From Candidatus Aquiluna sp. UB-MaderosW2red (GTDB taxonomy: Bacteria; Actinomycetota; Actinomycetes; Actinomycetales; Microbacteriaceae), in the NCBI RefSeq assembly GCF_900100865.1, contig NZ_LT627734.1:992001-1056000 (forward strand): a stretch of DNA of 64,000 nucleotides. The letters run 5' to 3'. The position numbers were made by a program, and so were the translations under genes. The first letter of the stretch is position 1, and every line of letters starts with the position of its first letter. The notes under the pieces were generated by a model. That model saw only the letters and a list, made by a program, of their open reading frames with translations. It ran no database searches and was not told the origin of the DNA. Shown piece after piece: positions 1 through 64,000 of the stretch.

Positions 1-996
1 ATTATCGGACTGCCAGATCCAATCGGCGAAAATGTCTCAGGTAAGACCTTGCCTAATGGCCTAAAACTTCAGCAGATTCGCGTTCCATTTGGCGTGATTG
101 GTGTCATATACGAAGCGCGGCCGAATGTGACGATTGACATCTCGGCACTGGCCATTAAAAGCGGGAACTGCGTTGTATTAAGGGGCGGATCCGCAGCCAG
201 TAACAGTAATGCCGTGCTGGTTGAACTACTGCAAGAGGGCCTAGTGGAAGCCGGCTTGAATCCATCAGCCGCTCAGACCGTTGATCCTTTTGGTCGCGAT
301 GGCGCCCTGCAGATGATGCAGGCGCGGGGGCTTATTGATGTATTGATTCCAAGGGGGAGTGCCGGCCTGATCAAAACCGTGGTCGAGGAGTCAAAGGTGC
401 CAGTGATTGAGACTGGCGACGGCGTAGTCCACATGTTTCTCGATGATTCGGCAAACCTCGAGATGAGCCTCGCTCTAGCGTTGAACTCAAAAACCCAGCG
501 ACCTTCGGTTTGTAATGCTCTGGAGACTCTTTTGATTCATGAAGCAGCTGCCCCCAGGCTGCTTCCTAAAATCGGCCAGGAGCTAATGGCCGTGGGGGTA
601 AAGATTCACGGTTGCGAAAAGACGGTGTCGTTAGTGCCCGGAGCACTGCCGGCAACCGAGGAATCCTGGGGGACCGAGTACTTGTCTCTGGAGATCTCGG
701 TTCGGGTAGTCAAGGATTTGAATCAGGCACTAGAGCACATTGCAAAGTATTCGACCAAGCACACCGAATCCATCGTTACCGAATCCCTTTTAAACGCTCA
801 GCGTTTTTTGGATGAGGTGGATTCCGCAGTCGTGATGGTGAATGCGGCAACCCGCTTCACCGATGGTGGCGAGTTCGGCTTCGGCGCCGAGGTCGGCATC
901 TCCACTCAAAAATTGCACGCTCGGGGACCAATGGGCCTTCGCGAACTGACCAGCACCAAATGGCTGATTCGTGGTTCTGGTCAGGCGCGCAAGTAG
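1..996 (+). CDS. proA: Gamma-glutamyl phosphate reductase (glutamate-5-semialdehyde dehydrogenase), 5' end cut by window
   Basis: Second step of proline synthesis: NADPH-dependent reduction of gamma-glutamyl phosphate to glutamate-5-semialdehyde in the cytoplasm. The reading frame is open from base 1, so about the first quarter of the protein lies outside the window; the TTG at 49 is internal, because the residues before it already fit the family. ProA hallmarks are RVPFGVIGVIYEARPNVT, the glycine-rich GNCVVLRGGSAAS, PVIETGDGVVH, and QRPSVCNALETLL containing the catalytic cysteine. The C-terminal LHARGPMGLRELT is also family-typical. It is followed after 30 bp by a small membrane protein gene and nadD on the same strand. 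The family call is secure. Confidence 0.96.
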   Translation: MIGLPDPIGENVSGKTLPNGLKLQQIRVPFGVIGVIYEARPNVTIDISALAIKSGNCVVLRGGSAASNSNAVLVELLQEGLVEAGLNPSAAQTVDPFGRDGALQMMQARGLIDVLIPRGSAGLIKTVVEESKVPVIETGDGVVHMFLDDSANLEMSLALALNSKTQRPSVCNALETLLIHEAAAPRLLPKIGQELMAVGVKIHGCEKTVSLVPGALPATEESWGTEYLSLEISVRVVKDLNQALEHIAKYSTKHTESIVTESLLNAQRFLDEVDSAVVMVNAATRFTDGGEFGFGAEVGISTQKLHARGPMGLRELTSTKWLIRGSGQARK

Positions 997-1026
997 ACTA
1001 ACCAAAGATAAATCTAAGGAGCAAGA

Positions 1027-1197
1027 TTGATATCACTTTTAGCGGCCGAAGTAGTGAACCCACTTCCAGTCCCTGGAATCATGTTCGGCGTGCTCGCCTT
1101 TGGAATTTTTGCCCTAATGGGTGCCATTACCTGGTCATATCGTGATTTAGCAAATCGTAATTCACACAAGAGCAGCGGCACCGGGGCTCAGCACTAA
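1027..1197 (+). CDS. Small single-pass membrane protein, 56 aa, unknown function
   Basis: Not a recognised family. It starts with TTG, preceded by a good AAGGAG ribosome site at 1016-1021 five bases upstream, and ends at TAA 1195-1197. Residues about 17-37 (GIMFGVLAFGIFALMGAITW) form one hydrophobic helix. The short N-terminus contains NPLPVPG and the polar tail is rich in Ser, His and Gly. It sits between proA and nadD with gaps of 30 and 6 bp, so it is probably cotranscribed. The ribosome site, tight packing and clean helix support a real gene. Function is unknown. Confidence 0.7.
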   Translation: MISLLAAEVVNPLPVPGIMFGVLAFGIFALMGAITWSYRDLANRNSHKSSGTGAQH

Positions 1198-1203
1198 GTC
1201 CCT

Positions 1204-1797
1204 ATGGCAACCATAAGACCGCGCATTGGCGTGATGGGTGGAACATTCGACCCCATCCACAACGGTCACTTGGTCGCAGCCAGCGAAGTAGCAAACGCTT
1301 TTCAGTTGGACGAAGTTATCTTTGTGCCAACCGGTCTTCCCTGGCACAAAAAAACCGTCAGCAGTGCGGAACATCGCTATCTAATGACGGTTATCGCGAC
1401 CGCGGCAAACCCAAACTTCACCGTGAGTCGAGTTGATTTAGACAGACCCGGTATTACATATACCGTGGATACTTTGATAGATATTTCGGCTGCACATCCG
1501 GATGCAGACCTGTTCTTCATCTCCGGATCTGACGCTATTGCTCAGATTTTGGCTTGGAAGCAAATAGATAAAGTTTGGTCTTTAGCTCACTTTGTCGCGG
1601 TTACCAGGCCGGGCCACACCCTCGAATTGCCAGATGCCCCGGGTGCGCAGATGTCAGTTTTAGAAGTGCCCGCAATGGCAATATCTTCCACAGCTGTCCG
1701 AGAGCGATCAAATACCGGTAAGCCAATTTGGTATCTCGTCCCGGACGGAGTCGTGCAATACATCGGCAAGCACGGCCTCTATGGCGGTGCAAAGTGA
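1204..1797 (+). CDS. nadD: Nicotinate-nucleotide adenylyltransferase
   Basis: Transfers AMP from ATP to nicotinate mononucleotide, making deamido-NAD for NAD synthesis. The 197-residue protein has the nucleotidyltransferase signature [12 protein letters not shown] at residues 12-23 and the second ATP motif ISSTAVR at residues 160-166, both diagnostic of NadD. Length is normal for the family. The stop codon overlaps the GTG of the next gene (GTGA, 1794-1797). The order nadD, membrane protein, rsfS is common in actinobacteria and suggests one transcript. Confidence 0.96.
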
Positions 1798-2522
1798 CAG
1801 AGCTACCCACCAGAAGGCAGTTGCGTGAAGCCGAAAAAAATGGCCACGCTGTCACTCGGATGGCTCCGAATAGCACTGGGGTCGAGCCCGAGTCGATAAG
1901 TCTCTATGATCATGATGACCCGAACGAGTCTTCTAATTCGGCTGAGGTTGAACCTGAAATCTTCGTCTCTCGAAAAGAACGGCGTGAGGCTGAAGCTCGG
2001 GGAGAGGTAATCGCCGATGCCACGGCCAATTCTATCCCCGGCCTAAAGCCGGTTGAGGTTAACCAGGATGCGTTGTCCGATGAGCTTTCAGATGTTCAGA
2101 TTCCCGAAGTCGAAATCCCCAGCATTGATTTCAAGGGCACCAACTTATTTTCCGAGCCGAGCACTCAGTCAATTGTCTTAGATGTAGCCCCCGAAGCGAT
2201 ATCGCTTCCAATTGAGACCGGCGAGATCACAATCACAGGCTCCATCTTGGTGTTAACTGACACGGCATCCAACACAATCACTGACTCGCTGGATGGAATG
2301 GCTCTGGATAACGCTGATCGCCAGGATGCGGTGACTGGAATAATTTCAATTGTGGAGCCAATCAGTGCTCTTGAATTGATTAGTGTTCGGCTAGATGTTG
2401 GAGTCGTTCCGCAGGCAGTATTGCGCAAGGGGTGGTGGCGCAAATGGGCGTTAGCGTTCCTGGCGCTCGGTATGGTAATTGCCGCATTAATTGCCACCAT
2501 CACAATCATGAACATCGTATAA
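1794..2522 (+). CDS. Hypothetical membrane-anchored protein with two TRRxxREAE-type motifs, 242 aa
   Basis: Function unknown. I place the start at GTG 1794, overlapping the nadD stop, because the protein then begins with [13 protein letters not shown]; an upstream in-frame start at 1728 would overlap nadD by 70 bp. Two related basic motifs occur near the N-terminus, [15 protein letters not shown] (residues about 6-20) and [16 protein letters not shown] long acidic Ser/Glu/Ile-rich stretch of low complexity follows. A basic WWRKW and one transmembrane helix ([25 protein letters not shown]) end the protein, so it should be tail-anchored with most of the chain cytoplasmic. Similar REAE-motif proteins often sit between nadD and rsfS in Microbacteriaceae, from memory. 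Confidence 0.75.
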
Positions 2523-2532
2523 AGGACACTTT

Positions 2533-2889
2533 TTGCCAACCAGTAAAGAAACCATTGAACTTGCCAAGGCGGCAGCCGTTGCAGCTAGAGACAAGTTGGG
2601 TGAGAACCTAGTCGCGCTAGATGTCTCTGAGCCTTTCGTTTTGGCCGAAATATTCCTAATGGTCTCGGCGGATAATGAGACTCAGGTGCAGGCGATTGCC
2701 TCGAATGTCGAGGACGAGCTTTTCAAGCTCGGTGTCAAAACAAAGGCTCGTGAGGGCAGGGCAGCGGGTCGTTGGATACTGATTGATTTTGGGGATCTTA
2801 TTGTGCACGTCATGCATCAAGAAGAGCGTGAGTTCTATGGTCTTGAAAGACTCTGGTTGGATTGCCCGGTTGTGCCATTGGGCAATTAA
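2533..2889 (+). CDS. rsfS: Ribosomal silencing factor RsfS
   Basis: RsfS (formerly Iojap/YbeB) binds ribosomal protein uL14 and blocks joining of the ribosomal subunits in slow growth. The 118-residue protein has the family pattern: N-terminal helix ELAKAAAVAARDKLGENLVALDVS, then FVLAEIFLMVSADNETQVQAIASNVEDEL. The core is REGRAAGRWILIDFGDLIVHVMHQEEREFYGLERLWLD. The start is TTG with AAAGGA about 6 bp upstream, just after the stop of the preceding gene. Position downstream of nadD is conserved in many bacteria. Confidence 0.95.
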   Translation: MPTSKETIELAKAAAVAARDKLGENLVALDVSEPFVLAEIFLMVSADNETQVQAIASNVEDELFKLGVKTKAREGRAAGRWILIDFGDLIVHVMHQEEREFYGLERLWLDCPVVPLGN

Positions 2890-2912
2890 ATGTGTAGACT
2901 GCTCTAGTTCAA

Positions 2913-2985
2913 GGGCCTGTGGCGCAGCTGGTAGCGCACCTGCATGGCATGCAGGGGGTCAGGGGTTCAAATCCCCTCAGGTCCA
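2913..2985 (+). tRNA. tRNA-Ala (GGC)
   Basis: Complete cloverleaf. The acceptor arm is GGGCCTG with CAGGTCC (one G-T pair), the D arm is GCGC...GCGC, the anticodon stem is CCTGC/GCAGG with loop ATGGCAT, and the T arm is AGGGG-TTCAAAT-CCCCT. The discriminator is A. The anticodon GGC at 2946-2948 reads GCC alanine codons. CCA is not encoded. It lies 23 bp after rsfS and is followed directly by a terminator hairpin. Confidence 0.97.
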
Positions 2986-2989
2986 CAAA

Positions 2990-3015
2990 AAAATCTCCGA
3001 TTATTCGGGGATTTT
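2990..3015 (+). terminator. Rho-independent-like terminator after tRNA-Ala
   Basis: AAAATCTCCG at 2990-2999 pairs with CGGGGATTTT at 3006-3015, giving ten pairs with one T-G around a six-base loop. The 3' arm ends in a T run followed by CTTGTTT. It lies five bases after the tRNA. Confidence 0.7.
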
Positions 3016-3203
3016 CTTGTTTAAGTCTGTCTTTGGGGCAGATAAATAGCTGACTCAAAGGCGATTGGGATAGCTGTAAATGTTCTTATCTTCTTGATAT
3101 CATGATTTGTTTTTTTTATCTAATGTCTCGGTATTGTCAGCGATTTTTCAGTGATTTCGCTTAGGATTTGGGAAGTTTATCAAACATCTCGAAAGGGTTC
3201 CCC

Positions 3204-3953
3204 TTGGCTATTTCGCACAACCCGGTATTCAACCGAAGTCTTCAGACCGGCCTGGTAGCTGCTAATAACAGCCAGCTCAAGGTTGATCAAGAGTTCGATG
3301 CAATGACCCAGCGCCCAATGACCATGGAGGGCACCGCGTCCAAGGTATTTATCTTGTTCGCAGCCTTACTTGCGGGTGCTGGCACGACCTGGTTCTTTGA
3401 GCTTTACAGCCTGGCATTTCCTGCAATGTTTGTTGGTCTGGGCCTGGGGCTATGGGCGACATTTTCTCGTAAGGTCCGACCCGGAGTAATGGGTGCATAC
3501 GCACTGGCTCAAGGTGTCTTTATCGGTGGCTTTAGCGGGATGCTAGAGAGTCTTTATCCAGGCATCGTTCAAACTGCAGTGATTGGAACTTTGGCAACTG
3601 CGGGAGCAATGTTTGCCGCCTACCGTTTTGGTTGGGTGAAGGTAGACGCCAAGTTCACTCGTTTTATGATGTTCGCGCTAATTGGATACATGACATTTGC
3701 AGTTGTGAACCTGGGATTCTCTCTGATTGCCGGTGTTAGCGTCTACTCCTCACCATTTGGTTGGGTAATTGCCCTTTTGGGTGTTGGGCTGGCGGCTTTC
3801 ACTCTAAACCTCGACTTTGAGCAGATCACCCAGGGTGTTGCTCAGAAATGGCCAGAGCAGATGGAATGGCGTGCCGCTTTCGGGCTCACCGTGACCCTAA
3901 TCTGGCTCTACGTTGAGATTCTTCGCCTGCTGTCAATTTTCAACCAGAATTAG
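3204..3953 (+). CDS. Bax inhibitor-1/YccA family integral membrane protein
   Basis: A 249-residue protein of the Bax1-I/YccA (UPF0005) family, with a polar N-terminus of about 40 residues (NPVFNRS... MTMEGTASK) and about seven hydrophobic segments. The last contains WRAAFGLTVTLIWLYVEILRLL, the family C-terminus. Bacterial members are inner-membrane proteins thought to conduct calcium or modulate FtsH; the role here is not shown. TTG 3204 is chosen because GAAAGGG lies about 7 bp upstream and the protein then starts at the family's NPVF region. An earlier in-frame start (3168) lacks a ribosome site. It converges on dnaE2 with a 4 bp overlap. Confidence 0.88.
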   Translation: MAISHNPVFNRSLQTGLVAANNSQLKVDQEFDAMTQRPMTMEGTASKVFILFAALLAGAGTTWFFELYSLAFPAMFVGLGLGLWATFSRKVRPGVMGAYALAQGVFIGGFSGMLESLYPGIVQTAVIGTLATAGAMFAAYRFGWVKVDAKFTRFMMFALIGYMTFAVVNLGFSLIAGVSVYSSPFGWVIALLGVGLAAFTLNLDFEQITQGVAQKWPEQMEWRAAFGLTVTLIWLYVEILRLLSIFNQN

Positions 3954-6900
3954 CTTGCTTTACGCTGCCACTCAATCCACAACTGCCTGAGATCGAACGC
4001 GTTTTCAGCCAGGACAGAGACCCCTCGCACTCCGGTGCGGCGGGTCTTTCCTGATATTAGAAGTAATCGATTATTGAATAAGAGCGGGCTGCAGTGTTTT
4101 TGAGCTTCATCAAAAAAGGTGGCATCAGCGCAGCCCGTGCCATCGTCGAGACTAATGAAGACCACTCGCTTGCCACTTCGCATCGGGGGAGACTGGGTCG
4201 CTATTCTCACGCCAGCTATCAAGACTTCGGTGTTACCCCTTAGCAAGGCCAGTTCCGATGCCTTAGTAACCCCCATTTCATCAAGCATCTGTGTGAATTG
4301 ACTCAGCTCGTGATCAGAGATGTCCATCCCGGTTATCTTGATCTCTTGTTCGAGCTGCTGAGCTTTGCTGGTTTGACTGAACCCGGTTGGCAACTGATCA
4401 ATCGCCTTGAGGTCAAATTCGAGTTGAGCTAAATCTCTTTTGGGAGCGGGCTTTGCGCTGAGCTGCCTGATGCGAACCATTAGATCGCCCCTTGTGTGTT
4501 CGGCATCTTCGGATAGCGATACTCCAGCCAGAGTGTCCAGGGCTCCAATTAGGCCAAGGCGCTGCAGGGTTCTTCTTGAAGGTCTTGCTCTGATGTAAAA
4601 ATCGGGTAGATCCTCAAAGGGTTGGTGGGCTTGAATTCGTTGAACTTCGGGTGCGGAAATGCCGGATATCTCGGTAATCGCCATTCTGATTCCAATACCT
4701 TTGTCGTCTAATTCACAGCGGTACTCGTTGGTCGATTTATTGACATCGATCGGAAGAATCCTAACCCCGAGTCTTCTGGCCTCGGCCAGCAATAAGCGCT
4801 TGGGGTACATCCCCGGATCATGAGTGAGTAATCCCGATATGAACTCGGTTGGGAAATGAGTCTTTAGCCAGGCCGATTGGTAGGTAGGAACAGCAAATGC
4901 CGCACCGTGAGCCTTGCAGAACCCAAAGGAACCAAAACCTTCAAGAATGCTCCATATGCGTTCAATTACTTTGGGTTGGTAACCCCTGGCGGAAGCCGAC
5001 TTTTTGAAGTAATTTGCGATTGTTTTAGCCTTTTGCTCCTTGCCCAGCATTCGACGCATCTCATCGGCTCGGGCAAGGGTGCAGCCGGTCATAACCTGCA
5101 TGATGCGCATTAGCTGTTCGTGAAAGATCACTACCCCGTAGCTTTCTTCAAGGATTGGCCGAAGGTCCTTATGAATGTAGTCGGGCTGAATAAAACCGTG
5201 TCTGCCATCTAGGTAGGGGGCAATCATATTGCCCTTCATTGGCCCCGGTCGAAACAGCGAAATTTGCATAGTCAGATCGTTGAACTTGGTCGGTTGATGC
5301 TTCCCGGTGAGCTCTCGCTGACCGGGACTCTCAATCTGAAAAATACCCAGGGTGTTTGTAGTGCGAATTAGCTTGAAGGTTTCCGGGTCCGCCTTATCTA
5401 CTAAATCTAGGTCGAGAGTTTGGTTTTTTACTCGAGCTATCTCAGAAATCGTGTAGGCCATCGCGGATTGCATTCGGACCCCCAAAACGTCTAGTTTCAA
5501 AAAGCCCATCGGGTCCATATCGTCTTTATCAAACTGGCTCATTGGAAGACCCATACCGCTTGGCTCGGTTGGGGTCAAAGAGAGGAGCTGGTTGTTTCCG
5601 AGTATCACTCCGCAGGGGTGCATAGAAATGTGTCTCGGTAGTCGATCCAAGCGTTGAGTGATATCCACCAAAAGGTTTAGTTTGCGATCCTCTTCGGCGA
5701 GTCTTGCAAACTCGGCTAGTTCGGGCTTATTTTGCATTTCTTTCCGAAAATTTCTTGCTGAAAAACGCCAGATATTTTTCGCTATATCATCTATTTGATC
5801 TTCCTCTAAACCAAGCGCTAGGCCGGAATCTCTGACTGCCCCTCTGCCTCGATAGGTGGACTGCATAGATAAAAGCGTTACTCGCTCACCGCCATAACGA
5901 CGAAAGATATTCCGGTAGATATCGTGCCTTCTGGCTGATTCAACATCGATATCAATATCCGGCAGTGTGCTTCTTTCGGTTGATAAGAATCGCTCAAACA
6001 GCAACCCCTCACTAATCGGATCAACCCCGCTGATTCCCAAAAGGTAGTTCACCAAGGATCCTGCCCCAGAACCCCGGGCGGCTATGCGGATATTCATATC
6101 CCGAATCATCTGAGCCACATCACTCACGGTCAAAAAATAGGTTGCAAAGCCAAGCTGATTTATGGCAATCAACTCTTTTGATAAACGGTGTTGAATTTGA
6201 GCCAGTTCAGCCGCCTTGGCTCCCGAGTAGCGCCAATTTATGGCGGCATGAGATTTTTGCCAAAGCACTTCAAAGGGATTATCGGTTATCCCAAGAGCTG
6301 ATTGTTCGGGAGTCTTGGGTTTACCCCAACCGCAATCGGAGGCGGGGTCCAATCGAGCGCGGTCGGCTAGTTTTTCTGTTTCCGCCAGTAGGAGCATGGA
6401 TCTTTTTGGATCTTCGGTTATCTCCAAAGCAAGCTGAGCCATCATGGCTGCGGGCTTGAGCCAGGCCTGAGCATTTGGCTGCGGAGTAAATATGCCTAAT
6501 GGCTCTAAAAGCCTTGCAGAATCTAATACATCGGCGGTGAGGGCATCATCTGGTTCCAAATAGCGCACCGCGTTTGTTAGAACCGCGGGGATTGCGAATG
6601 CTTGAGCCAAACTCAGCGCCTTGCGGGCGTGCTGAGTGGAATTTTTTGTACCGGGCTCAGTCAAGTGGTTGGTTATTTCTATCGCAAACCCACCGCGCGG
6701 TAGCGCACTTTGCCATTGAGCTAAAAGCTCCTTGGCGGTTTTAGGGCTTGTTATTAAGGCTTTTAATAATGCCGACTCGCTGCCAAGCAAAACGGTGCAG
6801 TTCGGATTATCCGGATTTATCAGCTCGGCTAGTTCAGCAAGCTCAATGGAAATTTCTTTACTTTTTTTGTTTCGGTGGTGAGCCTTTGAGACGATTCGGC

Positions 6901-7174
6901 AAAGCGCACCCCAGCCCTTCCCGGCATTTTTACCATGGGCAAGGATTACCACCCTGCCGTGGCCCAGGACTTGTAGGCTCACCCCAATAATTGGCGTGAT
7001 ACCGGAGCTCAGGCAGGCTCCAATGTGCTTGATTGCCCCGTAGAGGCCGTTTCTGTCCGTTATTGCAAGAGAGTCAAAACCCATTGCCTTGGCTGCCACA
7101 ACCATTACCTCAGGTCTTGTGACCCCGTAGTGGTTGGAGAATGCTGAGCTGACATTTAGGTGGGTAAAGCTCAT
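3950..7174 (-). CDS. dnaE2: Error-prone DNA polymerase III alpha subunit DnaE2 (ImuC)
   Basis: Translesion C-family polymerase of the SOS response. The 1074-residue length fits DnaE2 rather than the longer DnaE1. Order: N-terminal PHP domain, palm/fingers with PDIDIDVES (D406, D408) and LKLDVLGV (D562) as catalytic aspartates, helix-hairpin-helix region, and a C-terminal OB domain (VLIAGVRIATQ...VFISLDDGTG). The PHP metal sites look damaged: HLNVSS near residue 5 replaces the usual HxH, and TDRNGL replaces TDHDGL, so PHP exonuclease activity is unlikely (inference). The ATG directly follows the TAG of the upstream DUF6504 gene. The pair lies behind a perfect LexA box. imuA and imuB, the usual partners, are not in this window. 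Confidence 0.93.
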   Translation of the reverse strand: MSFTHLNVSSAFSNHYGVTRPEVMVVAAKAMGFDSLAITDRNGLYGAIKHIGACLSSGITPIIGVSLQVLGHGRVVILAHGKNAGKGWGALCRIVSKAHHRNKKSKEISIELAELAELINPDNPNCTVLLGSESALLKALITSPKTAKELLAQWQSALPRGGFAIEITNHLTEPGTKNSTQHARKALSLAQAFAIPAVLTNAVRYLEPDDALTADVLDSARLLEPLGIFTPQPNAQAWLKPAAMMAQLALEITEDPKRSMLLLAETEKLADRARLDPASDCGWGKPKTPEQSALGITDNPFEVLWQKSHAAINWRYSGAKAAELAQIQHRLSKELIAINQLGFATYFLTVSDVAQMIRDMNIRIAARGSGAGSLVNYLLGISGVDPISEGLLFERFLSTERSTLPDIDIDVESARRHDIYRNIFRRYGGERVTLLSMQSTYRGRGAVRDSGLALGLEEDQIDDIAKNIWRFSARNFRKEMQNKPELAEFARLAEEDRKLNLLVDITQRLDRLPRHISMHPCGVILGNNQLLSLTPTEPSGMGLPMSQFDKDDMDPMGFLKLDVLGVRMQSAMAYTISEIARVKNQTLDLDLVDKADPETFKLIRTTNTLGIFQIESPGQRELTGKHQPTKFNDLTMQISLFRPGPMKGNMIAPYLDGRHGFIQPDYIHKDLRPILEESYGVVIFHEQLMRIMQVMTGCTLARADEMRRMLGKEQKAKTIANYFKKSASARGYQPKVIERIWSILEGFGSFGFCKAHGAAFAVPTYQSAWLKTHFPTEFISGLLTHDPGMYPKRLLLAEARRLGVRILPIDVNKSTNEYRCELDDKGIGIRMAITEISGISAPEVQRIQAHQPFEDLPDFYIRARPSRRTLQRLGLIGALDTLAGVSLSEDAEHTRGDLMVRIRQLSAKPAPKRDLAQLEFDLKAIDQLPTGFSQTSKAQQLEQEIKITGMDISDHELSQFTQMLDEMGVTKASELALLRGNTEVLIAGVRIATQSPPMRSGKRVVFISLDDGTGCADATFFDEAQKHCSPLLFNNRLLLISGKTRRTGVRGVSVLAENAFDLRQLWIEWQRKAS

Positions 7175-7471
7175 CTATGACCCAAGCCGGCTGATTTCCC
7201 AGCTGTTATTTATTCGATCGTGTTTTAGTTCAAAAAAGATACTGCCTTCTGCGCTGGCGGCCCAGAGTCGCCACATCTCGATTTCTAACACCGCAACCCC
7301 GGCACCCTTGGGTACGCCCTTAGCCTGATCCCACCAAAGAGTTCTTGAATACCAGCGCACCGGTCTTGAATTCACGAGGTACTGATTTGAGCGCCAATCA
7401 AAAGATACGGGTGCGCCATCAAAATCAACCAGCACCGCACCGAGTCGCTCGCCAAGCATTTCCCCAACCAT
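7175..7471 (-). CDS. DUF6504 family protein, SOS-linked
   Basis: A 98-residue protein of the actinobacterial DUF6504 type, usually encoded next to the ImuB-like Y-family polymerase or DnaE2. Visible are PVSFDWRSNQYLV, a central Trp-rich part (RWYSRTLWWDQ), MWRLWAAS, and FFELKHDRINNSWEISRL, a small beta-rich fold. Biochemical function is unknown; by context it is an accessory of translesion synthesis (inference). The ATG at 7471 lies 10 bp downstream of the LexA box with only a weak GAAAG before it. Its stop abuts the dnaE2 start, so the two are surely cotranscribed. Confidence 0.8.
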   Translation of the reverse strand: MVGEMLGERLGAVLVDFDGAPVSFDWRSNQYLVNSRPVRWYSRTLWWDQAKGVPKGAGVAVLEIEMWRLWAASAEGSIFFELKHDRINNSWEISRLGS

Positions 7472-7481
7472 CTTTCGCTAT

Positions 7482-7497
7482 TCGAACATTTGTTCGA
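7482..7497 (-). promoter_or_regulatory. LexA operator (SOS box) of DUF6504-dnaE2
   Basis: TCGAAC-ATTT-GTTCGA is a perfect palindrome with the four-base spacer of the actinobacterial LexA box. It ends 10 bp upstream of the DUF6504 start, so bound LexA would block promoter or ribosome access. Transcription of SRAP, upstream on the same strand, would read through this site unless terminated. Confidence 0.88.
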
Positions 7498-7543
7498 TTT
7501 AGGAAAGTGTATGCCTAGAGTCTCACATTTTCAAAGTGAGTTT

Positions 7544-8245
7544 TTAGATCGCCTCGATATTCCTTGCGGTGTTTTCGGAGACACTGCCGAGCGCCCTATT
7601 TACCTTGTGGTAACTAAGATTTTGAGCGACCAAATCAGACTCTTCGCTAAGGGCATCAAGCAATTCCTGAGAGGTTTCATAATCTGGGGCTAGCCAGGCG
7701 GAGATGTTCTCGGGGGAGAGCATGACTGGACTGCGATCATGGATGAAGCTCAGGTTCGGAGCGGAATCTTTGCTGAAAATAGCTGTGGTCAATTGCCAGC
7801 GCGTAGGGTCTGTTGCAAGCTTGGAGGGGTCTCTCCACCACCAATAAATGCCAGCAAAAGCCAACATTGACTCTTCGGGGTATATGTAGAAAGGCTCTTT
7901 AGTGTCGCCCACGCTTTGCCATTCGAAATAACCGCTTGCTGGCACAGCACAGCGCTTAATCAAAGCCGCCTCTTTGAAGCTTGGTTTTTCTAACACCGTT
8001 TCAATGCGCGCGTTAAATAAGGGTGCTCCGGAGATTTCCTTGGCCCAAGACGGGACTAGGCCCCAGCGTGCCGAGTGTATTTCCCTGGATGGCAAGCCAT
8101 CAATTTCCCGCTCAATAATGATCGGCACCTGCGTGCTCGGAGCTATGTTGTAGCTTCTAAAATCCTGGGACTGGTTAAACTCATCTACCTCAAAGGCCTC
8201 TGCGATAAACCCAAGGTCTTTAGCAATTACGAATCTTCCACACAT
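7544..8245 (-). CDS. SOS response-associated peptidase (SRAP, YedK/HMCES-like)
   Basis: SRAP proteins crosslink through the N-terminal cysteine to abasic sites in single-stranded DNA and shield them during replication. The 233-residue protein starts MCGRF, and all key residues are present: C2 (exposed after Met removal), N33 in SYNIAPS, E108 in GYFEWQ, and H169 in SFIHDRSPVML. ARWGLVPSWAK is also a family signature. It begins 2 bp after dedA and ends 46 bp upstream of the SOS box of DUF6504-dnaE2, so damage-tolerance genes cluster here. No SOS box is visible directly before it. Confidence 0.94.
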   Translation of the reverse strand: MCGRFVIAKDLGFIAEAFEVDEFNQSQDFRSYNIAPSTQVPIIIEREIDGLPSREIHSARWGLVPSWAKEISGAPLFNARIETVLEKPSFKEAALIKRCAVPASGYFEWQSVGDTKEPFYIYPEESMLAFAGIYWWWRDPSKLATDPTRWQLTTAIFSKDSAPNLSFIHDRSPVMLSPENISAWLAPDYETSQELLDALSEESDLVAQNLSYHKVNRALGSVSENTARNIEAI

Positions 8246-8247
8246 CT

Positions 8248-8880
8248 CTAAACCTCTTTATGGGCGTAGTTATTGAGTAATTTCTTTCCGATAAAAACCA
8301 AAAGCATAAACAGCAAAATAATGCCGATTCCAACAAAAGACGCAACCCTGAGATTACCTGAAAGTTGATCAAAGCTCGCTCTGGCCAAATAGCCCACACC
8401 GACATACATCGCGGCCCAAATCGTGCAAGCCGCAAAGGTCCAGCTAATAAAGGTTTTATAAGGCATTTTGGTCATGCCGGCCACCGCTGGGACTACGGAG
8501 TGTAAAACCGGCAGAAACCTAGAAATAAAGACTGCAACCCCACCGCGCTTGGCCACCAACTTATCGGCCATAACCCAGTTTTTCTCGCCTATTTTTCGGC
8601 CCAGCTTGCTGTGGCGAAGCTTTGGACCAAAAAATCTTCCAATGAAAAATCCTATGGTTTCACCAATCAAGGATCCGATTAAGACGGCCATCAAAAGGAA
8701 TGCGAAATCCCCCCAATCAAGCACCATCGTGGAGGCGAGGATAACCACGGTGTCTCCGGGCATGACTAAACCAAGAAAAATTGATGTCTCCAGCATGATG
8801 GCAAAACCAGCAATCAAGTTGCGCCAAATCGGTGGTGCCTGGGTGACGGCATCAATAAGAGAACTAAAAAACTCAATCAC
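8248..8880 (-). CDS. DedA family membrane protein
   Basis: A 210-residue DedA/SNARE-associated family protein; members move undecaprenyl phosphate or other lipids across the membrane and affect envelope homeostasis. Signatures are ETSIFLGLVMPGDTVVILAS near residues 31-50, GETIGFFIGRFFG, and RFLPVLHSVVPAVAGMTKMPYKTF with the conserved arginine and glycines. There are about five hydrophobic segments. It is followed after 2 bp by the SRAP gene, probably one transcript. Which lipid it handles cannot be read from the sequence. Confidence 0.9.
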   Translation of the reverse strand: MIEFFSSLIDAVTQAPPIWRNLIAGFAIMLETSIFLGLVMPGDTVVILASTMVLDWGDFAFLLMAVLIGSLIGETIGFFIGRFFGPKLRHSKLGRKIGEKNWVMADKLVAKRGGVAVFISRFLPVLHSVVPAVAGMTKMPYKTFISWTFAACTIWAAMYVGVGYLARASFDQLSGNLRVASFVGIGIILLFMLLVFIGKKLLNNYAHKEV

Positions 8881-8915
8881 CCCGAAATACTCTCACGAGT
8901 AACTGGGAATGATTG

Positions 8916-9017
8916 ATGAAAGCGAAAAGCAAAACTACTCAAAAATCTGCCTGGAGAACAATGGCAGAAGCAGGGCCCAATAAGAAATTGCCTGCAGGTC
9001 GGGAAAAAACGACTTGA
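8916..9017 (+). CDS. Candidate 33-aa basic micropeptide
   Basis: An ATG-initiated frame in the 228 bp gap between dedA and pabC, which are both on the other strand. It encodes a Lys/Arg/Thr-rich peptide starting MKAKSKTTQKSAW and ending with LPAGREKTT. There is no convincing ribosome site, and an out-of-frame ATG lies 6 bp upstream. No family is recognised. It may be chance; it is listed because the gap is otherwise empty. Confidence 0.22.
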   Translation: MKAKSKTTQKSAWRTMAEAGPNKKLPAGREKTT

Positions 9018-9108
9018 TTCGGAAAGTTGAATCCTGCGGCTTTAAAAGCAAAACAGTTTTCAGAAATTCTCCAAATAAGTGGAGCGCCTATTTGGCTGAG
9101 CTGAAAAA

Positions 9109-9891
9109 TCAGTTTTTTATCGAACCCGAAAGTAATTCGAGCCGTTTTCTAAAAGGAGCCAAAAACCGATGCTGGCCAAGATTAATATCGCCCCAGTTTG
9201 TCACCCCTCGAATTCCCTGCAGGGCGCTAAGGCTCCAAACTTCCAAATCTTCAAGTTCATTTGGCTTCGCGGCACGAGTGGCGGTCTGATAACCGCCCTG
9301 GCGAGCGAGTTCGAAGACCAGCTCTCTTGTGATTGATGGAAGCCAATTCGTCGAATCATCAGGACCAACCAGAACATCACCCTCCCACCACAGAATCGCG
9401 CTGAGGGCACCGTCAGCTATGTAACCCTCCTCACTTAAAAGCACCGCCTCATCCGCGCCTCGAAGATTGGCTAGCCTGCGAAACTTTTGACAAAGAGACA
9501 GATCGGGCCCTTTTACAAAGGGTTGCTCTCGAGTGTCTTGGGCTTGGTGGGTATAAAGCGAACAGGTCTTTGTTCGAATAGGCGCCTCTCTCATTCTGAG
9601 AAATAACCTTTGGCCAGGTAGCTGAGCCTCGCGATATTCGATTCTTGGAAACCAGTCCCCACCTAGCGGAGTTAACTCTTTTACTTGGCTAAGGAATTCT
9701 GGCATTTGCTGTTGGCTGATTGGGTCAGAAATTGAGCCACTGAAGCGTTTTGCGTGTCTATCGAAGGCTCGCACCATCCCGTTACTTACCAACCAGCTGT
9801 CCGCCACCGATAATGGGTCACTGAGGGCGTGATTGAACTTCACCAATTCACCATTTAGGTATTGGTAGAACTCACCCGATACGCTCATCAT
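9109..9891 (-). CDS. pabC: Class IV aminotransferase, probable aminodeoxychorismate lyase
   Basis: PLP fold-type IV enzyme of 260 residues. VKGPDLSLCQ carries the likely Schiff-base lysine (K127), followed by GADEAVLLSEEGYIADGALSAILWW and the phosphate-binding VWSLSALQGIRGV. Next to a chorismate-binding PabB, the natural reading is release of pyruvate from 4-amino-4-deoxychorismate to give p-aminobenzoate for folate. It is divergent from pabB with only 30 bp between the coding regions, so the two promoters must overlap. Branched-chain aminotransferase activity is the alternative, but context favours PabC. Confidence 0.82.
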   Translation of the reverse strand: MMSVSGEFYQYLNGELVKFNHALSDPLSVADSWLVSNGMVRAFDRHAKRFSGSISDPISQQQMPEFLSQVKELTPLGGDWFPRIEYREAQLPGQRLFLRMREAPIRTKTCSLYTHQAQDTREQPFVKGPDLSLCQKFRRLANLRGADEAVLLSEEGYIADGALSAILWWEGDVLVGPDDSTNWLPSITRELVFELARQGGYQTATRAAKPNELEDLEVWSLSALQGIRGVTNWGDINLGQHRFLAPFRKRLELLSGSIKN

Positions 9892-9921
9892 CTCAAGGAT
9901 ACGAGGCTAGAAAGGAGTCAA

Positions 9922-11199
9922 ATGCCATTGCACTATCAAAAGCTCAATGGGTTTAGCTCAATTACAGATACCTTTACCTCCTTATTTGGCAACCTGACTA
10001 ACTGTTTTTGGTTGGACCGGGAGACTCATTTGACCAGTCGCTTCAGCGTTATCGGGTCGGGCGTGCCGACGGATTCGGCAAACACGACAGCAATTATTGA
10101 AATCGAACAGGACTTGCCATTCGATTTTCGACCTCACCTATTGGGAGTTCTGCATTATGCCGAGGAGCTAGCTGGCGAACTCAAGGGGGATTTTCTTCAG
10201 GTGGACCGAGCTGTGGTTTTTGATCACGACAACCGGGTGATGTTTTTTCTCGGACGCTTTGATTCCCGAGAGGATTTTGATAATTGGTATCACGCAGCTT
10301 TGTTGCGCATGGCAATCATTGGCGGTGAGGGGCTCAATTATCAATTAGCAAATGACCCAGCAAGCTGTTTTGAGCTCACCGCCAAGACTTCAAAAGACTC
10401 TTATCTTGAAAAAATATCTACAGCTCAGGGTCATATTGCTAGCGGTGAGGTCTATCAGCTTTGCCTCACCACAAGACTCGAGGGAGACTATTCGGGTGAC
10501 CCGCTCTCTTATTTTCTGAGGCTTAGAAAAACTAATCCAGCCCCCTACAGCAGCTTTTTAAGAATCGGCCAGCTCAGCTATGTGAGCATTTCTCCCGAAC
10601 GGTTTTTAGAGGTCTCGGGAAATACCGCCCTCAGTTCGCCCATTAAAGGAACCCGGGCTCGCTCTCTGGATGAGGCCGAGGATGAAGCCCTGAAGCTTGA
10701 GCTTTCGACCAACCCAAAAGAGCGCGCTGAAAACTTGATGATTGTGGATTTGATTAGAAACGATCTTTCTGTCGCATGTGAGCCGGCAAGCATTTGCGTG
10801 AGCGGCCTATTCGAAGTTCAAAGCTATTCGACTGTCCACCAGCTGGTCTCCGATGTTTCTGGAGAGTTACTTTTGGGTTTGAGCGGGTTTGATGTTCTTC
10901 GAGCCCTGTTCCCAGGCGGCTCAATGACCGGCGCCCCAAAATTACGAGCAATTGACCTAATTGGTCAGCTGGAGGACTCGCCAAGGGCTGGATACTCGGG
11001 CGGGATTGGCTGGATTGGGCGGGATGGTGCAATGGACCTGGGCATGGTAATTAGGACGGCCATCTTTAGAGACGGTCGAGTGTCAATCGGGATTGGCGGA
11101 GGCATAACCTCAGATTCGATACCAGAATTGGAGCATCAAGAGATTCAATTGAAGGCCCAAGCGCTCTCAAGAGCGCTTGGAGCAAGATTGCATTGGTAA
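9922..11199 (+). CDS. pabB: Aminodeoxychorismate synthase component I
   Basis: Chorismate-utilising enzyme making 4-amino-4-deoxychorismate for folate. ATG 9922 has AAAGGAG just upstream and avoids the overlap with pabC that the longer frame would create, giving 425 residues. Signatures are SPERFLEVSG, PIKGTRAR (240-247), NPKERAENLMIVDLIRNDL, FPGGSMTGAPKLRA and a glycine-rich C-terminus. PIKGT contains the lysine (K242) typical of PabB; TrpE has PxAGT. There is no fused glutamine amidotransferase domain, so PabA must be supplied from elsewhere. Confidence 0.9.
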   Translation: MPLHYQKLNGFSSITDTFTSLFGNLTNCFWLDRETHLTSRFSVIGSGVPTDSANTTAIIEIEQDLPFDFRPHLLGVLHYAEELAGELKGDFLQVDRAVVFDHDNRVMFFLGRFDSREDFDNWYHAALLRMAIIGGEGLNYQLANDPASCFELTAKTSKDSYLEKISTAQGHIASGEVYQLCLTTRLEGDYSGDPLSYFLRLRKTNPAPYSSFLRIGQLSYVSISPERFLEVSGNTALSSPIKGTRARSLDEAEDEALKLELSTNPKERAENLMIVDLIRNDLSVACEPASICVSGLFEVQSYSTVHQLVSDVSGELLLGLSGFDVLRALFPGGSMTGAPKLRAIDLIGQLEDSPRAGYSGGIGWIGRDGAMDLGMVIRTAIFRDGRVSIGIGGGITSDSIPELEHQEIQLKAQALSRALGARLHW

Positions 11200-11229
11200 T
11201 CTAGGGGCTTCAGGAACTAAAGGTATGAC

Positions 11230-13692
11230 TTGCGCGCAGAATATAACTTTGAAGACATCCAGAATCAGTGGCTTCCCATTTGGGATGAGCAGAAGCCATT
11301 TGATTCATCAAAGCCCGGGGATCAAAGACCACGCAAGTATGTTTTGGACATGTTCCCATACCCCTCGGGCGACCTACACATGGGTCACGCTGAGGCTTAC
11401 GCACTGGGAGATGTAATTTCGCGGTACTGGGTTCAGCGCGGCTATAACGTCATGCATCCGATTGGCTGGGACGCCTTTGGTTTGCCGGCCGAAAATGCCG
11501 CAATCAAACGCGGCTTGGATCCAAGGGATTGGACCTACGAGAACATCGCGCAGCAAAAAGCTTCAATGCGCCGTTACGCGTGCAGCTTCGATTGGGATCG
11601 AGTACTAGAGACCTGCGACCCGCTTTATTACCGTTGGAACCAGTGGTTGTTTTTGGAGTTTTATAAGCGCGGTCTTGCCTACCGCAAAAACTCAAACGTG
11701 AACTGGTGCCCGAGCTGTCAGACGGTTTTGGCAAACGAGCAGGTGGTGCAGGGGCTTTGCGAGCGTTGTGATTCGCAGGTCACCAAGAAGGCTTTGACCC
11801 AGTGGTACTTCAAAGTTACCGATTACGCCGACCGGCTATTGGATGATTTGGATGGCCTTGAGGGTAATTGGCCCTCCAAGGTTTTGAGCATGCAGCGAAA
11901 TTGGATAGGCAGATCCCACGGAGCCAATGTTGATTTTGAGATAGAAGGTAGAGCCGAAAAGGTTAGCGTGTTCACCACTCGCCCGGACACTTTATATGGA
12001 GCAACCTTTATGGTTGCGGCGGTCGATAGCGCTCTGGCTCAAGAGCTGGTGTCTGAAACTTCCGAAGAAACCCAAGCACAATTCAATACCTACCTCGACT
12101 CAGTGAAAAAAGTGAATGACATAGACCGGTTAGCAACCGATCGACCCAAATCCGGCATGGATATCGGCCGGTTCGCCGTGAACCCACTCAATGGGGAAAG
12201 AATCCCGATTTGGGTTTCAGATTACGTGCTGGCCGACTATGGGACCGGATCGATAATGGCGGTTCCCGCTCACGATCAGCGTGACCTTGACTTTGCTAGA
12301 GCAATGAACCTGCCGGTTCGAACCGTCATCGCTACCGGTGAAGCTGATCCAGTGGACAGCGGCATAGCCACCACCGGTGATGGCACTCTAGTTAATTCTG
12401 GTGAGCTCAACGGGCTCGATAAAGCAGACGCAATCGCGCGGGCAATTGAAATTATCACCGAGAAGAACTTGGGCCAAAAGGCTAAGAATTTTAGACTTCG
12501 TGACTGGTTAATTTCCCGGCAGAGATACTGGGGAACTCCGATTCCGATTATCCACTGCGAAGCTTGCGGGGAAGTTCCGGTTCCTCAGGATCAATTACCG
12601 GTGGAATTGCCGTCAACCAAAGGTCTGGATTTGGCCCCGAAGGGCAGTTCCCCGCTCGGTGCGGCAAGCGATTGGGTTAATGTTCCTTGCCCAAAGTGTC
12701 AAGGTCCCGCCCGTCGTGACTCTGACACGATGGACACTTTTGTGGATAGCTCATGGTATTTTTTGAGGTTTTTAAATCCGAAGAGCACGACCGAAGCCTT
12801 CAGTTCTGAAGAGGCAAAAAAGTGGGCGCCAGTTGATCAATATGTCGGTGGTGTGACTCACGCCATCTTGCACCTGCTTTATTCAAGATTCTTCACAAAG
12901 GTTTTGAAGGACATGGGGCTAATTGAGTTTGACGAGCCATTTACCAAGCTTTTGAATCAGGGCATGGTCTTAATGAACGGTTCGGCAATGTCAAAAAGCC
13001 GCGGCAACATAGTTCGCTTGAGCGAGCAGTTGGACATTCACGGCGTGGACGCCGTTCGATTGACCATGGCCTTCGCGGGCCCGCCGGAAGATGATATCGA
13101 CTGGGCAGATGTTTCCCCAGCGGCCTCCTCTAAGTTCCTGGCCAGGGCTTGGCGAATCGCCAAGGATGTTAGCTCTGAAGTGGGGGTCGAAGCATCCACT
13201 GGAGACGCGGAGTTGCGAAGGGTAACCCACAGCTTCCTGGTTGGTTTTGGCGAGGCCATTGAGGGCTTCAAGTTCAATGTAGGTGTCGCAAGAGCCATGG
13301 AATTGACCAATGCTCTTCGCAAGGCTATCGACTCGGGTGTTGGGCCTAGCGACCCTGCGGTTCGCGAAGGTGCCGAGGAGCTCGCTAAGGCATTGAGCCT
13401 TTTTGCTCCCTACGCGGCTGAGGATATGTGGGCGATTCTGGGTCACAGCCAAGTGGCCCTTGCCGAGTTCAAGACGGCAGATGAGTCTTTATTGGTGCAA
13501 GAAACCATCACGGCCATAGCCCAGGTAGATGGCAAGTTGCGAGATAAGTTCGAGGTCTCGGTAAACATCACCGAAACCGAGCTCAAGGATCTTGCAATGA
13601 GTTCTGAACTAGTGCGGCGAGCTATTGGGGATAGGGAGCTTGCGAATGTCATTATTCGAGCTCCGAAACTTGTCAACATCGCCACCAAATAG
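11230..13692 (+). CDS. leuS: Leucyl-tRNA synthetase
   Basis: Class I synthetase charging tRNA-Leu, 820 residues. The HIGH motif is HMGH (50-53, in [11 protein letters not shown]). The editing domain carries [16 protein letters not shown], zinc-type cysteine pairs occur in NWCPSCQ...CERCD, and the catalytic loop is AMSKS (586-590), where the first lysine of KMSKS is replaced by alanine. A C-terminal anticodon-binding domain completes the chain. The start is TTG with AAAGG upstream. The ATG six bases earlier is in a different frame. Confidence 0.97.
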
Positions 13693-13755
13693 TTAGTTTT
13701 CAACCAATCCAGTTTTTGGGCATTTCCAAGACTTTGTATTTAGTCAACTTGTGCC

Positions 13756-14325
13756 ATGGCTCAGATTATTCAGTGGTTTCAAGCTCTGTCGCAACTATCA
13801 CGTAAAAAGTTCATCGCTGCCACCGTAGCAATCGGCTTAGTGGCCGGGTTCTTTTTTTCGCAAGGTCAAATGCAAGATTCTGCGAGCGTGTTGGCACCGG
13901 ATGCCCTGGAGATTTCGAGCGGCTCGCTTTTTATTCACGTTGTTGGCGAGGTTGCCAAACCCGGGCTGTACGAACTTAAATTTGGTGCCAGAGTGGAAGA
14001 GGCGATTGAGCTTGCCGGTGGCTTTAGTGCAGACGCGGTCGCATCGAGTGTCAATCTGGCAAGAATGCTTTCGGATGGGGAGCAAGTTGTTGTGCTCTCC
14101 CAATCACAGTTGAGCGCTGCACCCGGAGAAGGTGGCTTTATTTCATTAAACACCGCGTCTCAGTTGCAGCTCGAGGAACTGCCGGGAGTCGGTCCCGCAC
14201 TTGCTGGTCGAATCATTGCCTATCGAGATGAAATCGGGTCGTTCTCCGAAGTCTCACAACTGCGAGAGGTGAGTGGAATTGGTTCCAAGGTTTTTGCGGC
14301 AATAAGCGAGAAGCTCACGTTGTGA
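13756..14325 (+). CDS. comEA: ComEA-type DNA-binding competence protein
   Basis: A 189-residue protein with an N-terminal transmembrane helix (FIAATVAIGLVAGFFFSQG). An extracytoplasmic SLBB domain follows (IHVVGEVAKPGLYELKFGARVEEAIELAGGF), then a helix-hairpin-helix pair (LNTASQLQLEELPGVGPALAGRIIAYR...LREVSGIG). ComEA binds incoming double-stranded DNA at the cell surface. Its stop overlaps the comEC start (GTGA), so the two are translationally coupled. Together with comEC it indicates a DNA uptake apparatus; pilus genes are not in this window. Confidence 0.92.
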   Translation: MAQIIQWFQALSQLSRKKFIAATVAIGLVAGFFFSQGQMQDSASVLAPDALEISSGSLFIHVVGEVAKPGLYELKFGARVEEAIELAGGFSADAVASSVNLARMLSDGEQVVVLSQSQLSAAPGEGGFISLNTASQLQLEELPGVGPALAGRIIAYRDEIGSFSEVSQLREVSGIGSKVFAAISEKLTL

Positions 14326-16166
14326 TTATTGCTTTTGCTGCAGCTTTATGGCTTGGGTTGTGGGCCTTTGCACCACCCGGTGAGCGCTCAATGATCAAGG
14401 AAAGTTATCCCGATATTCAAATTGTTGAAAGCCTTCGAGCCGCGTTTTTGAATTTTTCCCAAGGGGTCACACCAGACTCCAAGGCCCTGGTTGCAGGATT
14501 AGCAATCGGCGAGCGTGACCTGCTTTCGGATGAAATGACTCAGCAAATGAAGACGCTTTCGCTGACTCACCTGGTTGCTGTTTCGGGGGCGAATTTAGCG
14601 ATAGTTATGGGGGCAGTCTTTTTATTGGCTGGGCTTTTCGGGGTCAGGCGCAACCTGAGGTTTCTGATCGCTATTGCGGCCATGGTTGGCTATGTATTGA
14701 TTGTGGGCCCAGAGTCCAGTGTGCTGCGGGCGGCGACGATGGCAATGTTTGTCATGACTGGAATTTGGATTGGGAGAGGCACGAACCCAATGGTTTCGCT
14801 CTCCTGGGCGATTATCTTTTTGTTGACCATAGATCCCGGCTTGGCGGTGGACTACGGGTTTGGTCTGTCTGCTTTAGCGACCGCGGGTCTGGTCTGGTTG
14901 GCGGTTCCCATCTATAAGTATCTTTCGAAACATGTTCCAAAGTGGCTCGCACTGGGCATCGCGGCCTCGTTTTCGGCACAGCTTTTCACGATGCCGATTC
15001 TGATCATGTTGCAGCCGTCCATTCCTATTTACTCGGTTTTGGCAAATCTTTTAGTCGAACCGGTAGTTGCGCCGGTCACTATTTTGGGCATCATTGCGGT
15101 GGTCTCTGCGATGTCATTCCCGCCTCTTACCTGGGGGCTTTCTCTTTTGGCGTCCATCGGCACCTGGTGGATTACTTTGGTGGCGGATACCGTTTCGGGT
15201 TTTCCTTTGGCGCGGATGCACTTTGTCTCTGGTCCCATTGCGGTCGTGCTATTGACTCTTATCGCTTTGCTCACCGGCCTTGTCATTACTCGGTCGGATT
15301 CTAGGAAGCTCTTCGGTTCGTTGCTGAGCGTAGTTTTGGCGGTTAGCGCCGGGTGGTCGCTAACCGATCTTGCCAGGGCCAATACCTTCGCTGGAAATTG
15401 GAGTGTTCTGCAGTGTGATGTGGGTCAGGGTGACGCGCTGCTAATTAAGTCAAAAGGCGCAGTTGCTCTAATTGACGTCGGAAAGGATCCGAGTTTGATT
15501 GCCAAATGTCTAAATACTCAGAGAGTCACTCGGATTGATTTGCTGGTGCTGACTCACTATGACGCGGACCACGTGGCCGGGATCACGGGACTCCGTGGAA
15601 TTCAAATCGGTCAGGCGCTACTGTCTGGCTTTAGAGACGATAGACCCCTGGTGGCAACAGTGGCTAAGGTACTGGAATCGGCCGAAAATGTCTCGATTGG
15701 CCACCGTGGCCTTACGGGAGTGCTCGGTGATTTTAACTTCACTATTTTGGCCCCGTCTTTTGATGCATCAGAGGCCTCGGACAGCAATGATGCTTCCGTG
15801 GTGATCAGTTTTAGATCCGAGACTCTGGGTGTTTTAGCCCTGGGGGACTTGGGGGAGGCGGGTCAGTCAAGACTTATGAGGCAAATGGCTGGCGAGTTGG
15901 CGCTTCTTAGAGACCAGTCGCTTATCGTGAAGGTTGCTCACCACGGTTCCTCAGATCAGTCTCGTGAGCTCTATGAATTTTTAGAGCCCGAAGTCATGTT
16001 GTATTCGGTTGGTAAAAATGATTATGGCCATCCAACCGATCGCGCATTGCGAATAGCAAGCTCAATTGGGGCTCTGATACTCCGAACTGACAAGCAAGGT
16101 TCAATTGCACTTCGTAATCAAGACTCAGAACTCAGTTATCACCAAAGCGGTAAACTCACGACGTGA
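14322..16166 (+). CDS. comEC: ComEC/Rec2 DNA internalisation protein, short N-terminus
   Basis: Polytopic competence channel of 614 residues. The Competence domain (GLAIGERDLLS...LTHLVAVSGANLAIV, many transmembrane helices) is followed by a metallo-beta-lactamase-like domain with DVGQGDALLI and HYDADH at 412-417. VAHHGSSDQS and NDYGHP lie further on. It is shorter than typical ComEC (about 700-800 aa): the N-terminal DUF4131/OB region is nearly absent, leaving one helix before the Competence domain. The start is fixed by comEA and no upstream remnant exists, so this is an architecture choice rather than a frameshift. Its stop overlaps the holA GTG. Confidence 0.93.
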   Translation: MIIAFAAALWLGLWAFAPPGERSMIKESYPDIQIVESLRAAFLNFSQGVTPDSKALVAGLAIGERDLLSDEMTQQMKTLSLTHLVAVSGANLAIVMGAVFLLAGLFGVRRNLRFLIAIAAMVGYVLIVGPESSVLRAATMAMFVMTGIWIGRGTNPMVSLSWAIIFLLTIDPGLAVDYGFGLSALATAGLVWLAVPIYKYLSKHVPKWLALGIAASFSAQLFTMPILIMLQPSIPIYSVLANLLVEPVVAPVTILGIIAVVSAMSFPPLTWGLSLLASIGTWWITLVADTVSGFPLARMHFVSGPIAVVLLTLIALLTGLVITRSDSRKLFGSLLSVVLAVSAGWSLTDLARANTFAGNWSVLQCDVGQGDALLIKSKGAVALIDVGKDPSLIAKCLNTQRVTRIDLLVLTHYDADHVAGITGLRGIQIGQALLSGFRDDRPLVATVAKVLESAENVSIGHRGLTGVLGDFNFTILAPSFDASEASDSNDASVVISFRSETLGVLALGDLGEAGQSRLMRQMAGELALLRDQSLIVKVAHHGSSDQSRELYEFLEPEVMLYSVGKNDYGHPTDRALRIASSIGALILRTDKQGSIALRNQDSELSYHQSGKLTT

Positions 16167-17122
16167 TTGTTGCGAAAACCGTTTACTGGAATCAGGTGAA
16201 ACCTGCACCACTTACTCTTATCACCGGCACTGAGTCATATTTAGCTTCGAGGGCGCAGCGCAGTATCAAGCAGCAACTCTTAGCTGAATACCCAAACCTC
16301 GAGGTTGCAGAAATACAGGAGGGTGAATATTCTCCCGGACTTCTTTTTACAATTGCAGCCCCTTCGCTATTTGCCGAGCCAAGACTTGTCCTGATTCACG
16401 GGGCAGCGGACGGGTTGCTTGCGGAACTTGAGGCCGTTGTGAAAGAGCCAATTCAGGATTGCTATGTTGTCGTTAGACTACCGAACGCAATCGGCCATAA
16501 CGGGAAGATAAAAACCGCTTTAGCCAAAAGCTGCTTGGTTGTGGCCTGCGATGAAATCAAAAGGGATGCTGAGCGTCAAGAATTTGTGCTTGGAGAGTTT
16601 GCAGGCTCGGGGGTAAAAATCGAGCCCGCCGCAGTCAAGGCTTTGCTGGGGGCATTCGCATCAGATCTTGGCGAACTCGGTGCGGCTTGCAATCAGCTCG
16701 CCTTTATGGGTAAGCCAGTTATAACGGTATTAGATGTGGAAAACACTTTTGAGGGACGTCTAGAGACCAACGCGTTCAAGATCGCAGACGCGGCTCTTGC
16801 CGGAAACGCGGCGGAGGCAATTCGACTTTTTCGCCACGGCTCTGCCACTGGCATCGATTCTGTAGCCTTGACCGCCGCTCTTGCAATGCGCATAAGGCAG
16901 CTAGCGAGACTCTTCAATGATCGAAACGCGTCTCCAGCAGCTCTTGGCATGCAGCCATGGCAACTCGATAAGGCTCGTCGCGAGCTTTCAAGCTTCCGAG
17001 AGCCGGAACTTATTGATTTGGTTTTATTGGTTGCCCAGACTGATGCCGACGTCAAGGGCGCAGCCAGAGACCCCGAGTACTCGATAGAGAAGCTTTTATT
17101 GGCGATGGCAAGAAGAGTCTGA
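16163..17122 (+). CDS. holA: DNA polymerase III delta subunit
   Basis: Clamp-loader delta subunit that opens the beta sliding clamp. The 319-residue protein shows the HolA pattern: PLTLITGTESYLASRAQRSIKQQL at the N-terminus, APSLFAEPRLVLI (clamp-contact region), then DLGELGAACNQLAFM and ENTFEGRLETNAFKIADAALAGN. The helical C-terminus is QPWQLDKARRELSSF...DADVKGAARDPEYSIEKLLLAMA. The GTG start overlaps the comEC stop by four bases. The comEA-comEC-holA-rpsT order is widespread in Gram-positive bacteria. Confidence 0.93.
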   Translation: MIVAKTVYWNQVKPAPLTLITGTESYLASRAQRSIKQQLLAEYPNLEVAEIQEGEYSPGLLFTIAAPSLFAEPRLVLIHGAADGLLAELEAVVKEPIQDCYVVVRLPNAIGHNGKIKTALAKSCLVVACDEIKRDAERQEFVLGEFAGSGVKIEPAAVKALLGAFASDLGELGAACNQLAFMGKPVITVLDVENTFEGRLETNAFKIADAALAGNAAEAIRLFRHGSATGIDSVALTAALAMRIRQLARLFNDRNASPAALGMQPWQLDKARRELSSFREPELIDLVLLVAQTDADVKGAARDPEYSIEKLLLAMARRV

Positions 17123-17146
17123 GTTTAGAGTCAAAGTTTTCGGCAT

Positions 17147-17177
17147 AAAAAAACCGGGCCGAAGCCCGGATTTTTTT
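17147..17177. terminator. Bidirectional terminator between holA and rpsT
   Basis: CCGGGC-CGAA-GCCCGG is a perfect six-pair stem with a stable tetraloop, flanked by seven A on the left and seven T on the right. It can therefore stop both holA (plus strand) and rpsT (minus strand) transcripts, which converge here. Confidence 0.92.
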
Positions 17178-17185
17178 GAACTTTC

Positions 17186-17446
17186 TTAGAGAGCAGCTGC
17201 TTTTTTCGCGATAGCACTCTTACGGTTAGCAGCCTGGTTTTTGTGGATAATCCCCTTGGCAACTGCCTTGTCAATCTTCCGGCTTGCTAAAGCAAGCGCC
17301 GCCTTCGCTGCTACGGCGTCTCCAGAAGCGGTAGCTTCTTTGGTGGCGCGGATTGCAGTTTTCACTTCGGAACGAACTGCTTTGTTGCGCTCCTCGGCTT
17401 TTAGGTTAGTTCCGATGCGCTTGATGTTGGACTTGATGTTTGCCAT
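17186..17446 (-). CDS. rpsT: 30S ribosomal protein S20
   Basis: An 86-residue highly basic protein, [26 protein letters not shown], with the S20 core [16 protein letters not shown] and the tail [20 protein letters not shown]. It binds 16S rRNA early in small-subunit assembly. It converges with holA across a shared terminator and is divergent from lepA. Confidence 0.97.
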
Positions 17447-17578
17447 GGTTCACTTTCTTTGGCGAAAAATTTTCAGGGCTAATTACCCCTATAACAAAGC
17501 CAAACTCTAGCAGTTTCGAGCGGGAGGAGCAAGCACCGTGAGAGAATAAAGAAGTCCAAATCAATTACAGAGGTCCTA

Positions 17579-19435
17579 TTGTCTCCACGCGCGCTGAAAG
17601 CACTGGTCCCTTCGGAGACCAGCCCGGAGCTAATCAGAAATTTCTGCATTATTGCTCACATCGATCACGGCAAGTCAACCCTGGCAGATCGGATGCTGCA
17701 GCTCACCGGAATCGTCAATGATCGACAGATGCGAGCCCAGTACTTAGACCGCATGGACATCGAACGTGAACGCGGCATCACCATAAAGTCGCAGGCTGTC
17801 AGGCTGCCCTGGGAGTTTGAGACTGTTACATACGCCATGAACATGATTGACACCCCTGGACACGTCGACTTTACCTACGAGGTGTCTAGATCTTTAGCAG
17901 CCTGCGAGGGGGCCGTGCTTTTGGTAGATGCGGCTCAGGGCATTGAGGCTCAGACGCTCGCGAACCTTTATCTTGCTATGGAAAATGACATGGAGATCAT
18001 TCCTGTTCTTAATAAAATTGATTTACCAGCAGCACAGCCCGAAAAATACGCCGAAGAGTTAGCAAATTTGATCGGAGGAGACCCGGCCGATTGCCTCAGG
18101 GTTTCTGGCAAAACTGGTGAGGGCGTAGCCGAGTTGCTGGATCGCATTATTCAAAAAGTTCCGGCCCCAGTGGGAGATCCCGATGCGCCGGCAAGGGCAA
18201 TGATCTTTGACTCGGTTTATGACAGCTACCGTGGTGTGGTTACTTATATCCGGATGATTGATGGCCGACTCCACCCGCGGGAGCAGATTCAGATGATGTC
18301 CACAAAGGCCGTTCACGAACTCTTGGAGATTGGCGTCATTAGCCCCGAGCCGGTTATCTCAAAAGGTCTGTCGGTGGGTGAAGTTGGTTATCTCATCACC
18401 GGGGTGAAAGATGTTCGCCAATCCAAAGTCGGCGACACTGTTACAACGAAGCTGAAGCCCGCGGTAAACGCCCTAAAGGGTTACGCGGAGCCTAAACCAA
18501 TGGTTTATTCGGGGCTTTACCCAATCGACGGCAGTGACTACCCGAACCTAAGAGATGCCCTAGATAAGCTGAGGCTTTCGGACGCTTCGTTGGTCTATGA
18601 GCCTGAGACTTCAGCCGCTCTCGGGTTTGGATTCCGTTGCGGATTCCTTGGCCTGTTGCATCTCGAAATCATTACCGAGCGCCTGGAGCGTGAATTCAAT
18701 TTGTCACTGATAGCAACCGCACCCTCGGTGGTCTATCACGTGACTCGCGAGGATGGCAGCGCTTTTGTTGTGACAAATCCATCCGAATTCCCCGAGGGTA
18801 AAATTCGCGAGGTAAAAGAACCGATGGTCAAAGCAACGATTCTTAGCCCAAAGGACTATGTCGGAACAATCATGGAACTTTGCCAGCAAAAACGCGGTGT
18901 TATGGTCGACATGATATATCTAGGCGAAGATCGAGTTCAGCTTCGATACAACTTGCCGCTAGCGGAGATCGTTTTTGATTTCTTTGATCAACTCAAATCC
19001 AAAACTCAGGGTTATGGGTCGCTTGACTATGAGGATGATGGCTTCGCAGTTGGCGATTTGGTCAAAGTGGATCTTTTATTGCAGGGTGAAAAAGTCGATG
19101 CCTTTAGCTCGATTGTTCATAAGGATAAGGCTTATGCTCACGGCACCAAGATCGTCGGAAAACTCAGAGAGCTAATTCCAAGACAACAATTTGAGGTGCC
19201 AATTCAGGCGGCGGTGGGCTCGAGAATTATTGCCCGCGAATCGGTTAGGGCAATGCGAAAAGATGTGCTTGCCAAATGTTACGGTGGCGATGTTTCAAGA
19301 AAGCGCAAGCTTCTAGAAAAGCAAAAAGAGGGTAAGAAGCGCATGAAAATGGTTGGCCGAGTAGAGGTTCCACAAGATGCTTTTATTCAGGCGCTCTCCA
19401 GCGACGAAGGCCAAAAGGCCGAGAAGAAGAAATAG
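17579..19435 (+). CDS. lepA: Elongation factor 4 (LepA)
   Basis: Ribosome-associated GTPase that back-translocates or remodels stalled ribosomes. The 618 residues comprise the G domain with AHIDHGKST and [12 protein letters not shown], an EF-G-like domain 2, and the LepA-specific C-terminus ([29 protein letters not shown]). It starts at TTG with AGAGG about 6 bp upstream. hemW starts on the base after its stop codon. Confidence 0.97.
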
Positions 19436-20635
19436 ATGTCTGGGCCGTTGCCGCTCGGTATGCCCTGGCCTTCCGACTCAAAGCTAGTGCTCGGTGAGCC
19501 ATCGGACAGCTTCCACGCATATGTTCACATTCCTTTTTGCAAAGCGCGTTGTGGTTACTGTGACTTTAATACCTACATTTCCACGGAGCTTGGTTCGACA
19601 AAGCGTGAAGAGTTTCACAAACCACTGATCCAAGAGATTCTGCTGAGCAAAAAGGTTCTTGCTGATTCGGGATTCGAGCCCAAGAAATTAACCACGGTTT
19701 TTTTTGGTGGGGGAACGCCTTCGCTTTTTTCAGCCGATCAGGTGTCCGAGATACTCTCGGTGCTGGAGAGCACCTTCGGCTTATTACCAAACTGTGAGGT
19801 GACTCTCGAGGCAAACCCGGAATCAGCATCGGAAGAGCTAATGGTTGGGTTAAAAAAAGCCGGAATCAACCGTTTGAGTTTTGGGGTCCAGAGCTTTGAC
19901 CCAGAGGTGTTAAGGGTTTTGGATCGTGAACATGATCCGAGCACGGTGGCCGGGATTGTCTTTCTGGCAAAGCAGATGGGTTTTAAGGTCAGCGTAGATT
20001 TGATTTATGGGGCCCCCGGAGAATCACTTGAGAGCTTTAGGGCCACGCTAGAGGAAGCATTGGAGCTTGGCACACAGCATATTTCCGCCTATTCGCTGAT
20101 TATTGAGCCCGGCACCAAGCTTGCCCGCCAAATCGCGAAGGGCATCCACCAAGAAGTTGATGAAGATTTGAATGCTCAAAAATTTGAGCTGGCTTCGGAA
20201 CTCATCGGTCAAGCCGGACTTGAGTGGTATGAAGTAGCAAACTGGGGCGAGCCTTCACTGCATAATCTTGCCTATTGGCAATCTAAGGACTGGTGGGGGT
20301 ATGGGCCCGGCGCTCATTCGCACATTGCCGGCAATCGGTTTTGGAACACAAAGCACCCGGATGCTTATGCCAAGGCGCTTTTGACTCATTCTCAGGTCGC
20401 CGGTATGGAGGTATTAACTCGCAGTCAGCAGCTTGAGGAATCTTTGATGCTGGAGCTGAGGACAATTTTTGGAGTCGAGACAAGAGTGCTCAAAGAGCTC
20501 GGGGTTTCGGCTCAGCTGGTTGCTGAGCAGCTGGCAGTTGGGGCCATCGAGTTGATTAGGGGAAACCGAATCCGCGCCACCGAATCCGGCAGGTTGTTTG
20601 TGGATCGAATCGTGCTTGATTTCCTCACAAAATAA
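19436..20635 (+). CDS. hemW: Heme chaperone HemW (radical SAM, HemN-like)
   Basis: A 399-residue radical SAM protein with the cluster motif CKARCGYC (C35, C39, C42), TVFFGGGTPSLF, EANPES and GVQSFD. It lacks the extra cysteine just after the motif that is typical of coproporphyrinogen oxidase HemN, so HemW, which inserts heme into respiratory proteins, is the better name. ATG follows the lepA stop with no gap. lepA-hemW-hrcA-dnaJ is a conserved order in Gram-positive bacteria. Confidence 0.92.
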   Translation: MSGPLPLGMPWPSDSKLVLGEPSDSFHAYVHIPFCKARCGYCDFNTYISTELGSTKREEFHKPLIQEILLSKKVLADSGFEPKKLTTVFFGGGTPSLFSADQVSEILSVLESTFGLLPNCEVTLEANPESASEELMVGLKKAGINRLSFGVQSFDPEVLRVLDREHDPSTVAGIVFLAKQMGFKVSVDLIYGAPGESLESFRATLEEALELGTQHISAYSLIIEPGTKLARQIAKGIHQEVDEDLNAQKFELASELIGQAGLEWYEVANWGEPSLHNLAYWQSKDWWGYGPGAHSHIAGNRFWNTKHPDAYAKALLTHSQVAGMEVLTRSQQLEESLMLELRTIFGVETRVLKELGVSAQLVAEQLAVGAIELIRGNRIRATESGRLFVDRIVLDFLTK

Positions 20636-20650
20636 CTGTTCGGGCTAGAA

Positions 20651-20677
20651 TTGGCACTCAAGTCAGGGGAGTGCCAA
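20651..20677 (+). promoter_or_regulatory. CIRCE operator overlapping the hrcA start
   Basis: TTGGCACTC-N9-GAGTGCCAA is a perfect 9-bp inverted repeat with the nine-base spacer of CIRCE; the common form is TTAGCACTC, so both arms carry a matching A-to-G/T-to-C change. A TAGAAT -10 candidate (20646-20651) touches its left end. The right arm contains the ribosome site and the A of the hrcA ATG. HrcA bound here would block both transcription and translation of its own gene. Confidence 0.92.
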
Positions 20678-21696
20678 TGATTCCGGATAGATCGCTCGAA
20701 GTTTTGCGGGCAATTGTTCAGGACTTTATAACCTCAAATCAGCCGGTTGGCTCTAGGGCGCTTTTGGATCGCCACCCCCTGGGAGTTTCGGCAGCAACGA
20801 TTCGTAATGACATGGCTTTATTGGAAGACGAAGAACTCATCATTGCTCCGCACACCTCGGCGGGTCGGGTGCCAACCGAGAAGGGCTATCGCCTATTCGT
20901 AGACCAACTCGGTGAGGTGAAACCACTAACCAACCCTGAGCGAAGCGCTATTGAAGTCTTTATGGCGGCTGGGCTTGATTTGGACGACATAGTCCAAAGA
21001 ACCGCGCGGACCCTGGCACAGCTAACCAACACGCTAGCCATGGTGCAATACCCGTCTTTAGGTCAGGCCTCGATTAGGCACATCGAACTTTTACCGCTTG
21101 GGAACTCCCGAGTTTTAATGATGCTGATTACGGATTCGGGGAGAATCCAACAACAACAGCTTGAAGTTGAAATAGACCCGGAAGATAGTCTGATTCAAGA
21201 CCTTCGGGGTCGTCTAAACGGACTACTTTCCAACTCCCAACTCACCCAGGTGTCAGATGTCCTCAAGGATCTAGAATCTCAATTTTCTCCTGAGGATAGG
21301 AATTTTATTTTGCAGGTCACTAGTTCTCTTCAAGGATTAGTAGATGCTAATCGGCAGGAAAAAGTGGTGGTAGCGGGTGCGGCGAATCTGATTAAGCGCG
21401 ATGCTGATTTCTCGGGCGAGCTCTCCACAGTGCTGGAGGCAATCGAGGAGCAGGTGGTGCTTCTTCGCTTGCTGGATGAACTTGAGGTTGACCAGCATGG
21501 CGTGGGCCTTAAGATTGGTTCTGAGATTGGGCTAGCTGGCATTAGTCACACGGCCATGATGGCTAGTGGTTACCAAAACCGAGGCACCGAGGTCGCCAAG
21601 CTTGGCATTTTGGGCCCAACCAGGATGGACTATTCATCAAATATCGCTTCGGTCAGGGCCGTGGCTCGGTATCTAACAAAGTTAACGGAAAGGTAA
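20677..21696 (+). CDS. hrcA: Heat-inducible transcription repressor HrcA
   Basis: Repressor of class I heat-shock genes, binding CIRCE and needing GroEL for activity. The N-terminal winged helix (VLRAIVQDFITSNQPVGSRALL...SAATIRNDMALLEDEELI) and the GRVPTEKGYRLFVDQL signature are clear. The GAF-like effector domain ends in VRAVARYLTKL. ATG 20677 is preferred to GTG 20671 because GGGGAG lies five bases upstream; the protein is then 339 residues. It forms an operon with dnaJ, rsmE and the following genes. Confidence 0.96.
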   Translation: MIPDRSLEVLRAIVQDFITSNQPVGSRALLDRHPLGVSAATIRNDMALLEDEELIIAPHTSAGRVPTEKGYRLFVDQLGEVKPLTNPERSAIEVFMAAGLDLDDIVQRTARTLAQLTNTLAMVQYPSLGQASIRHIELLPLGNSRVLMMLITDSGRIQQQQLEVEIDPEDSLIQDLRGRLNGLLSNSQLTQVSDVLKDLESQFSPEDRNFILQVTSSLQGLVDANRQEKVVVAGAANLIKRDADFSGELSTVLEAIEEQVVLLRLLDELEVDQHGVGLKIGSEIGLAGISHTAMMASGYQNRGTEVAKLGILGPTRMDYSSNIASVRAVARYLTKLTER

Positions 21697-21699
21697 TTC

Positions 21700-22752
21700 T
21701 TGAGCGATCACTACGAGGTTTTGGGCGTAACGCGTCAGGCAACTACCGATGAGATAAAAAAGGCTTATCGCAAACTTGCCCGAGAATTGCACCCAGATGT
21801 GAATCCGGAGCCGGCAGCTGCAGAAAAATTCAAATTAGTGACTTTCGCTTACGAGGTTTTGTCGGACGCGAAGCAGCGCGCGCAGTTTGATAATGGTGGT
21901 GCACAGGGTTTTGGGCTCGGGGATATTTTTGATAATTTCTTCGGTGGTGGTGGCACTCGTGGCCCGGTATCCAGGGCGCAGCGGGGACAAGATGCCTTAC
22001 TCCGAGTGGGTTTGAATTTGGCGGAGGCGGTATTCGGGGTCGAAAAGACGCTAACCATTGATACAGCGGTGCTGTGTGCAACCTGCAAGGGGAGTTGCTG
22101 CAAACCGGGGACTAGCATCCAGACTTGCGATGTTTGCAGGGGTTCTGGCCAGATTCAGCGCCAGGTGCAGTCATTTATGGGCATGATGGTAACCACCGCA
22201 CCTTGCGGTTCCTGCCGCGGAACCGGGCAGATAATTCCGAACCCTTGTGTCACTTGCCGCGGTCAAGGTCGGGTCCGGGCACAGCGAGATCTCGAATTGC
22301 AGATTCCTGCCGGAGTCGCTGACGGTATGCGGCTGCACCTACAAGGCCAAGGTGAAGTGGGCTTTGCAGGTGGTCCAGCTGGAGACATTTACCTTGAAGT
22401 TTCGGTTGCCCCGGATCCAATTTTCGGTCGAGATGGCGATGACCTCAGGGCAGTGCTCGAAGTTCCCGTAGCCGACGCGGCGCTGGGTTTTGAAACTGAG
22501 ATTGAAACCCTCGATGGCCCAACCAAATTGGAGGTTAGGCAGGGGGCTCAAAATGGCGACATTATTACTTTGAAGCATCTTGGGGCCTCGAAGTTGCGCG
22601 GCCGTGGTCGTGGGGATTTACTGGTAGAAGTGAAGATACTGACTCCCACCAGACTTGATGGTAAACAACGAGACTTGTTCAAAAAACTACGAGAAATGCA
22701 CTCTCAAGATGTTCCGCGGCTGGGTTCCAGAAGAACCAAAGGCCGCTTCTAG
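21700..22752 (+). CDS. dnaJ: Chaperone DnaJ (second-type, hrcA-linked)
   Basis: J-protein cochaperone of DnaK, 350 residues. J domain with HPD at 31-33, Gly/Phe-rich segment ([14 protein letters not shown]), four zinc-binding cysteine repeats and the C-terminal peptide-binding domain. The first zinc repeat reads CATCKGSC, so its final glycine is a cysteine; the other three ([24 protein letters not shown]) are normal. The start is TTG after an AAAGG site, just past the hrcA stop. Being in the hrcA operon it should be heat-inducible through CIRCE. Confidence 0.95.
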
Positions 22753-23453
22753 TGCATTGGTTTTATGACCCAGCTTTTAGCAACACTTCAACTTCCATAG
22801 GCGACTCCGAGCAAAAGCACTTTCGTGCGCTGCGGATTCAAAAGGGTGAGGGGATAGTTGTCACAAATGGTTTGGGAGAAAGCTTTGAGTGTGAGGTGCT
22901 GGAGCTCACCCCACCTTCCCTATTGGTTACTAAAGCCCGCGAGCACTCAAGGTCGCCGCTGAGTTTTCATTTGATTCAGGCTCTGGCGAAAAATGACCGC
23001 GATGAACTTGCCATGCAAACTGCGATCGAGCTGGGTGCTACCGAGATAACCCCCTGGTCGGCTAGTCGCTGCATTATTAGGTGGGACGGGAAATTAGAGC
23101 GAAACCAGCTGCGTTGGCAGCAAATATCAACCGAGGCTATGAAGCAATCTCAACAAGCATGGCTGCCAGTTATCAACCCGCTCTCCAGTACCAAGCAACT
23201 AATTTGTGGTCAGCTTGGAATTGTGCTTGATCCAAGAGCAGAGATCGGTCTTAAGGACCTCGATTTATCGATTGAGCATATTTCGATCGCGGTTGGGCCA
23301 GAAGGCGGAATCACCGACTCGGAAATGGCGGTTTTGGAATCTAAGGGTTTTATTAGAGTGAGGCTGGGGCAGTCAGTGCTCAGGAGCTCCAGTGCCGGAC
23401 CTGCCGCAATTGCCGCAATCAGTGCCCTAGGTGCAAATTGGGATAAGGCCTAG
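22752..23453 (+). CDS. rsmE: 16S rRNA (uracil1498-N3)-methyltransferase
   Basis: SPOUT-class methyltransferase that modifies U1498 of 16S rRNA, 233 residues. The N-terminal PUA-like part has QKHFRALRIQKGEGIVVTNG, followed by QALAKNDRDELAMQTAIELGA and IRWDGKLERNQLRWQQISTEAMKQS. The SAM knot is ISIAVGPEGGITDSEM...VRLGQSVLRSSSAGPAAIAAI. The GTG start shares one base with the dnaJ stop. Confidence 0.95.
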   Translation: MHWFYDPAFSNTSTSIGDSEQKHFRALRIQKGEGIVVTNGLGESFECEVLELTPPSLLVTKAREHSRSPLSFHLIQALAKNDRDELAMQTAIELGATEITPWSASRCIIRWDGKLERNQLRWQQISTEAMKQSQQAWLPVINPLSSTKQLICGQLGIVLDPRAEIGLKDLDLSIEHISIAVGPEGGITDSEMAVLESKGFIRVRLGQSVLRSSSAGPAAIAAISALGANWDKA

Positions 23454-23455
23454 AA

Positions 23456-23788
23456 TTGAACATGGAGGAATCATTGGACTGTATTTTTTGTAAAATCGTG
23501 GCTTCTGAGCTGCCGACCGAGCTACTTGGCGAAAACGAATTCGCGATCGCTTTCAAAGACATCAATCCACTTGCGATGGTTCATATTCTCGTGGTGCCCC
23601 GGATTCACAGTTCTGATATTTCAAGACTCTCGGACCCCCAAACGCTTTTAGGGCTTCACGAATTGGTGCGCGAGATGGCAGCCAAGTTCACCGACGGTCA
23701 GTTTCGACTGCAGTTCAACACGGGAGAGCGCGAGGGGCAGTCTGTTTTTCACACTCACGCTCACATTTTGAGCCAGCAGGGAAGCTAG
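23456..23788 (+). CDS. HIT family protein (HinT-like nucleoside phosphoramidase)
   Basis: A 110-residue histidine-triad protein starting CIFCKIVASELPTELL, with the catalytic triad HTHAHIL near the C-terminus. Such proteins hydrolyse AMP-linked phosphoramidates; substrate unknown. TTG 23456 has AAGG about 8 bp upstream, while ATG 23462 is an equally possible start two codons later. The stop shares a base with the phoH GTG. Confidence 0.92.
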   Translation: MNMEESLDCIFCKIVASELPTELLGENEFAIAFKDINPLAMVHILVVPRIHSSDISRLSDPQTLLGLHELVREMAAKFTDGQFRLQFNTGEREGQSVFHTHAHILSQQGS

Positions 23789-24729
23789 TGCCGAAGCTTA
23801 GTTTTGATGTTGCCGAAGTTGATTTAGTTCAATTGCTTGGCCCCGAAGATTCCCTAATTAGAAGTCTTGAGTCACAATTTCCGGGGATGCAAATTCAGAA
23901 TCGCGGTTTTGGATTCCTGATTGACGCCGAAGAGTCGGATTCTGAGAAGGCCAAGGCGGCAATTTTGGCTCTTGCCGATTTGGTGAGGCAGGGAGTGACA
24001 CCGGATTCACGCAGTGTGATTGAGGCAGTTGCTCTTCTAGAGCAAAAAGAATCTCCCGCCAAGATCTTAGGCCTGGGCGCAATCCACACCCCGGGCAAAA
24101 CAATCAGGGCCAAAACCCTGGGCCAAAAACAATATCTTGAGGCGATTGATGATTACACAATTACTTTTGGTATCGGTCCGGCCGGCACGGGCAAGACTTA
24201 TCTCGCAGTTGCTAAGGCCGTAGCGGCTCTTTACAGCAAGCAAGTATCAAGAATCATTCTCACCAGACCTGCCGTTGAGGCTGGGGAAAAGTTGGGTTTT
24301 TTGCCGGGAACTCTGAGCGAGAAGATTGACCCATACCTGCGGCCGTTATTCGATTCTTTGCAAGAGATGCTTGAGCCCGAGGTCACCGCCAAGCTCATGG
24401 AGTCTGGCGTCATCGAAGTTGCCCCACTTGCCTATATGAGGGGCAGGACCCTCAATGACGCATTTGTAATTTTGGATGAGGCGCAAAACACCACGGCCGA
24501 GCAGATGAAGATGTTTCTTACTCGGTTGGGGTTCAATTCAAAAATGGTAATAACCGGCGACGCCTCCCAAATAGATCTGCCGGGCGGGAAGTCCGGTCTG
24601 ATAGCGGCTACTGGAATCTTGAGTGGAGTCGAGGGGCTGCACGTTTTTAGGTTGACCAGTCAAGACGTGGTGCGGCACGAGCTAGTTACTCGAATTGTTG
24701 AAGCATATGAGTTAGATGAGAGTAAATGA
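23788..24729 (+). CDS. PhoH family ATPase (YbeZ-like)
   Basis: A 313-residue PhoH-like P-loop ATPase with Walker A GPAGTGKT at 130-137, RPAVEAGEKLGFLPGTLSEKIDPYLRPL, Walker B VILDEAQNTT, and MVITGDASQIDLP. A small KH-like N-terminal domain precedes the P-loop. It is coupled to ybeY (4 bp overlap); the pair is conserved and linked to rRNA maturation and ribosome quality control. The precise activity is not established. Confidence 0.93.
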   Translation: MPKLSFDVAEVDLVQLLGPEDSLIRSLESQFPGMQIQNRGFGFLIDAEESDSEKAKAAILALADLVRQGVTPDSRSVIEAVALLEQKESPAKILGLGAIHTPGKTIRAKTLGQKQYLEAIDDYTITFGIGPAGTGKTYLAVAKAVAALYSKQVSRIILTRPAVEAGEKLGFLPGTLSEKIDPYLRPLFDSLQEMLEPEVTAKLMESGVIEVAPLAYMRGRTLNDAFVILDEAQNTTAEQMKMFLTRLGFNSKMVITGDASQIDLPGGKSGLIAATGILSGVEGLHVFRLTSQDVVRHELVTRIVEAYELDESK

Positions 24730-25184
24730 GCATCGAAATAACCAATGAATCAGATGTTGAAATCGATACTGATCGAGTTCTTTTAGTTGCCCAATTTGTT
24801 AGAGAGCAGCTGAAATTGCATCCGATGGTTGATGTTGGAATTATGTTCATCGATGAGGCTCCTATGACAGATTTGCATGTGAAGTGGATGGATGAGCCCG
24901 GCCCCACTGATGTGCTTAGCTTCCCGATGGACGAACTTCGCCCCGGTGATGAGGATTCGGTATCTAATTCGGGGATTTTGGGGGATATCGTGGTCTGCCC
25001 GCAGGTGGCGACTCTTCAGGCCAGTGCCGCGGGTCACCAAATGATTGATGAAATATTGCTTTTAATAACCCATGGCATGCTGCACCTTGTTGGCTACGAC
25101 CACGCTGAGCCAAAAGAGGAAGAAGAAATGTTTGGCTTGCAGCGTGAAATCCTCGCGGCTTTTTATGAATCAGAGGCCAAATAA
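24726..25184 (+). CDS. ybeY: Endoribonuclease YbeY
   Basis: Metal-dependent single-strand endoribonuclease in 16S rRNA 3' maturation and 70S quality control, 152 residues. The zinc motif HGMLHLVGYDH at 116-126 is intact (H116, H120, H126), and DEPGPTDVLSFPMDE is the second signature. It overlaps phoH upstream and is followed after 2 bp by a CorC-like gene. Confidence 0.95.
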   Translation: MSIEITNESDVEIDTDRVLLVAQFVREQLKLHPMVDVGIMFIDEAPMTDLHVKWMDEPGPTDVLSFPMDELRPGDEDSVSNSGILGDIVVCPQVATLQASAAGHQMIDEILLLITHGMLHLVGYDHAEPKEEEEMFGLQREILAAFYESEAK

Positions 25185-25186
25185 TA

Positions 25187-26260
25187 GTGGAACTCATTAT
25201 TGGGTTTGCAATGCTGGTCCTTTTGTCAACGGTGGCAATGGCCCAGGGTTATTTGGAACGCGAGGGCGACCCGCGCGCCGGGTCGCTATCCATTTTGCGA
25301 GCTGCATTATTGGTCTTGACTGCCGCGGTTTGGCTGGTTTTTATGGCCGCCACTCAGCCCGTGGCGGCACTTCTAGCCTTCGCGCTGCTTCTGATTTGGT
25401 TTCTACAGCAAATTATTGGCAGCACCCTTGGCAAAAGCGAGCTTGCCAAAAAATCGGCATTTCGGCTAGATAAGGCCATCACAGTCTGGGCGAGGCTTGT
25501 GTCGCCGATTCGGCTAAGCGCCCCCGAGGTAGTCGAGGACTACGAGCAGGATTTGCTTGAGTCCGTGGAAGATTTTTCCGAGACGATTGTTCGCGAGGTA
25601 ATGGTTCCGAGGGTTGACCTAGAAGTTGTCTCTGCCGAGGACACTTTGGAGCATGCGCTAGCGGTTTTCATTGCAAGTGGTTACTCGCGTCTTCCCGTCA
25701 TAGGGGAGAATGTTGATGATGTTGTAGGAGTTCTTTATCTGAAAGATGTGGCTCGTGTAACTCACCGAGATCCTTCACTGCTTTCGAGCGTTACCGCAAG
25801 ACAAGCTTCACGAAAGCCATTATTCACACCAGAGAGCAAACCGGTTTCTGCTCTTTTGCAGCAAATGCAAGTCACCAGGGTGCAAATTGCTATCGTCACG
25901 GATGAGTACGGTGGCGTCGCCGGCATTGCGACCGTGGAGGATCTGATTGAAGAGCTGGTTGGGGAAATAACCGATGAGTACGACCGTGAGGGTGAAGACA
26001 TTGAGCTTGTGGATGTCGATCTATTCAGGGTCAGCCCGAGGGTCACCCTGGACGAGCTCTCCGAGCACTGTGAGATTGAACTCGAGGACGAAGATGTTGA
26101 CACAGTGGGCGGGCTATTGATAAAGGCAAATGGCGAATTGCCTAAAGGTGGTGAGGTGGTTACTGTTTTGGGTCTGGAGCTCACCGCTGAGCGGGTGGAC
26201 GCTCGCAAGGGGAGGATACTAAGCATATTGGTGCGCAAGTTAGAAAGTGAAAATGACTGA
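25187..26260 (+). CDS. CNNM/CorC-type hemolysin family protein with reduced membrane domain
   Basis: A 357-residue protein with about three hydrophobic helices in the first 90 residues, then a CBS pair and a C-terminal CorC_HlyC (transporter-associated) domain. The CBS pair starts at VREVMVPRVDLEVV and ends at TDEYGGVAGIATVEDLIEELVGEITDEYD. The membrane part is shorter and less DUF21-like than in the second family member at 60295-61587. Members are linked to magnesium or cobalt export; the role here is inferred only from family. Position between ybeY and era is conserved. GTG start. Confidence 0.87.
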   Translation: MELIIGFAMLVLLSTVAMAQGYLEREGDPRAGSLSILRAALLVLTAAVWLVFMAATQPVAALLAFALLLIWFLQQIIGSTLGKSELAKKSAFRLDKAITVWARLVSPIRLSAPEVVEDYEQDLLESVEDFSETIVREVMVPRVDLEVVSAEDTLEHALAVFIASGYSRLPVIGENVDDVVGVLYLKDVARVTHRDPSLLSSVTARQASRKPLFTPESKPVSALLQQMQVTRVQIAIVTDEYGGVAGIATVEDLIEELVGEITDEYDREGEDIELVDVDLFRVSPRVTLDELSEHCEIELEDEDVDTVGGLLIKANGELPKGGEVVTVLGLELTAERVDARKGRILSILVRKLESEND

Positions 26261-27137
26261 ATTTAGATCCGGATTTGTGAGCTTCGTTGGAAGGCCTAAT
26301 GTTGGAAAATCAACCCTAACAAACGCTCTAGTTGGGCAAAAGGTGGCAATCACCAGCTCCAAACCACAAACCACTCGTAAGGCGATTAGGGCGATTATCA
26401 CCAGGGATGATTACCAGCTAATAATCGTCGACACGCCTGGGATTCATCGGCCAAGGACACTTCTAGGCCAAAGGCTAAACGACTTGGTGACTTCAACACT
26501 CACCGAGGTGGATGTAATTGTATTTTGCTCTCCCGCAAACGAAAAGGTCGGGCCGGGGGATAAGCACATTGTTGCCGATCTCGCGAAATTCCCAAGGGCT
26601 AAGAAGCTGGCATTTGTGACCAAAACCGACACTGTTTCCAAGCAGCAACTCGCGCAGCATCTACTTGAGGTTAGCCAGCTTGCGGATTGGAAAGAAATTG
26701 TCCCAGTGTCCGCCGTATCCGGCGACCAGCTTGAGTTGGTTGAGAAGCTTCTGGTGGCTCAATTACCCCCGGGACCGGCCCTTTACTCGGCCGATGAAGA
26801 TACCGCGGAGACTATGGAAGATCGAATCTGTGAGTTGGTGCGCGAATCGGCCCTTGAACTTGTGAACGATGAGCTTCCACACTCGCTAGCTGTCACAATG
26901 GATGAAATCACCGAGGGCGAGAATAAACCCACGATGCATGTTTCGCTTTGGGTGGAGCGAGATAGTCAAAAAGGAATTGTTATCGGCAAGAGTGGCTCAA
27001 TGCTCAAGCGGATTGGTATCGAGGCGCGGGGCAAGATAGAAGCCCTTTACGGAGAGCCGATTCACCTAGCAATTCAGGTGAGAATCGCTAAGGATTGGCA
27101 ACGTAACCCGAAAGAATTAGGGAAGCTGGGCTTTTAG
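26253..27137 (+). CDS. era: GTPase Era
   Basis: Essential GTPase that binds the 3' end of 16S rRNA during 30S assembly. G1 GRPNVGKS is at 13-20, with DTPGIHRP as G3 and a KH domain near the C-terminus (GIVIGKSGSMLKRIGIEAR). G4 reads TKTD rather than NKxD, a variant I recall as common in actinobacterial Era. ATG 26253 is preferred to GTG 26247, giving 294 residues and an 8 bp overlap with the upstream gene. Confidence 0.95.
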   Translation: MTEFRSGFVSFVGRPNVGKSTLTNALVGQKVAITSSKPQTTRKAIRAIITRDDYQLIIVDTPGIHRPRTLLGQRLNDLVTSTLTEVDVIVFCSPANEKVGPGDKHIVADLAKFPRAKKLAFVTKTDTVSKQQLAQHLLEVSQLADWKEIVPVSAVSGDQLELVEKLLVAQLPPGPALYSADEDTAETMEDRICELVRESALELVNDELPHSLAVTMDEITEGENKPTMHVSLWVERDSQKGIVIGKSGSMLKRIGIEARGKIEALYGEPIHLAIQVRIAKDWQRNPKELGKLGF

Positions 27138-27167
27138 CCAAAAACCATGGAGTGCTAGTGTTGTGCA

Positions 27168-27209
27168 ATGCGCCTACCTCTTCTTCTTATTGGCCGCGAC
27201 GAGGCCTGA
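27168..27209 (+). CDS. Leucine-rich leader peptide of leuA (13 aa)
   Basis: The peptide MRLPLLLIGRDEA has four leucines in positions 3-7, three of them consecutive CTT codons, and lies 61 bp upstream of leuA. A TAGTGT -10 candidate with upstream TG (27156-27161) would start transcription at about the A of its ATG, so it may be leaderless. Its 3' half forms the 5' arm of a 10-bp hairpin. Ribosome stalling at the leucine codons when Leu-tRNA is scarce is the expected sensing step (established for amino-acid leader peptides generally; inferred here). Confidence 0.8.
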   Translation: MRLPLLLIGRDEA

Positions 27210-27230
27210 ATCGGTCCCTACTCGTCGCGG
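27194..27230 (+). promoter_or_regulatory. leuA attenuator hairpin
   Basis: CCGCGACGAG (27194-27203) pairs perfectly with CTCGTCGCGG (27221-27230) around a 17-base loop holding the leader stop codon. No T-rich terminator follows directly. Separately, CTCTTC at 27178-27183 in the leucine codon run can pair with the leuA ribosome site GAGGAG (27260-27265; one G-U pair). The hairpin could bring these together, so a translational switch is more likely than a terminator (inference). Confidence 0.68.
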
Positions 27231-27258
27231 AGCCTTTGAGTGGCCACCCAATTTTTAG

Positions 27259-29001
<1,743 letters not shown>

Positions 29002-29041
29002 CCTAAAGGGGTAATGGCTCTGAGTGATGGATACTAAGTAA

Positions 29042-29761
29042 ATGCCCCACTACCGAGATGAAGCGATAATACTTCGCACTCATAAGCTTGGGGAGGTCGA
29101 TAGAATCCTCACCGCTTTGTCAAAGAACCATGGCCAAATCAGGGCGGTGGCCAAGGGTGTGAGAAAGACAACCAGTCGGTTTGGGGCAAGACTTGAACCT
29201 TTTATGGTGGCTGATCTGCAGCTTTACGAGGGCAAGAATCTTGATACTGTTTCGCAAGTTGAGCAACTAGCCAACTACGGTGCCCAGATTGTTTCCGATT
29301 ACGCAACTTACACGGCGGCCTCGGCAATTGTTGAGGCAGCGGAAAGATTGACTCGCGAAACTTCGACCTCGCAGCACTACATGCTTTTATTAGGGGCGCT
29401 TAGAACTCTCTCACAAAAAGTTCAGCCAGCGAGTCAGGTGCTAGATAGCTACCTGCTGCGGGCTTTAGCTCTCTCGGGATGGGTGCCCGACCTGGATTCA
29501 TGCCAGGGTTGCGGGGATCCGAGCCCGATTGCATTTTCCGTACACACCGGTCACGTAAGTTGCAATGACTGCACGATGCCGGGTTCGGTCCGGCTCGGGG
29601 AAAAAGGTCTTAGATTGATGACACATCTGTTGCGCGGCGAATGGGAGCAGATCGAATTGGCTGATGCGAGCGTGAAAACAACGGTGAGTGGCGTTATTTC
29701 CGGATACTTGCAGTGGCAGTTGGAGCGTGGCTTAAAGGCCCTTAATCACGTGGAGCGCTAG
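29042..29761 (+). CDS. recO: DNA repair protein RecO
   Basis: RecO helps RecR load RecA onto SSB-coated DNA. The 239 residues include an N-terminal OB fold starting YRDEAIILRTHKLGEVDRILTALS and GVRKTTSRFGARLEPF, a helical region, and a zinc-like CQGCG...CNDC element. The stop overlaps the uppS GTG by one base, the usual recO-uppS pairing. Confidence 0.95.
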   Translation: MPHYRDEAIILRTHKLGEVDRILTALSKNHGQIRAVAKGVRKTTSRFGARLEPFMVADLQLYEGKNLDTVSQVEQLANYGAQIVSDYATYTAASAIVEAAERLTRETSTSQHYMLLLGALRTLSQKVQPASQVLDSYLLRALALSGWVPDLDSCQGCGDPSPIAFSVHTGHVSCNDCTMPGSVRLGEKGLRLMTHLLRGEWEQIELADASVKTTVSGVISGYLQWQLERGLKALNHVER

Positions 29762-30519
29762 TGACTGAATTATTTGATTCAGGACGCAAGCCCCCTGAAT
29801 TTGGGGCAATTCCAAAGCACATCGCAATAGTTATGGACGGTAATGGTCGTTGGGCGAATCAACGCGGACTCACTAGAACCGAAGGCCATAAAGCGGGCGA
29901 GGCAGCTCTGTTGGAATTTGTGGCGGGGGCCATTGAAGCGGGCGTGAGCCACATAACTGCATACGCCTTTTCAACTGAAAACTGGAAGCGATCTCCCGAG
30001 GAAGTTCGTTTTTTGATGGGTTACAACAAGGAAGTCCTCAGAAGAAGAAGAGACTTGCTCGACAGTTGGCAGGTTCGAATTCGCTGGTCGGGAAGAACCC
30101 CAAAACTCTGGCCTTCGGTAATAACCGAACTGCTGGAGGCTCAGGAGCGCACTAAAAATAATAAGGGGCTGACCCTGACGATGGCGGTGAACTACGGGGG
30201 GCGTCAAGAGATTGTAGACGCGGTAAACCAAATTAACTCCAAGGTCGCATCGGGCCAGATTAAGCAAGGGTTAGTCACCGAAAAGAGCATCGCAAAACAC
30301 TTATACGTCCCTGAATTGCCCGATGTGGATCTTTTCTTGCGCTCTTCAGGAGAGCAGCGAAGCTCGAACTTTTTGATATGGCAGTCCAGCTATGCGGAAT
30401 ATCTGTTTCTGCCAGACCTGTGGCCGGATTTCACTCGGGAGACCCTGTGGTCTGCGGTTTTGGAATACGGCAGAAGACAGCGCCGCTTTGGCCAAGCTTC
30501 AGATGCTCCGCTAAACTAG
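29761..30519 (+). CDS. uppS: Isoprenyl transferase (undecaprenyl diphosphate synthase family)
   Basis: Cis-prenyltransferase that builds the lipid carrier for cell wall synthesis, 252 residues. HIAIVMDGNGRWA with catalytic D26, GHKAGE, YAFSTENWKRSPEEV, and the C-terminal LFLRSSGEQRSSNFLIWQSSYAE match the family. In actinobacteria homologues may make decaprenyl or Z,E-farnesyl chains; chain length cannot be read here. GTG start shares a base with the recO stop. Confidence 0.95.
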   Translation: MTELFDSGRKPPEFGAIPKHIAIVMDGNGRWANQRGLTRTEGHKAGEAALLEFVAGAIEAGVSHITAYAFSTENWKRSPEEVRFLMGYNKEVLRRRRDLLDSWQVRIRWSGRTPKLWPSVITELLEAQERTKNNKGLTLTMAVNYGGRQEIVDAVNQINSKVASGQIKQGLVTEKSIAKHLYVPELPDVDLFLRSSGEQRSSNFLIWQSSYAEYLFLPDLWPDFTRETLWSAVLEYGRRQRRFGQASDAPLN

Positions 30520-30555
30520 AAAAAGCCCGCACAGGCAGTAATTCACTGGAGATAA

Positions 30556-31932
30556 ATGGCAGTCCAAAAATTAGATCAGGTTATTTCGCTAGCAAAGCGT
30601 CGCGGTTTTGTGTTTCAAGCCGGCGAGATTTACGGGGGGTCGCGCTCGGCTTGGGACTATGGCCCGCTGGGAGTCGAGCTCAAGGAGAATATCAAGCGCC
30701 AATGGTGGCGTTCGATGGTCTCTGGTCGCGAAGATGTAGTTGGGCTTGACTCATCAATTATTCTTCCGCGCAGAGTTTGGGAAGCCTCCGGTCACGTTGA
30801 GGCATTTGTGGACCCGCTTATTGAGTGCACAAGCTGTAACAAGAGATTTCGCGCCGATCATCTTGAAGAGGCCTTCGAAGAGAAAAAAGGCCGGCCTCCA
30901 ACTTCGATGGCCGAGATTGCCTGCCCGAACTGCGGCAATAAGGATATTTGGACCGAACCCAAGAGCTTCAATGGGCTCCTAAAGACCTCACTTGGGCCGG
31001 TTGAGGATGAATCGGGAATGCACTACCTCAGACCGGAGACTGCCCAAGGTATTTTTGTAAATTTTAATAATGTCCTAAATGCCTCTCGCATGAAGCCCCC
31101 GTTTGGCATTGGTCAGATGGGTAAGAGTTTTAGAAATGAAATCACTCCGGGAAACTTTATTTTCCGGACTCGCGAATTTGAACAGATGGAGATGGAGTTT
31201 TTCGTAAAGCCCGGAGAAGACGAAACCTGGCACGATTATTGGATTAATGAGCGATTCAATTGGTACGTGAACCTGGGCATAAATCCGGAGAACCTGAGGC
31301 TCTTGGAGCACCCCAAGGACAAGCTTTCGCACTACTCGAAACGCACCGTTGACATTGAATATCGATTCGGTTTTCAGGGTGGGGCCTTCGGAGAGCTTGA
31401 GGGTGTGGCTAATCGAACCGATTACGACCTGAAAACCCACTCAGCGGCTTCGGGCGTCGACCTCAGCTACTTTGACCCCACTGAGGAGAAGCGTTGGACT
31501 CCTTTTGTGATTGAGCCGGCAGCAGGTCTCACCCGGTCGCTAATGGCATTCTTAGTCGACGCCTACCACGAGGATCAGGCACCGAACGCAAAAGGCGGAA
31601 TGGACACTCGCACCGTTTTAAAGCTGGACTACCGGCTTTCTCCCGTCAAGGCCGCAGTTCTGCCGCTGAGTCGTAACGAGGAGCTAAACCCGATAGCAAA
31701 AGAGTTAGCTCAGGATCTGAGAAACCATTGGAACATTGAGTACGACGATGCAGGTGCTATCGGAAGGCGCTACCGACGCCAAGATGAAATTGGCACACCG
31801 TTTTGCATAACCGTTGACTTTGACACTCCAAATGATCTGGCCGTCACAATTCGAGAGCGTGACTCAATGGCTCAGGAGCGCGTAGCGCTTTCTCAAATTA
31901 AGAGCTATTTGGTCGAAAGGCTTGCCGGCTAA
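30556..31932 (+). CDS. glyS: Glycyl-tRNA synthetase, dimeric (alpha2) type
   Basis: Class II synthetase of 458 residues charging tRNA-Gly. Start region [32 protein letters not shown]. An inserted zinc-type CxxC pair (CTSCNKRF...CPNCGNKD), [13 protein letters not shown], motif 2 [25 protein letters not shown], and a C-terminal anticodon domain follow. ATG start with GGAGA upstream. dusB begins within its last codons. Confidence 0.96.
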
Positions 31933-33088
31933 CTTGGGCTTGAAATACGGCAAACATGAGATTGCGGTACCAGTTGTTCTGGCACCGATGGCCGGCATTA
32001 CCAACACTGCATACCGGAGGCTTTGCCGCGAATATGGCGGCGGTCTTTTTGTCTCTGAGATGGTGACCTCCAGGGCTCTGGTTGAGCGCACCGAAGAGTC
32101 CATGCGCCTAATCGGACATCACGAGTCAGAGGAGATTCGATCGGTTCAGCTCTACGGGGTCGATCCAAAAATCATTGCCGAGGCCGTCACAATGCTCGTG
32201 GCTGAAAATAGGGCGGACCACATAGACCTGAATTTTGGTTGCCCAGTTCCAAAAGTCACCAAAAAAGGCGGCGGAGCGGCTCTTCCCTGGAAGCGTGATC
32301 TTTTCTCCGCAATCGTAAATGCTGCGGTTCAGGCAGCCGGCGACACCCCCGTAACGGTAAAAATGCGCAAGGGCATCGATAGCGAGCACCTAACCTACCT
32401 GGATGCTGGCAAAGCGGCGAGGGACGCCGGTGTTGCCGCGATTGCTCTTCACGGCAGAACTGCATCCGATTATTATTCTGGGACTGCTGACTGGCAGGCA
32501 ATCGCCACTTTGCGAGAATCCCTTCCTGATGTTCAGGTTTTAGGCAACGGCGACATTTGGTCCGCTCAGGATGCTGTAAACATGATGGAGCAGACCGGAG
32601 TGGACGGAATTGTTGTCGGCAGAGGCTGCCTCGGCAGGCCTTGGCTTTTCGCCGATTTAGAACAGGCGATCCGCGCATATTTAGCTGGGGACAAGAACCC
32701 CGCAATTACCCAAGTGATGCCCTCACTAGGCGAAGTGGCCGATGGCTTTTATCGGCACGCTGAATTGTTGGTCGAATTTTTTGAAGAGGAGGGGCGGGCT
32801 TGTCGCGACATTCGCAAGCACGTCGCATGGTATTTCAAGGGCTATCCGGTGGGCGGCGAATTCAGGGCGAAGCTGGCTCAGGTTATGTCCTTGGACCACA
32901 TGCGCGAAATCCTTTCGGAGCTAGATCGCTCTAGCCCGTATCCCGGCGATGAGGCAGAAGGTCCAAGAGGTCGGCTCGGGTCTGTGAAGGCCTGTTCGCT
33001 TCCCGAAAATTGGCTGGACTCCAGGGAGCTTTCTGGCAGTCACAAGTTGATTTTGCAACAGGCTGAGCTCTCGGTTTCGGGTGGGTAG
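31922..33088 (+). CDS. dusB: tRNA-dihydrouridine synthase (DusB-like)
   Basis: FMN enzyme reducing uridines in the tRNA D loop, 388 residues. [24 protein letters not shown], the active-site [19 protein letters not shown] with catalytic Cys, and [17 protein letters not shown] identify it. The C-terminal helical domain has [17 protein letters not shown] 31922 sits behind GAAAGG and overlaps glyS by 11 bp. dgt begins directly after its stop. Confidence 0.94.
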
Positions 33089-34348
33089 ATGAACAATTCC
33101 AATTTAGAAGAGCCTGGCTACAAGGACTTCGATCGGGAGAGATTTGTCAGTCAACCGCTTTCGAGCATGGTTAAACGCGGGGAATTTGCGCGGGATCGAG
33201 CCAGGGTGTTGCACTCCGCCGCATTTAGAAGACTCTCCGCCAAGACCCAGGTATTGTCCCCGGCATCGGGTGATTTTGCAAGAACTAGACTCACTCACTC
33301 ACTAGAGGTGGCCCAGGTTGGTCGGGAACTTGCAACGGTGTTGGGTGTGAATCCAGACTTGGTCGACATGGCTTGCCTAGCGCACGATTTAGGGCACCCC
33401 CCATTTGGTCATAATGGCGAGTCGGCATTGAACTTCTGGGCTGCAGAGATTGGTGGCTTCGAGGGGAACGCGCAAACCTTCAGGATTCTTACAAAGCTTG
33501 AGCCCAAAATCTACGATGAATCCGGCAATTCTCGGGGCCTGAATCTAACCAGAGCCTCGCTTGACGCCGCGACAAAATACCCGTGGCTACTTACCAAGGC
33601 CGCTGAACATGGCAATAGTTTTAAGTTTGGGGTTTATCCAGACGACCTGGATGTGTTTTCCTGGATGCGCCAGGGGGCCCCCGATGGAGCAAAATGCGTT
33701 GAAGCGCAGATTATGGATTTTGCAGATGATGTTGCTTACAGCGTGCACGATTTCGAAGATGCCATAGTTGAGGGTTTTTTAGATCCGGCTTTGATTTCTG
33801 ATCCGCTAGCAACTGATGAATTAATCGAGGAGGTCGCCAGGTGGTCCGGGGGCTTGCTTGCCAAGGTGCAACTGGAAGAGGCGCTTGACACGCTCAGGAA
33901 TTCCAAATATTGGCTGTTTGAGTTTGATGGTTCTCCAAGACACTTGGCGAAGCTTAAGAATCTTGCGAGCGAAATGATTGGTTCTTTTGTGGCTCGAACC
34001 ACCGAGACGATTTTGGAAAATGCATCCAAATCTTCGCTTACCCGCTACCGGGCCGGCGTCATTATTCCCTCCAAGGTAAGAAGCGAAATTGCGGTACTCA
34101 AGGGTTTGGTGGCTTCGCAAGTAATGACCCACAACTCTAGGCAACCTTTTTATGAGAAGCAGCGGGAGCAACTGATATCACTGTCTGATGCTCTGCTGGC
34201 TGGCCATGGCGACCATTTGGATGCAACATCCTTGGAGGCGTTCTTAAAGGCTGAGACTCCCGAAGAGAGAAAGCGCGCAATCGTTGATCAAGTAGCTTCC
34301 CTTACCGACCCCGCTGCAATCGCCCTGCACGCAGTTTTAACCACTTAG
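33089..34348 (+). CDS. dgt: Deoxyguanosinetriphosphate triphosphohydrolase-like protein
   Basis: HD-domain enzyme splitting dNTPs into nucleoside and triphosphate, 419 residues. LHSAAFRRLSAKTQV, then metal residues H70 (TRLTHSLEVAQ) and H99-D100 (CLAHDLGHPPFGHNGE), and a further metal site in QIMDFADDVAYSVHDFEDA. The dusB-dgt-dnaG run is common in actinobacteria. No gap to dusB; 10 bp to dnaG. Confidence 0.94.
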   Translation: MNNSNLEEPGYKDFDRERFVSQPLSSMVKRGEFARDRARVLHSAAFRRLSAKTQVLSPASGDFARTRLTHSLEVAQVGRELATVLGVNPDLVDMACLAHDLGHPPFGHNGESALNFWAAEIGGFEGNAQTFRILTKLEPKIYDESGNSRGLNLTRASLDAATKYPWLLTKAAEHGNSFKFGVYPDDLDVFSWMRQGAPDGAKCVEAQIMDFADDVAYSVHDFEDAIVEGFLDPALISDPLATDELIEEVARWSGGLLAKVQLEEALDTLRNSKYWLFEFDGSPRHLAKLKNLASEMIGSFVARTTETILENASKSSLTRYRAGVIIPSKVRSEIAVLKGLVASQVMTHNSRQPFYEKQREQLISLSDALLAGHGDHLDATSLEAFLKAETPEERKRAIVDQVASLTDPAAIALHAVLTT

Positions 34349-34358
34349 GATTCTGGGT

Positions 34359-36176
34359 ATGCCCCCTCGAGTGCGCCAGAGTGATATTGAAGAGCTAAAG
34401 GCTAAGGCCGATATTATTGAAGTCGTCTCCGGGTACGTATCGCTGAGGCCAGCTAGTTCCGGGAGCTTTAAGGGTCTCTGCCCCTTTCATTCAGAAAAAT
34501 CTCCCAGTTTCAATGTTCGCTCGTCACCAGCTTTTTACCATTGCTTTGGCTGCGGAGCTGGCGGTGATGTCTATAAGTTTTTGCAGGAGATCGAATCAAT
34601 TTCATTTGCCGATGCGGTTGAACGACTGGCGGATAAGACCGGATTTACTCTGACCTACGACGAGAGTGGCTCCCAAGAAGTCTCGAATCGCTCTCGACTC
34701 TTGGCAGCCAACAGCGAAGCGGCCAGCTTCTATCAAAGTCAGCTCGCATCCGATGAAGCCAAAGCGGCGAGGGATTTTTTATTGGGCCGAGGGTTTGATG
34801 CGGCTGCTTGTAGTCAGTTTGGTGTGGGCTACGCTCCAAAGGGTTGGCAGAATCTAATTGATCACCTCACAAAGCTTGGTTACACGCTTGAGGAGCTCAT
34901 ACTCGCTGGATTGGTTATGGCAAGCGATAAGGGTGGGTATGACCGCTTTCGGGGCAGAGTGCTGTGGCCGATTAGGGATGCCAACTCTCAAGTGCTCGGC
35001 TTTGGTGCAAGAAAGCTCTACGAGGAAGACCAGGGGCCTAAGTATCTCAATACTCCAGAGACCCCCGTTTATCACAAGGGGAGCGTTCTTTACGGGTTAG
35101 ATCTTGCGCGCAAGGAGATCGTGAAGCGCAAAGAGATCGTGGTTGTTGAAGGGTATACCGACGTAATGGCATGCCATCTAGCTGGGCATCAGGTCGCAGT
35201 GGCCACCTGTGGCACCGCTTTTGGTGAGGAGCACATAAAGCTGATCAATCGACTTTTTGGGCAAACTCAAGTACCAGCCAGTGTGATATTCACCTTTGAT
35301 CCAGATGCGGCCGGCCAGAAAGCAGCTCTTCGGGTTTATGGAGACACGGCAAAGTTCAACGCTCTGACTTTTGTTGCTACCGGCCCCTCGGGGCTTGACC
35401 CGAGCGATCTTCGTCAGCAACGCGGCGACGCGGGCATCACTCAGATGCTGGAGGCTAAGAAACCGCTTTTCGAGTTTGTGATTAGGCATCGGATTTCTAA
35501 ATTCTCGCTTACCGACTTGGACTCCAGAGTGGCTGCGGCCAGGTCGGCCGCTTTTGTTGTGGCTGAGATTTCGGACCCGGCACTGAGAACTGGCTACACC
35601 AGAGCGCTGGCCGACTGGGTTTCGCTCGACGTGAACGAGGTCGCCGCTTTAGTTTCGCAAAATGGTAAGGCGTCCAATCTGGAGCAAGTTGCATCAATGC
35701 GAACATCGCCCGCGCCCCAGCCGGTAGTTAGCAATCCGCAAGTGCGCCTGGAACGTCAAATCCTTGAGATCCTCATTCAGCACCCGAGTGCTTTTAATCA
35801 AGATCAGCTTCTGCGCATATATGCCGCTGGTTTGCAGGATGCGCTTCATCAAAGCTTGATGCAATTGGCGCTTGCTCACAAAGAGTCTTTGGCTCAACCC
35901 GACTGGGTAAACATTCTGGCGAGTGAGTCCAGTGACGACTTGCTTTCTTTGATTCGCGAACTGGCTTTGGTTGAGTTGCCTGTTAAAAACGAAGTAGAGC
36001 TACTTAGGTATGCAAAAGGGGTCGTGAATGGTGCTCTGATGCAGGCATTGGCTAGGGAGAAGATTGATCTAATGGCGGCCCTGCGCAGGATGGACCCGGA
36101 TACGATGGCGGATGCCGTTAATCAGATTCAACGACAACTTATGAATCTGGAATCTGAGCGCCGAAAACTGATGTAA
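34359..36176 (+). CDS. dnaG: DNA primase
   Basis: Makes RNA primers for replication, 605 residues. N-terminal zinc ribbon C41/H44/C62/C65 (CPFHSEKSPSFNV...YHCFGCGAGGD), RNA polymerase core with GFGARKLYEEDQGPKYLNTPET, TOPRIM acidic residues in VVVEGYTD (E264) and FDPDAAG (D314, D316), and a C-terminal helicase-binding domain. ATG start. Confidence 0.97.
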   Translation: MPPRVRQSDIEELKAKADIIEVVSGYVSLRPASSGSFKGLCPFHSEKSPSFNVRSSPAFYHCFGCGAGGDVYKFLQEIESISFADAVERLADKTGFTLTYDESGSQEVSNRSRLLAANSEAASFYQSQLASDEAKAARDFLLGRGFDAAACSQFGVGYAPKGWQNLIDHLTKLGYTLEELILAGLVMASDKGGYDRFRGRVLWPIRDANSQVLGFGARKLYEEDQGPKYLNTPETPVYHKGSVLYGLDLARKEIVKRKEIVVVEGYTDVMACHLAGHQVAVATCGTAFGEEHIKLINRLFGQTQVPASVIFTFDPDAAGQKAALRVYGDTAKFNALTFVATGPSGLDPSDLRQQRGDAGITQMLEAKKPLFEFVIRHRISKFSLTDLDSRVAAARSAAFVVAEISDPALRTGYTRALADWVSLDVNEVAALVSQNGKASNLEQVASMRTSPAPQPVVSNPQVRLERQILEILIQHPSAFNQDQLLRIYAAGLQDALHQSLMQLALAHKESLAQPDWVNILASESSDDLLSLIRELALVELPVKNEVELLRYAKGVVNGALMQALAREKIDLMAALRRMDPDTMADAVNQIQRQLMNLESERRKLM

Positions 36177-36221
36177 CTGCAAGTAAATCTCTGCTAATGT
36201 TGTCTCGCGCTCAGGCGCTTT

Positions 36222-36297
36222 TCCTCGGTAGCTCAATTGGCAGAGCAATCGGCTGTTAACCGATAGGTTCCTGGTTCGAGTCCAGGCCGGGGAGCCA
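36222..36297 (+). tRNA. tRNA-Asn (GTT), CCA encoded
   Basis: The acceptor arm is TCCTCGG with CCGGGGA, the D arm is GCTC...GAGC, the anticodon stem is ATCGG/CCGAT with loop CTGTTAA, and the T arm is CCTGG-TTCGAGT-CCAGG. The anticodon GTT lies at 36255-36257. The discriminator G at 36294 is followed by an encoded CCA, unlike the other two tRNAs here. A TAATGT -10 candidate lies about 20 bp upstream. Confidence 0.97.
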
Positions 36298-36313
36298 ATT
36301 AACAAGGATTCTT

Positions 36314-36958
36314 GTGAGCAAACAGGTAATCAGCACATCGGTATCGGTAGGTTTAGCTACTGGACTCTACGGAATTTCCTTTGGAGCTCTTGCCTCTGTT
36401 GCTGGCTTAGATCTTCTTTCGATAATGCTCTTGAGCATCCTGATGTTTTCCGGGGCTTCTCAATTTGCCTTCATTGGAGTCATTGCTGCCGGGGGAGCGC
36501 CAATAACTGCAGTTACCTCCGCATGGCTTTTAGGAGTAAGGAACAGTTTTTACGCTCTGAGACTCTCGAGCATCATCCAACCCAAAGGTCTCTGGCGACT
36601 GCTTGCCGCGCAGCTGAGTATCGACGAATCCAATGCAGTTTCCAGTGCACAGCTCGAGTTGAGAGACCAAAAACTTGGTTTTTGGCTTACCGGTGCCTCT
36701 GTATTCGTATTTTGGAACACGGCAACTTATTTTGGTGCTGTGTTGGGTGAACTCTTCGGGTCGGTTGAGACTTGGGGCCTTGATGCCGCGGCGGCGGCGG
36801 CGTTTTTAGGGCTTTTGTGGCCGCGTCTGAAAAAGCAGTGGTTACCCGCTCTAATTGCCGCGACTGCAGCTACTTTATTGACGCCATGGTTGCCGGCCGG
36901 TTCAGCGATTCTGGCTGCGGTGCTGGTCGCCTTTTTGCCCACTAGGAAAAAGAAGTGA
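36314..36958 (+). CDS. azlC: AzlC family branched-chain amino acid exporter, large subunit
   Basis: A 214-residue membrane protein with about five helices. SVGLATGLYGISFGALASVAGL, MFSGASQFAFIGVIAAGG and LLGVRNSFYALRLSSII match AzlC (BrnF-like) permeases, which with AzlD export branched-chain amino acids. GTG start with AAGGA upstream, 16 bp after tRNA-Asn. It overlaps azlD by four bases. Confidence 0.9.
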   Translation: MSKQVISTSVSVGLATGLYGISFGALASVAGLDLLSIMLLSILMFSGASQFAFIGVIAAGGAPITAVTSAWLLGVRNSFYALRLSSIIQPKGLWRLLAAQLSIDESNAVSSAQLELRDQKLGFWLTGASVFVFWNTATYFGAVLGELFGSVETWGLDAAAAAAFLGLLWPRLKKQWLPALIAATAATLLTPWLPAGSAILAAVLVAFLPTRKKK

Positions 36959-37257
36959 TTCTCATCGTTCTGGCTGCCTCCGCGGCGGTTTACAGCTGGA
37001 AATTATTTGGTTATTTGATTCCCCAAACTTGGATTTCTGCCGGTTTTCGACTCTTTGCGGATCGGGTAACAACCGTGTTGTTGGCCGCCTTGGTTGGAGT
37101 GCAGGGCTTCACCGCTGCGGGGGAGTACTCACTGGATGCCAAAGCGGTCGGGCTTGGAGTCGCAGCCCTGTTATTGGCCCTGAGAGTTCCATATATTTTG
37201 GTAATTATTGCAGCGGCACTAACGGCTGCTGCAATTAGGGCCGCACTAGGCTTCTAA
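36955..37257 (+). CDS. azlD: AzlD domain protein, small subunit of branched-chain amino acid exporter
   Basis: A 100-residue, four-helix AzlD (BrnE-like) protein, recognised from the hydrophobic pattern, its size and its overlap with azlC. GTG start coupled to azlC. Its last 12 bases overlap the end of def on the other strand. Confidence 0.86.
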   Translation: MILIVLAASAAVYSWKLFGYLIPQTWISAGFRLFADRVTTVLLAALVGVQGFTAAGEYSLDAKAVGLGVAALLLALRVPYILVIIAAALTAAAIRAALGF

Positions 37258-37809
37258 ATCATCCTCGCCCGGCATCCAGGATTGCCCGGGGACACCCCAG
37301 CCTTCGTATTTATAGACCTTTTTGAGTTCTCTTTGGTAGGGCTTGATTAGCCGGTCGGCGTAAAGGACGCCATCTAAATGATCGTATTCGTGCTGAAAGA
37401 TTCTTGCCAACCAGCCAGTGGCGGCAATTGTATAAGGGCTGCCAGCTAGGTCGGTAGCGTGAAGTGTCGCCGTGTCAGAACGCTTCAGCGGGTATCTTTC
37501 GCCAGGAATCGAGAGGCAACCTTCCGAGTCGGTGTCTTCATCGGCCTGCAGATCTAGTATTTCTCCAACCTCTAGTGTCGGATTTATAGCCACCCCTCGA
37601 TAGTGAATTTCGTCTTGCTCGTAGTCGTAGACAAATATCCTGAGACCGACCCCAACTTGGGTTGCTGCAAGGCCAACACCGGGTGCGGCCGTCATGGTGT
37701 CGAACATGTCCGACACCAGTTCTTTTATTTCGAGGGTTATTTCTGCAACGGTTAATGCCGGCTGGTGGAGCACGGTTTCTCCAGTAATTGCGATTCTTCT
37801 AATTGGCAC
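37246..37809 (-). CDS. def: Peptide deformylase
   Basis: Removes the formyl group from N-terminal methionine, 187 residues. The three motifs are intact: GVGLAATQ (44-51), EGCLS (96-100, metal C98) and HEYDH (140-144). A charged C-terminal tail (VYKYEGWGVPGQSWMPGEDDLEA) extends beyond the catalytic core, as is usual in actinobacterial Def. GTG start. It is divergent from the DMT gene, 77 bp apart. Confidence 0.95.
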   Translation of the reverse strand: MPIRRIAITGETVLHQPALTVAEITLEIKELVSDMFDTMTAAPGVGLAATQVGVGLRIFVYDYEQDEIHYRGVAINPTLEVGEILDLQADEDTDSEGCLSIPGERYPLKRSDTATLHATDLAGSPYTIAATGWLARIFQHEYDHLDGVLYADRLIKPYQRELKKVYKYEGWGVPGQSWMPGEDDLEA

Positions 37810-37886
37810 AACGACAATCTACCGAAAGAATTTCTCTGGTTGAACCTTTAGAATAAGCGCGTCGCATCGCAAGACAGGAGAGTGGA

Positions 37887-38789
37887 TTGTTTCCACCTGA
37901 AATTCTTCGAGCCGTCGCCATTTTGCTGGCGGTCATCGGGGCTATATTTCTCTCCTTGGGGGCGCAATTCCAGAACGACGCTGTCGGCAAGAATCAAGTT
38001 TCAAAGCAAGTCTCGATAGGGTCTTTATCCTTCAAGCAGGTGCTGAGTCTCCTCAAGCGCCCTAGATGGCTAACTGGAACTTCATTTTTAGTATTGGCAG
38101 TTGTTTTCCAGTTGGGAGCACTTGCACTTGCTCCGCTGATTGTGGTTCAGCCAATAGGCGCAATTGCTTTGATCATCACCTCAATTCTGAACGCGCGAAT
38201 TCATAAAGTTAGATTGGACTTGAGGACCTTTCTGGCAATCGGCCTGACTATGTTTGGGGTTGGAACCTTCGTATTCTTTGCCGCATTTAGTGCCACTCAG
38301 GTCAAGATGAGCGACGGAAAACTATTGGTCATAGTCGGCATCTTATTTGGCTTATTGGCCATATTTGGGGCTTTGTTCTACTTCAGCAATGGCAAGGTTG
38401 GGCCGCTCAACTACATTTTTGGCGCCGGTGTGCTCTACGGATTCGTGGCTTCGCTGGCCAAGGTCGTGCTCACACGAGTGTCTCAGGGTGATTTTGATTG
38501 GCTCACTTTACTAGCGGCCGTTGCTTTGATTTCGGCGGCCATTCTTGGGGGCTGGTTTGTGCAAAACGCCTACGCATCGGGTCCTCCGGATCTGGTTATT
38601 GCGGGCCTGACCGTCATCGACCCGGCTGTCGCCGTTGGCATAGGCATTGTTATCCTTGGGGAAGCTTCGGAAGCGGGGTTGTTGCAAATTTTAGGTTTCG
38701 GGGTAGCCGGTGCGATCGCGGCGGCCGGTGTAATTATGCTCAGCAAGGTTCATCCTGAACTTTCCAAGCAAATAGAGAGTTATGACTAA
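37887..38789 (+). CDS. DMT superfamily transporter (NIPA/EamA-like)
   Basis: A 300-residue membrane protein with about nine or ten hydrophobic segments, organised as two related halves. ILLAVIGAIFLSLGAQFQNDAV and APLIVVQPIGAIALIITSILNARI fit the drug/metabolite transporter fold, and the NIPA magnesium-transporter-like subgroup is a plausible placement. Substrate unknown. It overlaps the glycosyltransferase gene by 8 bp, and a joint envelope role is possible (inference). TTG start behind AGGAGAG. Confidence 0.78.
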   Translation: MFPPEILRAVAILLAVIGAIFLSLGAQFQNDAVGKNQVSKQVSIGSLSFKQVLSLLKRPRWLTGTSFLVLAVVFQLGALALAPLIVVQPIGAIALIITSILNARIHKVRLDLRTFLAIGLTMFGVGTFVFFAAFSATQVKMSDGKLLVIVGILFGLLAIFGALFYFSNGKVGPLNYIFGAGVLYGFVASLAKVVLTRVSQGDFDWLTLLAAVALISAAILGGWFVQNAYASGPPDLVIAGLTVIDPAVAVGIGIVILGEASEAGLLQILGFGVAGAIAAAGVIMLSKVHPELSKQIESYD

Positions 38790-40197
38790 AAACATAAAGG
38801 TCGTCATGGCCTGCGACACCTTCGCCCCCGACATTAATGGGGCGGCGAGATTTGCAGAGCGCCTAGCAGGCGGCTTGGTTCGCAATGGTCACGAAGTTCA
38901 CATCATCGCGGCGAGTCAGGACTCATTCAGTGGGATGCGGATTGAGCAGCATGATGGGGTGGATTTATTTGTGCATCGCATGCGTAGCCATCGGGTGCCC
39001 CAGCACGCCAGTGCTAGGTTTACCGCCTTTTGGGGGCTGAAGAGAAATATTAGAAGGATTTTGAATGAGGTTCAGCCGACGGCGGTTCATATTCAGTCTC
39101 ATTTACTGATGGGCCGCTTCACGCTCTGGGCGCTTGCTGGCAGCGGAACTCGAGTTATTGCTACGAACCACGTGATGCCTGAAAATCTAATCAAATACTC
39201 TTTTCTCCCTAAGTTTCTGCACAATTGGGCTCGGCGAGTTGTTTGGAAGGATGCCGGGAAAATTCTTCGGAAGGTTGATGTCGTAACCACTCCGACAAGA
39301 CGAGCAGCCGAATTATTAGAAAACTCTTCCGGCCTTAGCGGAGTTTTGGCTATTAGTTGCGGAATAAATGCCGCCAGATTTGCCAACAGCACTCCGACCA
39401 GCAATAAGAATCCAATGTTCTTGTTTCTGGGTCGCCTGGATGACGAAAAACGAATTCCAACAATGCTTCGCGCTGTCGCATCTCTAACTGAATATCCCAA
39501 CATCAAAGTTGAGCTAGTTGGAGATGGCTCCGAGCGCGGTCGCTTGCAGGTCCTAGCAAGAGAACTAGGAATCGAAGGCCGGGTTAAGTTCTTAGGACAC
39601 ATTTCAGATGATGACCTACCTTCAACCTATGAGCGCTGCACGGCTTTTGTCATGCCATCCATCGCCGAACTCCAATCAATCGCGACTATGGAGGCTATGG
39701 CCTCGGGCAGGCCAGTCATCGGTGCGGACGCCATGGCCCTGCCCCACCTGGTTCACGACGGCGATAACGGTTATCTTTTTCCTCCCGATGACGTGCCCGC
39801 CCTTGCGGAGCGAATGAAGCGTATTTTGCAGGCCGATGATCAGGAGTTATTGAGGCTCAGCGAAAACTCACTGCACTTGATTCGGGCCCACGACATTGTG
39901 CGAACGGTCAGCATTTTCGAAGACCTGTATCGCGGGATTGGTGAGGATGCCCCAACCACTGCGGACAACGAGGGCTCTTACTCCGAACCGATTGGGCGCT
40001 TGAGTGAATCAATCAGAGAGCGACTTCACGAGTTCCGCTCCGATGCCGAAAGGTTGCGCAAGAGGGCTGGTGACTTGAGTCATGATGCTAAAGAGCGTTT
40101 CGGGGAGGTGCGCGAAGAGGTTCGTGAGCAGCTCAGTGAAATTAGAACTGAAGTGGAAAGAGCTGCGAAGAAGCTCAGGCGCAAAAAAGACGACTAG
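38782..40197 (+). CDS. GT4-family glycosyltransferase with C-terminal amphipathic tail
   Basis: A 471-residue GT-B glycosyltransferase. N-terminal CDTFAPDINGAARFAERLAGGL, donor-binding FLGRLDDEKRIPTMLRAV...LVGDGSERGRLQVLARELG, and the E(x7)E-type region PSIAELQSIATMEAMASGRPVIG resemble mannosyl- and glucosyltransferases acting on phosphoinositol or diacylglycerol lipids in actinobacteria. Residues about 404-471 form an extra charged helix (repeats such as RERLHEFRSDAERLRKRAG and REEVREQLSEIRTEVERAAKK), rare in GT4 enzymes and possibly a membrane-surface anchor. Acceptor unknown. Coupled to the DMT gene. Confidence 0.86.
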   Translation: MTKNIKVVMACDTFAPDINGAARFAERLAGGLVRNGHEVHIIAASQDSFSGMRIEQHDGVDLFVHRMRSHRVPQHASARFTAFWGLKRNIRRILNEVQPTAVHIQSHLLMGRFTLWALAGSGTRVIATNHVMPENLIKYSFLPKFLHNWARRVVWKDAGKILRKVDVVTTPTRRAAELLENSSGLSGVLAISCGINAARFANSTPTSNKNPMFLFLGRLDDEKRIPTMLRAVASLTEYPNIKVELVGDGSERGRLQVLARELGIEGRVKFLGHISDDDLPSTYERCTAFVMPSIAELQSIATMEAMASGRPVIGADAMALPHLVHDGDNGYLFPPDDVPALAERMKRILQADDQELLRLSENSLHLIRAHDIVRTVSIFEDLYRGIGEDAPTTADNEGSYSEPIGRLSESIRERLHEFRSDAERLRKRAGDLSHDAKERFGEVREEVREQLSEIRTEVERAAKKLRRKKDD

Positions 40198-40329
40198 CGG
40201 GGATTCTGGTCCCTTAGAACCCAGAGGTAATCAGACCGCCTTTTGGGATTAAGTTCAAAAATCCGGTTACCGAATTCAACACCGAAACCTTATTAGTATG
40301 AGGGGAACAACTCCAGAGTCGGGGCTTTT

Positions 40330-40349
40330 CTCGATACCTGGTATTCGAG
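40330..40349 (+). promoter_or_regulatory. Inverted repeat upstream of fadD, operator candidate
   Basis: CTCGATACC-T-GGTATTCGAG is a nine-pair inverted repeat with one central base and one extra T in the right arm, ending 14 bp before the fadD ATG. It could be a repressor site or an mRNA hairpin. A TAGTAT -10 candidate lies about 36 bp further upstream. No regulator gene is adjacent. Confidence 0.42.
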
Positions 40350-40363
40350 GCGAAGGAATTTAG

Positions 40364-42115
40364 ATGACTCAGCACCCATGGCTTAATCATTACCCGAGTG
40401 ATGTTCCTCACCAGCTGGCCGAGGTCCCCTTTGCGCATCTTCCAGCGATGATTAAATCGGCTACCGATAGGTACTCAAAGACGACCGCTTTTACTCAAGT
40501 CATGCCCAATGGTATGAACGGCTCGTTATCCTTCGAGCAAGTGGACAAGCTAAGCGATGATTTTGCTGCCTATTTACGAGATGTGGCGGGACTATCTCAG
40601 GGTGATCGAGTCGCGGTTCAGATGCCAAACTGCCTCAGCTACCCGATTGTCGCCTTTGGTGTCATGAAAGCCGGGTTGGTTTTGGTGAACACCAATCCTC
40701 TTTACACGGCCACCGAGATGGCGTATCAATTTTCTGATTCCGGTGCAACGGCTCTTGTGGTCATAGATATGTTTGCCGATCGACTGCCCGAGGTGTTGCC
40801 AAAGACCAAGATAAAGACCGTAGTTACTCTGGGGATTTCGGAGTTTTTTCCTGGTCCAGTTTCTGGAATTATTAGGGCAACCCAGAAGTATTGGAGCCGT
40901 ACGTTACCTAAGATCACCATCGAACACACCAAATTTAAGGACGCTCTCGCCCTCGGTAGAAAGTCTGGATCTGCTGAAAAGGCCGTCGGATATCTCACCG
41001 GAATAGGCAGTGACTCGATAGCTGCGCTTCAGTACACTGGCGGCACAACCGGTGTCTCCAAGGGCGCCATGCTCACCCATGGAAACCTGGTGACTAACAC
41101 TTTGCAAATGATTTCGATGTGCGGTTCTTATATGCGCCCAGGCGTTGAGATCGTGCTCACCGCGTTACCGCTGTATCACATCTTTGCTTTTACTGTGAAT
41201 TTGCTTGGCTTTTTCCACATCGGAGCTCGCAATATCTTGGTGCCATCGCCGAGACCACCAAGCAACCTCAAGCGAGCGTTTGAAAACTATAAGATCACTT
41301 GGCTCAGTGGAGTAAATACTTTGTTTAACGCTTTACTGAATGAGCGCTGGTTTGCGGATAGCCCGCCGAAGCATCTGAGGGCCTCTGCTGCAGGAGGCAT
41401 GGCGCTGTTCGAGTCGGTAGCCACGCGTTGGCGCGATGTAACCGGCACTCCAATTGTGGAGGGCTACGGTCTCACCGAGTCCTCACCAGTTCTCACGTTC
41501 AACCCTCTCGGTGGACTTCAGAAGGATGGCACTATCGGCATCCCAGTTCCCTCAACTCAGATACGTTGCGTTGATGAGGACGGTAATGACGCCCCGGTAG
41601 GTGTCCCTGGAGAGCTCATCGCCCGCGGGCCGCAGATTATGAAGGGCTACTGGCAGCGTGATGAGGACACTGCTATGAGCCTCGAGGGCGGCTGGTTAAG
41701 AACCGGGGACATCGCACAGATGGACGCGGATGGCTACTTCACGATTGTTGATCGCAAGAAGGACATGATTCTAGTGTCTGGCTTCAACGTTTATCCGAAC
41801 GAAGTTGAAGAGCAGATTGGCGCCATCGAAGGCGTTCTTGAGGTTGGCGTGATCGGGGTTCCTGATGAAAATAGCGGCGAAAAAGTCAGGGCTTTTGTTG
41901 TGACAACTCAGCCTGCACCAAGTGCCGAGTCAATAATTGCCTATTGCCGTGAGCACCTCTCAGCTTATAAAGTGCCGCAAAAAGTGATCTTTGTGGATGA
42001 GCTTCCAAAGAGTCCGATTGGCAAGATTCTTAGACGCGAGCTCAGGACCTCAGTTCTGGCTGGCGGGATTACAGAGACCAAGCCAATCAACACGAGTGCA
42101 GAGGATGCCAACTGA
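40364..42115 (+). CDS. fadD: Long-chain fatty-acid--CoA ligase
   Basis: Acyl-CoA synthetase of the ANL family, 583 residues. AMP-binding signature YTGGTTGVSKG at 224-234, EGYGLTESSPV, GWLRTGDIA, and the C-terminal VDRKKDMILVSGFNVYPNEVE and PKSPIGKILRREL are all present. It activates fatty acids with ATP and CoA for degradation or lipid synthesis. The next gene, an SBF transporter, begins on its last base, which suggests shared regulation. Confidence 0.93.
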   Translation: MTQHPWLNHYPSDVPHQLAEVPFAHLPAMIKSATDRYSKTTAFTQVMPNGMNGSLSFEQVDKLSDDFAAYLRDVAGLSQGDRVAVQMPNCLSYPIVAFGVMKAGLVLVNTNPLYTATEMAYQFSDSGATALVVIDMFADRLPEVLPKTKIKTVVTLGISEFFPGPVSGIIRATQKYWSRTLPKITIEHTKFKDALALGRKSGSAEKAVGYLTGIGSDSIAALQYTGGTTGVSKGAMLTHGNLVTNTLQMISMCGSYMRPGVEIVLTALPLYHIFAFTVNLLGFFHIGARNILVPSPRPPSNLKRAFENYKITWLSGVNTLFNALLNERWFADSPPKHLRASAAGGMALFESVATRWRDVTGTPIVEGYGLTESSPVLTFNPLGGLQKDGTIGIPVPSTQIRCVDEDGNDAPVGVPGELIARGPQIMKGYWQRDEDTAMSLEGGWLRTGDIAQMDADGYFTIVDRKKDMILVSGFNVYPNEVEEQIGAIEGVLEVGVIGVPDENSGEKVRAFVVTTQPAPSAESIIAYCREHLSAYKVPQKVIFVDELPKSPIGKILRRELRTSVLAGGITETKPINTSAEDAN

Positions 42116-43080
42116 TGATAAATACGATAACTTTTTTGACCCAGGTAACAGTTTCCGAGCAAGATGTGGTGACTCCCTTCGAGCAAAACCTCATGGTTGC
42201 AATGGTCTTTGCCATCATGTTCGGCCTCGGGGCAGGTTTGACACCAAGAGATTTTAAGCTTGCGATCAAGCGCCCCTGGGGGCTTGTTATCGGTTGGTTA
42301 ACTCAATTCGGAATCATGCCACTTTTGGCCTTCACGCTTATCATCATATTTTTGTGGCAGCTCCCCATGGAGTATGCCGCGCCGGTGGCTCTGGGTGCCT
42401 TATTGATGGGTTCTGTTCCGGCAGGAACCACCTCAAACATTTTTACCTATTTCTCAAAGGGTAACTTGGCCTTGAGCGTAATCATGACCACGAACTCGAC
42501 CCTCTGGGCAATCCTGATGACGCCGCTTGTGTTAGCTCTCTACGGACGCGTTCTTTTCGCGGATAACGAAGAGTTTCAAATTCCGATCACCAATATCGTG
42601 ATTACGCTATTCCTCTTGCTTATTCCGGTGGTCGGTGGGATGCTCATCCGCCGCTACAGCGCAAACATAGGGGCATTCTTAGAATTGATGGGGGGCTTTT
42701 TTGGCTTGTTCTTTATCGTGTTCCTACTGGTTACTTGGGTGCCAAGAAACTGGGAGCTGTTGGCAGCCACGCCGTGGCAAACCTATACGGTGGCGATCGG
42801 CTTGGGTCTTTTTGGTATTGCGATTGCCTTCACAATTGCAAAGCTCCTAAAGCTCCACCCGATGAACGTTCGAACAATCGCTCTAGAGACCGGTATTCAG
42901 AACGGACCACTGGCACTTGCAATCGTGCTTTTGACTTTCGGTGGAACTCCAAACGTTGGGCTGATTCTTATCGTCCCAGCCCTCTACTCACTGTTCATCG
43001 TGCTGGTTTCGACTGCTGTCACCTTCTGGTTCCGCCGCGCAAATGTGGCCGAAGAGCAGAAAATTCCAAACCTTCTCTAG
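42115..43080 (+). CDS. Bile acid:sodium symporter (SBF) family transporter
   Basis: A 321-residue membrane protein with about ten helices. MFAIMFGLGAGLTPRDFKLAIKRP-like N-terminal elements, ALLMGSVPAGTTSNIFTYFSKGNLALSV and LETGIQNGPLALAIVLLTF are typical of the SBF/ASBT fold, including the Na+-site segments. Bacterial members carry organic acids such as pantoate or keto acids; the substrate here is not known. ATG overlaps the fadD stop by one base. Confidence 0.88.
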   Translation: MINTITFLTQVTVSEQDVVTPFEQNLMVAMVFAIMFGLGAGLTPRDFKLAIKRPWGLVIGWLTQFGIMPLLAFTLIIIFLWQLPMEYAAPVALGALLMGSVPAGTTSNIFTYFSKGNLALSVIMTTNSTLWAILMTPLVLALYGRVLFADNEEFQIPITNIVITLFLLLIPVVGGMLIRRYSANIGAFLELMGGFFGLFFIVFLLVTWVPRNWELLAATPWQTYTVAIGLGLFGIAIAFTIAKLLKLHPMNVRTIALETGIQNGPLALAIVLLTFGGTPNVGLILIVPALYSLFIVLVSTAVTFWFRRANVAEEQKIPNLL

Positions 43081-43220
43081 GCCGGAAGGATCTATCAAGG
43101 TCGGTTTGTCGCAAGGCGGTCGAGTTTTAGAGTAAGGGGGGCGCCAAAAACTTTGTTGCTTGGCTTCGTTTTAGATCAGCAACCACTCCGGATCGACGGC
43201 TAATCCCTTTGTGCGGCTGT

Positions 43221-43260
43221 CATAATGGAGGCAAATTTGCTATTCTCCGAAAAGGGAGAA
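43221..43260 (+). promoter_or_regulatory. Putative promoter and ribosome-site hairpin of the M20 gene
   Basis: CATAAT (43221-43226) with upstream TG is an extended -10 candidate. Downstream, TTCTCC (43243-43248) pairs with GGAGAA (43255-43260) around a six-base loop, burying the AAGGGAG ribosome site. This could throttle translation; it may also be coincidence. The rest of the 43081-43259 gap shows nothing recognisable. Confidence 0.4.
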
Positions 43261-44435
43261 TGGTTTTACGTAAGGACGTGACGAACTTGTGGAAACATCC
43301 AGCTCCCGAAGTGTGGGAAAACATGGTTCGTCATAGGCGTCATCTGCACAAGCACCCTGAAGTTGGAATTGACCTTCCTGATACTCATCTATACGTATTA
43401 CAAGAGCTTGAGGGCATGGGATTTTTGCCAGAGTTTCATCTTGGTGCAGGCATCTCAGTCGTAATCCCTGGAACGGCCCGGGAAGCATTGCCAATTATCT
43501 TTCGCGCAGACATGGATGCGCTGCCTATAGAGGAGGCTTCAGGATCGAATTTTCGATCTGTTCGGCAGGGGGCAATGCATGCATGCGGTCACGATCTCCA
43601 TACTGCGGTGTTGTTGGGTGTCGCCCAGGATCTAATTGCAAGGCCAAGTGCAAGAGATGTAATCCTGGTTTTCCAGCCGGGCGAGGAGTCAGATCGTGGT
43701 GCAGTGAAAACTTTATTGCATGAGAATTTGCAAATTGACGATGCGGAAGTTTTCGCTATTCACGTTAACGCAGTGCTGCCATCGGGAACAATTGCTCTTA
43801 GATACGGAACATTTATGGCGGCGGGGGACTGGTTTCGACTTGAGATTATTGGCAAAGGGGGTCACGCAAGTGCCCCGGAACTTGTCGGGAATCCGATAAG
43901 GCTAGGTTCTTTGTTCGTCGAAGGGCTGCACGCTCTCGCGCATGAATTGAGCACCGTCAATCTCAGGGTTGTGGCAACTACAACTGAATTTCTTGCGGGA
44001 AATGCCGTTAATGTGATTCCGACCCACGGCTCATTACGGGGCACTTTGAGAACGGTCAGCCAGAGCCAGCAGGAGGAGCTTCACTCTCGCATGCGAGAGC
44101 TCGCAAACAAGCTCGGGCGCGACTACGAGCTCTCTGCTTCGCTCAGTATCACTAAGGGATACCCGCCGGTGGTCTCAGATGATGCATTCATGGAGCAACT
44201 TATCAGAATCATAATCGAGCAAGAATTTCCAAGTGTGCAGAGGCTTCTAGCACCCTCGATGGTCATCGAGGATTTTTCTTATTTTTTGAAACGCTGGCCA
44301 GGTGCAATGGTTTACATCGGGGCAGCCGTTGGTGACGACCCCTCATTCAACCATTCTGCTCAAGCCGAATTCGACGAGGAGGCGATGAAAACTGGATTTG
44401 CACTGTTCAGAGCCCTTGCCCCGGGTCCTAACTGA
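43260..44435 (+). CDS. M20 family amidohydrolase (hippurate hydrolase-like)
   Basis: Zinc amidohydrolase of about 391 residues. VRHRRHLHKHPEVGIDLPDT, the metal-site FRADMDALPIEE, HACGHDLHTAVLLG and FQPGEESDRGAVK match the M20D carboxypeptidase/aminoacylase group, which removes acyl or amino groups from small amides. A lid/dimerisation domain has GKGGHASAPE. The start is uncertain: ATG 43260 follows AAGGGAG closely, and TTG 43287 behind AAGGA is possible. Its 3' end overlaps the ribokinase gene by 8 bp on the opposite strand. Substrate unknown. Confidence 0.87.
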   Translation: MVLRKDVTNLWKHPAPEVWENMVRHRRHLHKHPEVGIDLPDTHLYVLQELEGMGFLPEFHLGAGISVVIPGTAREALPIIFRADMDALPIEEASGSNFRSVRQGAMHACGHDLHTAVLLGVAQDLIARPSARDVILVFQPGEESDRGAVKTLLHENLQIDDAEVFAIHVNAVLPSGTIALRYGTFMAAGDWFRLEIIGKGGHASAPELVGNPIRLGSLFVEGLHALAHELSTVNLRVVATTTEFLAGNAVNVIPTHGSLRGTLRTVSQSQQEELHSRMRELANKLGRDYELSASLSITKGYPPVVSDDAFMEQLIRIIIEQEFPSVQRLLAPSMVIEDFSYFLKRWPGAMVYIGAAVGDDPSFNHSAQAEFDEEAMKTGFALFRALAPGPN

Positions 44436-45357
44436 AATAAAGCTCAGGTTTAATGTGCATTCCAGCTGAAACTTGTGCTCCATGTTGAGTAGTAGTCCAG
44501 GCTGCAAACTCGCACGCTCGGGCGGTTGCTTGGATGATGTCCAGGCCCTGAGCTAAGCCAGCAGCCAGTGCCGCACAGAACGCATCTCCAGCGCCACTAG
44601 TGTCAACTGCATTGACCTTAGGGGCACTCACGACTCGATGTGTTCCGCGCACTCCTTCTGCGAATACAAGGGCACCTTCTGCGCCAAGGGTCACAATCAA
44701 CTGGCCGCCAAAATCTAGAGATTGCGCGCATGCGACCACTTCTTTAATGCTTTTGGGGAGAGGTTTACCCGCGAGGCTTGCCAACTCTGTTCGGTTCGGA
44801 ACCAGTATGTCTACCGACTTGAGTATCAGCTCTAGTTCAGTGCTTGATTTTGGCATCGGTGCTGGGTTGAGAATAAATGTGGAACCCTCAACCTTGCTGG
44901 CCTCTAGGACCGCTCGCAATGGTATCTCTAATTGACTGATCACTATGCGGGGATTCATGCCACTGACTGCAATCCGCACGTGCTCCGATGTGAGGGCGCT
45001 GTTGGCTCCGGCGTGCACGACTATGGAGTTTTCGCCGGAGTCGCTGACCAGGATCACAGCGGATCCGGTGGTTTCGTTCCCAATCTTGGCCACGCCGCTA
45101 ACGCCTACCCCTGCAATTTTCAGACCGTCTAAGAGCGTGCGTCCGGATTCGTCATCACCCACTGCCGAGATGAACTCGACATCAATTCCAAGAATTGCGA
45201 GTGCCGCAGCCTGGTTAGCGCCCTTCCCGCCAGGCGCATCCAGTCGGAGAGTACTGAGCACTGTTTCACCAGGCCCTGGCAGATCTGGCATCATGTAAGA
45301 GACGTCGGCATTCACCGAACCCACAACAAGAACTTCCGGCTTTGGGTTACTTATCAA
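44428..45357 (-). CDS. rbsK: Ribokinase (PfkB family)
   Basis: Phosphorylates ribose to ribose 5-phosphate, 309 residues. N-terminal VVGSVNADVSYMMPDLPGPGET, the sugar motif PGGKGANQA (42-50), and C-terminal DTSGAGDAFCAALAAGL with catalytic D258. The GGKGANQA form and its pairing with a nucleoside hydrolase favour ribose, though another ribose-like sugar is possible. Last gene of the LacI-controlled operon; its start overlaps the nucleoside hydrolase end by four bases. Confidence 0.9.
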   Translation of the reverse strand: MISNPKPEVLVVGSVNADVSYMMPDLPGPGETVLSTLRLDAPGGKGANQAAALAILGIDVEFISAVGDDESGRTLLDGLKIAGVGVSGVAKIGNETTGSAVILVSDSGENSIVVHAGANSALTSEHVRIAVSGMNPRIVISQLEIPLRAVLEASKVEGSTFILNPAPMPKSSTELELILKSVDILVPNRTELASLAGKPLPKSIKEVVACAQSLDFGGQLIVTLGAEGALVFAEGVRGTHRVVSAPKVNAVDTSGAGDAFCAALAAGLAQGLDIIQATARACEFAAWTTTQHGAQVSAGMHIKPELYFS

Positions 45358-46298
45358 GATTGAGACCTGCCCAAGCGTTCGATAGATTCGAGGACTAAAT
45401 CCCAGTACCTTTTGGAGTCAAGTTTAATTGCGACACTCGCGTTGGCTTGGAGCTCATAGCGATTGTGTAAATCAACGATGGTTTCTCCTCTACTCCACTT
45501 TCCATCCAGTTCCACAGCCAAAAACGTGCTCTGCCACTGAATTAATGTTGGGTCAATAAGGGCGGCAATAGTACAAGGGTCGTGCACAGGCGGAGCCTCG
45601 AAACTCCAGACTGAACGGTAAGAGCTTCCAAAAAATCCCATCCATTCCGCGCAAGTTTTACCAATTACGTGATTCATGGCCTGCATGCGCTCAACGACTG
45701 ATGGCACGGCCAGCGCCTGGTGGGTGAGGTTAAGGCCTACCATCCTTAGGGGGACTCCGGATTTGATAACCTCGTCTAGCGCTTCTGGGTCCGCAAAGGT
45801 GTTGAACTCGGCCGAAGGGGTATGGTTACCACGCTCGGTTGATCCTCCCATAAAGATAACTTCGGTGATTTTCTCCAAGCTGTTTGGATAATCCCGCAGC
45901 AACTGGGCCATATTTGTCATTGGACCGGTAACAACTACGGTTATAGCTGTGTCGCTTTCTTCGAGAATACGATGCATAAGTTCCACCGCACTGAGCTCGC
46001 TAAGCTTCATACCGGGCTCTGGCATCTCTGGTCCATCTAGCCCACTTGCTCCGTGAACGTAATTGCCAAGCTCAAGTGACTGCTTTAGCGGCACCCCGGC
46101 CCCTTGCGCCACTGGAACACTAGTGGCACCGGCCAAAGTCAAAATGCGTAGCGCATTTCTAGTTGCGTCTTCAATCGAACAGTTTCCAAAACAGGTTGTT
46201 ACGGCTTTCAGGTCTATCTCAGGGGAGGAGACCGCTAGAAGAATCGCAACGGCGTCATCGTGCCCGGGGTCGCAGTCAAGAATAATTGATGTGGGCAT
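45354..46298 (-). CDS. Inosine-uridine preferring nucleoside hydrolase family protein
   Basis: Cleaves the N-glycosidic bond of ribonucleosides to base and ribose. The calcium motif DCDPGHDDAVA is complete (D8, D10, D14, D15), and VVTGPMTNMAQLL, IFMGGSTERGNHTPSAEFNTFADPEA and HDPCTIAALIDP follow. ATG 46298 overlaps the upstream stop (ATGA) and puts the family motif at residue 8; longer in-frame starts are less likely. It gives 314 residues. Directly upstream of ribokinase, so free ribose would be captured at once. Base specificity cannot be told. Confidence 0.9.
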   Translation of the reverse strand: MPTSIILDCDPGHDDAVAILLAVSSPEIDLKAVTTCFGNCSIEDATRNALRILTLAGATSVPVAQGAGVPLKQSLELGNYVHGASGLDGPEMPEPGMKLSELSAVELMHRILEESDTAITVVVTGPMTNMAQLLRDYPNSLEKITEVIFMGGSTERGNHTPSAEFNTFADPEALDEVIKSGVPLRMVGLNLTHQALAVPSVVERMQAMNHVIGKTCAEWMGFFGSSYRSVWSFEAPPVHDPCTIAALIDPTLIQWQSTFLAVELDGKWSRGETIVDLHNRYELQANASVAIKLDSKRYWDLVLESIERLGRSQS

Positions 46299-47053
46299 CA
46301 GTTGGCCGCCTCTGTGCCTGCAAGCCACTGAATCATTCCCGCCATCAACGGCCCATAGCCGGGCCAATCGACAAATTCATTCGGACACCAGTGAGGACCG
46401 ATATCGCTAGTCCAGACCAACGTTCTACCCTTGCCATATTCGGATGTGGCGATTAGCACATCTTCACCCACTGTGGCATGAACTGTGGATCCTATTCGAG
46501 CAGTAACTCTGTTGTAACCAAGCAAAACTGGTGCATCAGAAGTTAGAAAAGCCGCTAACATGCCTTCTCCGACCGGGTGAACGAACGCCCCAGACGATGC
46601 CTCCACTCTGTCATCGTAGTCAACCATGTCCACTGGAAGCGCCGGTGCTATTGCTGAGCGTGCGAAGTTTGCTCTTGCCTGGAAGCCTTGAAAGCTCAGG
46701 TACCCCCCGGCCATCATTAGTGCTCCTCCGTCATGAACCCATTGAGCCAACACAGCTAGGCGATCGGGACTCGATTTCCCTTCAAGCCATGTTTCTGGCG
46801 GAAGCTGAAATGAGTTAGCCCCAATATCAGAAAGTACTATTACGTCGAACTCGGAGAGTTCCATAGCCGTCTTGGGAAACTGTTGGGGGATGTCATGGGC
46901 TGCCATGTGATGAACAGAAATGCCCTTGGAAGTAAGGGCTTTGATGTATGCATCCGCGCCAGAGTGGAAAGTCACGCTGGTAAAGCTATCAAAGCCCTTG
47001 TGATGAGTGGACTCAGAAATCCAGGTTTCACCTGCCAGTAGTACTTTAATCAT
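46298..47053 (-). CDS. PF07090-type glutamine amidotransferase-like protein
   Basis: A 251-residue protein of the class I glutamine-amidotransferase-like fold (PF07090/DUF1355 group, ThuA-like). Visible are KVLLAGETWISESTHHKGFDSFT, FDVIVLSDIGANSFQLPPETW, VHDGGALMMAGGYLSFQG and YGKGRTLVWTSDIGPHW. The nucleophile region MMAGGYLSF has no cysteine, so ordinary glutaminase chemistry is unlikely. Biochemical role unknown. It sits one base after the phosphotriesterase-like gene and overlaps the nucleoside hydrolase, so a role in the same catabolic route is expected. Confidence 0.75.
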   Translation of the reverse strand: MIKVLLAGETWISESTHHKGFDSFTSVTFHSGADAYIKALTSKGISVHHMAAHDIPQQFPKTAMELSEFDVIVLSDIGANSFQLPPETWLEGKSSPDRLAVLAQWVHDGGALMMAGGYLSFQGFQARANFARSAIAPALPVDMVDYDDRVEASSGAFVHPVGEGMLAAFLTSDAPVLLGYNRVTARIGSTVHATVGEDVLIATSEYGKGRTLVWTSDIGPHWCPNEFVDWPGYGPLMAGMIQWLAGTEAAN

Positions 47054-47054
47054 T

Positions 47055-48095
47055 TCATTCTCCTTTTGCTTTCTCGAACATTGTTCGTGGATTGGTCACT
47101 AGAAATTGTTGAATTAGGTCATTTGACGCGCCATGTCGGATTAGTCGTGGCACGAAGTACTGCAATATGTGAGAAAAACCCGGCCCACCGTTTGAGCGCA
47201 AAAGTGACTTAAGAAAGATATCTTGCGATATCAGAATCTGGTTTGCGTGTCCAGCGTCGCTAAGGCCCAATATGTTGAGTGCATTTTCTTCGTCGGAAGG
47301 GCACTGCACCGATTGATCGGCATAGTAAAGTTCCATTCCCACCATGTCGTACTGAATCCATGCGCCTCGTCGGGCTAGAGAGAGCTGGTATTTAGCATCA
47401 GAGCCGGAGGGCCCCATGTGACAAAGCACAACTGACTCAGGATTAACGCCCATGCCCTCGCAGACGTCAAGCACTTGATGCCCCAATCTAAACCAACCCG
47501 GTAGGTGAACTTGCATGGGAAGCTTCGCCTCCAATTGCACCATGCAGGCAGCTTCAAGGCTGCGGCGTTCAGCATCCGTGAAATCAGCGCTTACGCCGAT
47601 TTCTCCGATGAATCCTGGACGAACCCCGTCAACGCCGATCTCGAGATCCAGCCGCATGATGTCAGCTATTTCTTCGCGGGACATGCGTTTAATCTTCTCG
47701 GGCTGAGAGCTGTCTAGATAAAAACCCGTACCCGCTATTATCGTCAGACCAGTGGCGACGCTTATGTCCCGAAGTCTCGGCAAATCCCTACCGATGCTAA
47801 CCGAGGTTGCCTCAAGGACGCTCACCCCCCCAAGGCTTTCGAACATCTTTAGTTCTCTGATTGCAAGCTCGGAATCATCCATCACGCAATTAGATAAATT
47901 CCCGAAAGGGTCCTGCTTCAGTTCCCATGAAATCTCGTGGGAAACTGCCGCGTTTTTGAACCACTCGCTATCCACACCAATCTGGCTGGTTGGAGACCAC
48001 CAGGACCTGACGTCATTGAGAATGTGCTCGTGTGGGAGGCAAATCCCAAGATCAGCAGAATCTACGTCTCCAGTGACCGACCTTACGATTGTCAC
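47055..48095 (-). CDS. Phosphotriesterase-family hydrolase (PHP-like)
   Basis: Binuclear-metal TIM-barrel hydrolase of 346 residues. Metal ligands are visible in order: H22 and H24 (LPHEHI), E165 (GFIGEIGVS) as the bridging residue, H197 (QVHLPGW), H226 (VLCHMG) and D292 (ISQDIF). A glutamate bridge instead of carbamylated lysine resembles E. coli PHP rather than true phosphotriesterase. The family includes lactonases and esterases; here it may open a lactone or ester of the imported compound (inference). Overlaps the permease by four bases. Confidence 0.88.
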   Translation of the reverse strand: MTIVRSVTGDVDSADLGICLPHEHILNDVRSWWSPTSQIGVDSEWFKNAAVSHEISWELKQDPFGNLSNCVMDDSELAIRELKMFESLGGVSVLEATSVSIGRDLPRLRDISVATGLTIIAGTGFYLDSSQPEKIKRMSREEIADIMRLDLEIGVDGVRPGFIGEIGVSADFTDAERRSLEAACMVQLEAKLPMQVHLPGWFRLGHQVLDVCEGMGVNPESVVLCHMGPSGSDAKYQLSLARRGAWIQYDMVGMELYYADQSVQCPSDEENALNILGLSDAGHANQILISQDIFLKSLLRSNGGPGFSHILQYFVPRLIRHGASNDLIQQFLVTNPRTMFEKAKGE

Positions 48096-49096
48096 GCTTT
48101 CCTCTTGCTAAATCTGTCGACTGCACTTTGATTCAACAACATTGCGACAATCAAAATAACACCCTGTGTTATAGGCACCCAGAACACATCAACTCTGAGC
48201 AAAACCAGTCCGTTTGCAATGATGCCCAAAGTTAGAGCCCCAATCAGTGTTCCGACAACAGAACCTTTTCCTCCCAAGAGGCTGGTGCCTCCCAGAACCA
48301 CTGCGGTAATAACTTCAAGCTCGAAGAGTGTGCCTGAGTTAGAGGAGCCAGTAGCCAGGCGAGCTGCGATTAGAACCCCGGCAATACCGGCGAATAACCC
48401 AGTGAGAACGAGTGTGGTTGCGAGTATTCGTTTAACATTCACTCCCGAGCGCCGAAGAGCTTCGGCATTAGACCCGGACGCGACTACGTAGCGACCAAAC
48501 CTAGTCTGCGTAAACAAATACCAGCCAAAAATTACTGTTGCCAGAGCAATCCACGTAGGCATGTAAATTCCGAGGAACTCACCCTGACCAAGCCATAAGA
48601 TCCAGTCAACCGTTATTGGCGTGCTGTAGCCCTGAGTTATTAATAGGGCGACACCCCTCAGCGCGATAAGCCCCGCAAGGGTAACTATAAAAGCGGGAAG
48701 TTTTCCGTAAGAAGCCAGAAGTCCTTGGATTGCCCCTGCTGCTACTGCAATTATCAGGGCTGCAACTACACCGAATATTGGGCTACCAGTTTGTATCAGT
48801 ATGGCGAGCGCCGAAGCTGTCAATCCAATAATCGACCCCACAGATAGGTCGATCTGTCCAGTAGTGATAACTAGGGTCATCATGGTCGCCACGATGATTG
48901 TCGGTGCTATCTGGCGGCCCACGTTTACTAAATTTTCTGCTGTCAAAAAGGAGTCGGCTTGAATGCTGAAAAAAGCAAAAAGGAGAACAAAGACTCCCAT
49001 AATGGAAATTATATTGAAGTACTTGGTGAAAAATTCGAATGCTGGAGATCCGTGCGTTTTGCGGCCATCGGTCCTCGAAGGATCTTTATCTGCCAT
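48092..49096 (-). CDS. ABC transporter permease, RbsC-type
   Basis: A 334-residue inner-membrane permease of the ribose/sugar importer family (BPD_transp_2) with about nine or ten helices. NVGRQIAPTIIVATMMTLVITTGQIDLSVGSIIGLTASALAIL and the cytoplasmic coupling loop SGVNVKRIL near LRRSGVNVKR are diagnostic, as is VVLGGTSLLGGKGSVVGTLIGALTLGII. Probably homodimeric. Works with the ATPase and binding lipoprotein upstream, 2 bp from the ATPase gene. Confidence 0.92.
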   Translation of the reverse strand: MADKDPSRTDGRKTHGSPAFEFFTKYFNIISIMGVFVLLFAFFSIQADSFLTAENLVNVGRQIAPTIIVATMMTLVITTGQIDLSVGSIIGLTASALAILIQTGSPIFGVVAALIIAVAAGAIQGLLASYGKLPAFIVTLAGLIALRGVALLITQGYSTPITVDWILWLGQGEFLGIYMPTWIALATVIFGWYLFTQTRFGRYVVASGSNAEALRRSGVNVKRILATTLVLTGLFAGIAGVLIAARLATGSSNSGTLFELEVITAVVLGGTSLLGGKGSVVGTLIGALTLGIIANGLVLLRVDVFWVPITQGVILIVAMLLNQSAVDRFSKRKA

Positions 49097-49098
49097 TT

Positions 49099-49842
49099 TT
49101 AGTTTCCCATCATTGCGTTTACAAGACCAGTGAGATTGGTTTCCTTAGGAATCAATTCTTTCCAAACTTGGCCCTCATAAAGAACGACTAGGCGGTCCGC
49201 AACCTCGAAAAGGTCTTGAAGTCTATGGGTGATCAAAATCACTCCGACTCCACGAGCTGAAATGTCACGAACTAGCTGCAGAACAGTCTCTACCTCCTTA
49301 GCTGCCAGTGCGGCCGTTGGTTCATCAAGAACCAGAACTTTGGGATCAAATGTAACGGCACGGGCTATCGCTATCGCTTGCCTCTGCCCGCCGGACAAAG
49401 TGCCCACTAGCTGGTTTGTTCTTTTGACTCTAATGTGCAGGCGTTCCAAGTGCTCTAGGGCCTCAGCGTGCATGCGCTTGTGATCCATTCTTCTTGTGAC
49501 TGGGTGGTAAATTTCTCTTCCAAGAAACAGATTCCCGGCAACGTCAATGTCGTTGCAAAGGGCGAGATCCTGGTACACCATTTCAATGCCAAGATTTCTA
49601 GCCTCTTTGGGCCCCACTTTGTCGAAGCGGACCCCGTCAACCAGCATTTGTCCGGAGTCGGGGACTTCTGCCCCGGCCAGCATCTTCATCAGGGTTGATT
49701 TTCCTGCCCCGTTGTCTCCGACCAGTCCTACCACCTCACCGGGTTGAACCGAGAACGTGACCCCACGCAAAGCCTCAATAGCGCCGAAGCTTTTTCTAAT
49801 ATCTGTCATTTCTACTCGTGGAGTAGTTGAAGTTTTTATCAC
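49099..49842 (-). CDS. ABC transporter ATP-binding protein, single-domain sugar type
   Basis: A 247-residue ATPase with Walker A GDNGAGKST at about 42-50, signature LSGGQRQAIAIARAV, Walker B VLVLDEPTAAL and switch His in LITHR. It has one nucleotide-binding domain, as in FrcA-type importers, not the fused pair of RbsA, so two copies should act with the permease dimer. Sits 47 bp after the binding-protein gene. Confidence 0.92.
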   Translation of the reverse strand: MIKTSTTPRVEMTDIRKSFGAIEALRGVTFSVQPGEVVGLVGDNGAGKSTLMKMLAGAEVPDSGQMLVDGVRFDKVGPKEARNLGIEMVYQDLALCNDIDVAGNLFLGREIYHPVTRRMDHKRMHAEALEHLERLHIRVKRTNQLVGTLSGGQRQAIAIARAVTFDPKVLVLDEPTAALAAKEVETVLQLVRDISARGVGVILITHRLQDLFEVADRLVVLYEGQVWKELIPKETNLTGLVNAMMGN

Positions 49843-49889
49843 GGAGTCACGTTCTCTTTTCTGCTATCTAACTGTCAGATTGGTTGTAA

Positions 49890-50867
49890 TTATCCAGCTG
49901 GGAAAATCGCGCGGTAAGGCTCGACATTCTCGGTTGTGACAACGGCAATTGGGACGTCAATGAAACCCTTCGCAATTGCCCCATTGAGCAGTGCGAAAAT
50001 TTCATTCACTCCTTCAATGCCTTCTTGATATGGATCTTGTTGAACTACGCCAACAACCGTCCCGGAATCAAGCCCGGCTATTACCTCTGCGGTTAGGTCC
50101 CAGCCAATCACCTTGGTATTGGAGTTGGCACCCAGTGCGGCTACTACGCCCACGGTAGCGGGCTCACCAGTGGTGTAAATGAAGTTCAAGCCAGGCTGTG
50201 CAGTTACCAAGTTTGTGGCTGCATCAGCTGCTTGTTCTTGCACATTGTCGCCAGAAACGCTCTGTGTGAATACTGCACCTGCCGCATCAATCGATGCTCG
50301 GAATGAGTCTTCTCGTTGGTTTTGAATGAACGAGTTCTTCGCCCCAACTACACCGTAGCTCCCATCTGCGTAACCATTGTCAATTGCCCACTGGCCAATA
50401 ACCGCTCCAGCGACTGCATTGTCCACACCAACAAAAGTGTCAAAGTATCCATCTTCTAGAGAGGAGTCGATTGCGACCACCTTGATGCCGGCGTCTATTG
50501 CGGACCTAATTGCCGGTAGGACCGCGTTCACGTCAATTGCTACCACGATAAGCCCAGTAACTCCTTGAGTGACGAAGTTTTCAATGTCGCTGGCCTGTTT
50601 AGCTGAGTCGTTGTTTGCGTTTGAGATGGTGAGCTCGCAGCCCGCGGCGGCGGCTGCCTCCTCGGCACCCTTATTCATTTCCGTGAAGAATGCGGCAGCT
50701 TGATTGATCTGCACCATTCCAATCGAGCATTCGATGGCTGATTCCGCTGGTGTAGCGCCCTCGTCCGCAGTTGGTGTTTCGCTAGTGCCTGCAGCGCATC
50801 CTGCGAGTCCCAGTGTAAGAGCTGCAGCGGCGACGATGCCACCCAGCGCTTTTCCTGTGCGTGTCAT
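49890..50867 (-). CDS. Sugar ABC transporter substrate-binding lipoprotein, RbsB-like
   Basis: A 325-residue type I periplasmic-binding-fold protein. Signal peptide with lipobox LAGC, lipidated C24, then an acidic Ala/Thr/Glu linker and the two-lobe domain starting CSIGMVQINQAAAFFTEM. GLIVVAIDVNAVLPAIRSAIDAGIKVVAIDS resembles ribose/nucleoside-type binding proteins. ATG preceded by AGGAGG. First gene of the operon, directly downstream of the LacI-type operator. Ligand unknown; downstream enzymes suggest a ribosylated compound. Confidence 0.92.
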   Translation of the reverse strand: MTRTGKALGGIVAAAALTLGLAGCAAGTSETPTADEGATPAESAIECSIGMVQINQAAAFFTEMNKGAEEAAAAAGCELTISNANNDSAKQASDIENFVTQGVTGLIVVAIDVNAVLPAIRSAIDAGIKVVAIDSSLEDGYFDTFVGVDNAVAGAVIGQWAIDNGYADGSYGVVGAKNSFIQNQREDSFRASIDAAGAVFTQSVSGDNVQEQAADAATNLVTAQPGLNFIYTTGEPATVGVVAALGANSNTKVIGWDLTAEVIAGLDSGTVVGVVQQDPYQEGIEGVNEIFALLNGAIAKGFIDVPIAVVTTENVEPYRAIFPAG

Positions 50868-50894
50868 TTTTCCTCCTGATTGATTGAGTAGATA

Positions 50895-50924
50895 TTGGTA
50901 ATCGTTTACCTGAACTTGGTAATC
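50895..50924. promoter_or_regulatory. LacI-type operator pair between binding protein and regulator genes
   Basis: GGTAA-TCGT-TTACC (50897-50910) is a palindrome with the central CG usual for LacI-family operators. The left part TTGGTAATC (50895-50903) recurs at 50916-50924, exactly 21 bp on (two helical turns), with no matching right arm. The full site ends at 50897, 29 bp before the binding-protein start, close to where -10 and -35 elements should be. The divergent LacI gene starts 74 bp away, so one site could control both. Confidence 0.78.
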
Positions 50925-50997
50925 TAAGCATTAATGAGGTGTTGTGGGAGGTTAAAAATGACATCCCGAGATAACATTTTGGAAACAAGGAGAAGTT

Positions 50998-52011
50998 GTG
51001 GTGAGTGAAAATGAAGGTTCGCCTGGCGTGACGGGGCATGATGTCGCCAGGCACGCAGGTGTCTCTATTGCAAGCGTATCCAGAGCCCTCAGTGGAAATC
51101 GGCAGATGTCTGATGAGCTAAAGGCTCGGGTTCTTGATTCTGCTGAAACTCTCGGATATCAGGTGAATCTCGTTGGCAGAGCTCTTAGGAAAAAGCGGAC
51201 TTCAACATTCGGATTGGTCATACCCGATCTGGAAAACCCTTTCTTTTCATCCCTGGCGCAAAACATTAGCCGAAGCTTCGCTCAATCTGAAGTAGACGTG
51301 CTCATTGCCAGTGCCGATAATGACGTTGGGCAAGAGTTGCGCGCAGTGCAGTCTTTTCTTGGGCGTCAAGTCGATGGAATTGTTTTGATTCCACACGACG
51401 AAAAGGAAAGTCGTGCCGCCTTAGAAAAGGCAAGTCGCTTGGTGCCCACGATTCAATTTGACAGATTTGTTCCCGGGTCCAACGTCCCCTTCGTCGGATG
51501 TGATAACCGCTTTGGCATGAAACTAGTTGCCGAACACATCGCTGAGCATGAACAAGCATTTCCGGAAAAGGTGTTCTTCGTGGGTGGAGGACAATCTTCC
51601 TCCTCAGGTCGTGAACGAAGTTCGGCCTTCATGGATTTCATGCCCGACTCCGATTTTCGGGATGGAAATTTTGGATTTTCCTGGGGCCAGGAAGCTGCAA
51701 GGCAGATACTGTCCGAAGGTCATAGTCGAGGCTTTATCGCCTGCGCTGCGGACGTTATCGCCCTTGGGGTAAGCTCCATGCTGATTTCTATGGGTCGTTC
51801 TGTCCCGGAGGATTTCAGAGTCGTCGGATTCGATGATGTTGGAGTCTCATTCCTAGCCCACCCAACACTCACGACTGTGAGACAACCAATTGCAGAAATG
51901 ACCTCGGCGATTGGTGAGATTATTCTCGCATCTCAATCCTCAAAAGAAATTGGCGCCCTCGGGTTGTTCAAGCCCGCGCTGGTGGTTCGTGAGTCAAGTC
52001 CAATAATCTGA
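50998..52011 (+). CDS. LacI family transcriptional regulator
   Basis: A 337-residue repressor. N-terminal helix-turn-helix VTGHDVARHAGVSIASVSRALSG and hinge (VNLVGRALRKKRTSTFGLVIPDLENPFFS), then a periplasmic-binding-like effector domain ending in FDDVGVSFLAHPTLTTVRQPIAEM. GTG 50998 follows AAGGAG. Divergent from the ABC operon and next to a matching operator, it is the likely local repressor, induced by the imported compound or a product. No clear terminator follows. Confidence 0.92.
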   Translation: MVSENEGSPGVTGHDVARHAGVSIASVSRALSGNRQMSDELKARVLDSAETLGYQVNLVGRALRKKRTSTFGLVIPDLENPFFSSLAQNISRSFAQSEVDVLIASADNDVGQELRAVQSFLGRQVDGIVLIPHDEKESRAALEKASRLVPTIQFDRFVPGSNVPFVGCDNRFGMKLVAEHIAEHEQAFPEKVFFVGGGQSSSSGRERSSAFMDFMPDSDFRDGNFGFSWGQEAARQILSEGHSRGFIACAADVIALGVSSMLISMGRSVPEDFRVVGFDDVGVSFLAHPTLTTVRQPIAEMTSAIGEIILASQSSKEIGALGLFKPALVVRESSPII

Positions 52012-52210
52012 TTCGAGATTGGAAATTTTTTTGACTCTAAATGTTTTGTAACTAATGGCTAGCCAAAAGTATCCAAGGCTGCGTATTTTTATCCAATGGA
52101 ACAGGTGACTTTGTTTTTTCATCGTCCCGTGACGAAGTTTAGGGTTGATTGACGTTACTATTTTGAGTGAGCAGTAACTCATGTGTTTTTTTGAGAGTAA
52201 GTCGTATGTC
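52012..52210. other. AT-rich intergenic stretch before tRNA-Met
   Basis: No credible reading frame. It contains the perfect palindrome TGGCTAGCCA (52056-52065), several T runs, and the direct repeat pair AGTAAC/AGTAAG near the tRNA. The tRNA promoter must lie in its right part, but I cannot single out convincing -35 and -10 boxes. Confidence 0.5.
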
Positions 52211-52284
52211 GGGGCGTTAGCTCAGCTGGTTAGAGCAGCGGACTCATAATCCGTCGGTCGCGGGTTCAAGTCCCGCACGCCCCA
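52211..52284 (+). tRNA. tRNA-Met (CAT), elongator type probable
   Basis: The acceptor arm is GGGGCGT with ACGCCCC, the D arm is GCTC...GAGC, the anticodon stem is GCGGA/TCCGT with loop CTCATAA, and the T arm is GCGGG-TTCAAGT-CCCGC. The discriminator is A and no CCA is encoded. The anticodon CAT is at 52245-52247. The initiator is excluded because the first acceptor pair is G-C and the anticodon stem lacks three G-C pairs. A lysidine-modified tRNA-Ile2 cannot be fully excluded by eye, but the body resembles actinobacterial elongator Met tRNAs. Confidence 0.9.
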
Positions 52285-52641
52285 CTCAAGTAATGTCTCT
52301 AGTCGCTGAGGACTAACTAGCTGTTGACTAGACCTAAAGAGCCAAAGTCTTGGTCATTTATTCGGGCGGTGGTGGACTAATTATTAGTTTCAATTTGTGG
52401 TTATTAATCCCCCTGGCACCTAGGGTTCGGATGGACCGCGGATAGGAGAGGCTGCCCATTGCAATTGGGTAAGACCCGGATTAGCGATTGCCGGAATTTC
52501 TAATCGCCTCAGAAATGGATCTTCAGAGCTTGAAGCTCTTTCATGCCCAAAGGTCCCAATGAAGCTGGCTACTTAAAGAAGTAGAAGCCTGTTGCTGGAT
52601 AAATTTGAAGGACGGCAATTGCAAGACATTTCGGATGTGTA
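52285..52641. other. Long intergenic region with several inverted repeats, no gene recognised
   Basis: About 360 bp without a believable gene. Possible stems are GCGATT...AATCGC (around 52482-52506) and CCCA-TTGCAAT-TGGG (around 52456-52470). AGAGC-TTGAA-GCTCT followed by TTTC (around 52525-52542) is terminator-like but with a weak T run. This density of stems could mean an untranslated RNA or a structured leader, but no known riboswitch, SRP, 6S, RNase P or tmRNA core could be matched. Confidence 0.4.
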
Positions 52642-52676
52642 TTGACAAACACGAACTAAATTACATGTATTATACT
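52642..52676 (+). promoter_or_regulatory. Promoter candidate of sbtA
   Basis: A consensus -35 TTGACA (52642-52647) is followed by overlapping -10-like hexamers TATTAT (52668-52673) and TATACT (52671-52676). The spacing to these is 20 or 23 bp, longer than the usual 17, so the exact -10 is unsure. The small palindrome TACATGTA lies between them and may be a regulator site. The sbtA ATG is about 30 bp downstream. Confidence 0.5.
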
Positions 52677-52706
52677 TCCCAAGATAGATCACTAGGGAGT
52701 AACGAC

Positions 52707-53744
52707 ATGGACAGCGACATACTGCAGAATCTGACTGACCCGGCGATCCTCTTTTTCGCAGTTGGGGTGCTAATCGGAACGATTCGATCGAACCTGGAGA
52801 TTCCAGCACCTGTGACAAAGTTCCTATCCCTTTACCTCCTAATGGCAATTGGCTTCAAGGGCGGCCAGGCCTTGAATCAAGCGGGTCTGGGTGGTGATGG
52901 CCTGAAGGTTGTAGGCGTGTCACTAGTGCTCGCAATCGCCATGCCAGCCATTTTGTTTCCAATTCTAAGACGCAAAGTTAACCACTTTGATGCCGCAGCG
53001 ATCGCGGCAACCTATGGATCTGTGAGCGCAGTGACTTTTGTTACAGCCTCACAATTCTTGGTTAGCCAAGGCGATGCGGCAGGTGGGTATCTGACCATTG
53101 CATTGGTAGTGATGGAGTCTCCCGCCATAATCATGGCGGTACTACTTGCAACCTGGGTTCGCAACCGCGCTCCTGCCGAAACGGGCGCCCTTCGTGACGA
53201 TCACTTCAATAAGACTCCGACCACGGATGGACAGCCAGGAAGCGGCAAGGCCCTGTCAATCAAATCTGTACTCCATGAAGCCTTCACTGACGGTGCTCAC
53301 CTTCTACTGATAGGGAGCGTAGTGGTGGGAGCCCTGAGTGGTCCGGTAGGCGGGGAGACCATGGCGCCTTTTGTGGTGGACCTTTTTAAGGGTGTGCTGG
53401 CATTTTTTCTCTTAGACATGGGTCTACTGGTGGCTCGTCAATTGCGACAAGTAAGAGATGTGGGTCCGTTTTTGATTGGTTTTGGAATCGTGGCTCCGCT
53501 GGTTGGTGCGTCTTTGGCTTTGGGACTAAGTGCGCTATTAGGCTTTAGCGTCGGAGATGCCACGCTGCTAGCGGTGCTTGGCGCTAGTGGTAGTTATATC
53601 GTGGTTCCTGCGGTCTTGAGATACGCCATCCCCGAGGCGCGACCGAGTCGATATTTCACCATGTCGTTGGCCATAACTTTTCCTTTCAACATTATTTTCG
53701 GGATACCGCTCTACTACGCTGCCGCTCAACTGATTCTTGGATAG
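52707..53744 (+). CDS. SbtA-type sodium-dependent bicarbonate transporter
   Basis: A 345-residue membrane protein of the SbtA superfamily, about ten helices in two inverted halves joined by a polar cytoplasmic loop near residues 150-185. DPAILFFAVGVLIGTIRSNLEIP, LYLLMAIGFKGGQAL, ATYGSVSAVTFVTA and LGASGSYIVVPAVLRYAIPEARPSRYFTMSLAITFPFNI match SbtA. ATG 52707 follows AGGGAG and gives the family N-terminus; longer frames add non-homologous sequence. No sbtB-like PII gene is adjacent, so fast allosteric control, if any, is encoded elsewhere. Bicarbonate as substrate is inferred from family. Confidence 0.88.
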   Translation: MDSDILQNLTDPAILFFAVGVLIGTIRSNLEIPAPVTKFLSLYLLMAIGFKGGQALNQAGLGGDGLKVVGVSLVLAIAMPAILFPILRRKVNHFDAAAIAATYGSVSAVTFVTASQFLVSQGDAAGGYLTIALVVMESPAIIMAVLLATWVRNRAPAETGALRDDHFNKTPTTDGQPGSGKALSIKSVLHEAFTDGAHLLLIGSVVVGALSGPVGGETMAPFVVDLFKGVLAFFLLDMGLLVARQLRQVRDVGPFLIGFGIVAPLVGASLALGLSALLGFSVGDATLLAVLGASGSYIVVPAVLRYAIPEARPSRYFTMSLAITFPFNIIFGIPLYYAAAQLILG

Positions 53745-53797
53745 CTGGTTGAAAGTCCCGCAACTGCCTTCCTTCTAAATTATTCGTGCCCTTCGGT

Positions 53798-53803
53798 TAG
53801 AAT
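53798..53803 (+). promoter_or_regulatory. -10 candidate of the type III PKS operon
   Basis: TAGAAT lies 28 bp before the GTG start in the 87 bp gap after sbtA. No good -35 partner is seen. It supports a separate promoter for the PKS cluster. Confidence 0.4.
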
Positions 53804-53831
53804 TTAGGTTAATCGTTGGGAGATTGAATCA

Positions 53832-54884
53832 GTGGCAGTGATCATAGAAATCGGTACGGCGCTTCCTGCCTATGTTCATGATCAATCTGAAGTAACCGAG
53901 GTGCTGGCAAGTCAGCTAGCAAAATCGGATTCCGCCAGGGCAGTGCTCAGCCGGATTCACGAAGCCACGAAGATTGAGCAACGCCATTTTGTGATGCCAA
54001 TTCAAGATTATGTGAGCGTTGATAGCTTCTCTAAAAGCAACGGGCTCTTTACTGAGCATGCACTTGCACTTGCCGCGCAAGCAACCCAAAGCGCCCTGAG
54101 CAAGGCGGGGCTAGAAGCCAAACAAGTCGATTACCTATTCTTTACGACGGTTACTGGCGTCGGCGCGCCGTCCTTAGATGTATTGCTTGCTTCTCAATTG
54201 GGCTTTAGATCCGACCTAAAGCGCATACCGAGTTTTGGTCTTGGGTGCGCTGGGGGAGCCGCGGGAATTGCGCGAGTTGCCGATTACCTTAGGGGGCACC
54301 CAACCGAGATTGCTTTAGTCGTCTCGGTCGAACTCTGCTCTTTAACGATTCAGTGGCAAGATCGCTCGATGGCCAATTTTGTCGGTACAGGAATCTTTGG
54401 GGACGGCGCGGCAACGGTTGTGATGGTGGGCGAAGATCACCCGCTGGCAAGTAACGGGATTGGCGTAAGTGCGTCTCGCAGTATCCTCTACCCCGACACC
54501 GAGCAGATGATTGGCTGGCAGATAGGAACCTCCGGGATGTCGCTAATGCTAGAAGCCGGGGTGCCTGAGATAATTGGGCAGAATTTTGCCCGGGACGTCG
54601 ATGCTTTTTTAGCCGCAAGCGGATCTTCTAGGGCTGAGGTGGATGTTTGGGTGGCGCACCCGGGTGGTCCGAAGATCCTCGATGGTTTCACCAGCGCCCT
54701 TGGTCTTGAAAATGATGAGTTATCGGCCAGCTGGGGGGTCATGAAGCGGGCGGGTAATATGTCCTCTGCCGCGGTGTTACATGTGCTGTCGGAAATGTTC
54801 ACTCAACCAAGCAAATCCAAGGGGCTGCTATTTGCCCTAGGTCCTGGCGTGACAGTCGAATTGGTTTTATTGGAGTGGTCATGA
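53832..54884 (+). CDS. Type III polyketide synthase (chalcone/stilbene synthase family)
   Basis: A 350-residue thiolase-fold enzyme with the Cys-His-Asn triad intact: C139 in GLGCAGGAAG, H276 in VAHPGGPKIL and N309 in RAGNMSSAA. Bacterial homologues such as SrsA extend a fatty acyl starter with malonyl or methylmalonyl units into alkylresorcinols or pyrones. With a methyltransferase and flavoprotein downstream, a phenolic or quinone lipid is the likely product (inference). GTG start. Its stop overlaps the next ATG (ATGA). Confidence 0.92.
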   Translation: MAVIIEIGTALPAYVHDQSEVTEVLASQLAKSDSARAVLSRIHEATKIEQRHFVMPIQDYVSVDSFSKSNGLFTEHALALAAQATQSALSKAGLEAKQVDYLFFTTVTGVGAPSLDVLLASQLGFRSDLKRIPSFGLGCAGGAAGIARVADYLRGHPTEIALVVSVELCSLTIQWQDRSMANFVGTGIFGDGAATVVMVGEDHPLASNGIGVSASRSILYPDTEQMIGWQIGTSGMSLMLEAGVPEIIGQNFARDVDAFLAASGSSRAEVDVWVAHPGGPKILDGFTSALGLENDELSASWGVMKRAGNMSSAAVLHVLSEMFTQPSKSKGLLFALGPGVTVELVLLEWS

Positions 54885-55417
54885 TTCTCTCGATTAGCGT
54901 CTTACTTTTTGTTCTATTGATTCTGGCTACCGGTGGGGAGAGAATTTACGAGCTAGTGGTATCAAAGAGAAACGCGAAACTCGCATTTGCGTTGGGGGCC
55001 ATTGAGTACGGTCGGGGTCACTTGCCCTTCATGATAATTCTTCACGTTGGAATGCTCCTAGGTGCCATTGTTGAGGTGCTGGTTTTGAACCGGCCATTTC
55101 TAGGAAGCGTTGGCTGGATAATCTTATGCTTGGCGCTTTTGTGTCAGGCCGCCCGTTATTGGGTCATTTGGGCCTTGGGCACTCAATGGAACACCAGAGT
55201 AATAGTCATCCCAGGTGCCAAGCGCGTTACGCGAGGCCCTTATGCCTTTTCCTGGTTGAAACATCCCAATTACTGGATAGTTGCGGTTGAGGGGATCGTT
55301 TTGCCGCTGGTTCACTCGGCTTGGATTACCGCCATTGTGTTCACCATTCTGAACGCAATTCTGCTTCTGGGTTTCCGAATTCCAACCGAAAATCGAGCTT
55401 TGAAGGCCCTGTTATGA
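54881..55417 (+). CDS. Isoprenylcysteine carboxyl methyltransferase-family protein (SrsB-like)
   Basis: A 178-residue integral membrane methyltransferase of the ICMT/PEMT-like fold, with about five hydrophobic helices. TQWNTRVIVIPGAKRVTRGPYAFSWLKHPNYWIVAVEGIVLPL holds the family's SAM-site RGPY and HPNY. In Streptomyces, the equivalent SrsB methylates the phenolic lipid ring. ATG 54881 overlaps the PKS stop and follows GGAG; a GTG at 54875 is possible. Coupled on both sides by ATGA overlaps. Confidence 0.88.
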   Translation: MILSISVLLFVLLILATGGERIYELVVSKRNAKLAFALGAIEYGRGHLPFMIILHVGMLLGAIVEVLVLNRPFLGSVGWIILCLALLCQAARYWVIWALGTQWNTRVIVIPGAKRVTRGPYAFSWLKHPNYWIVAVEGIVLPLVHSAWITAIVFTILNAILLLGFRIPTENRALKALL

Positions 55418-56457
55418 GAACTTTTAATGTTCTAGTTATTGGCGGTGGGCCTGTAGGTATGGCGGCTGCGATAGAAGCTCGGCTCAGCGGGCTATCTGCC
55501 GGGATTATCGAACAAAGAGCGGGCACCGTAGACAAGGCTTGCGGTGAAGGGCTAATGCCTGGGGCGTTACCCCTACTGGAACGTCTGGGCGTGACCCCGG
55601 TGGGGCGCGACTTGGTTGGAGTCACCTATCGAAGCGGGGATCATTCGGTCACGCACCGTTTCTCCTCAGGATCTGGAATGGGCATGCGAAGAACGATTCT
55701 TCACGATGCGCTTCGATCACGTGCTAATGAACTAGGGGTGATTTTTGTCGAGGACTCACTTCAGACCCTTCGTTCCCATGAAAAGCACGTTGTCGTGGAT
55801 TGTCAAGGTGGCGAGTCAATTCGAGGGGATTACCTGATTGGTGCTGATGGTCTTCATTCCACGGTTTCGCGGCAGGCTGGCTTATTTCGAGAAGTATCAG
55901 TCGGCAGGACAAAAAGATATGGCATTCGGCAACACTTTCAGATTGCGCCCTGGTCGGAATTCATTGAGGTTTATTACACAAAATACGCTGAGGTTTACAT
56001 CACACCCGTGTCCAACGATCAGGTTGGAGTCGCAGTTCTGGGGCCAAGGGCCACGGACTTCGAGGCAACAATAGCGAGCCTTCCCGAATTGGCTGCGAGG
56101 TTAGAAGGGGCAGCCCCGAGCTCTCAGCGAAGTGGCGCAGGCTCCTTTCCACAACTCACGGCCGCTCGAACTAAGGGGAGAGTGCTTTTAGTCGGAGATG
56201 CCTCCGGGTATGTTGACGCGATAACGGGGGAGGGTCTTAGGCTTGGCTTTGCTCAGGCTAGGGCCGCGGTCGAATGCATTGTTTTGGGCCAACCACAAAT
56301 GTATGAGCTTCGCTGGCGACAAGTTAGTCGAGACTTTAGGGTGTTGACTCGGGGCTTGATAACACTCGCAAATTCACCCCTTCGAATGGCCATAGTTCCA
56401 TTGGCGAGTCGATTTCCGTCATTATTTGGCTTCATAGTCAATCGGTTGGCGCGCTAG
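55414..56457 (+). CDS. FAD-dependent oxidoreductase (SrsC-like hydroxylase or geranylgeranyl-reductase-like)
   Basis: A 347-residue flavoprotein. N-terminal dinucleotide fold FNVLVIGGGPVGMAAAIEARLSG, a DG motif in GDYLIGADGLHSTVSRQAG, and the FAD ribityl motif RVLLVGDASGYVDAITGEGLRLGFAQA. It belongs to the group containing aromatic hydroxylases and prenyl reductases. In the srs pathway the third enzyme hydroxylates the ring to a quinone; with a UbiA partner, prenyl reduction is an alternative. ATG 55414 overlaps the methyltransferase stop. Confidence 0.88.
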   Translation: MRTFNVLVIGGGPVGMAAAIEARLSGLSAGIIEQRAGTVDKACGEGLMPGALPLLERLGVTPVGRDLVGVTYRSGDHSVTHRFSSGSGMGMRRTILHDALRSRANELGVIFVEDSLQTLRSHEKHVVVDCQGGESIRGDYLIGADGLHSTVSRQAGLFREVSVGRTKRYGIRQHFQIAPWSEFIEVYYTKYAEVYITPVSNDQVGVAVLGPRATDFEATIASLPELAARLEGAAPSSQRSGAGSFPQLTAARTKGRVLLVGDASGYVDAITGEGLRLGFAQARAAVECIVLGQPQMYELRWRQVSRDFRVLTRGLITLANSPLRMAIVPLASRFPSLFGFIVNRLAR

Positions 56458-56463
56458 TTCCTC

Positions 56464-57288
56464 ATGCCTAGGTTGATTTCACTTTTTAGATCCAGCCATC
56501 CGATGCCTTCGCTATCAGTGGCAGGATTTGCCTTTTTGTTTGGCCTGGGTATCGGCCTACCGGTCGGTAAATCTGCGCTAGCGGGTCTTGCAGTTTTGCT
56601 TCAACAGCTCTCTGTGGGCCTATCTAACGACTGGCTTGATCTGAAGCGCGATAAAGCGGTCGGTCGCAAGGATAAGCCGGTTGCGAAGGGCGAAATCTCA
56701 AGCTCCTTAGTGCGAAACTCCTCATTTATTTCCGGATTAGCTGCTTTATTGATTGCTCTTTTGCTCGGCGCCCCGGAGGGGGCGTGGATGATATTTATGC
56801 TTGCCGTCGGGTGGTCATATAACCTCGGCTTGAAATCGAACTGGCTCTCGGTTGCGCCCTATGCTGTGGGATTTGGAATTCTGCCCGTCTTTGTGACTCT
56901 TGCTATGACCGAGCCGATTTTCCCACCAGCTTGGATAGTTCTGGTGGCTTCACTCCTTGGAGTGTCCGCTCACTTTGCGAACGCATTGCCGGATCTGCTC
57001 GATGATAAGGCGACGGGAGTGAGGGCCTTGCCGCATATTCTCGGACAGCGCCTCTCGGCGATAATTATCGCCGTCACGGCCTTAGCAGCGAGCCTAATCG
57101 TCGTGACTCAGGCAAGTAATTTAGAGTCGACAACTGGTTTAATCGGCTTGATTCTGACCGTTGCACTCGCGGGTACTGCGAGCATCTTATCTTTGAGGCC
57201 TGAGCCGCCCAGGATTGTTTTCCCGCTTCTCATCTTGGCATCCCTGGTAAACGTTATTCTTCTGATGTTGGGAACCGGGTCTCTCTAG
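56464..57288 (+). CDS. UbiA family prenyltransferase
   Basis: A 274-residue membrane protein with about eight helices. The first aspartate motif is NDWLDLKRD (55-63), and a second Asp-rich motif is DLLDDKATG with PHILGQ downstream. UbiA enzymes attach an isoprenoid chain to an aromatic ring. Six bases after the flavoprotein gene, so it probably prenylates the product of the type III PKS, or uses another acceptor. The 3' end overlaps the regulator gene by four bases. Confidence 0.9.
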   Translation: MPRLISLFRSSHPMPSLSVAGFAFLFGLGIGLPVGKSALAGLAVLLQQLSVGLSNDWLDLKRDKAVGRKDKPVAKGEISSSLVRNSSFISGLAALLIALLLGAPEGAWMIFMLAVGWSYNLGLKSNWLSVAPYAVGFGILPVFVTLAMTEPIFPPAWIVLVASLLGVSAHFANALPDLLDDKATGVRALPHILGQRLSAIIIAVTALAASLIVVTQASNLESTTGLIGLILTVALAGTASILSLRPEPPRIVFPLLILASLVNVILLMLGTGSL

Positions 57289-57620
57289 TCCAGTAGTGTT
57301 TTTTTACCGTCCTGGCTCTTGGTCAAGGTTAAGAAGATTTCAATCAACTCCCCGACGCTGTGGTCTGACTCAGCTGGGTGGCGAAAGGGTAATTCGCGAT
57401 GCACGGTATAACTATTTTGCCTGCCCATTTTCTGCTTAGAGACATAACCTGCTAGTTCCAAATCACTCACTATTGACTGGGCTGTGCGTTCGGTCACCGA
57501 GGCCGCAAGTGCCAAATCTTTGATCTTTGTGCCGGGCTCTCTAGCTATTAGAAGAAGTAGTCGCGCATGGTTGGTCAGTAAAGTCCATCTTCTTGCGGTT
57601 TGGCCGTCCTGAGGCGTCAT
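57285..57620 (-). CDS. Winged-helix transcriptional regulator (MarR/ArsR-like)
   Basis: A 111-residue DNA-binding protein. LTNHARLLLLIAREPGTKIKDLALAASVTERTAQSIVSDLELAGYVSKQKMGRQNSYTVHRELPFRHP reads as a winged helix: helix-turn-helix, then a beta wing. No extra ligand domain is visible beyond a short helical C-terminus. It is convergent with the UbiA gene and 43 bp downstream of icd on the same strand, so its targets are not clear: the PKS cluster is the likely one by proximity. Confidence 0.8.
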   Translation of the reverse strand: MTPQDGQTARRWTLLTNHARLLLLIAREPGTKIKDLALAASVTERTAQSIVSDLELAGYVSKQKMGRQNSYTVHRELPFRHPAESDHSVGELIEIFLTLTKSQDGKKTLLD

Positions 57621-57663
57621 GCATATCTCCTTACTTATCGATCCGGTGCGGATACAAGGGGCA

Positions 57664-59112
57664 TCAATCTTCCCCTTGAGCCTTTGAATACTGCGGCTTG
57701 TCGTGATAAGACTCTAGTTTTTCAATGTGCATCCAGCGGTAGACCCCGCCGATTTGTGCAAGCAATCGCGATACCGTTTCATCGCTCCATCGGGATTTCT
57801 TAGTAGCTAGAAAGCGACAGCGATAGTGATCAACCTGCGTTGCATTGCTTGGAGCGCCGGGCCAAACCCTAGTTCCACGGTTCGAAATCATAGTTAGCCT
57901 GAAGTTATCGTCCCTCAGAGCAGCCTGGATTTTCTGCGCCACTACTTGGGCCTCCTCGTTTGTTTCAATCAAAACATCAAGGCCATCCTTGGACCGAGAT
58001 GGGGGAGTGACATCCACATCCTCTGGCCAGAGCTTTTTCATCGCTAGCGGGCTGTGTGTCTTAGTTGGGTAGCTGGAGAGCGATCCGAGGCGCAGCTTTA
58101 TTGCCTCCGAAAACTCTAGCGTTCCAACCGCACCAGTTCCGGGCACATCAAATGTGTGGATGCCATCCTCAAGAGTCAGGAGCAATGCTTGCTCCAGTTT
58201 GTCGGCGGCCGTAAATTCCTCAATGTGCCTCAGCAGCATCACGCCTGAAAGAATCATGGCGGTTGGATTAGCTTTGTTTTTACCGGCAATGTCTGGGGCC
58301 GTGCCGTGGACCGCCTCGAACATTGCTACCTCATAGCCCAGGTTAGCCGAAGGGGAAAATCCGAGTCCTCCCACCAAGCCGCTGGCTAAGTCGCTGAGAA
58401 TATCACCGTTCATGTTGGTGGTTACAATCACGTCAAAATCTTCTGGTTTCATTACCAGTTGATGGGCGCAATTGTCTATGAGTATGTGGGAGGACTCGAT
58501 GTTTGGATACCCCTTCGCGATTCTTTCAAACTCGGATTTAAAGAGCCCCTCGGTCAACTTCATAATGTTGGCCTTAGTAGCAACCACAACCGAACTTCTG
58601 CCCTGCGATAGGGCAAATGCAAACGCTGCCTCAGCTATTCTGGCGCTACCAACTCTTGAGATGAGCTTTAGGCATTGAGCGACGTTGGGTGTTTGCATAT
58701 GCTCTATTCCGGCGTAGAGATCCTCCACGTTCTCTCGAATAATCACGAGGTCAATGCCTCTTCCCGAAAAGGGGCTAGGAATACCGGGTAGCTCGCGGGC
58801 TGGCCTGATGTTGGCAAACATTTCGAAAGTTTTCCGAAGCGTAACGTTGGCACTCTTGCCACCTTCTCCAATGGGCGTTGCCAATGGCCCCTTGAGGACT
58901 ACCTTGTTTCTCGAAACTGAATCCAGAGTGTCTTGAGGAACGCCACCTGCTATGCCTTTGGTAAACGCCACTTCGCCCGCTTCAGCTAGTTCAACATCGA
59001 ACATTGCGCCACTGGCGCGCATGAGGTCAATGGTGAGGGAGGTTATTTCAGGCCCAACGCCATCCCCTTCGATAACTGTGACTGTTCTTTTTGAATTCAG
59101 GTTATTTATCAT
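57664..59112 (-). CDS. icd: Isocitrate dehydrogenase (NADP+), Thermus-type with C-terminal extension
   Basis: TCA cycle enzyme, about 482 residues. VTVIEGDGVGPEITSLTIDLMRASG, the substrate loop GGKSANVTLRKTF, IRENVEDLYAGIEH, the metal segment MNGDILSDLASGLVGG and the coenzyme loop HGTAPDIAGKNKANPTAMILSG define the isocitrate/isopropylmalate family. The extra C-terminal domain of about 150 residues, present in Thermus-like Icd, separates it from isopropylmalate dehydrogenase. ATG 59112 is chosen; TTG 59121 is possible. Neither has a strong ribosome site. Confidence 0.87.
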   Translation of the reverse strand: MINNLNSKRTVTVIEGDGVGPEITSLTIDLMRASGAMFDVELAEAGEVAFTKGIAGGVPQDTLDSVSRNKVVLKGPLATPIGEGGKSANVTLRKTFEMFANIRPARELPGIPSPFSGRGIDLVIIRENVEDLYAGIEHMQTPNVAQCLKLISRVGSARIAEAAFAFALSQGRSSVVVATKANIMKLTEGLFKSEFERIAKGYPNIESSHILIDNCAHQLVMKPEDFDVIVTTNMNGDILSDLASGLVGGLGFSPSANLGYEVAMFEAVHGTAPDIAGKNKANPTAMILSGVMLLRHIEEFTAADKLEQALLLTLEDGIHTFDVPGTGAVGTLEFSEAIKLRLGSLSSYPTKTHSPLAMKKLWPEDVDVTPPSRSKDGLDVLIETNEEAQVVAQKIQAALRDDNFRLTMISNRGTRVWPGAPSNATQVDHYRCRFLATKKSRWSDETVSRLLAQIGGVYRWMHIEKLESYHDKPQYSKAQGED

Positions 59113-59292
59113 AAGCAACACTTTACATGAATTATTTTACAGGTATCAGCAATTGAAGAAACTCTTGGCAATCGGTGGTTACCAGGTTCAAATGTCACCG
59201 TCACGTCCCTTGCTTGATGTTAAAAGATCTGCTTGGCATGGGAGCTACTCGCGCTACCGAATACATTTAGGCCGATTTAGGAAATTTTCCAG

Positions 59293-60162
59293 CTAGGGAT
59301 TGCAGTTTGGGCACGTTGCTGGGTCTGCTTTTTTTCTAAGCTGCGGACCAAATTCAGTATGTTCGCACTTGACGCAGCCGAACACTTCGTACCTGGGGGT
59401 ATTAGGGACAAACATTCCACACTGAGCGCAGTCCAATCCGTGCTCAGAGCTAACTTTCCCCCAGCCGGGTGTGTCACAAAGCGAGCACAGTCTCGCTATC
59501 CTTGCCGCTAGCAAGTTGGCTGCTGCTCTAATGTTCTGTGCCCGTGTGGGTGAGCAGTGCGCCCTCAGGTCGGATTGAATTAGAGCTAGGCCATCCTCTG
59601 AAAGATCAGCGTATTTTTGAATCGAATCTCGGAGTTCTAACAAACTGCCAATGCCCTTGGTGAAGCTAGGATTCTGGCTTTGGTTCGAAGAGGCGATGAG
59701 TTTGTGGTTGGGGAATCCGGCTCTAAGCAAAATCTCGTCGAGGTTTTGCTTAGGGTCGACACTTTCCTTGATGGCTGCGATGTCGAATGAGCGGTAACTC
59801 TCAAAGATTTCTATCTGTCTTTGGTCATCCACTAGAACAATGAGTTCGGTGTTGGAGTTAGCAAAGGGCATTGCAGGATCCATTCCAACAGATCCTTCAG
59901 AGGCAACTCCAAGGGGTATGCCAAGCTCCCTCATACCTATTTTTGCTTTTTGGATTGCGGTTTGTTTGGGGGGTAACTTTCTGTCCACCTCGCCGCTAAA
60001 TGTTCCAAGCAGGTCAGTATCGGCTGGGAAATCGAATAATTCGATCCCCAATACCTCCGAGAAAGCTGGGGCAATCATCCCAAGCTTATGATGCTTGGTG
60101 GTCAGCACTGCGTTCCGATTAAAATAGGGATGACTTTGGTTTTTAGCTAGATTTCCTGACAT
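59293..60162 (-). CDS. DUF6671-like protein with C-terminal zinc ribbon
   Basis: A 289-residue protein matching my memory of DUF6671. N-terminal HPYFNRNAVLTTKHHKLGMIAPAFSEVLG, then DTDLLGTFSGEVDR, KAKIGMRELGIPLGVASEGSVGMDP and NTELIVLVDD. The C-terminus has cysteine pairs CSLCDTPGWG, CAQCGMFV, CVKCEHTEFG and CPNC, likely zinc ribbons. The function is unknown. Strong GGGGGG ribosome site before the ATG, in a run of A and G bases. The 171 bp downstream to icd and 132 bp upstream are empty. Confidence 0.78.
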   Translation of the reverse strand: MSGNLAKNQSHPYFNRNAVLTTKHHKLGMIAPAFSEVLGIELFDFPADTDLLGTFSGEVDRKLPPKQTAIQKAKIGMRELGIPLGVASEGSVGMDPAMPFANSNTELIVLVDDQRQIEIFESYRSFDIAAIKESVDPKQNLDEILLRAGFPNHKLIASSNQSQNPSFTKGIGSLLELRDSIQKYADLSEDGLALIQSDLRAHCSPTRAQNIRAAANLLAARIARLCSLCDTPGWGKVSSEHGLDCAQCGMFVPNTPRYEVFGCVKCEHTEFGPQLRKKADPATCPNCNP

Positions 60163-60294
60163 TTACACCCCCCCTTTTTTTATCGGCTCAGCTCTGATCT
60201 TTCCGCCAATGTGTTCAACGATATGAGCCCTTGGTGAAACGCCCAAAGATTTAGAACCCTCGCGAAAATGGCAGAAACCAAGGTCCTGAATTGA

Positions 60295-61587
60295 CTAAAG
60301 CAGGTTCGGCAATATCCTAATAGCTAACACTTTGTCGATTCTTCTGCCGTCCATGTCTACTACTTCGAGTCGCCAGGACTCCCAAACCACGTAGTCTCCC
60401 GGGGAGGGTAATCTTCCCAGCAAGAGCAGTATGAGGCCACTGAGAGTGTGGTACTTCCATTCCTCTTCTTGCGGAACGCTCATTAGCCCGAGTGAATCCT
60501 TGAACTCGGGAATTGCCAGTGAACCATCCAACAGCCAGGAACCATCGGTTCGCTGAACTGCCTCAAACTCTTCTCCGCCATCTTCGCCCATGTCTCCAAC
60601 TAGAGAATCGAGGATGTCCTGGAGCGTGACTAAGCCCTCAAGTCCGCCGTACTCATTGACGACAAAGGCGATGTTTTTCCTGGAAAGCCTAAATTCGTCG
60701 AGTAGACCCATACCGGTGAGAGTCTCGGGCAAAAAGATCGCTGTTTCTAGGTTTTGTGTCAGGCTTAGCTGAGCCCCGCGAGCCACAGCTGCCAGGGCCG
60801 CCTTCGCGCTAAGCACTCCGACGATGTTTTCCAAGCCTCCATCGCAAACTGGAATTTTGGAGTGAGGGGATTCTGCAATGAGGTTGAGATTGTCTTTTTC
60901 TGGCGAAGCCAGATCGACAAACACGATTTCCGACCTTGGCACCATTAGTGAGCCCAGCCTTCGCTCATCGAGCCGGAAGACGTTTCTTACAATCGTTCTT
61001 TCCTGCGCTTCAATCAGGCCGGCCAGGGATCCTTCTTCGAGGATTGCTTCAATTTCCTCTTCGGTAACAGTGGCCGGCACGTGTTTATCGACGCCGAAAA
61101 GCTTCAGAATGGAATTTGTGGTGACACTCAAGGCAAATACAAACGGCTTTGCTATTTTGGAAATCAGAAGTAACGGTGGACTCATTAATGAGGCAATAGC
61201 CTCAGGCCGGGTTTGACCAATTCGTTTGGGAACCAGCTCTCCAATGGTTATCGAAACGTAGGTGACAATGAGAACCACTAAAACGGTGGAGGATATATCG
61301 GAAAATGCGACGCTTAGCCCCAGCTCTTGGAACCAGACAGATAGTGGCTGGGCGAATACTGATTCACCGACAATTCCGCTGAATAGGCCGATCGAAGTTA
61401 TGCCTATTTGAATTGCCGATAAAAATTCGGTGGGCTTCTCGGTCATTCGAAGGGCTAGCGCGGCTGATTTCTTGCCCTGCGCGGCCATACTAGCTAGCTT
61501 GGATCTTTTGGAGGTCAGTAGGGCTACCTCTGACATCGCCAACATCGCGTTTGTGAGGATAAGGACAAGCAGAAGCGGGATTTCCAC
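60295..61587 (-). CDS. CNNM/CorC hemolysin family protein
   Basis: A 430-residue membrane protein. A DUF21/CNNM domain of four helices (MAMSEVALLTSKRSKLASMAAQG-type start, VTYVSITIGELVPKRIGQTRPE) is followed by a CBS pair (GSLMVPRSEIVFVD...VNEYGGLEGLVTLQDILDSLVGDMGED) and a C-terminal CorC_HlyC domain (WLLDGSLAIPEFKDSLG). Members export magnesium or related cations. GTG start. It is the fuller of the two family members in this window. Confidence 0.9.
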   Translation of the reverse strand: MEIPLLLVLILTNAMLAMSEVALLTSKRSKLASMAAQGKKSAALALRMTEKPTEFLSAIQIGITSIGLFSGIVGESVFAQPLSVWFQELGLSVAFSDISSTVLVVLIVTYVSITIGELVPKRIGQTRPEAIASLMSPPLLLISKIAKPFVFALSVTTNSILKLFGVDKHVPATVTEEEIEAILEEGSLAGLIEAQERTIVRNVFRLDERRLGSLMVPRSEIVFVDLASPEKDNLNLIAESPHSKIPVCDGGLENIVGVLSAKAALAAVARGAQLSLTQNLETAIFLPETLTGMGLLDEFRLSRKNIAFVVNEYGGLEGLVTLQDILDSLVGDMGEDGGEEFEAVQRTDGSWLLDGSLAIPEFKDSLGLMSVPQEEEWKYHTLSGLILLLLGRLPSPGDYVVWESWRLEVVDMDGRRIDKVLAIRILPNLL

Positions 61588-61721
61588 GAGCCACTTTCTC
61601 CACCATGCGGTGGGCTTCTTGAATTCAACAACCTAGTAATCAGTGCTGAGAGTTTCATGTTAAGAGCAAATTTAGACCATCGCTCAATGACCTCCGAAGT
61701 GGTAATCGTGGCTGCAAGCTA

Positions 61722-61739
61722 CGCGCCTACGAAGGCGCG
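61722..61739. terminator. Strong hairpin after tdk, possible terminator
   Basis: CGCGCCT-ACGA-AGGCGCG is a perfect seven-pair GC-rich stem with a four-base loop, 23 bp past the tdk stop. No T run follows on either strand, so factor-independent stopping is doubtful. It could stop tdk transcripts with Rho help. Confidence 0.45.
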
Positions 61740-61761
61740 GCTCTTGCTCAGCATTGCGTTT

Positions 61762-62361
61762 TTACTCGCCGTGAAGTTTTTCCAAATAACAATTGGCGCA
61801 AAGAGATTCGTAGGTAACCTGATCGCCATCGATGGCTACCTGCTCTCCAGAGAATGTAAATTCGCCGTTTACCAATCGACCGTTAAACATGGCCTTGCGA
61901 CCGCACCGACATATTGTCTTTAGCTCCTCGAGGCTATGCGCAATCTCCAAAAGACGTTTGCTTCCTGGAAAACTGATGGTCCTAAAGTCTGTTCTGATGC
62001 CATAGGCGAGGACTGGAACTCCGTCAAGTACTGCTATCTCAAGGGCCTGGTCCACCTGCTCGGCGGTTAGAAATTGTGCTTCGTCAAGCAACAGGCACGC
62101 CACCCGCTGGCCATTCTCTAGCTCAAACTCGGCTGACTCTTGCGCGAACACCGTTCGCAGGTTTTGCTTCGGCGAAATAAGAAAATCTACGTTCCTGGAA
62201 ACCCCCAGTCGACTCACAATTGCCACATCACCCTTTGAGTCGACACTCGGCTTGGCTAATAAGACATGTTGTGAACGCTCTTCGTAATTGAACGCGGCCT
62301 GAAGTAAAGAGGTGGATTTACCGGAGTTCATTGCGCCGTAACGAAAATATAGTTTGCTCAT
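61762..62361 (-). CDS. tdk: Thymidine kinase
   Basis: Type II thymidine kinase, 199 residues. Walker A GAMNSGKS at 9-16, DEAQF around residue 93, the flexible loop region GIRTDFRT, and zinc cysteines in CRCGRKA...CANCY. ATG 62361 is used because it puts the P-loop at the family position; earlier in-frame starts add unrelated sequence. Salvages thymidine to dTMP. Divergent from the DUF3145 gene. Confidence 0.93.
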   Translation of the reverse strand: MSKLYFRYGAMNSGKSTSLLQAAFNYEERSQHVLLAKPSVDSKGDVAIVSRLGVSRNVDFLISPKQNLRTVFAQESAEFELENGQRVACLLLDEAQFLTAEQVDQALEIAVLDGVPVLAYGIRTDFRTISFPGSKRLLEIAHSLEELKTICRCGRKAMFNGRLVNGEFTFSGEQVAIDGDQVTYESLCANCYLEKLHGE

Positions 62362-62480
62362 ATGACGCAAGATTACCGCCATTCTGCCACCAATTCTTTG
62401 ACAACCAGGGTAGAAAAAGTTAGGTTTTAGATACCGATTCAGGACGTTGGGGAAGACGCAACTGAATCGGAGGCTCAGCG

Positions 62481-62945
62481 TTGAATGGCGAGTTGTGGGT
62501 GCTAAGTGCCCAAGAGGCAAGCTGCAAGAATGTTCAAGAACTTCTTGGAGCTGATTTTTCGCGCGTCAATTGGCGAGTGCAGCCACTGGATGTCTTTTGC
62601 TATCAATTTAAATTATCGCTAAAACTCTCCGAGCAGGGTTGGGCAGAGTTGGTGTCTGATTTAGCAAAAACTGGCGCAAACTTCGAGGTCGAAATTTTCT
62701 CTAGACCTGGCTCGATCCGCTACCTCCATCATCGAGCGCTCGGCATTATTCGACTAGAGCTTGACGAAGCGGGGGAAATACTTCTGCGTGGCGGGGCTAT
62801 GGAGCATCTTATGATGCAGTGCCGCGGCAGCGTAGTGGACTTCAATAGGGGTCTGAGAAGACTCCTGGGCACTTCTTGGAACGATCTTCTTGAGCCCTAT
62901 CGCAGGGTTTCCGAGGAGCTAATTAATCTAACTAAGGCCGTCTAG
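62481..62945 (+). CDS. DUF3145 family protein
   Basis: A 154-residue protein matching the actinobacterial DUF3145 pattern, LWVLSAQEASCKNVQELLG at the start, SRPGSIRYLHHRALGIIRLELDEAGEIL in the middle, and LGTSWNDLLEPYRRVSEEL at the end. DUF3145 genes typically lie next to fabF. Function unknown. TTG start with GGAGG 7 bp upstream. It overlaps the 3' end of fabF by four bases in convergent orientation. Confidence 0.8.
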   Translation: MNGELWVLSAQEASCKNVQELLGADFSRVNWRVQPLDVFCYQFKLSLKLSEQGWAELVSDLAKTGANFEVEIFSRPGSIRYLHHRALGIIRLELDEAGEILLRGGAMEHLMMQCRGSVVDFNRGLRRLLGTSWNDLLEPYRRVSEELINLTKAV

Positions 62946-64000
62946 ATATTCCTGAATGCCAGCACGGCATTATGGCCGCCGAATCCAAAGCTGTTTGAGA
63001 TCGCGAGAGCATCTGGTCTTGATAGGTTTGTGATCTGAGTGGGCACGTTCAATGGGATGGCTGGGTCCTGAGAATCCAAGTTTATTGTTGGTGTGACCCG
63101 TTGTTGAGTGAGCGCCAAGATTGTGAAAATCGCCTCAATTGCGCCAGCACCTCCAAGCAGATGCCCGGTGGCGGACTTAGTCGCGGAAACCACCAGATTG
63201 TCAGTGTGGTCTTGGAAAGCGCGTTTTATTGCCGTGTATTCAGCGATGTCCCCGACTGGGGTGGAGGTTGCGTGGGCGTTTACGTGCTCAACATCGCTGG
63301 GTTTAGAATCTGCCTGCTCTAAGGCCATCAATATTGCGCGGGCTGCTCCCGAACCCTCCGGGTCTGGCGCCGTTATGTGGAAGGCGTCGCTTGTGACGGA
63401 GCCCCCTACAATCTCACAGTAAATCTTTGCGCCACGCGCCTGGGCGCTCTCGAGAGTCTCTAAAACTAGCGCTCCCGCACCCTCTCCCATCACAAAGCCA
63501 TCGCGATTTAGGTCGTAGGGGCGAGATGCTGATTGCGGGTCATCATTTCTTCGGCTCAAAGCGTGCATCGCGGCAAATGAGGCAATTGGCAAGGGGTGAA
63601 TGGCGGCCTCTGCCCCTCCGGCGACCACAACATCGGCCTCGCCGCGAGCAATCCTGTGAAAGGCGTTAGCAATTGCTTCATTACCTGATGCGCAGGCACT
63701 TACTGCCGTGTGTACTCCGGCCCGGGCATGAAGATCCATGCCAATCGCCGCCGCCGGCCCATTGGGCATCAGCATCGGCACCGTCATTGGCAGCACACGA
63801 CGGGGGCCTCTTTCTTTTAGCGTGTCGAAGGCGTCCAGTAGTGTCCAGACTCCACCAATTCCAGTGGCGAAATCAACCGCTAATCTTTCGGGTTCGACTT
63901 TTGGGCTGCCAGCATCTGCCCATGCCTCCCGAGCTGCAACCAAAGCAAATTGGCTGGAGGGGTCGAGTCTCTTGGCTTCTTGAGGGGTTAGTAACTCGGT
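62942..64000 (-). CDS. fabF: 3-oxoacyl-ACP synthase II, 5' end cut by window
   Basis: Chain-elongating condensing enzyme of fatty acid synthesis. The reading frame stays open to base 64000, so the N-terminus is outside; the TTG at 63943 is internal. Catalytic cysteine in VSACASGNEAIANAF, first histidine in VNAHATSTPVGD, and the second in SATKSATGHLLGGAGAIEA. The ending SNSFGFGGHNAVLAF is the usual C-terminal signature. Other fab genes presumably lie beyond the right edge. Confidence 0.96.
   Translation of the reverse strand, partial: TELLTPQEAKRLDPSSQFALVAAREAWADAGSPKVEPERLAVDFATGIGGVWTLLDAFDTLKERGPRRVLPMTVPMLMPNGPAAAIGMDLHARAGVHTAVSACASGNEAIANAFHRIARGEADVVVAGGAEAAIHPLPIASFAAMHALSRRNDDPQSASRPYDLNRDGFVMGEGAGALVLETLESAQARGAKIYCEIVGGSVTSDAFHITAPDPEGSGAARAILMALEQADSKPSDVEHVNAHATSTPVGDIAEYTAIKRAFQDHTDNLVVSATKSATGHLLGGAGAIEAIFTILALTQQRVTPTINLDSQDPAIPLNVPTQITNLSRPDALAISNSFGFGGHNAVLAFRNI

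Follow-up and report, generated by a model that had tools for sequence, protein, structure and literature searches.

A probable agqABCD-type operon in a small-genome planktonic actinobacterium, with a predicted prenylated phenolic or quinone lipid as product

The four-gene locus and its setting

The window analysed here, a 64,000-nucleotide stretch of the genome of Candidatus Aquiluna sp. UB-MaderosW2red, contains four closely spaced genes, A to D, delimited from open reading frames (ORFs) and Pfam domains:

53832..54884, + strand: A, type III polyketide synthase (PKS; srsA/agqA/pkqA-like)
54881..55417, + strand: B, ICMT-family integral-membrane methyltransferase (srsB/agqB-like)
55414..56457, + strand: C, FAD-dependent hydroxylase-like flavoprotein (srsC/agqC-like)
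56464..57288, + strand: D, UbiA-superfamily prenyltransferase (agqD-like)

Gene A starts at a GTG with GGGAG 9 nt upstream. A and B are joined by an ATGA overlap (ATG 54881, TGA 54882; the mechanical ORF call starts B at GTG 54875), B and C by a second (ATG 55414), and D follows C on the same strand after a gap of 6 bp. The domains of all four proteins exceed the curated Pfam cut-offs. A sequence-only reading of this DNA had proposed the same four gene assignments, with which the Pfam domains agree, as well as the overlaps and the short gap, which the ORF coordinates confirm, and a host with a small genome, which proves to be 1,663,804 bp on one contig and to encode a single type III PKS. A scan of the operon for promoters and terminators returned signals at chance level. 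Upstream, positions 52211-53744 hold a tRNA-Met gene (52211-52285) and then a gene for a putative Na+/bicarbonate transporter (Sbt_1). Downstream, a small MarR-like winged-helix gene (57285-57620) is convergent with D and overlaps its end by 4 bp; this gene was not found in the corresponding loci of Aquiluna relatives.

The closest copies in a genome-collection scan lie in Candidatus Aquiluna, where five loci keep the A-B-C-D order at amino-acid identities to the window proteins of 67-69% (A), 72-73% (B), 71-72% (C) and 62-67% (D). The ratio dN/dS among these five loci is 0.05-0.20 for all four genes, which together with the constant order indicates that the operon is not a chance arrangement and is under purifying selection. 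In the relatives the operon lies 120-200 bp downstream of a tRNA-Met that matches the window tRNA at 70 of 75 bases; in the window the Sbt_1-family gene separates the two. Gene A is present in 6 of the 23 genomes of the genus. The common tRNA-Met setting, the Aquiluna copies and this partial distribution point to a locus that is probably old in the genus and has been lost in part of it, and such patchy retention offers natural pairs of strains with and without the operon. Among the papers searched, none names Aquiluna together with a type III PKS.

Polyketide synthase, methyltransferase and flavoprotein

Protein A contains both Chal_sti_synt domains (N, 2e-21; C, 4e-22) and the Cys-His-Asn triad of type III PKSs, with C139, H276 and N309 conserved in 67, 68 and 68 of 68 sequences, respectively. 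Its Trp229 lines up with the GW motif of Pks11. This residue is Trp in 54 of the 68 family members and occupies a position like that of ArsB Trp281, where Trp has been linked to resorcinol formation. Pks11 of M. tuberculosis, which is annotated as forming alkyl-alpha-pyrones, is the closest solved structure to A (297 bits) and likewise has the GW-motif Trp, so that Trp229 alone is not decisive between resorcinol and pyrone. That A yields alkyl-alpha-pyrones instead of resorcinols is nevertheless very improbable, as B and C are co-conserved with A almost everywhere and correspond to the published enzymes of alkylresorcinol ring methylation and hydroxylation.

Proteins B and C match the Pfam families ICMT (2.6e-24) and FAD_binding_3 (1.8e-19). 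The PKS-ICMT-flavoprotein set is widespread in Microbacteriaceae and occurs also in family f6 (some 5-6 Mb genomes of the same class), in scattered other phyla, and in five loci (L091-L095, family f5) presumed from class and gene content to be Streptomyces. The window proteins share 49% (A), 62% (B) and 59% (C) identity with those of an srsABC-type locus (L088) that we take to come from Marisediminicola antarctica ZS314. The srsABC operon of this strain, which is 51-63% identical to srsABC of Streptomyces griseus, has been assigned a role in making, methylating and hydroxylating alkylresorcinols (PMC6669644). The parallel with srsABC drawn from the window alone thus holds for A, B and C, which are orthologous and stand in the same order, as expected of members of the srsABC/pkqABC group; the published operon has three genes, whereas the window has D as a fourth.

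The flavoprotein merits closer consideration, as it had been recognized at the outset that C might be a plain geranylgeranyl reductase. Its best NCBIfam model is indeed the geranylgeranyl reductase superfamily TIGR02032, at 109.5 bits and below the curated cut-off of 158.8, much as a Streptomyces protein in the srsC position scores 107.6 bits. A geranylgeranyl reductase-like flavoprotein that adjoins a D relative in another locus (L101) reaches 171.9 bits and has a YxW stretch that C lacks. C carries the motif DKACGEGLMP and has this block, DGLHS and PW...YxTPV in common with the Streptomyces srsC-position proteins, at 44-47% identity. We therefore rejected the plain reductase assignment, and on these sequence features C is of the srsC type. 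The predicted structure of C (pLDDT 89) has the general flavin monooxygenase/halogenase/reductase fold, which does not by itself settle the reaction: in a fold search halogenases scored highest (Z 37), followed by p-hydroxybenzoate hydroxylase (Z 33) and geranylgeranyl reductases (Z 31-32), and since they share one fold the search did not tell hydroxylase, halogenase and reductase apart.

Gene D and its linkage to the polyketide synthase

Protein D belongs to the UbiA superfamily by its Pfam match (1.4e-26; 93.8 bits, cut-off 34.2) and by two Asp-rich motifs, N55-D56..D59..D63 and D177..D181, all six residues of which are invariant. The host genome encodes five UbiA proteins: D, a CtaB (L001, 440 bits) and a MenA (L002, 346 bits, adjoining menD), both over cut-off, and two of carotenoid type (L004 and L005), each near a phytoene-desaturase-like gene. 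A reading in which D is one more housekeeping UbiA enzyme, for menaquinone, heme O or carotenoids, and C a geranylgeranyl reductase, so that the cluster serves ordinary lipid metabolism, could appeal to the promiscuity of the superfamily and to TIGR02032 as the best model for C. We regard it as extremely unlikely, given that CtaB, MenA and two carotenoid-type enzymes are encoded elsewhere in the genome and that C scores like its Streptomyces counterpart and has no YxW stretch. D itself passes no MenA, CtaB or carotenoid cut-off; its best MenA model gives 25.2 bits against an NCBIfam equivalog cut-off of 555, and no NCBIfam heme O synthase (CtaB) model matches it at E <= 0.001. In a quick tree, the deep branches of which are weak, D clusters with the PKS-linked D proteins of Aquiluna at 99% SH-aLRT. 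MenA, CtaB and carotenoid UbiA were accordingly rejected as identities for D, and the placement among menaquinone or heme A prenyltransferases that would have undone the sequence-only reading is not what was found.

Beyond the genus, a D relative adjoins the PKS in each of the five Streptomyces loci examined, three loci of family f16, an order-level relative (G204) and a further genus (g30). The Streptomyces clusters, with which a comparison had been suggested, resemble the window both in the srsC-position proteins and in the neighbor of the PKS. Within a sample of 120 Microbacteriaceae genomes, 46 with a window-type PKS and 74 without, a D-family gene is present in 45/46 of the former versus 24/74 of the latter (Fisher p = 3e-14, shared ancestry ignored). 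D lies within 10 kb of A in only 3 of the 45 genomes with both genes and is unlinked in 42: in 19 the two genes share a contig but stand more than 100 kb apart, and in 23 they are on different contigs, which in fragmented assemblies does not strictly rule out proximity. Across the phylum sample, a type III PKS occurs in 30 of 42 genomes with D versus 53 of 354 without. The converse situation, a D-family gene without a window-type PKS, is seen in 12 of the 42 D genomes of that sample and in 3/9 within the genus, which suggests that D may have another acceptor. The association of D with the PKS is thus strong and not exclusive: co-occurrence ties D to the pathway, and the genomes lacking the PKS leave room for a second use.

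These data bear on whether the operon might instead make an unprenylated alkylquinone electron carrier of the PkqABC/SrsABC type, with D a mere neighbor acting on a different acceptor. The three-gene operons suffice for alkylquinones, and both the 42 unlinked cases and the three genus genomes with D and no PKS are compatible with this view. However, the presence of D tracks that of the PKS, D adjoins PKS genes in the window and in the Aquiluna, g30, Streptomyces, f16 and G204 loci, and in the window it begins just past C on the same strand. We consider the unprenylated alternative unlikely, if better founded than the pyrone one. More tentatively, and with the odds somewhat against it, an unlinked D might act in trans to complete the pathway of those Microbacteriaceae clusters that are annotated as three-gene srsABC operons, so that most would lead to prenylated lipids, with Aquiluna-type small-genome lineages holding all four genes in one operon. 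The co-occurrence of unlinked D implies that three-gene alkylresorcinol annotations may miss a last step.

Several individual loci add detail to this picture. Twenty Microbacteriaceae loci in which D is unlinked from the srs-type operon (L118-L137) have no constant partner gene beside D. The D-family genes of the three genus genomes (L138, L139 and L140) are 56-57% identical to D, the PKS is absent genome-wide, and no remnants of A, B or C were seen near D in the loci read, either here or among the 12 D genomes of the phylum sample that lack the PKS. In a small genome without the PKS, one D-family gene (G112:C68:971-1663) contains an in-frame TGA and is possibly decaying.

Known systems and the proposed pathway

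A type III PKS, a methyltransferase, a flavin hydroxylase and a UbiA enzyme encoded together, as in the window, make up the agqABCD type of operon. AgqD is reportedly UbiA-like, and AgqB and AgqC are said to be a methyltransferase and a monooxygenase. The agqABCD genes of Actinoplanes missouriensis direct formation of alkyl-O-dihydrogeranyl-methoxyhydroquinones (Awakawa 2011, as cited in PMC7692728, PMC9967187 and PMC10896814); PMC10896814 has the AgqA products prenylated and hydroxylated, and PMC7692728 names agqA to agqD orthologs in Phytohabitans. The likeness lies in the same four enzyme types, a type III PKS with three tailoring genes including one for prenylation. The agq assignment is probable and is drawn from the gene content and from srsABC orthologs, with proteins of Streptomyces, Marisediminicola and Aquiluna relatives taken for comparison in place of AgqA-D from A. 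missouriensis. Other systems are similar in part. The polyketide quinone operons pkqABC, known from Mycobacterium smegmatis and Streptomyces sp. MNU77 and credited with a respiratory electron-carrier role, have the same PKS, methyltransferase and oxidoreductase set as A-B-C but are described with three genes and no named prenyltransferase (PMC9927152). The same four gene types are adjacent in Gephyromycinifex aptenodytis, where a cluster of UbiA, stilbene synthase, ICMT and FAD oxygenase was proposed to act in angucyclinone formation and the UbiA gene flanks the PKS at its opposite end (PMC8779670). The UbiA gene had been taken as an addition to srsABC; that novelty does not hold, since agqABCD includes UbiA, a D relative adjoins the PKS in each of the five Streptomyces loci, and PMC8779670 describes a UbiA gene next to an srs-type cluster. 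This kind of cluster has been known since 2011 from Actinoplanes, and what is new here is an agqABCD-type operon in a small-genome planktonic bacterium.

We propose, with a probability of roughly three in four, that the operon makes a prenylated phenolic or quinone membrane lipid through the successive action of A to D. In this scheme A would condense a fatty acyl-CoA with malonyl-CoA units to a 5-alkylresorcinol, B would transfer a methyl group to a ring hydroxyl, and C would hydroxylate the ring to give a methoxy-alkylhydroquinone oxidisable to the quinone. The membrane enzyme D would then add a prenyl chain, and the resulting phenolic or quinone membrane lipid would be doubly lipophilic. 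The steps of A to C presumably follow published srs/pkq/agq chemistry by orthology, and for prenylation by D the model would be agq, on grounds of homology and of linkage. A methoxy-alkylhydroquinone or quinone carrying a prenyl chain is the most likely product. The prenylated phenolic lipid suggested by the sequence-only reading is in this way supported by domains, orthology and D-PKS linkage, with prenylation as its inferred element. This would place such a pathway in aquatic actinobacteria with small genomes, which retain few genes for specialised metabolites.

The host and its predicted product differ from the Actinoplanes system in one further respect. The Actinoplanes lipid is dihydro, whereas no protein of the host genome reaches the geranylgeranyl-reductase family cut-off, and the prenyl chain is therefore predicted to be unsaturated. 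In two f16-family genomes (L101:3922-8556 and L102:4434-9071) D is followed by a flavoprotein and then by A-B-C, and this flavoprotein could be the source of a dihydro-prenyl step like that of Actinoplanes.
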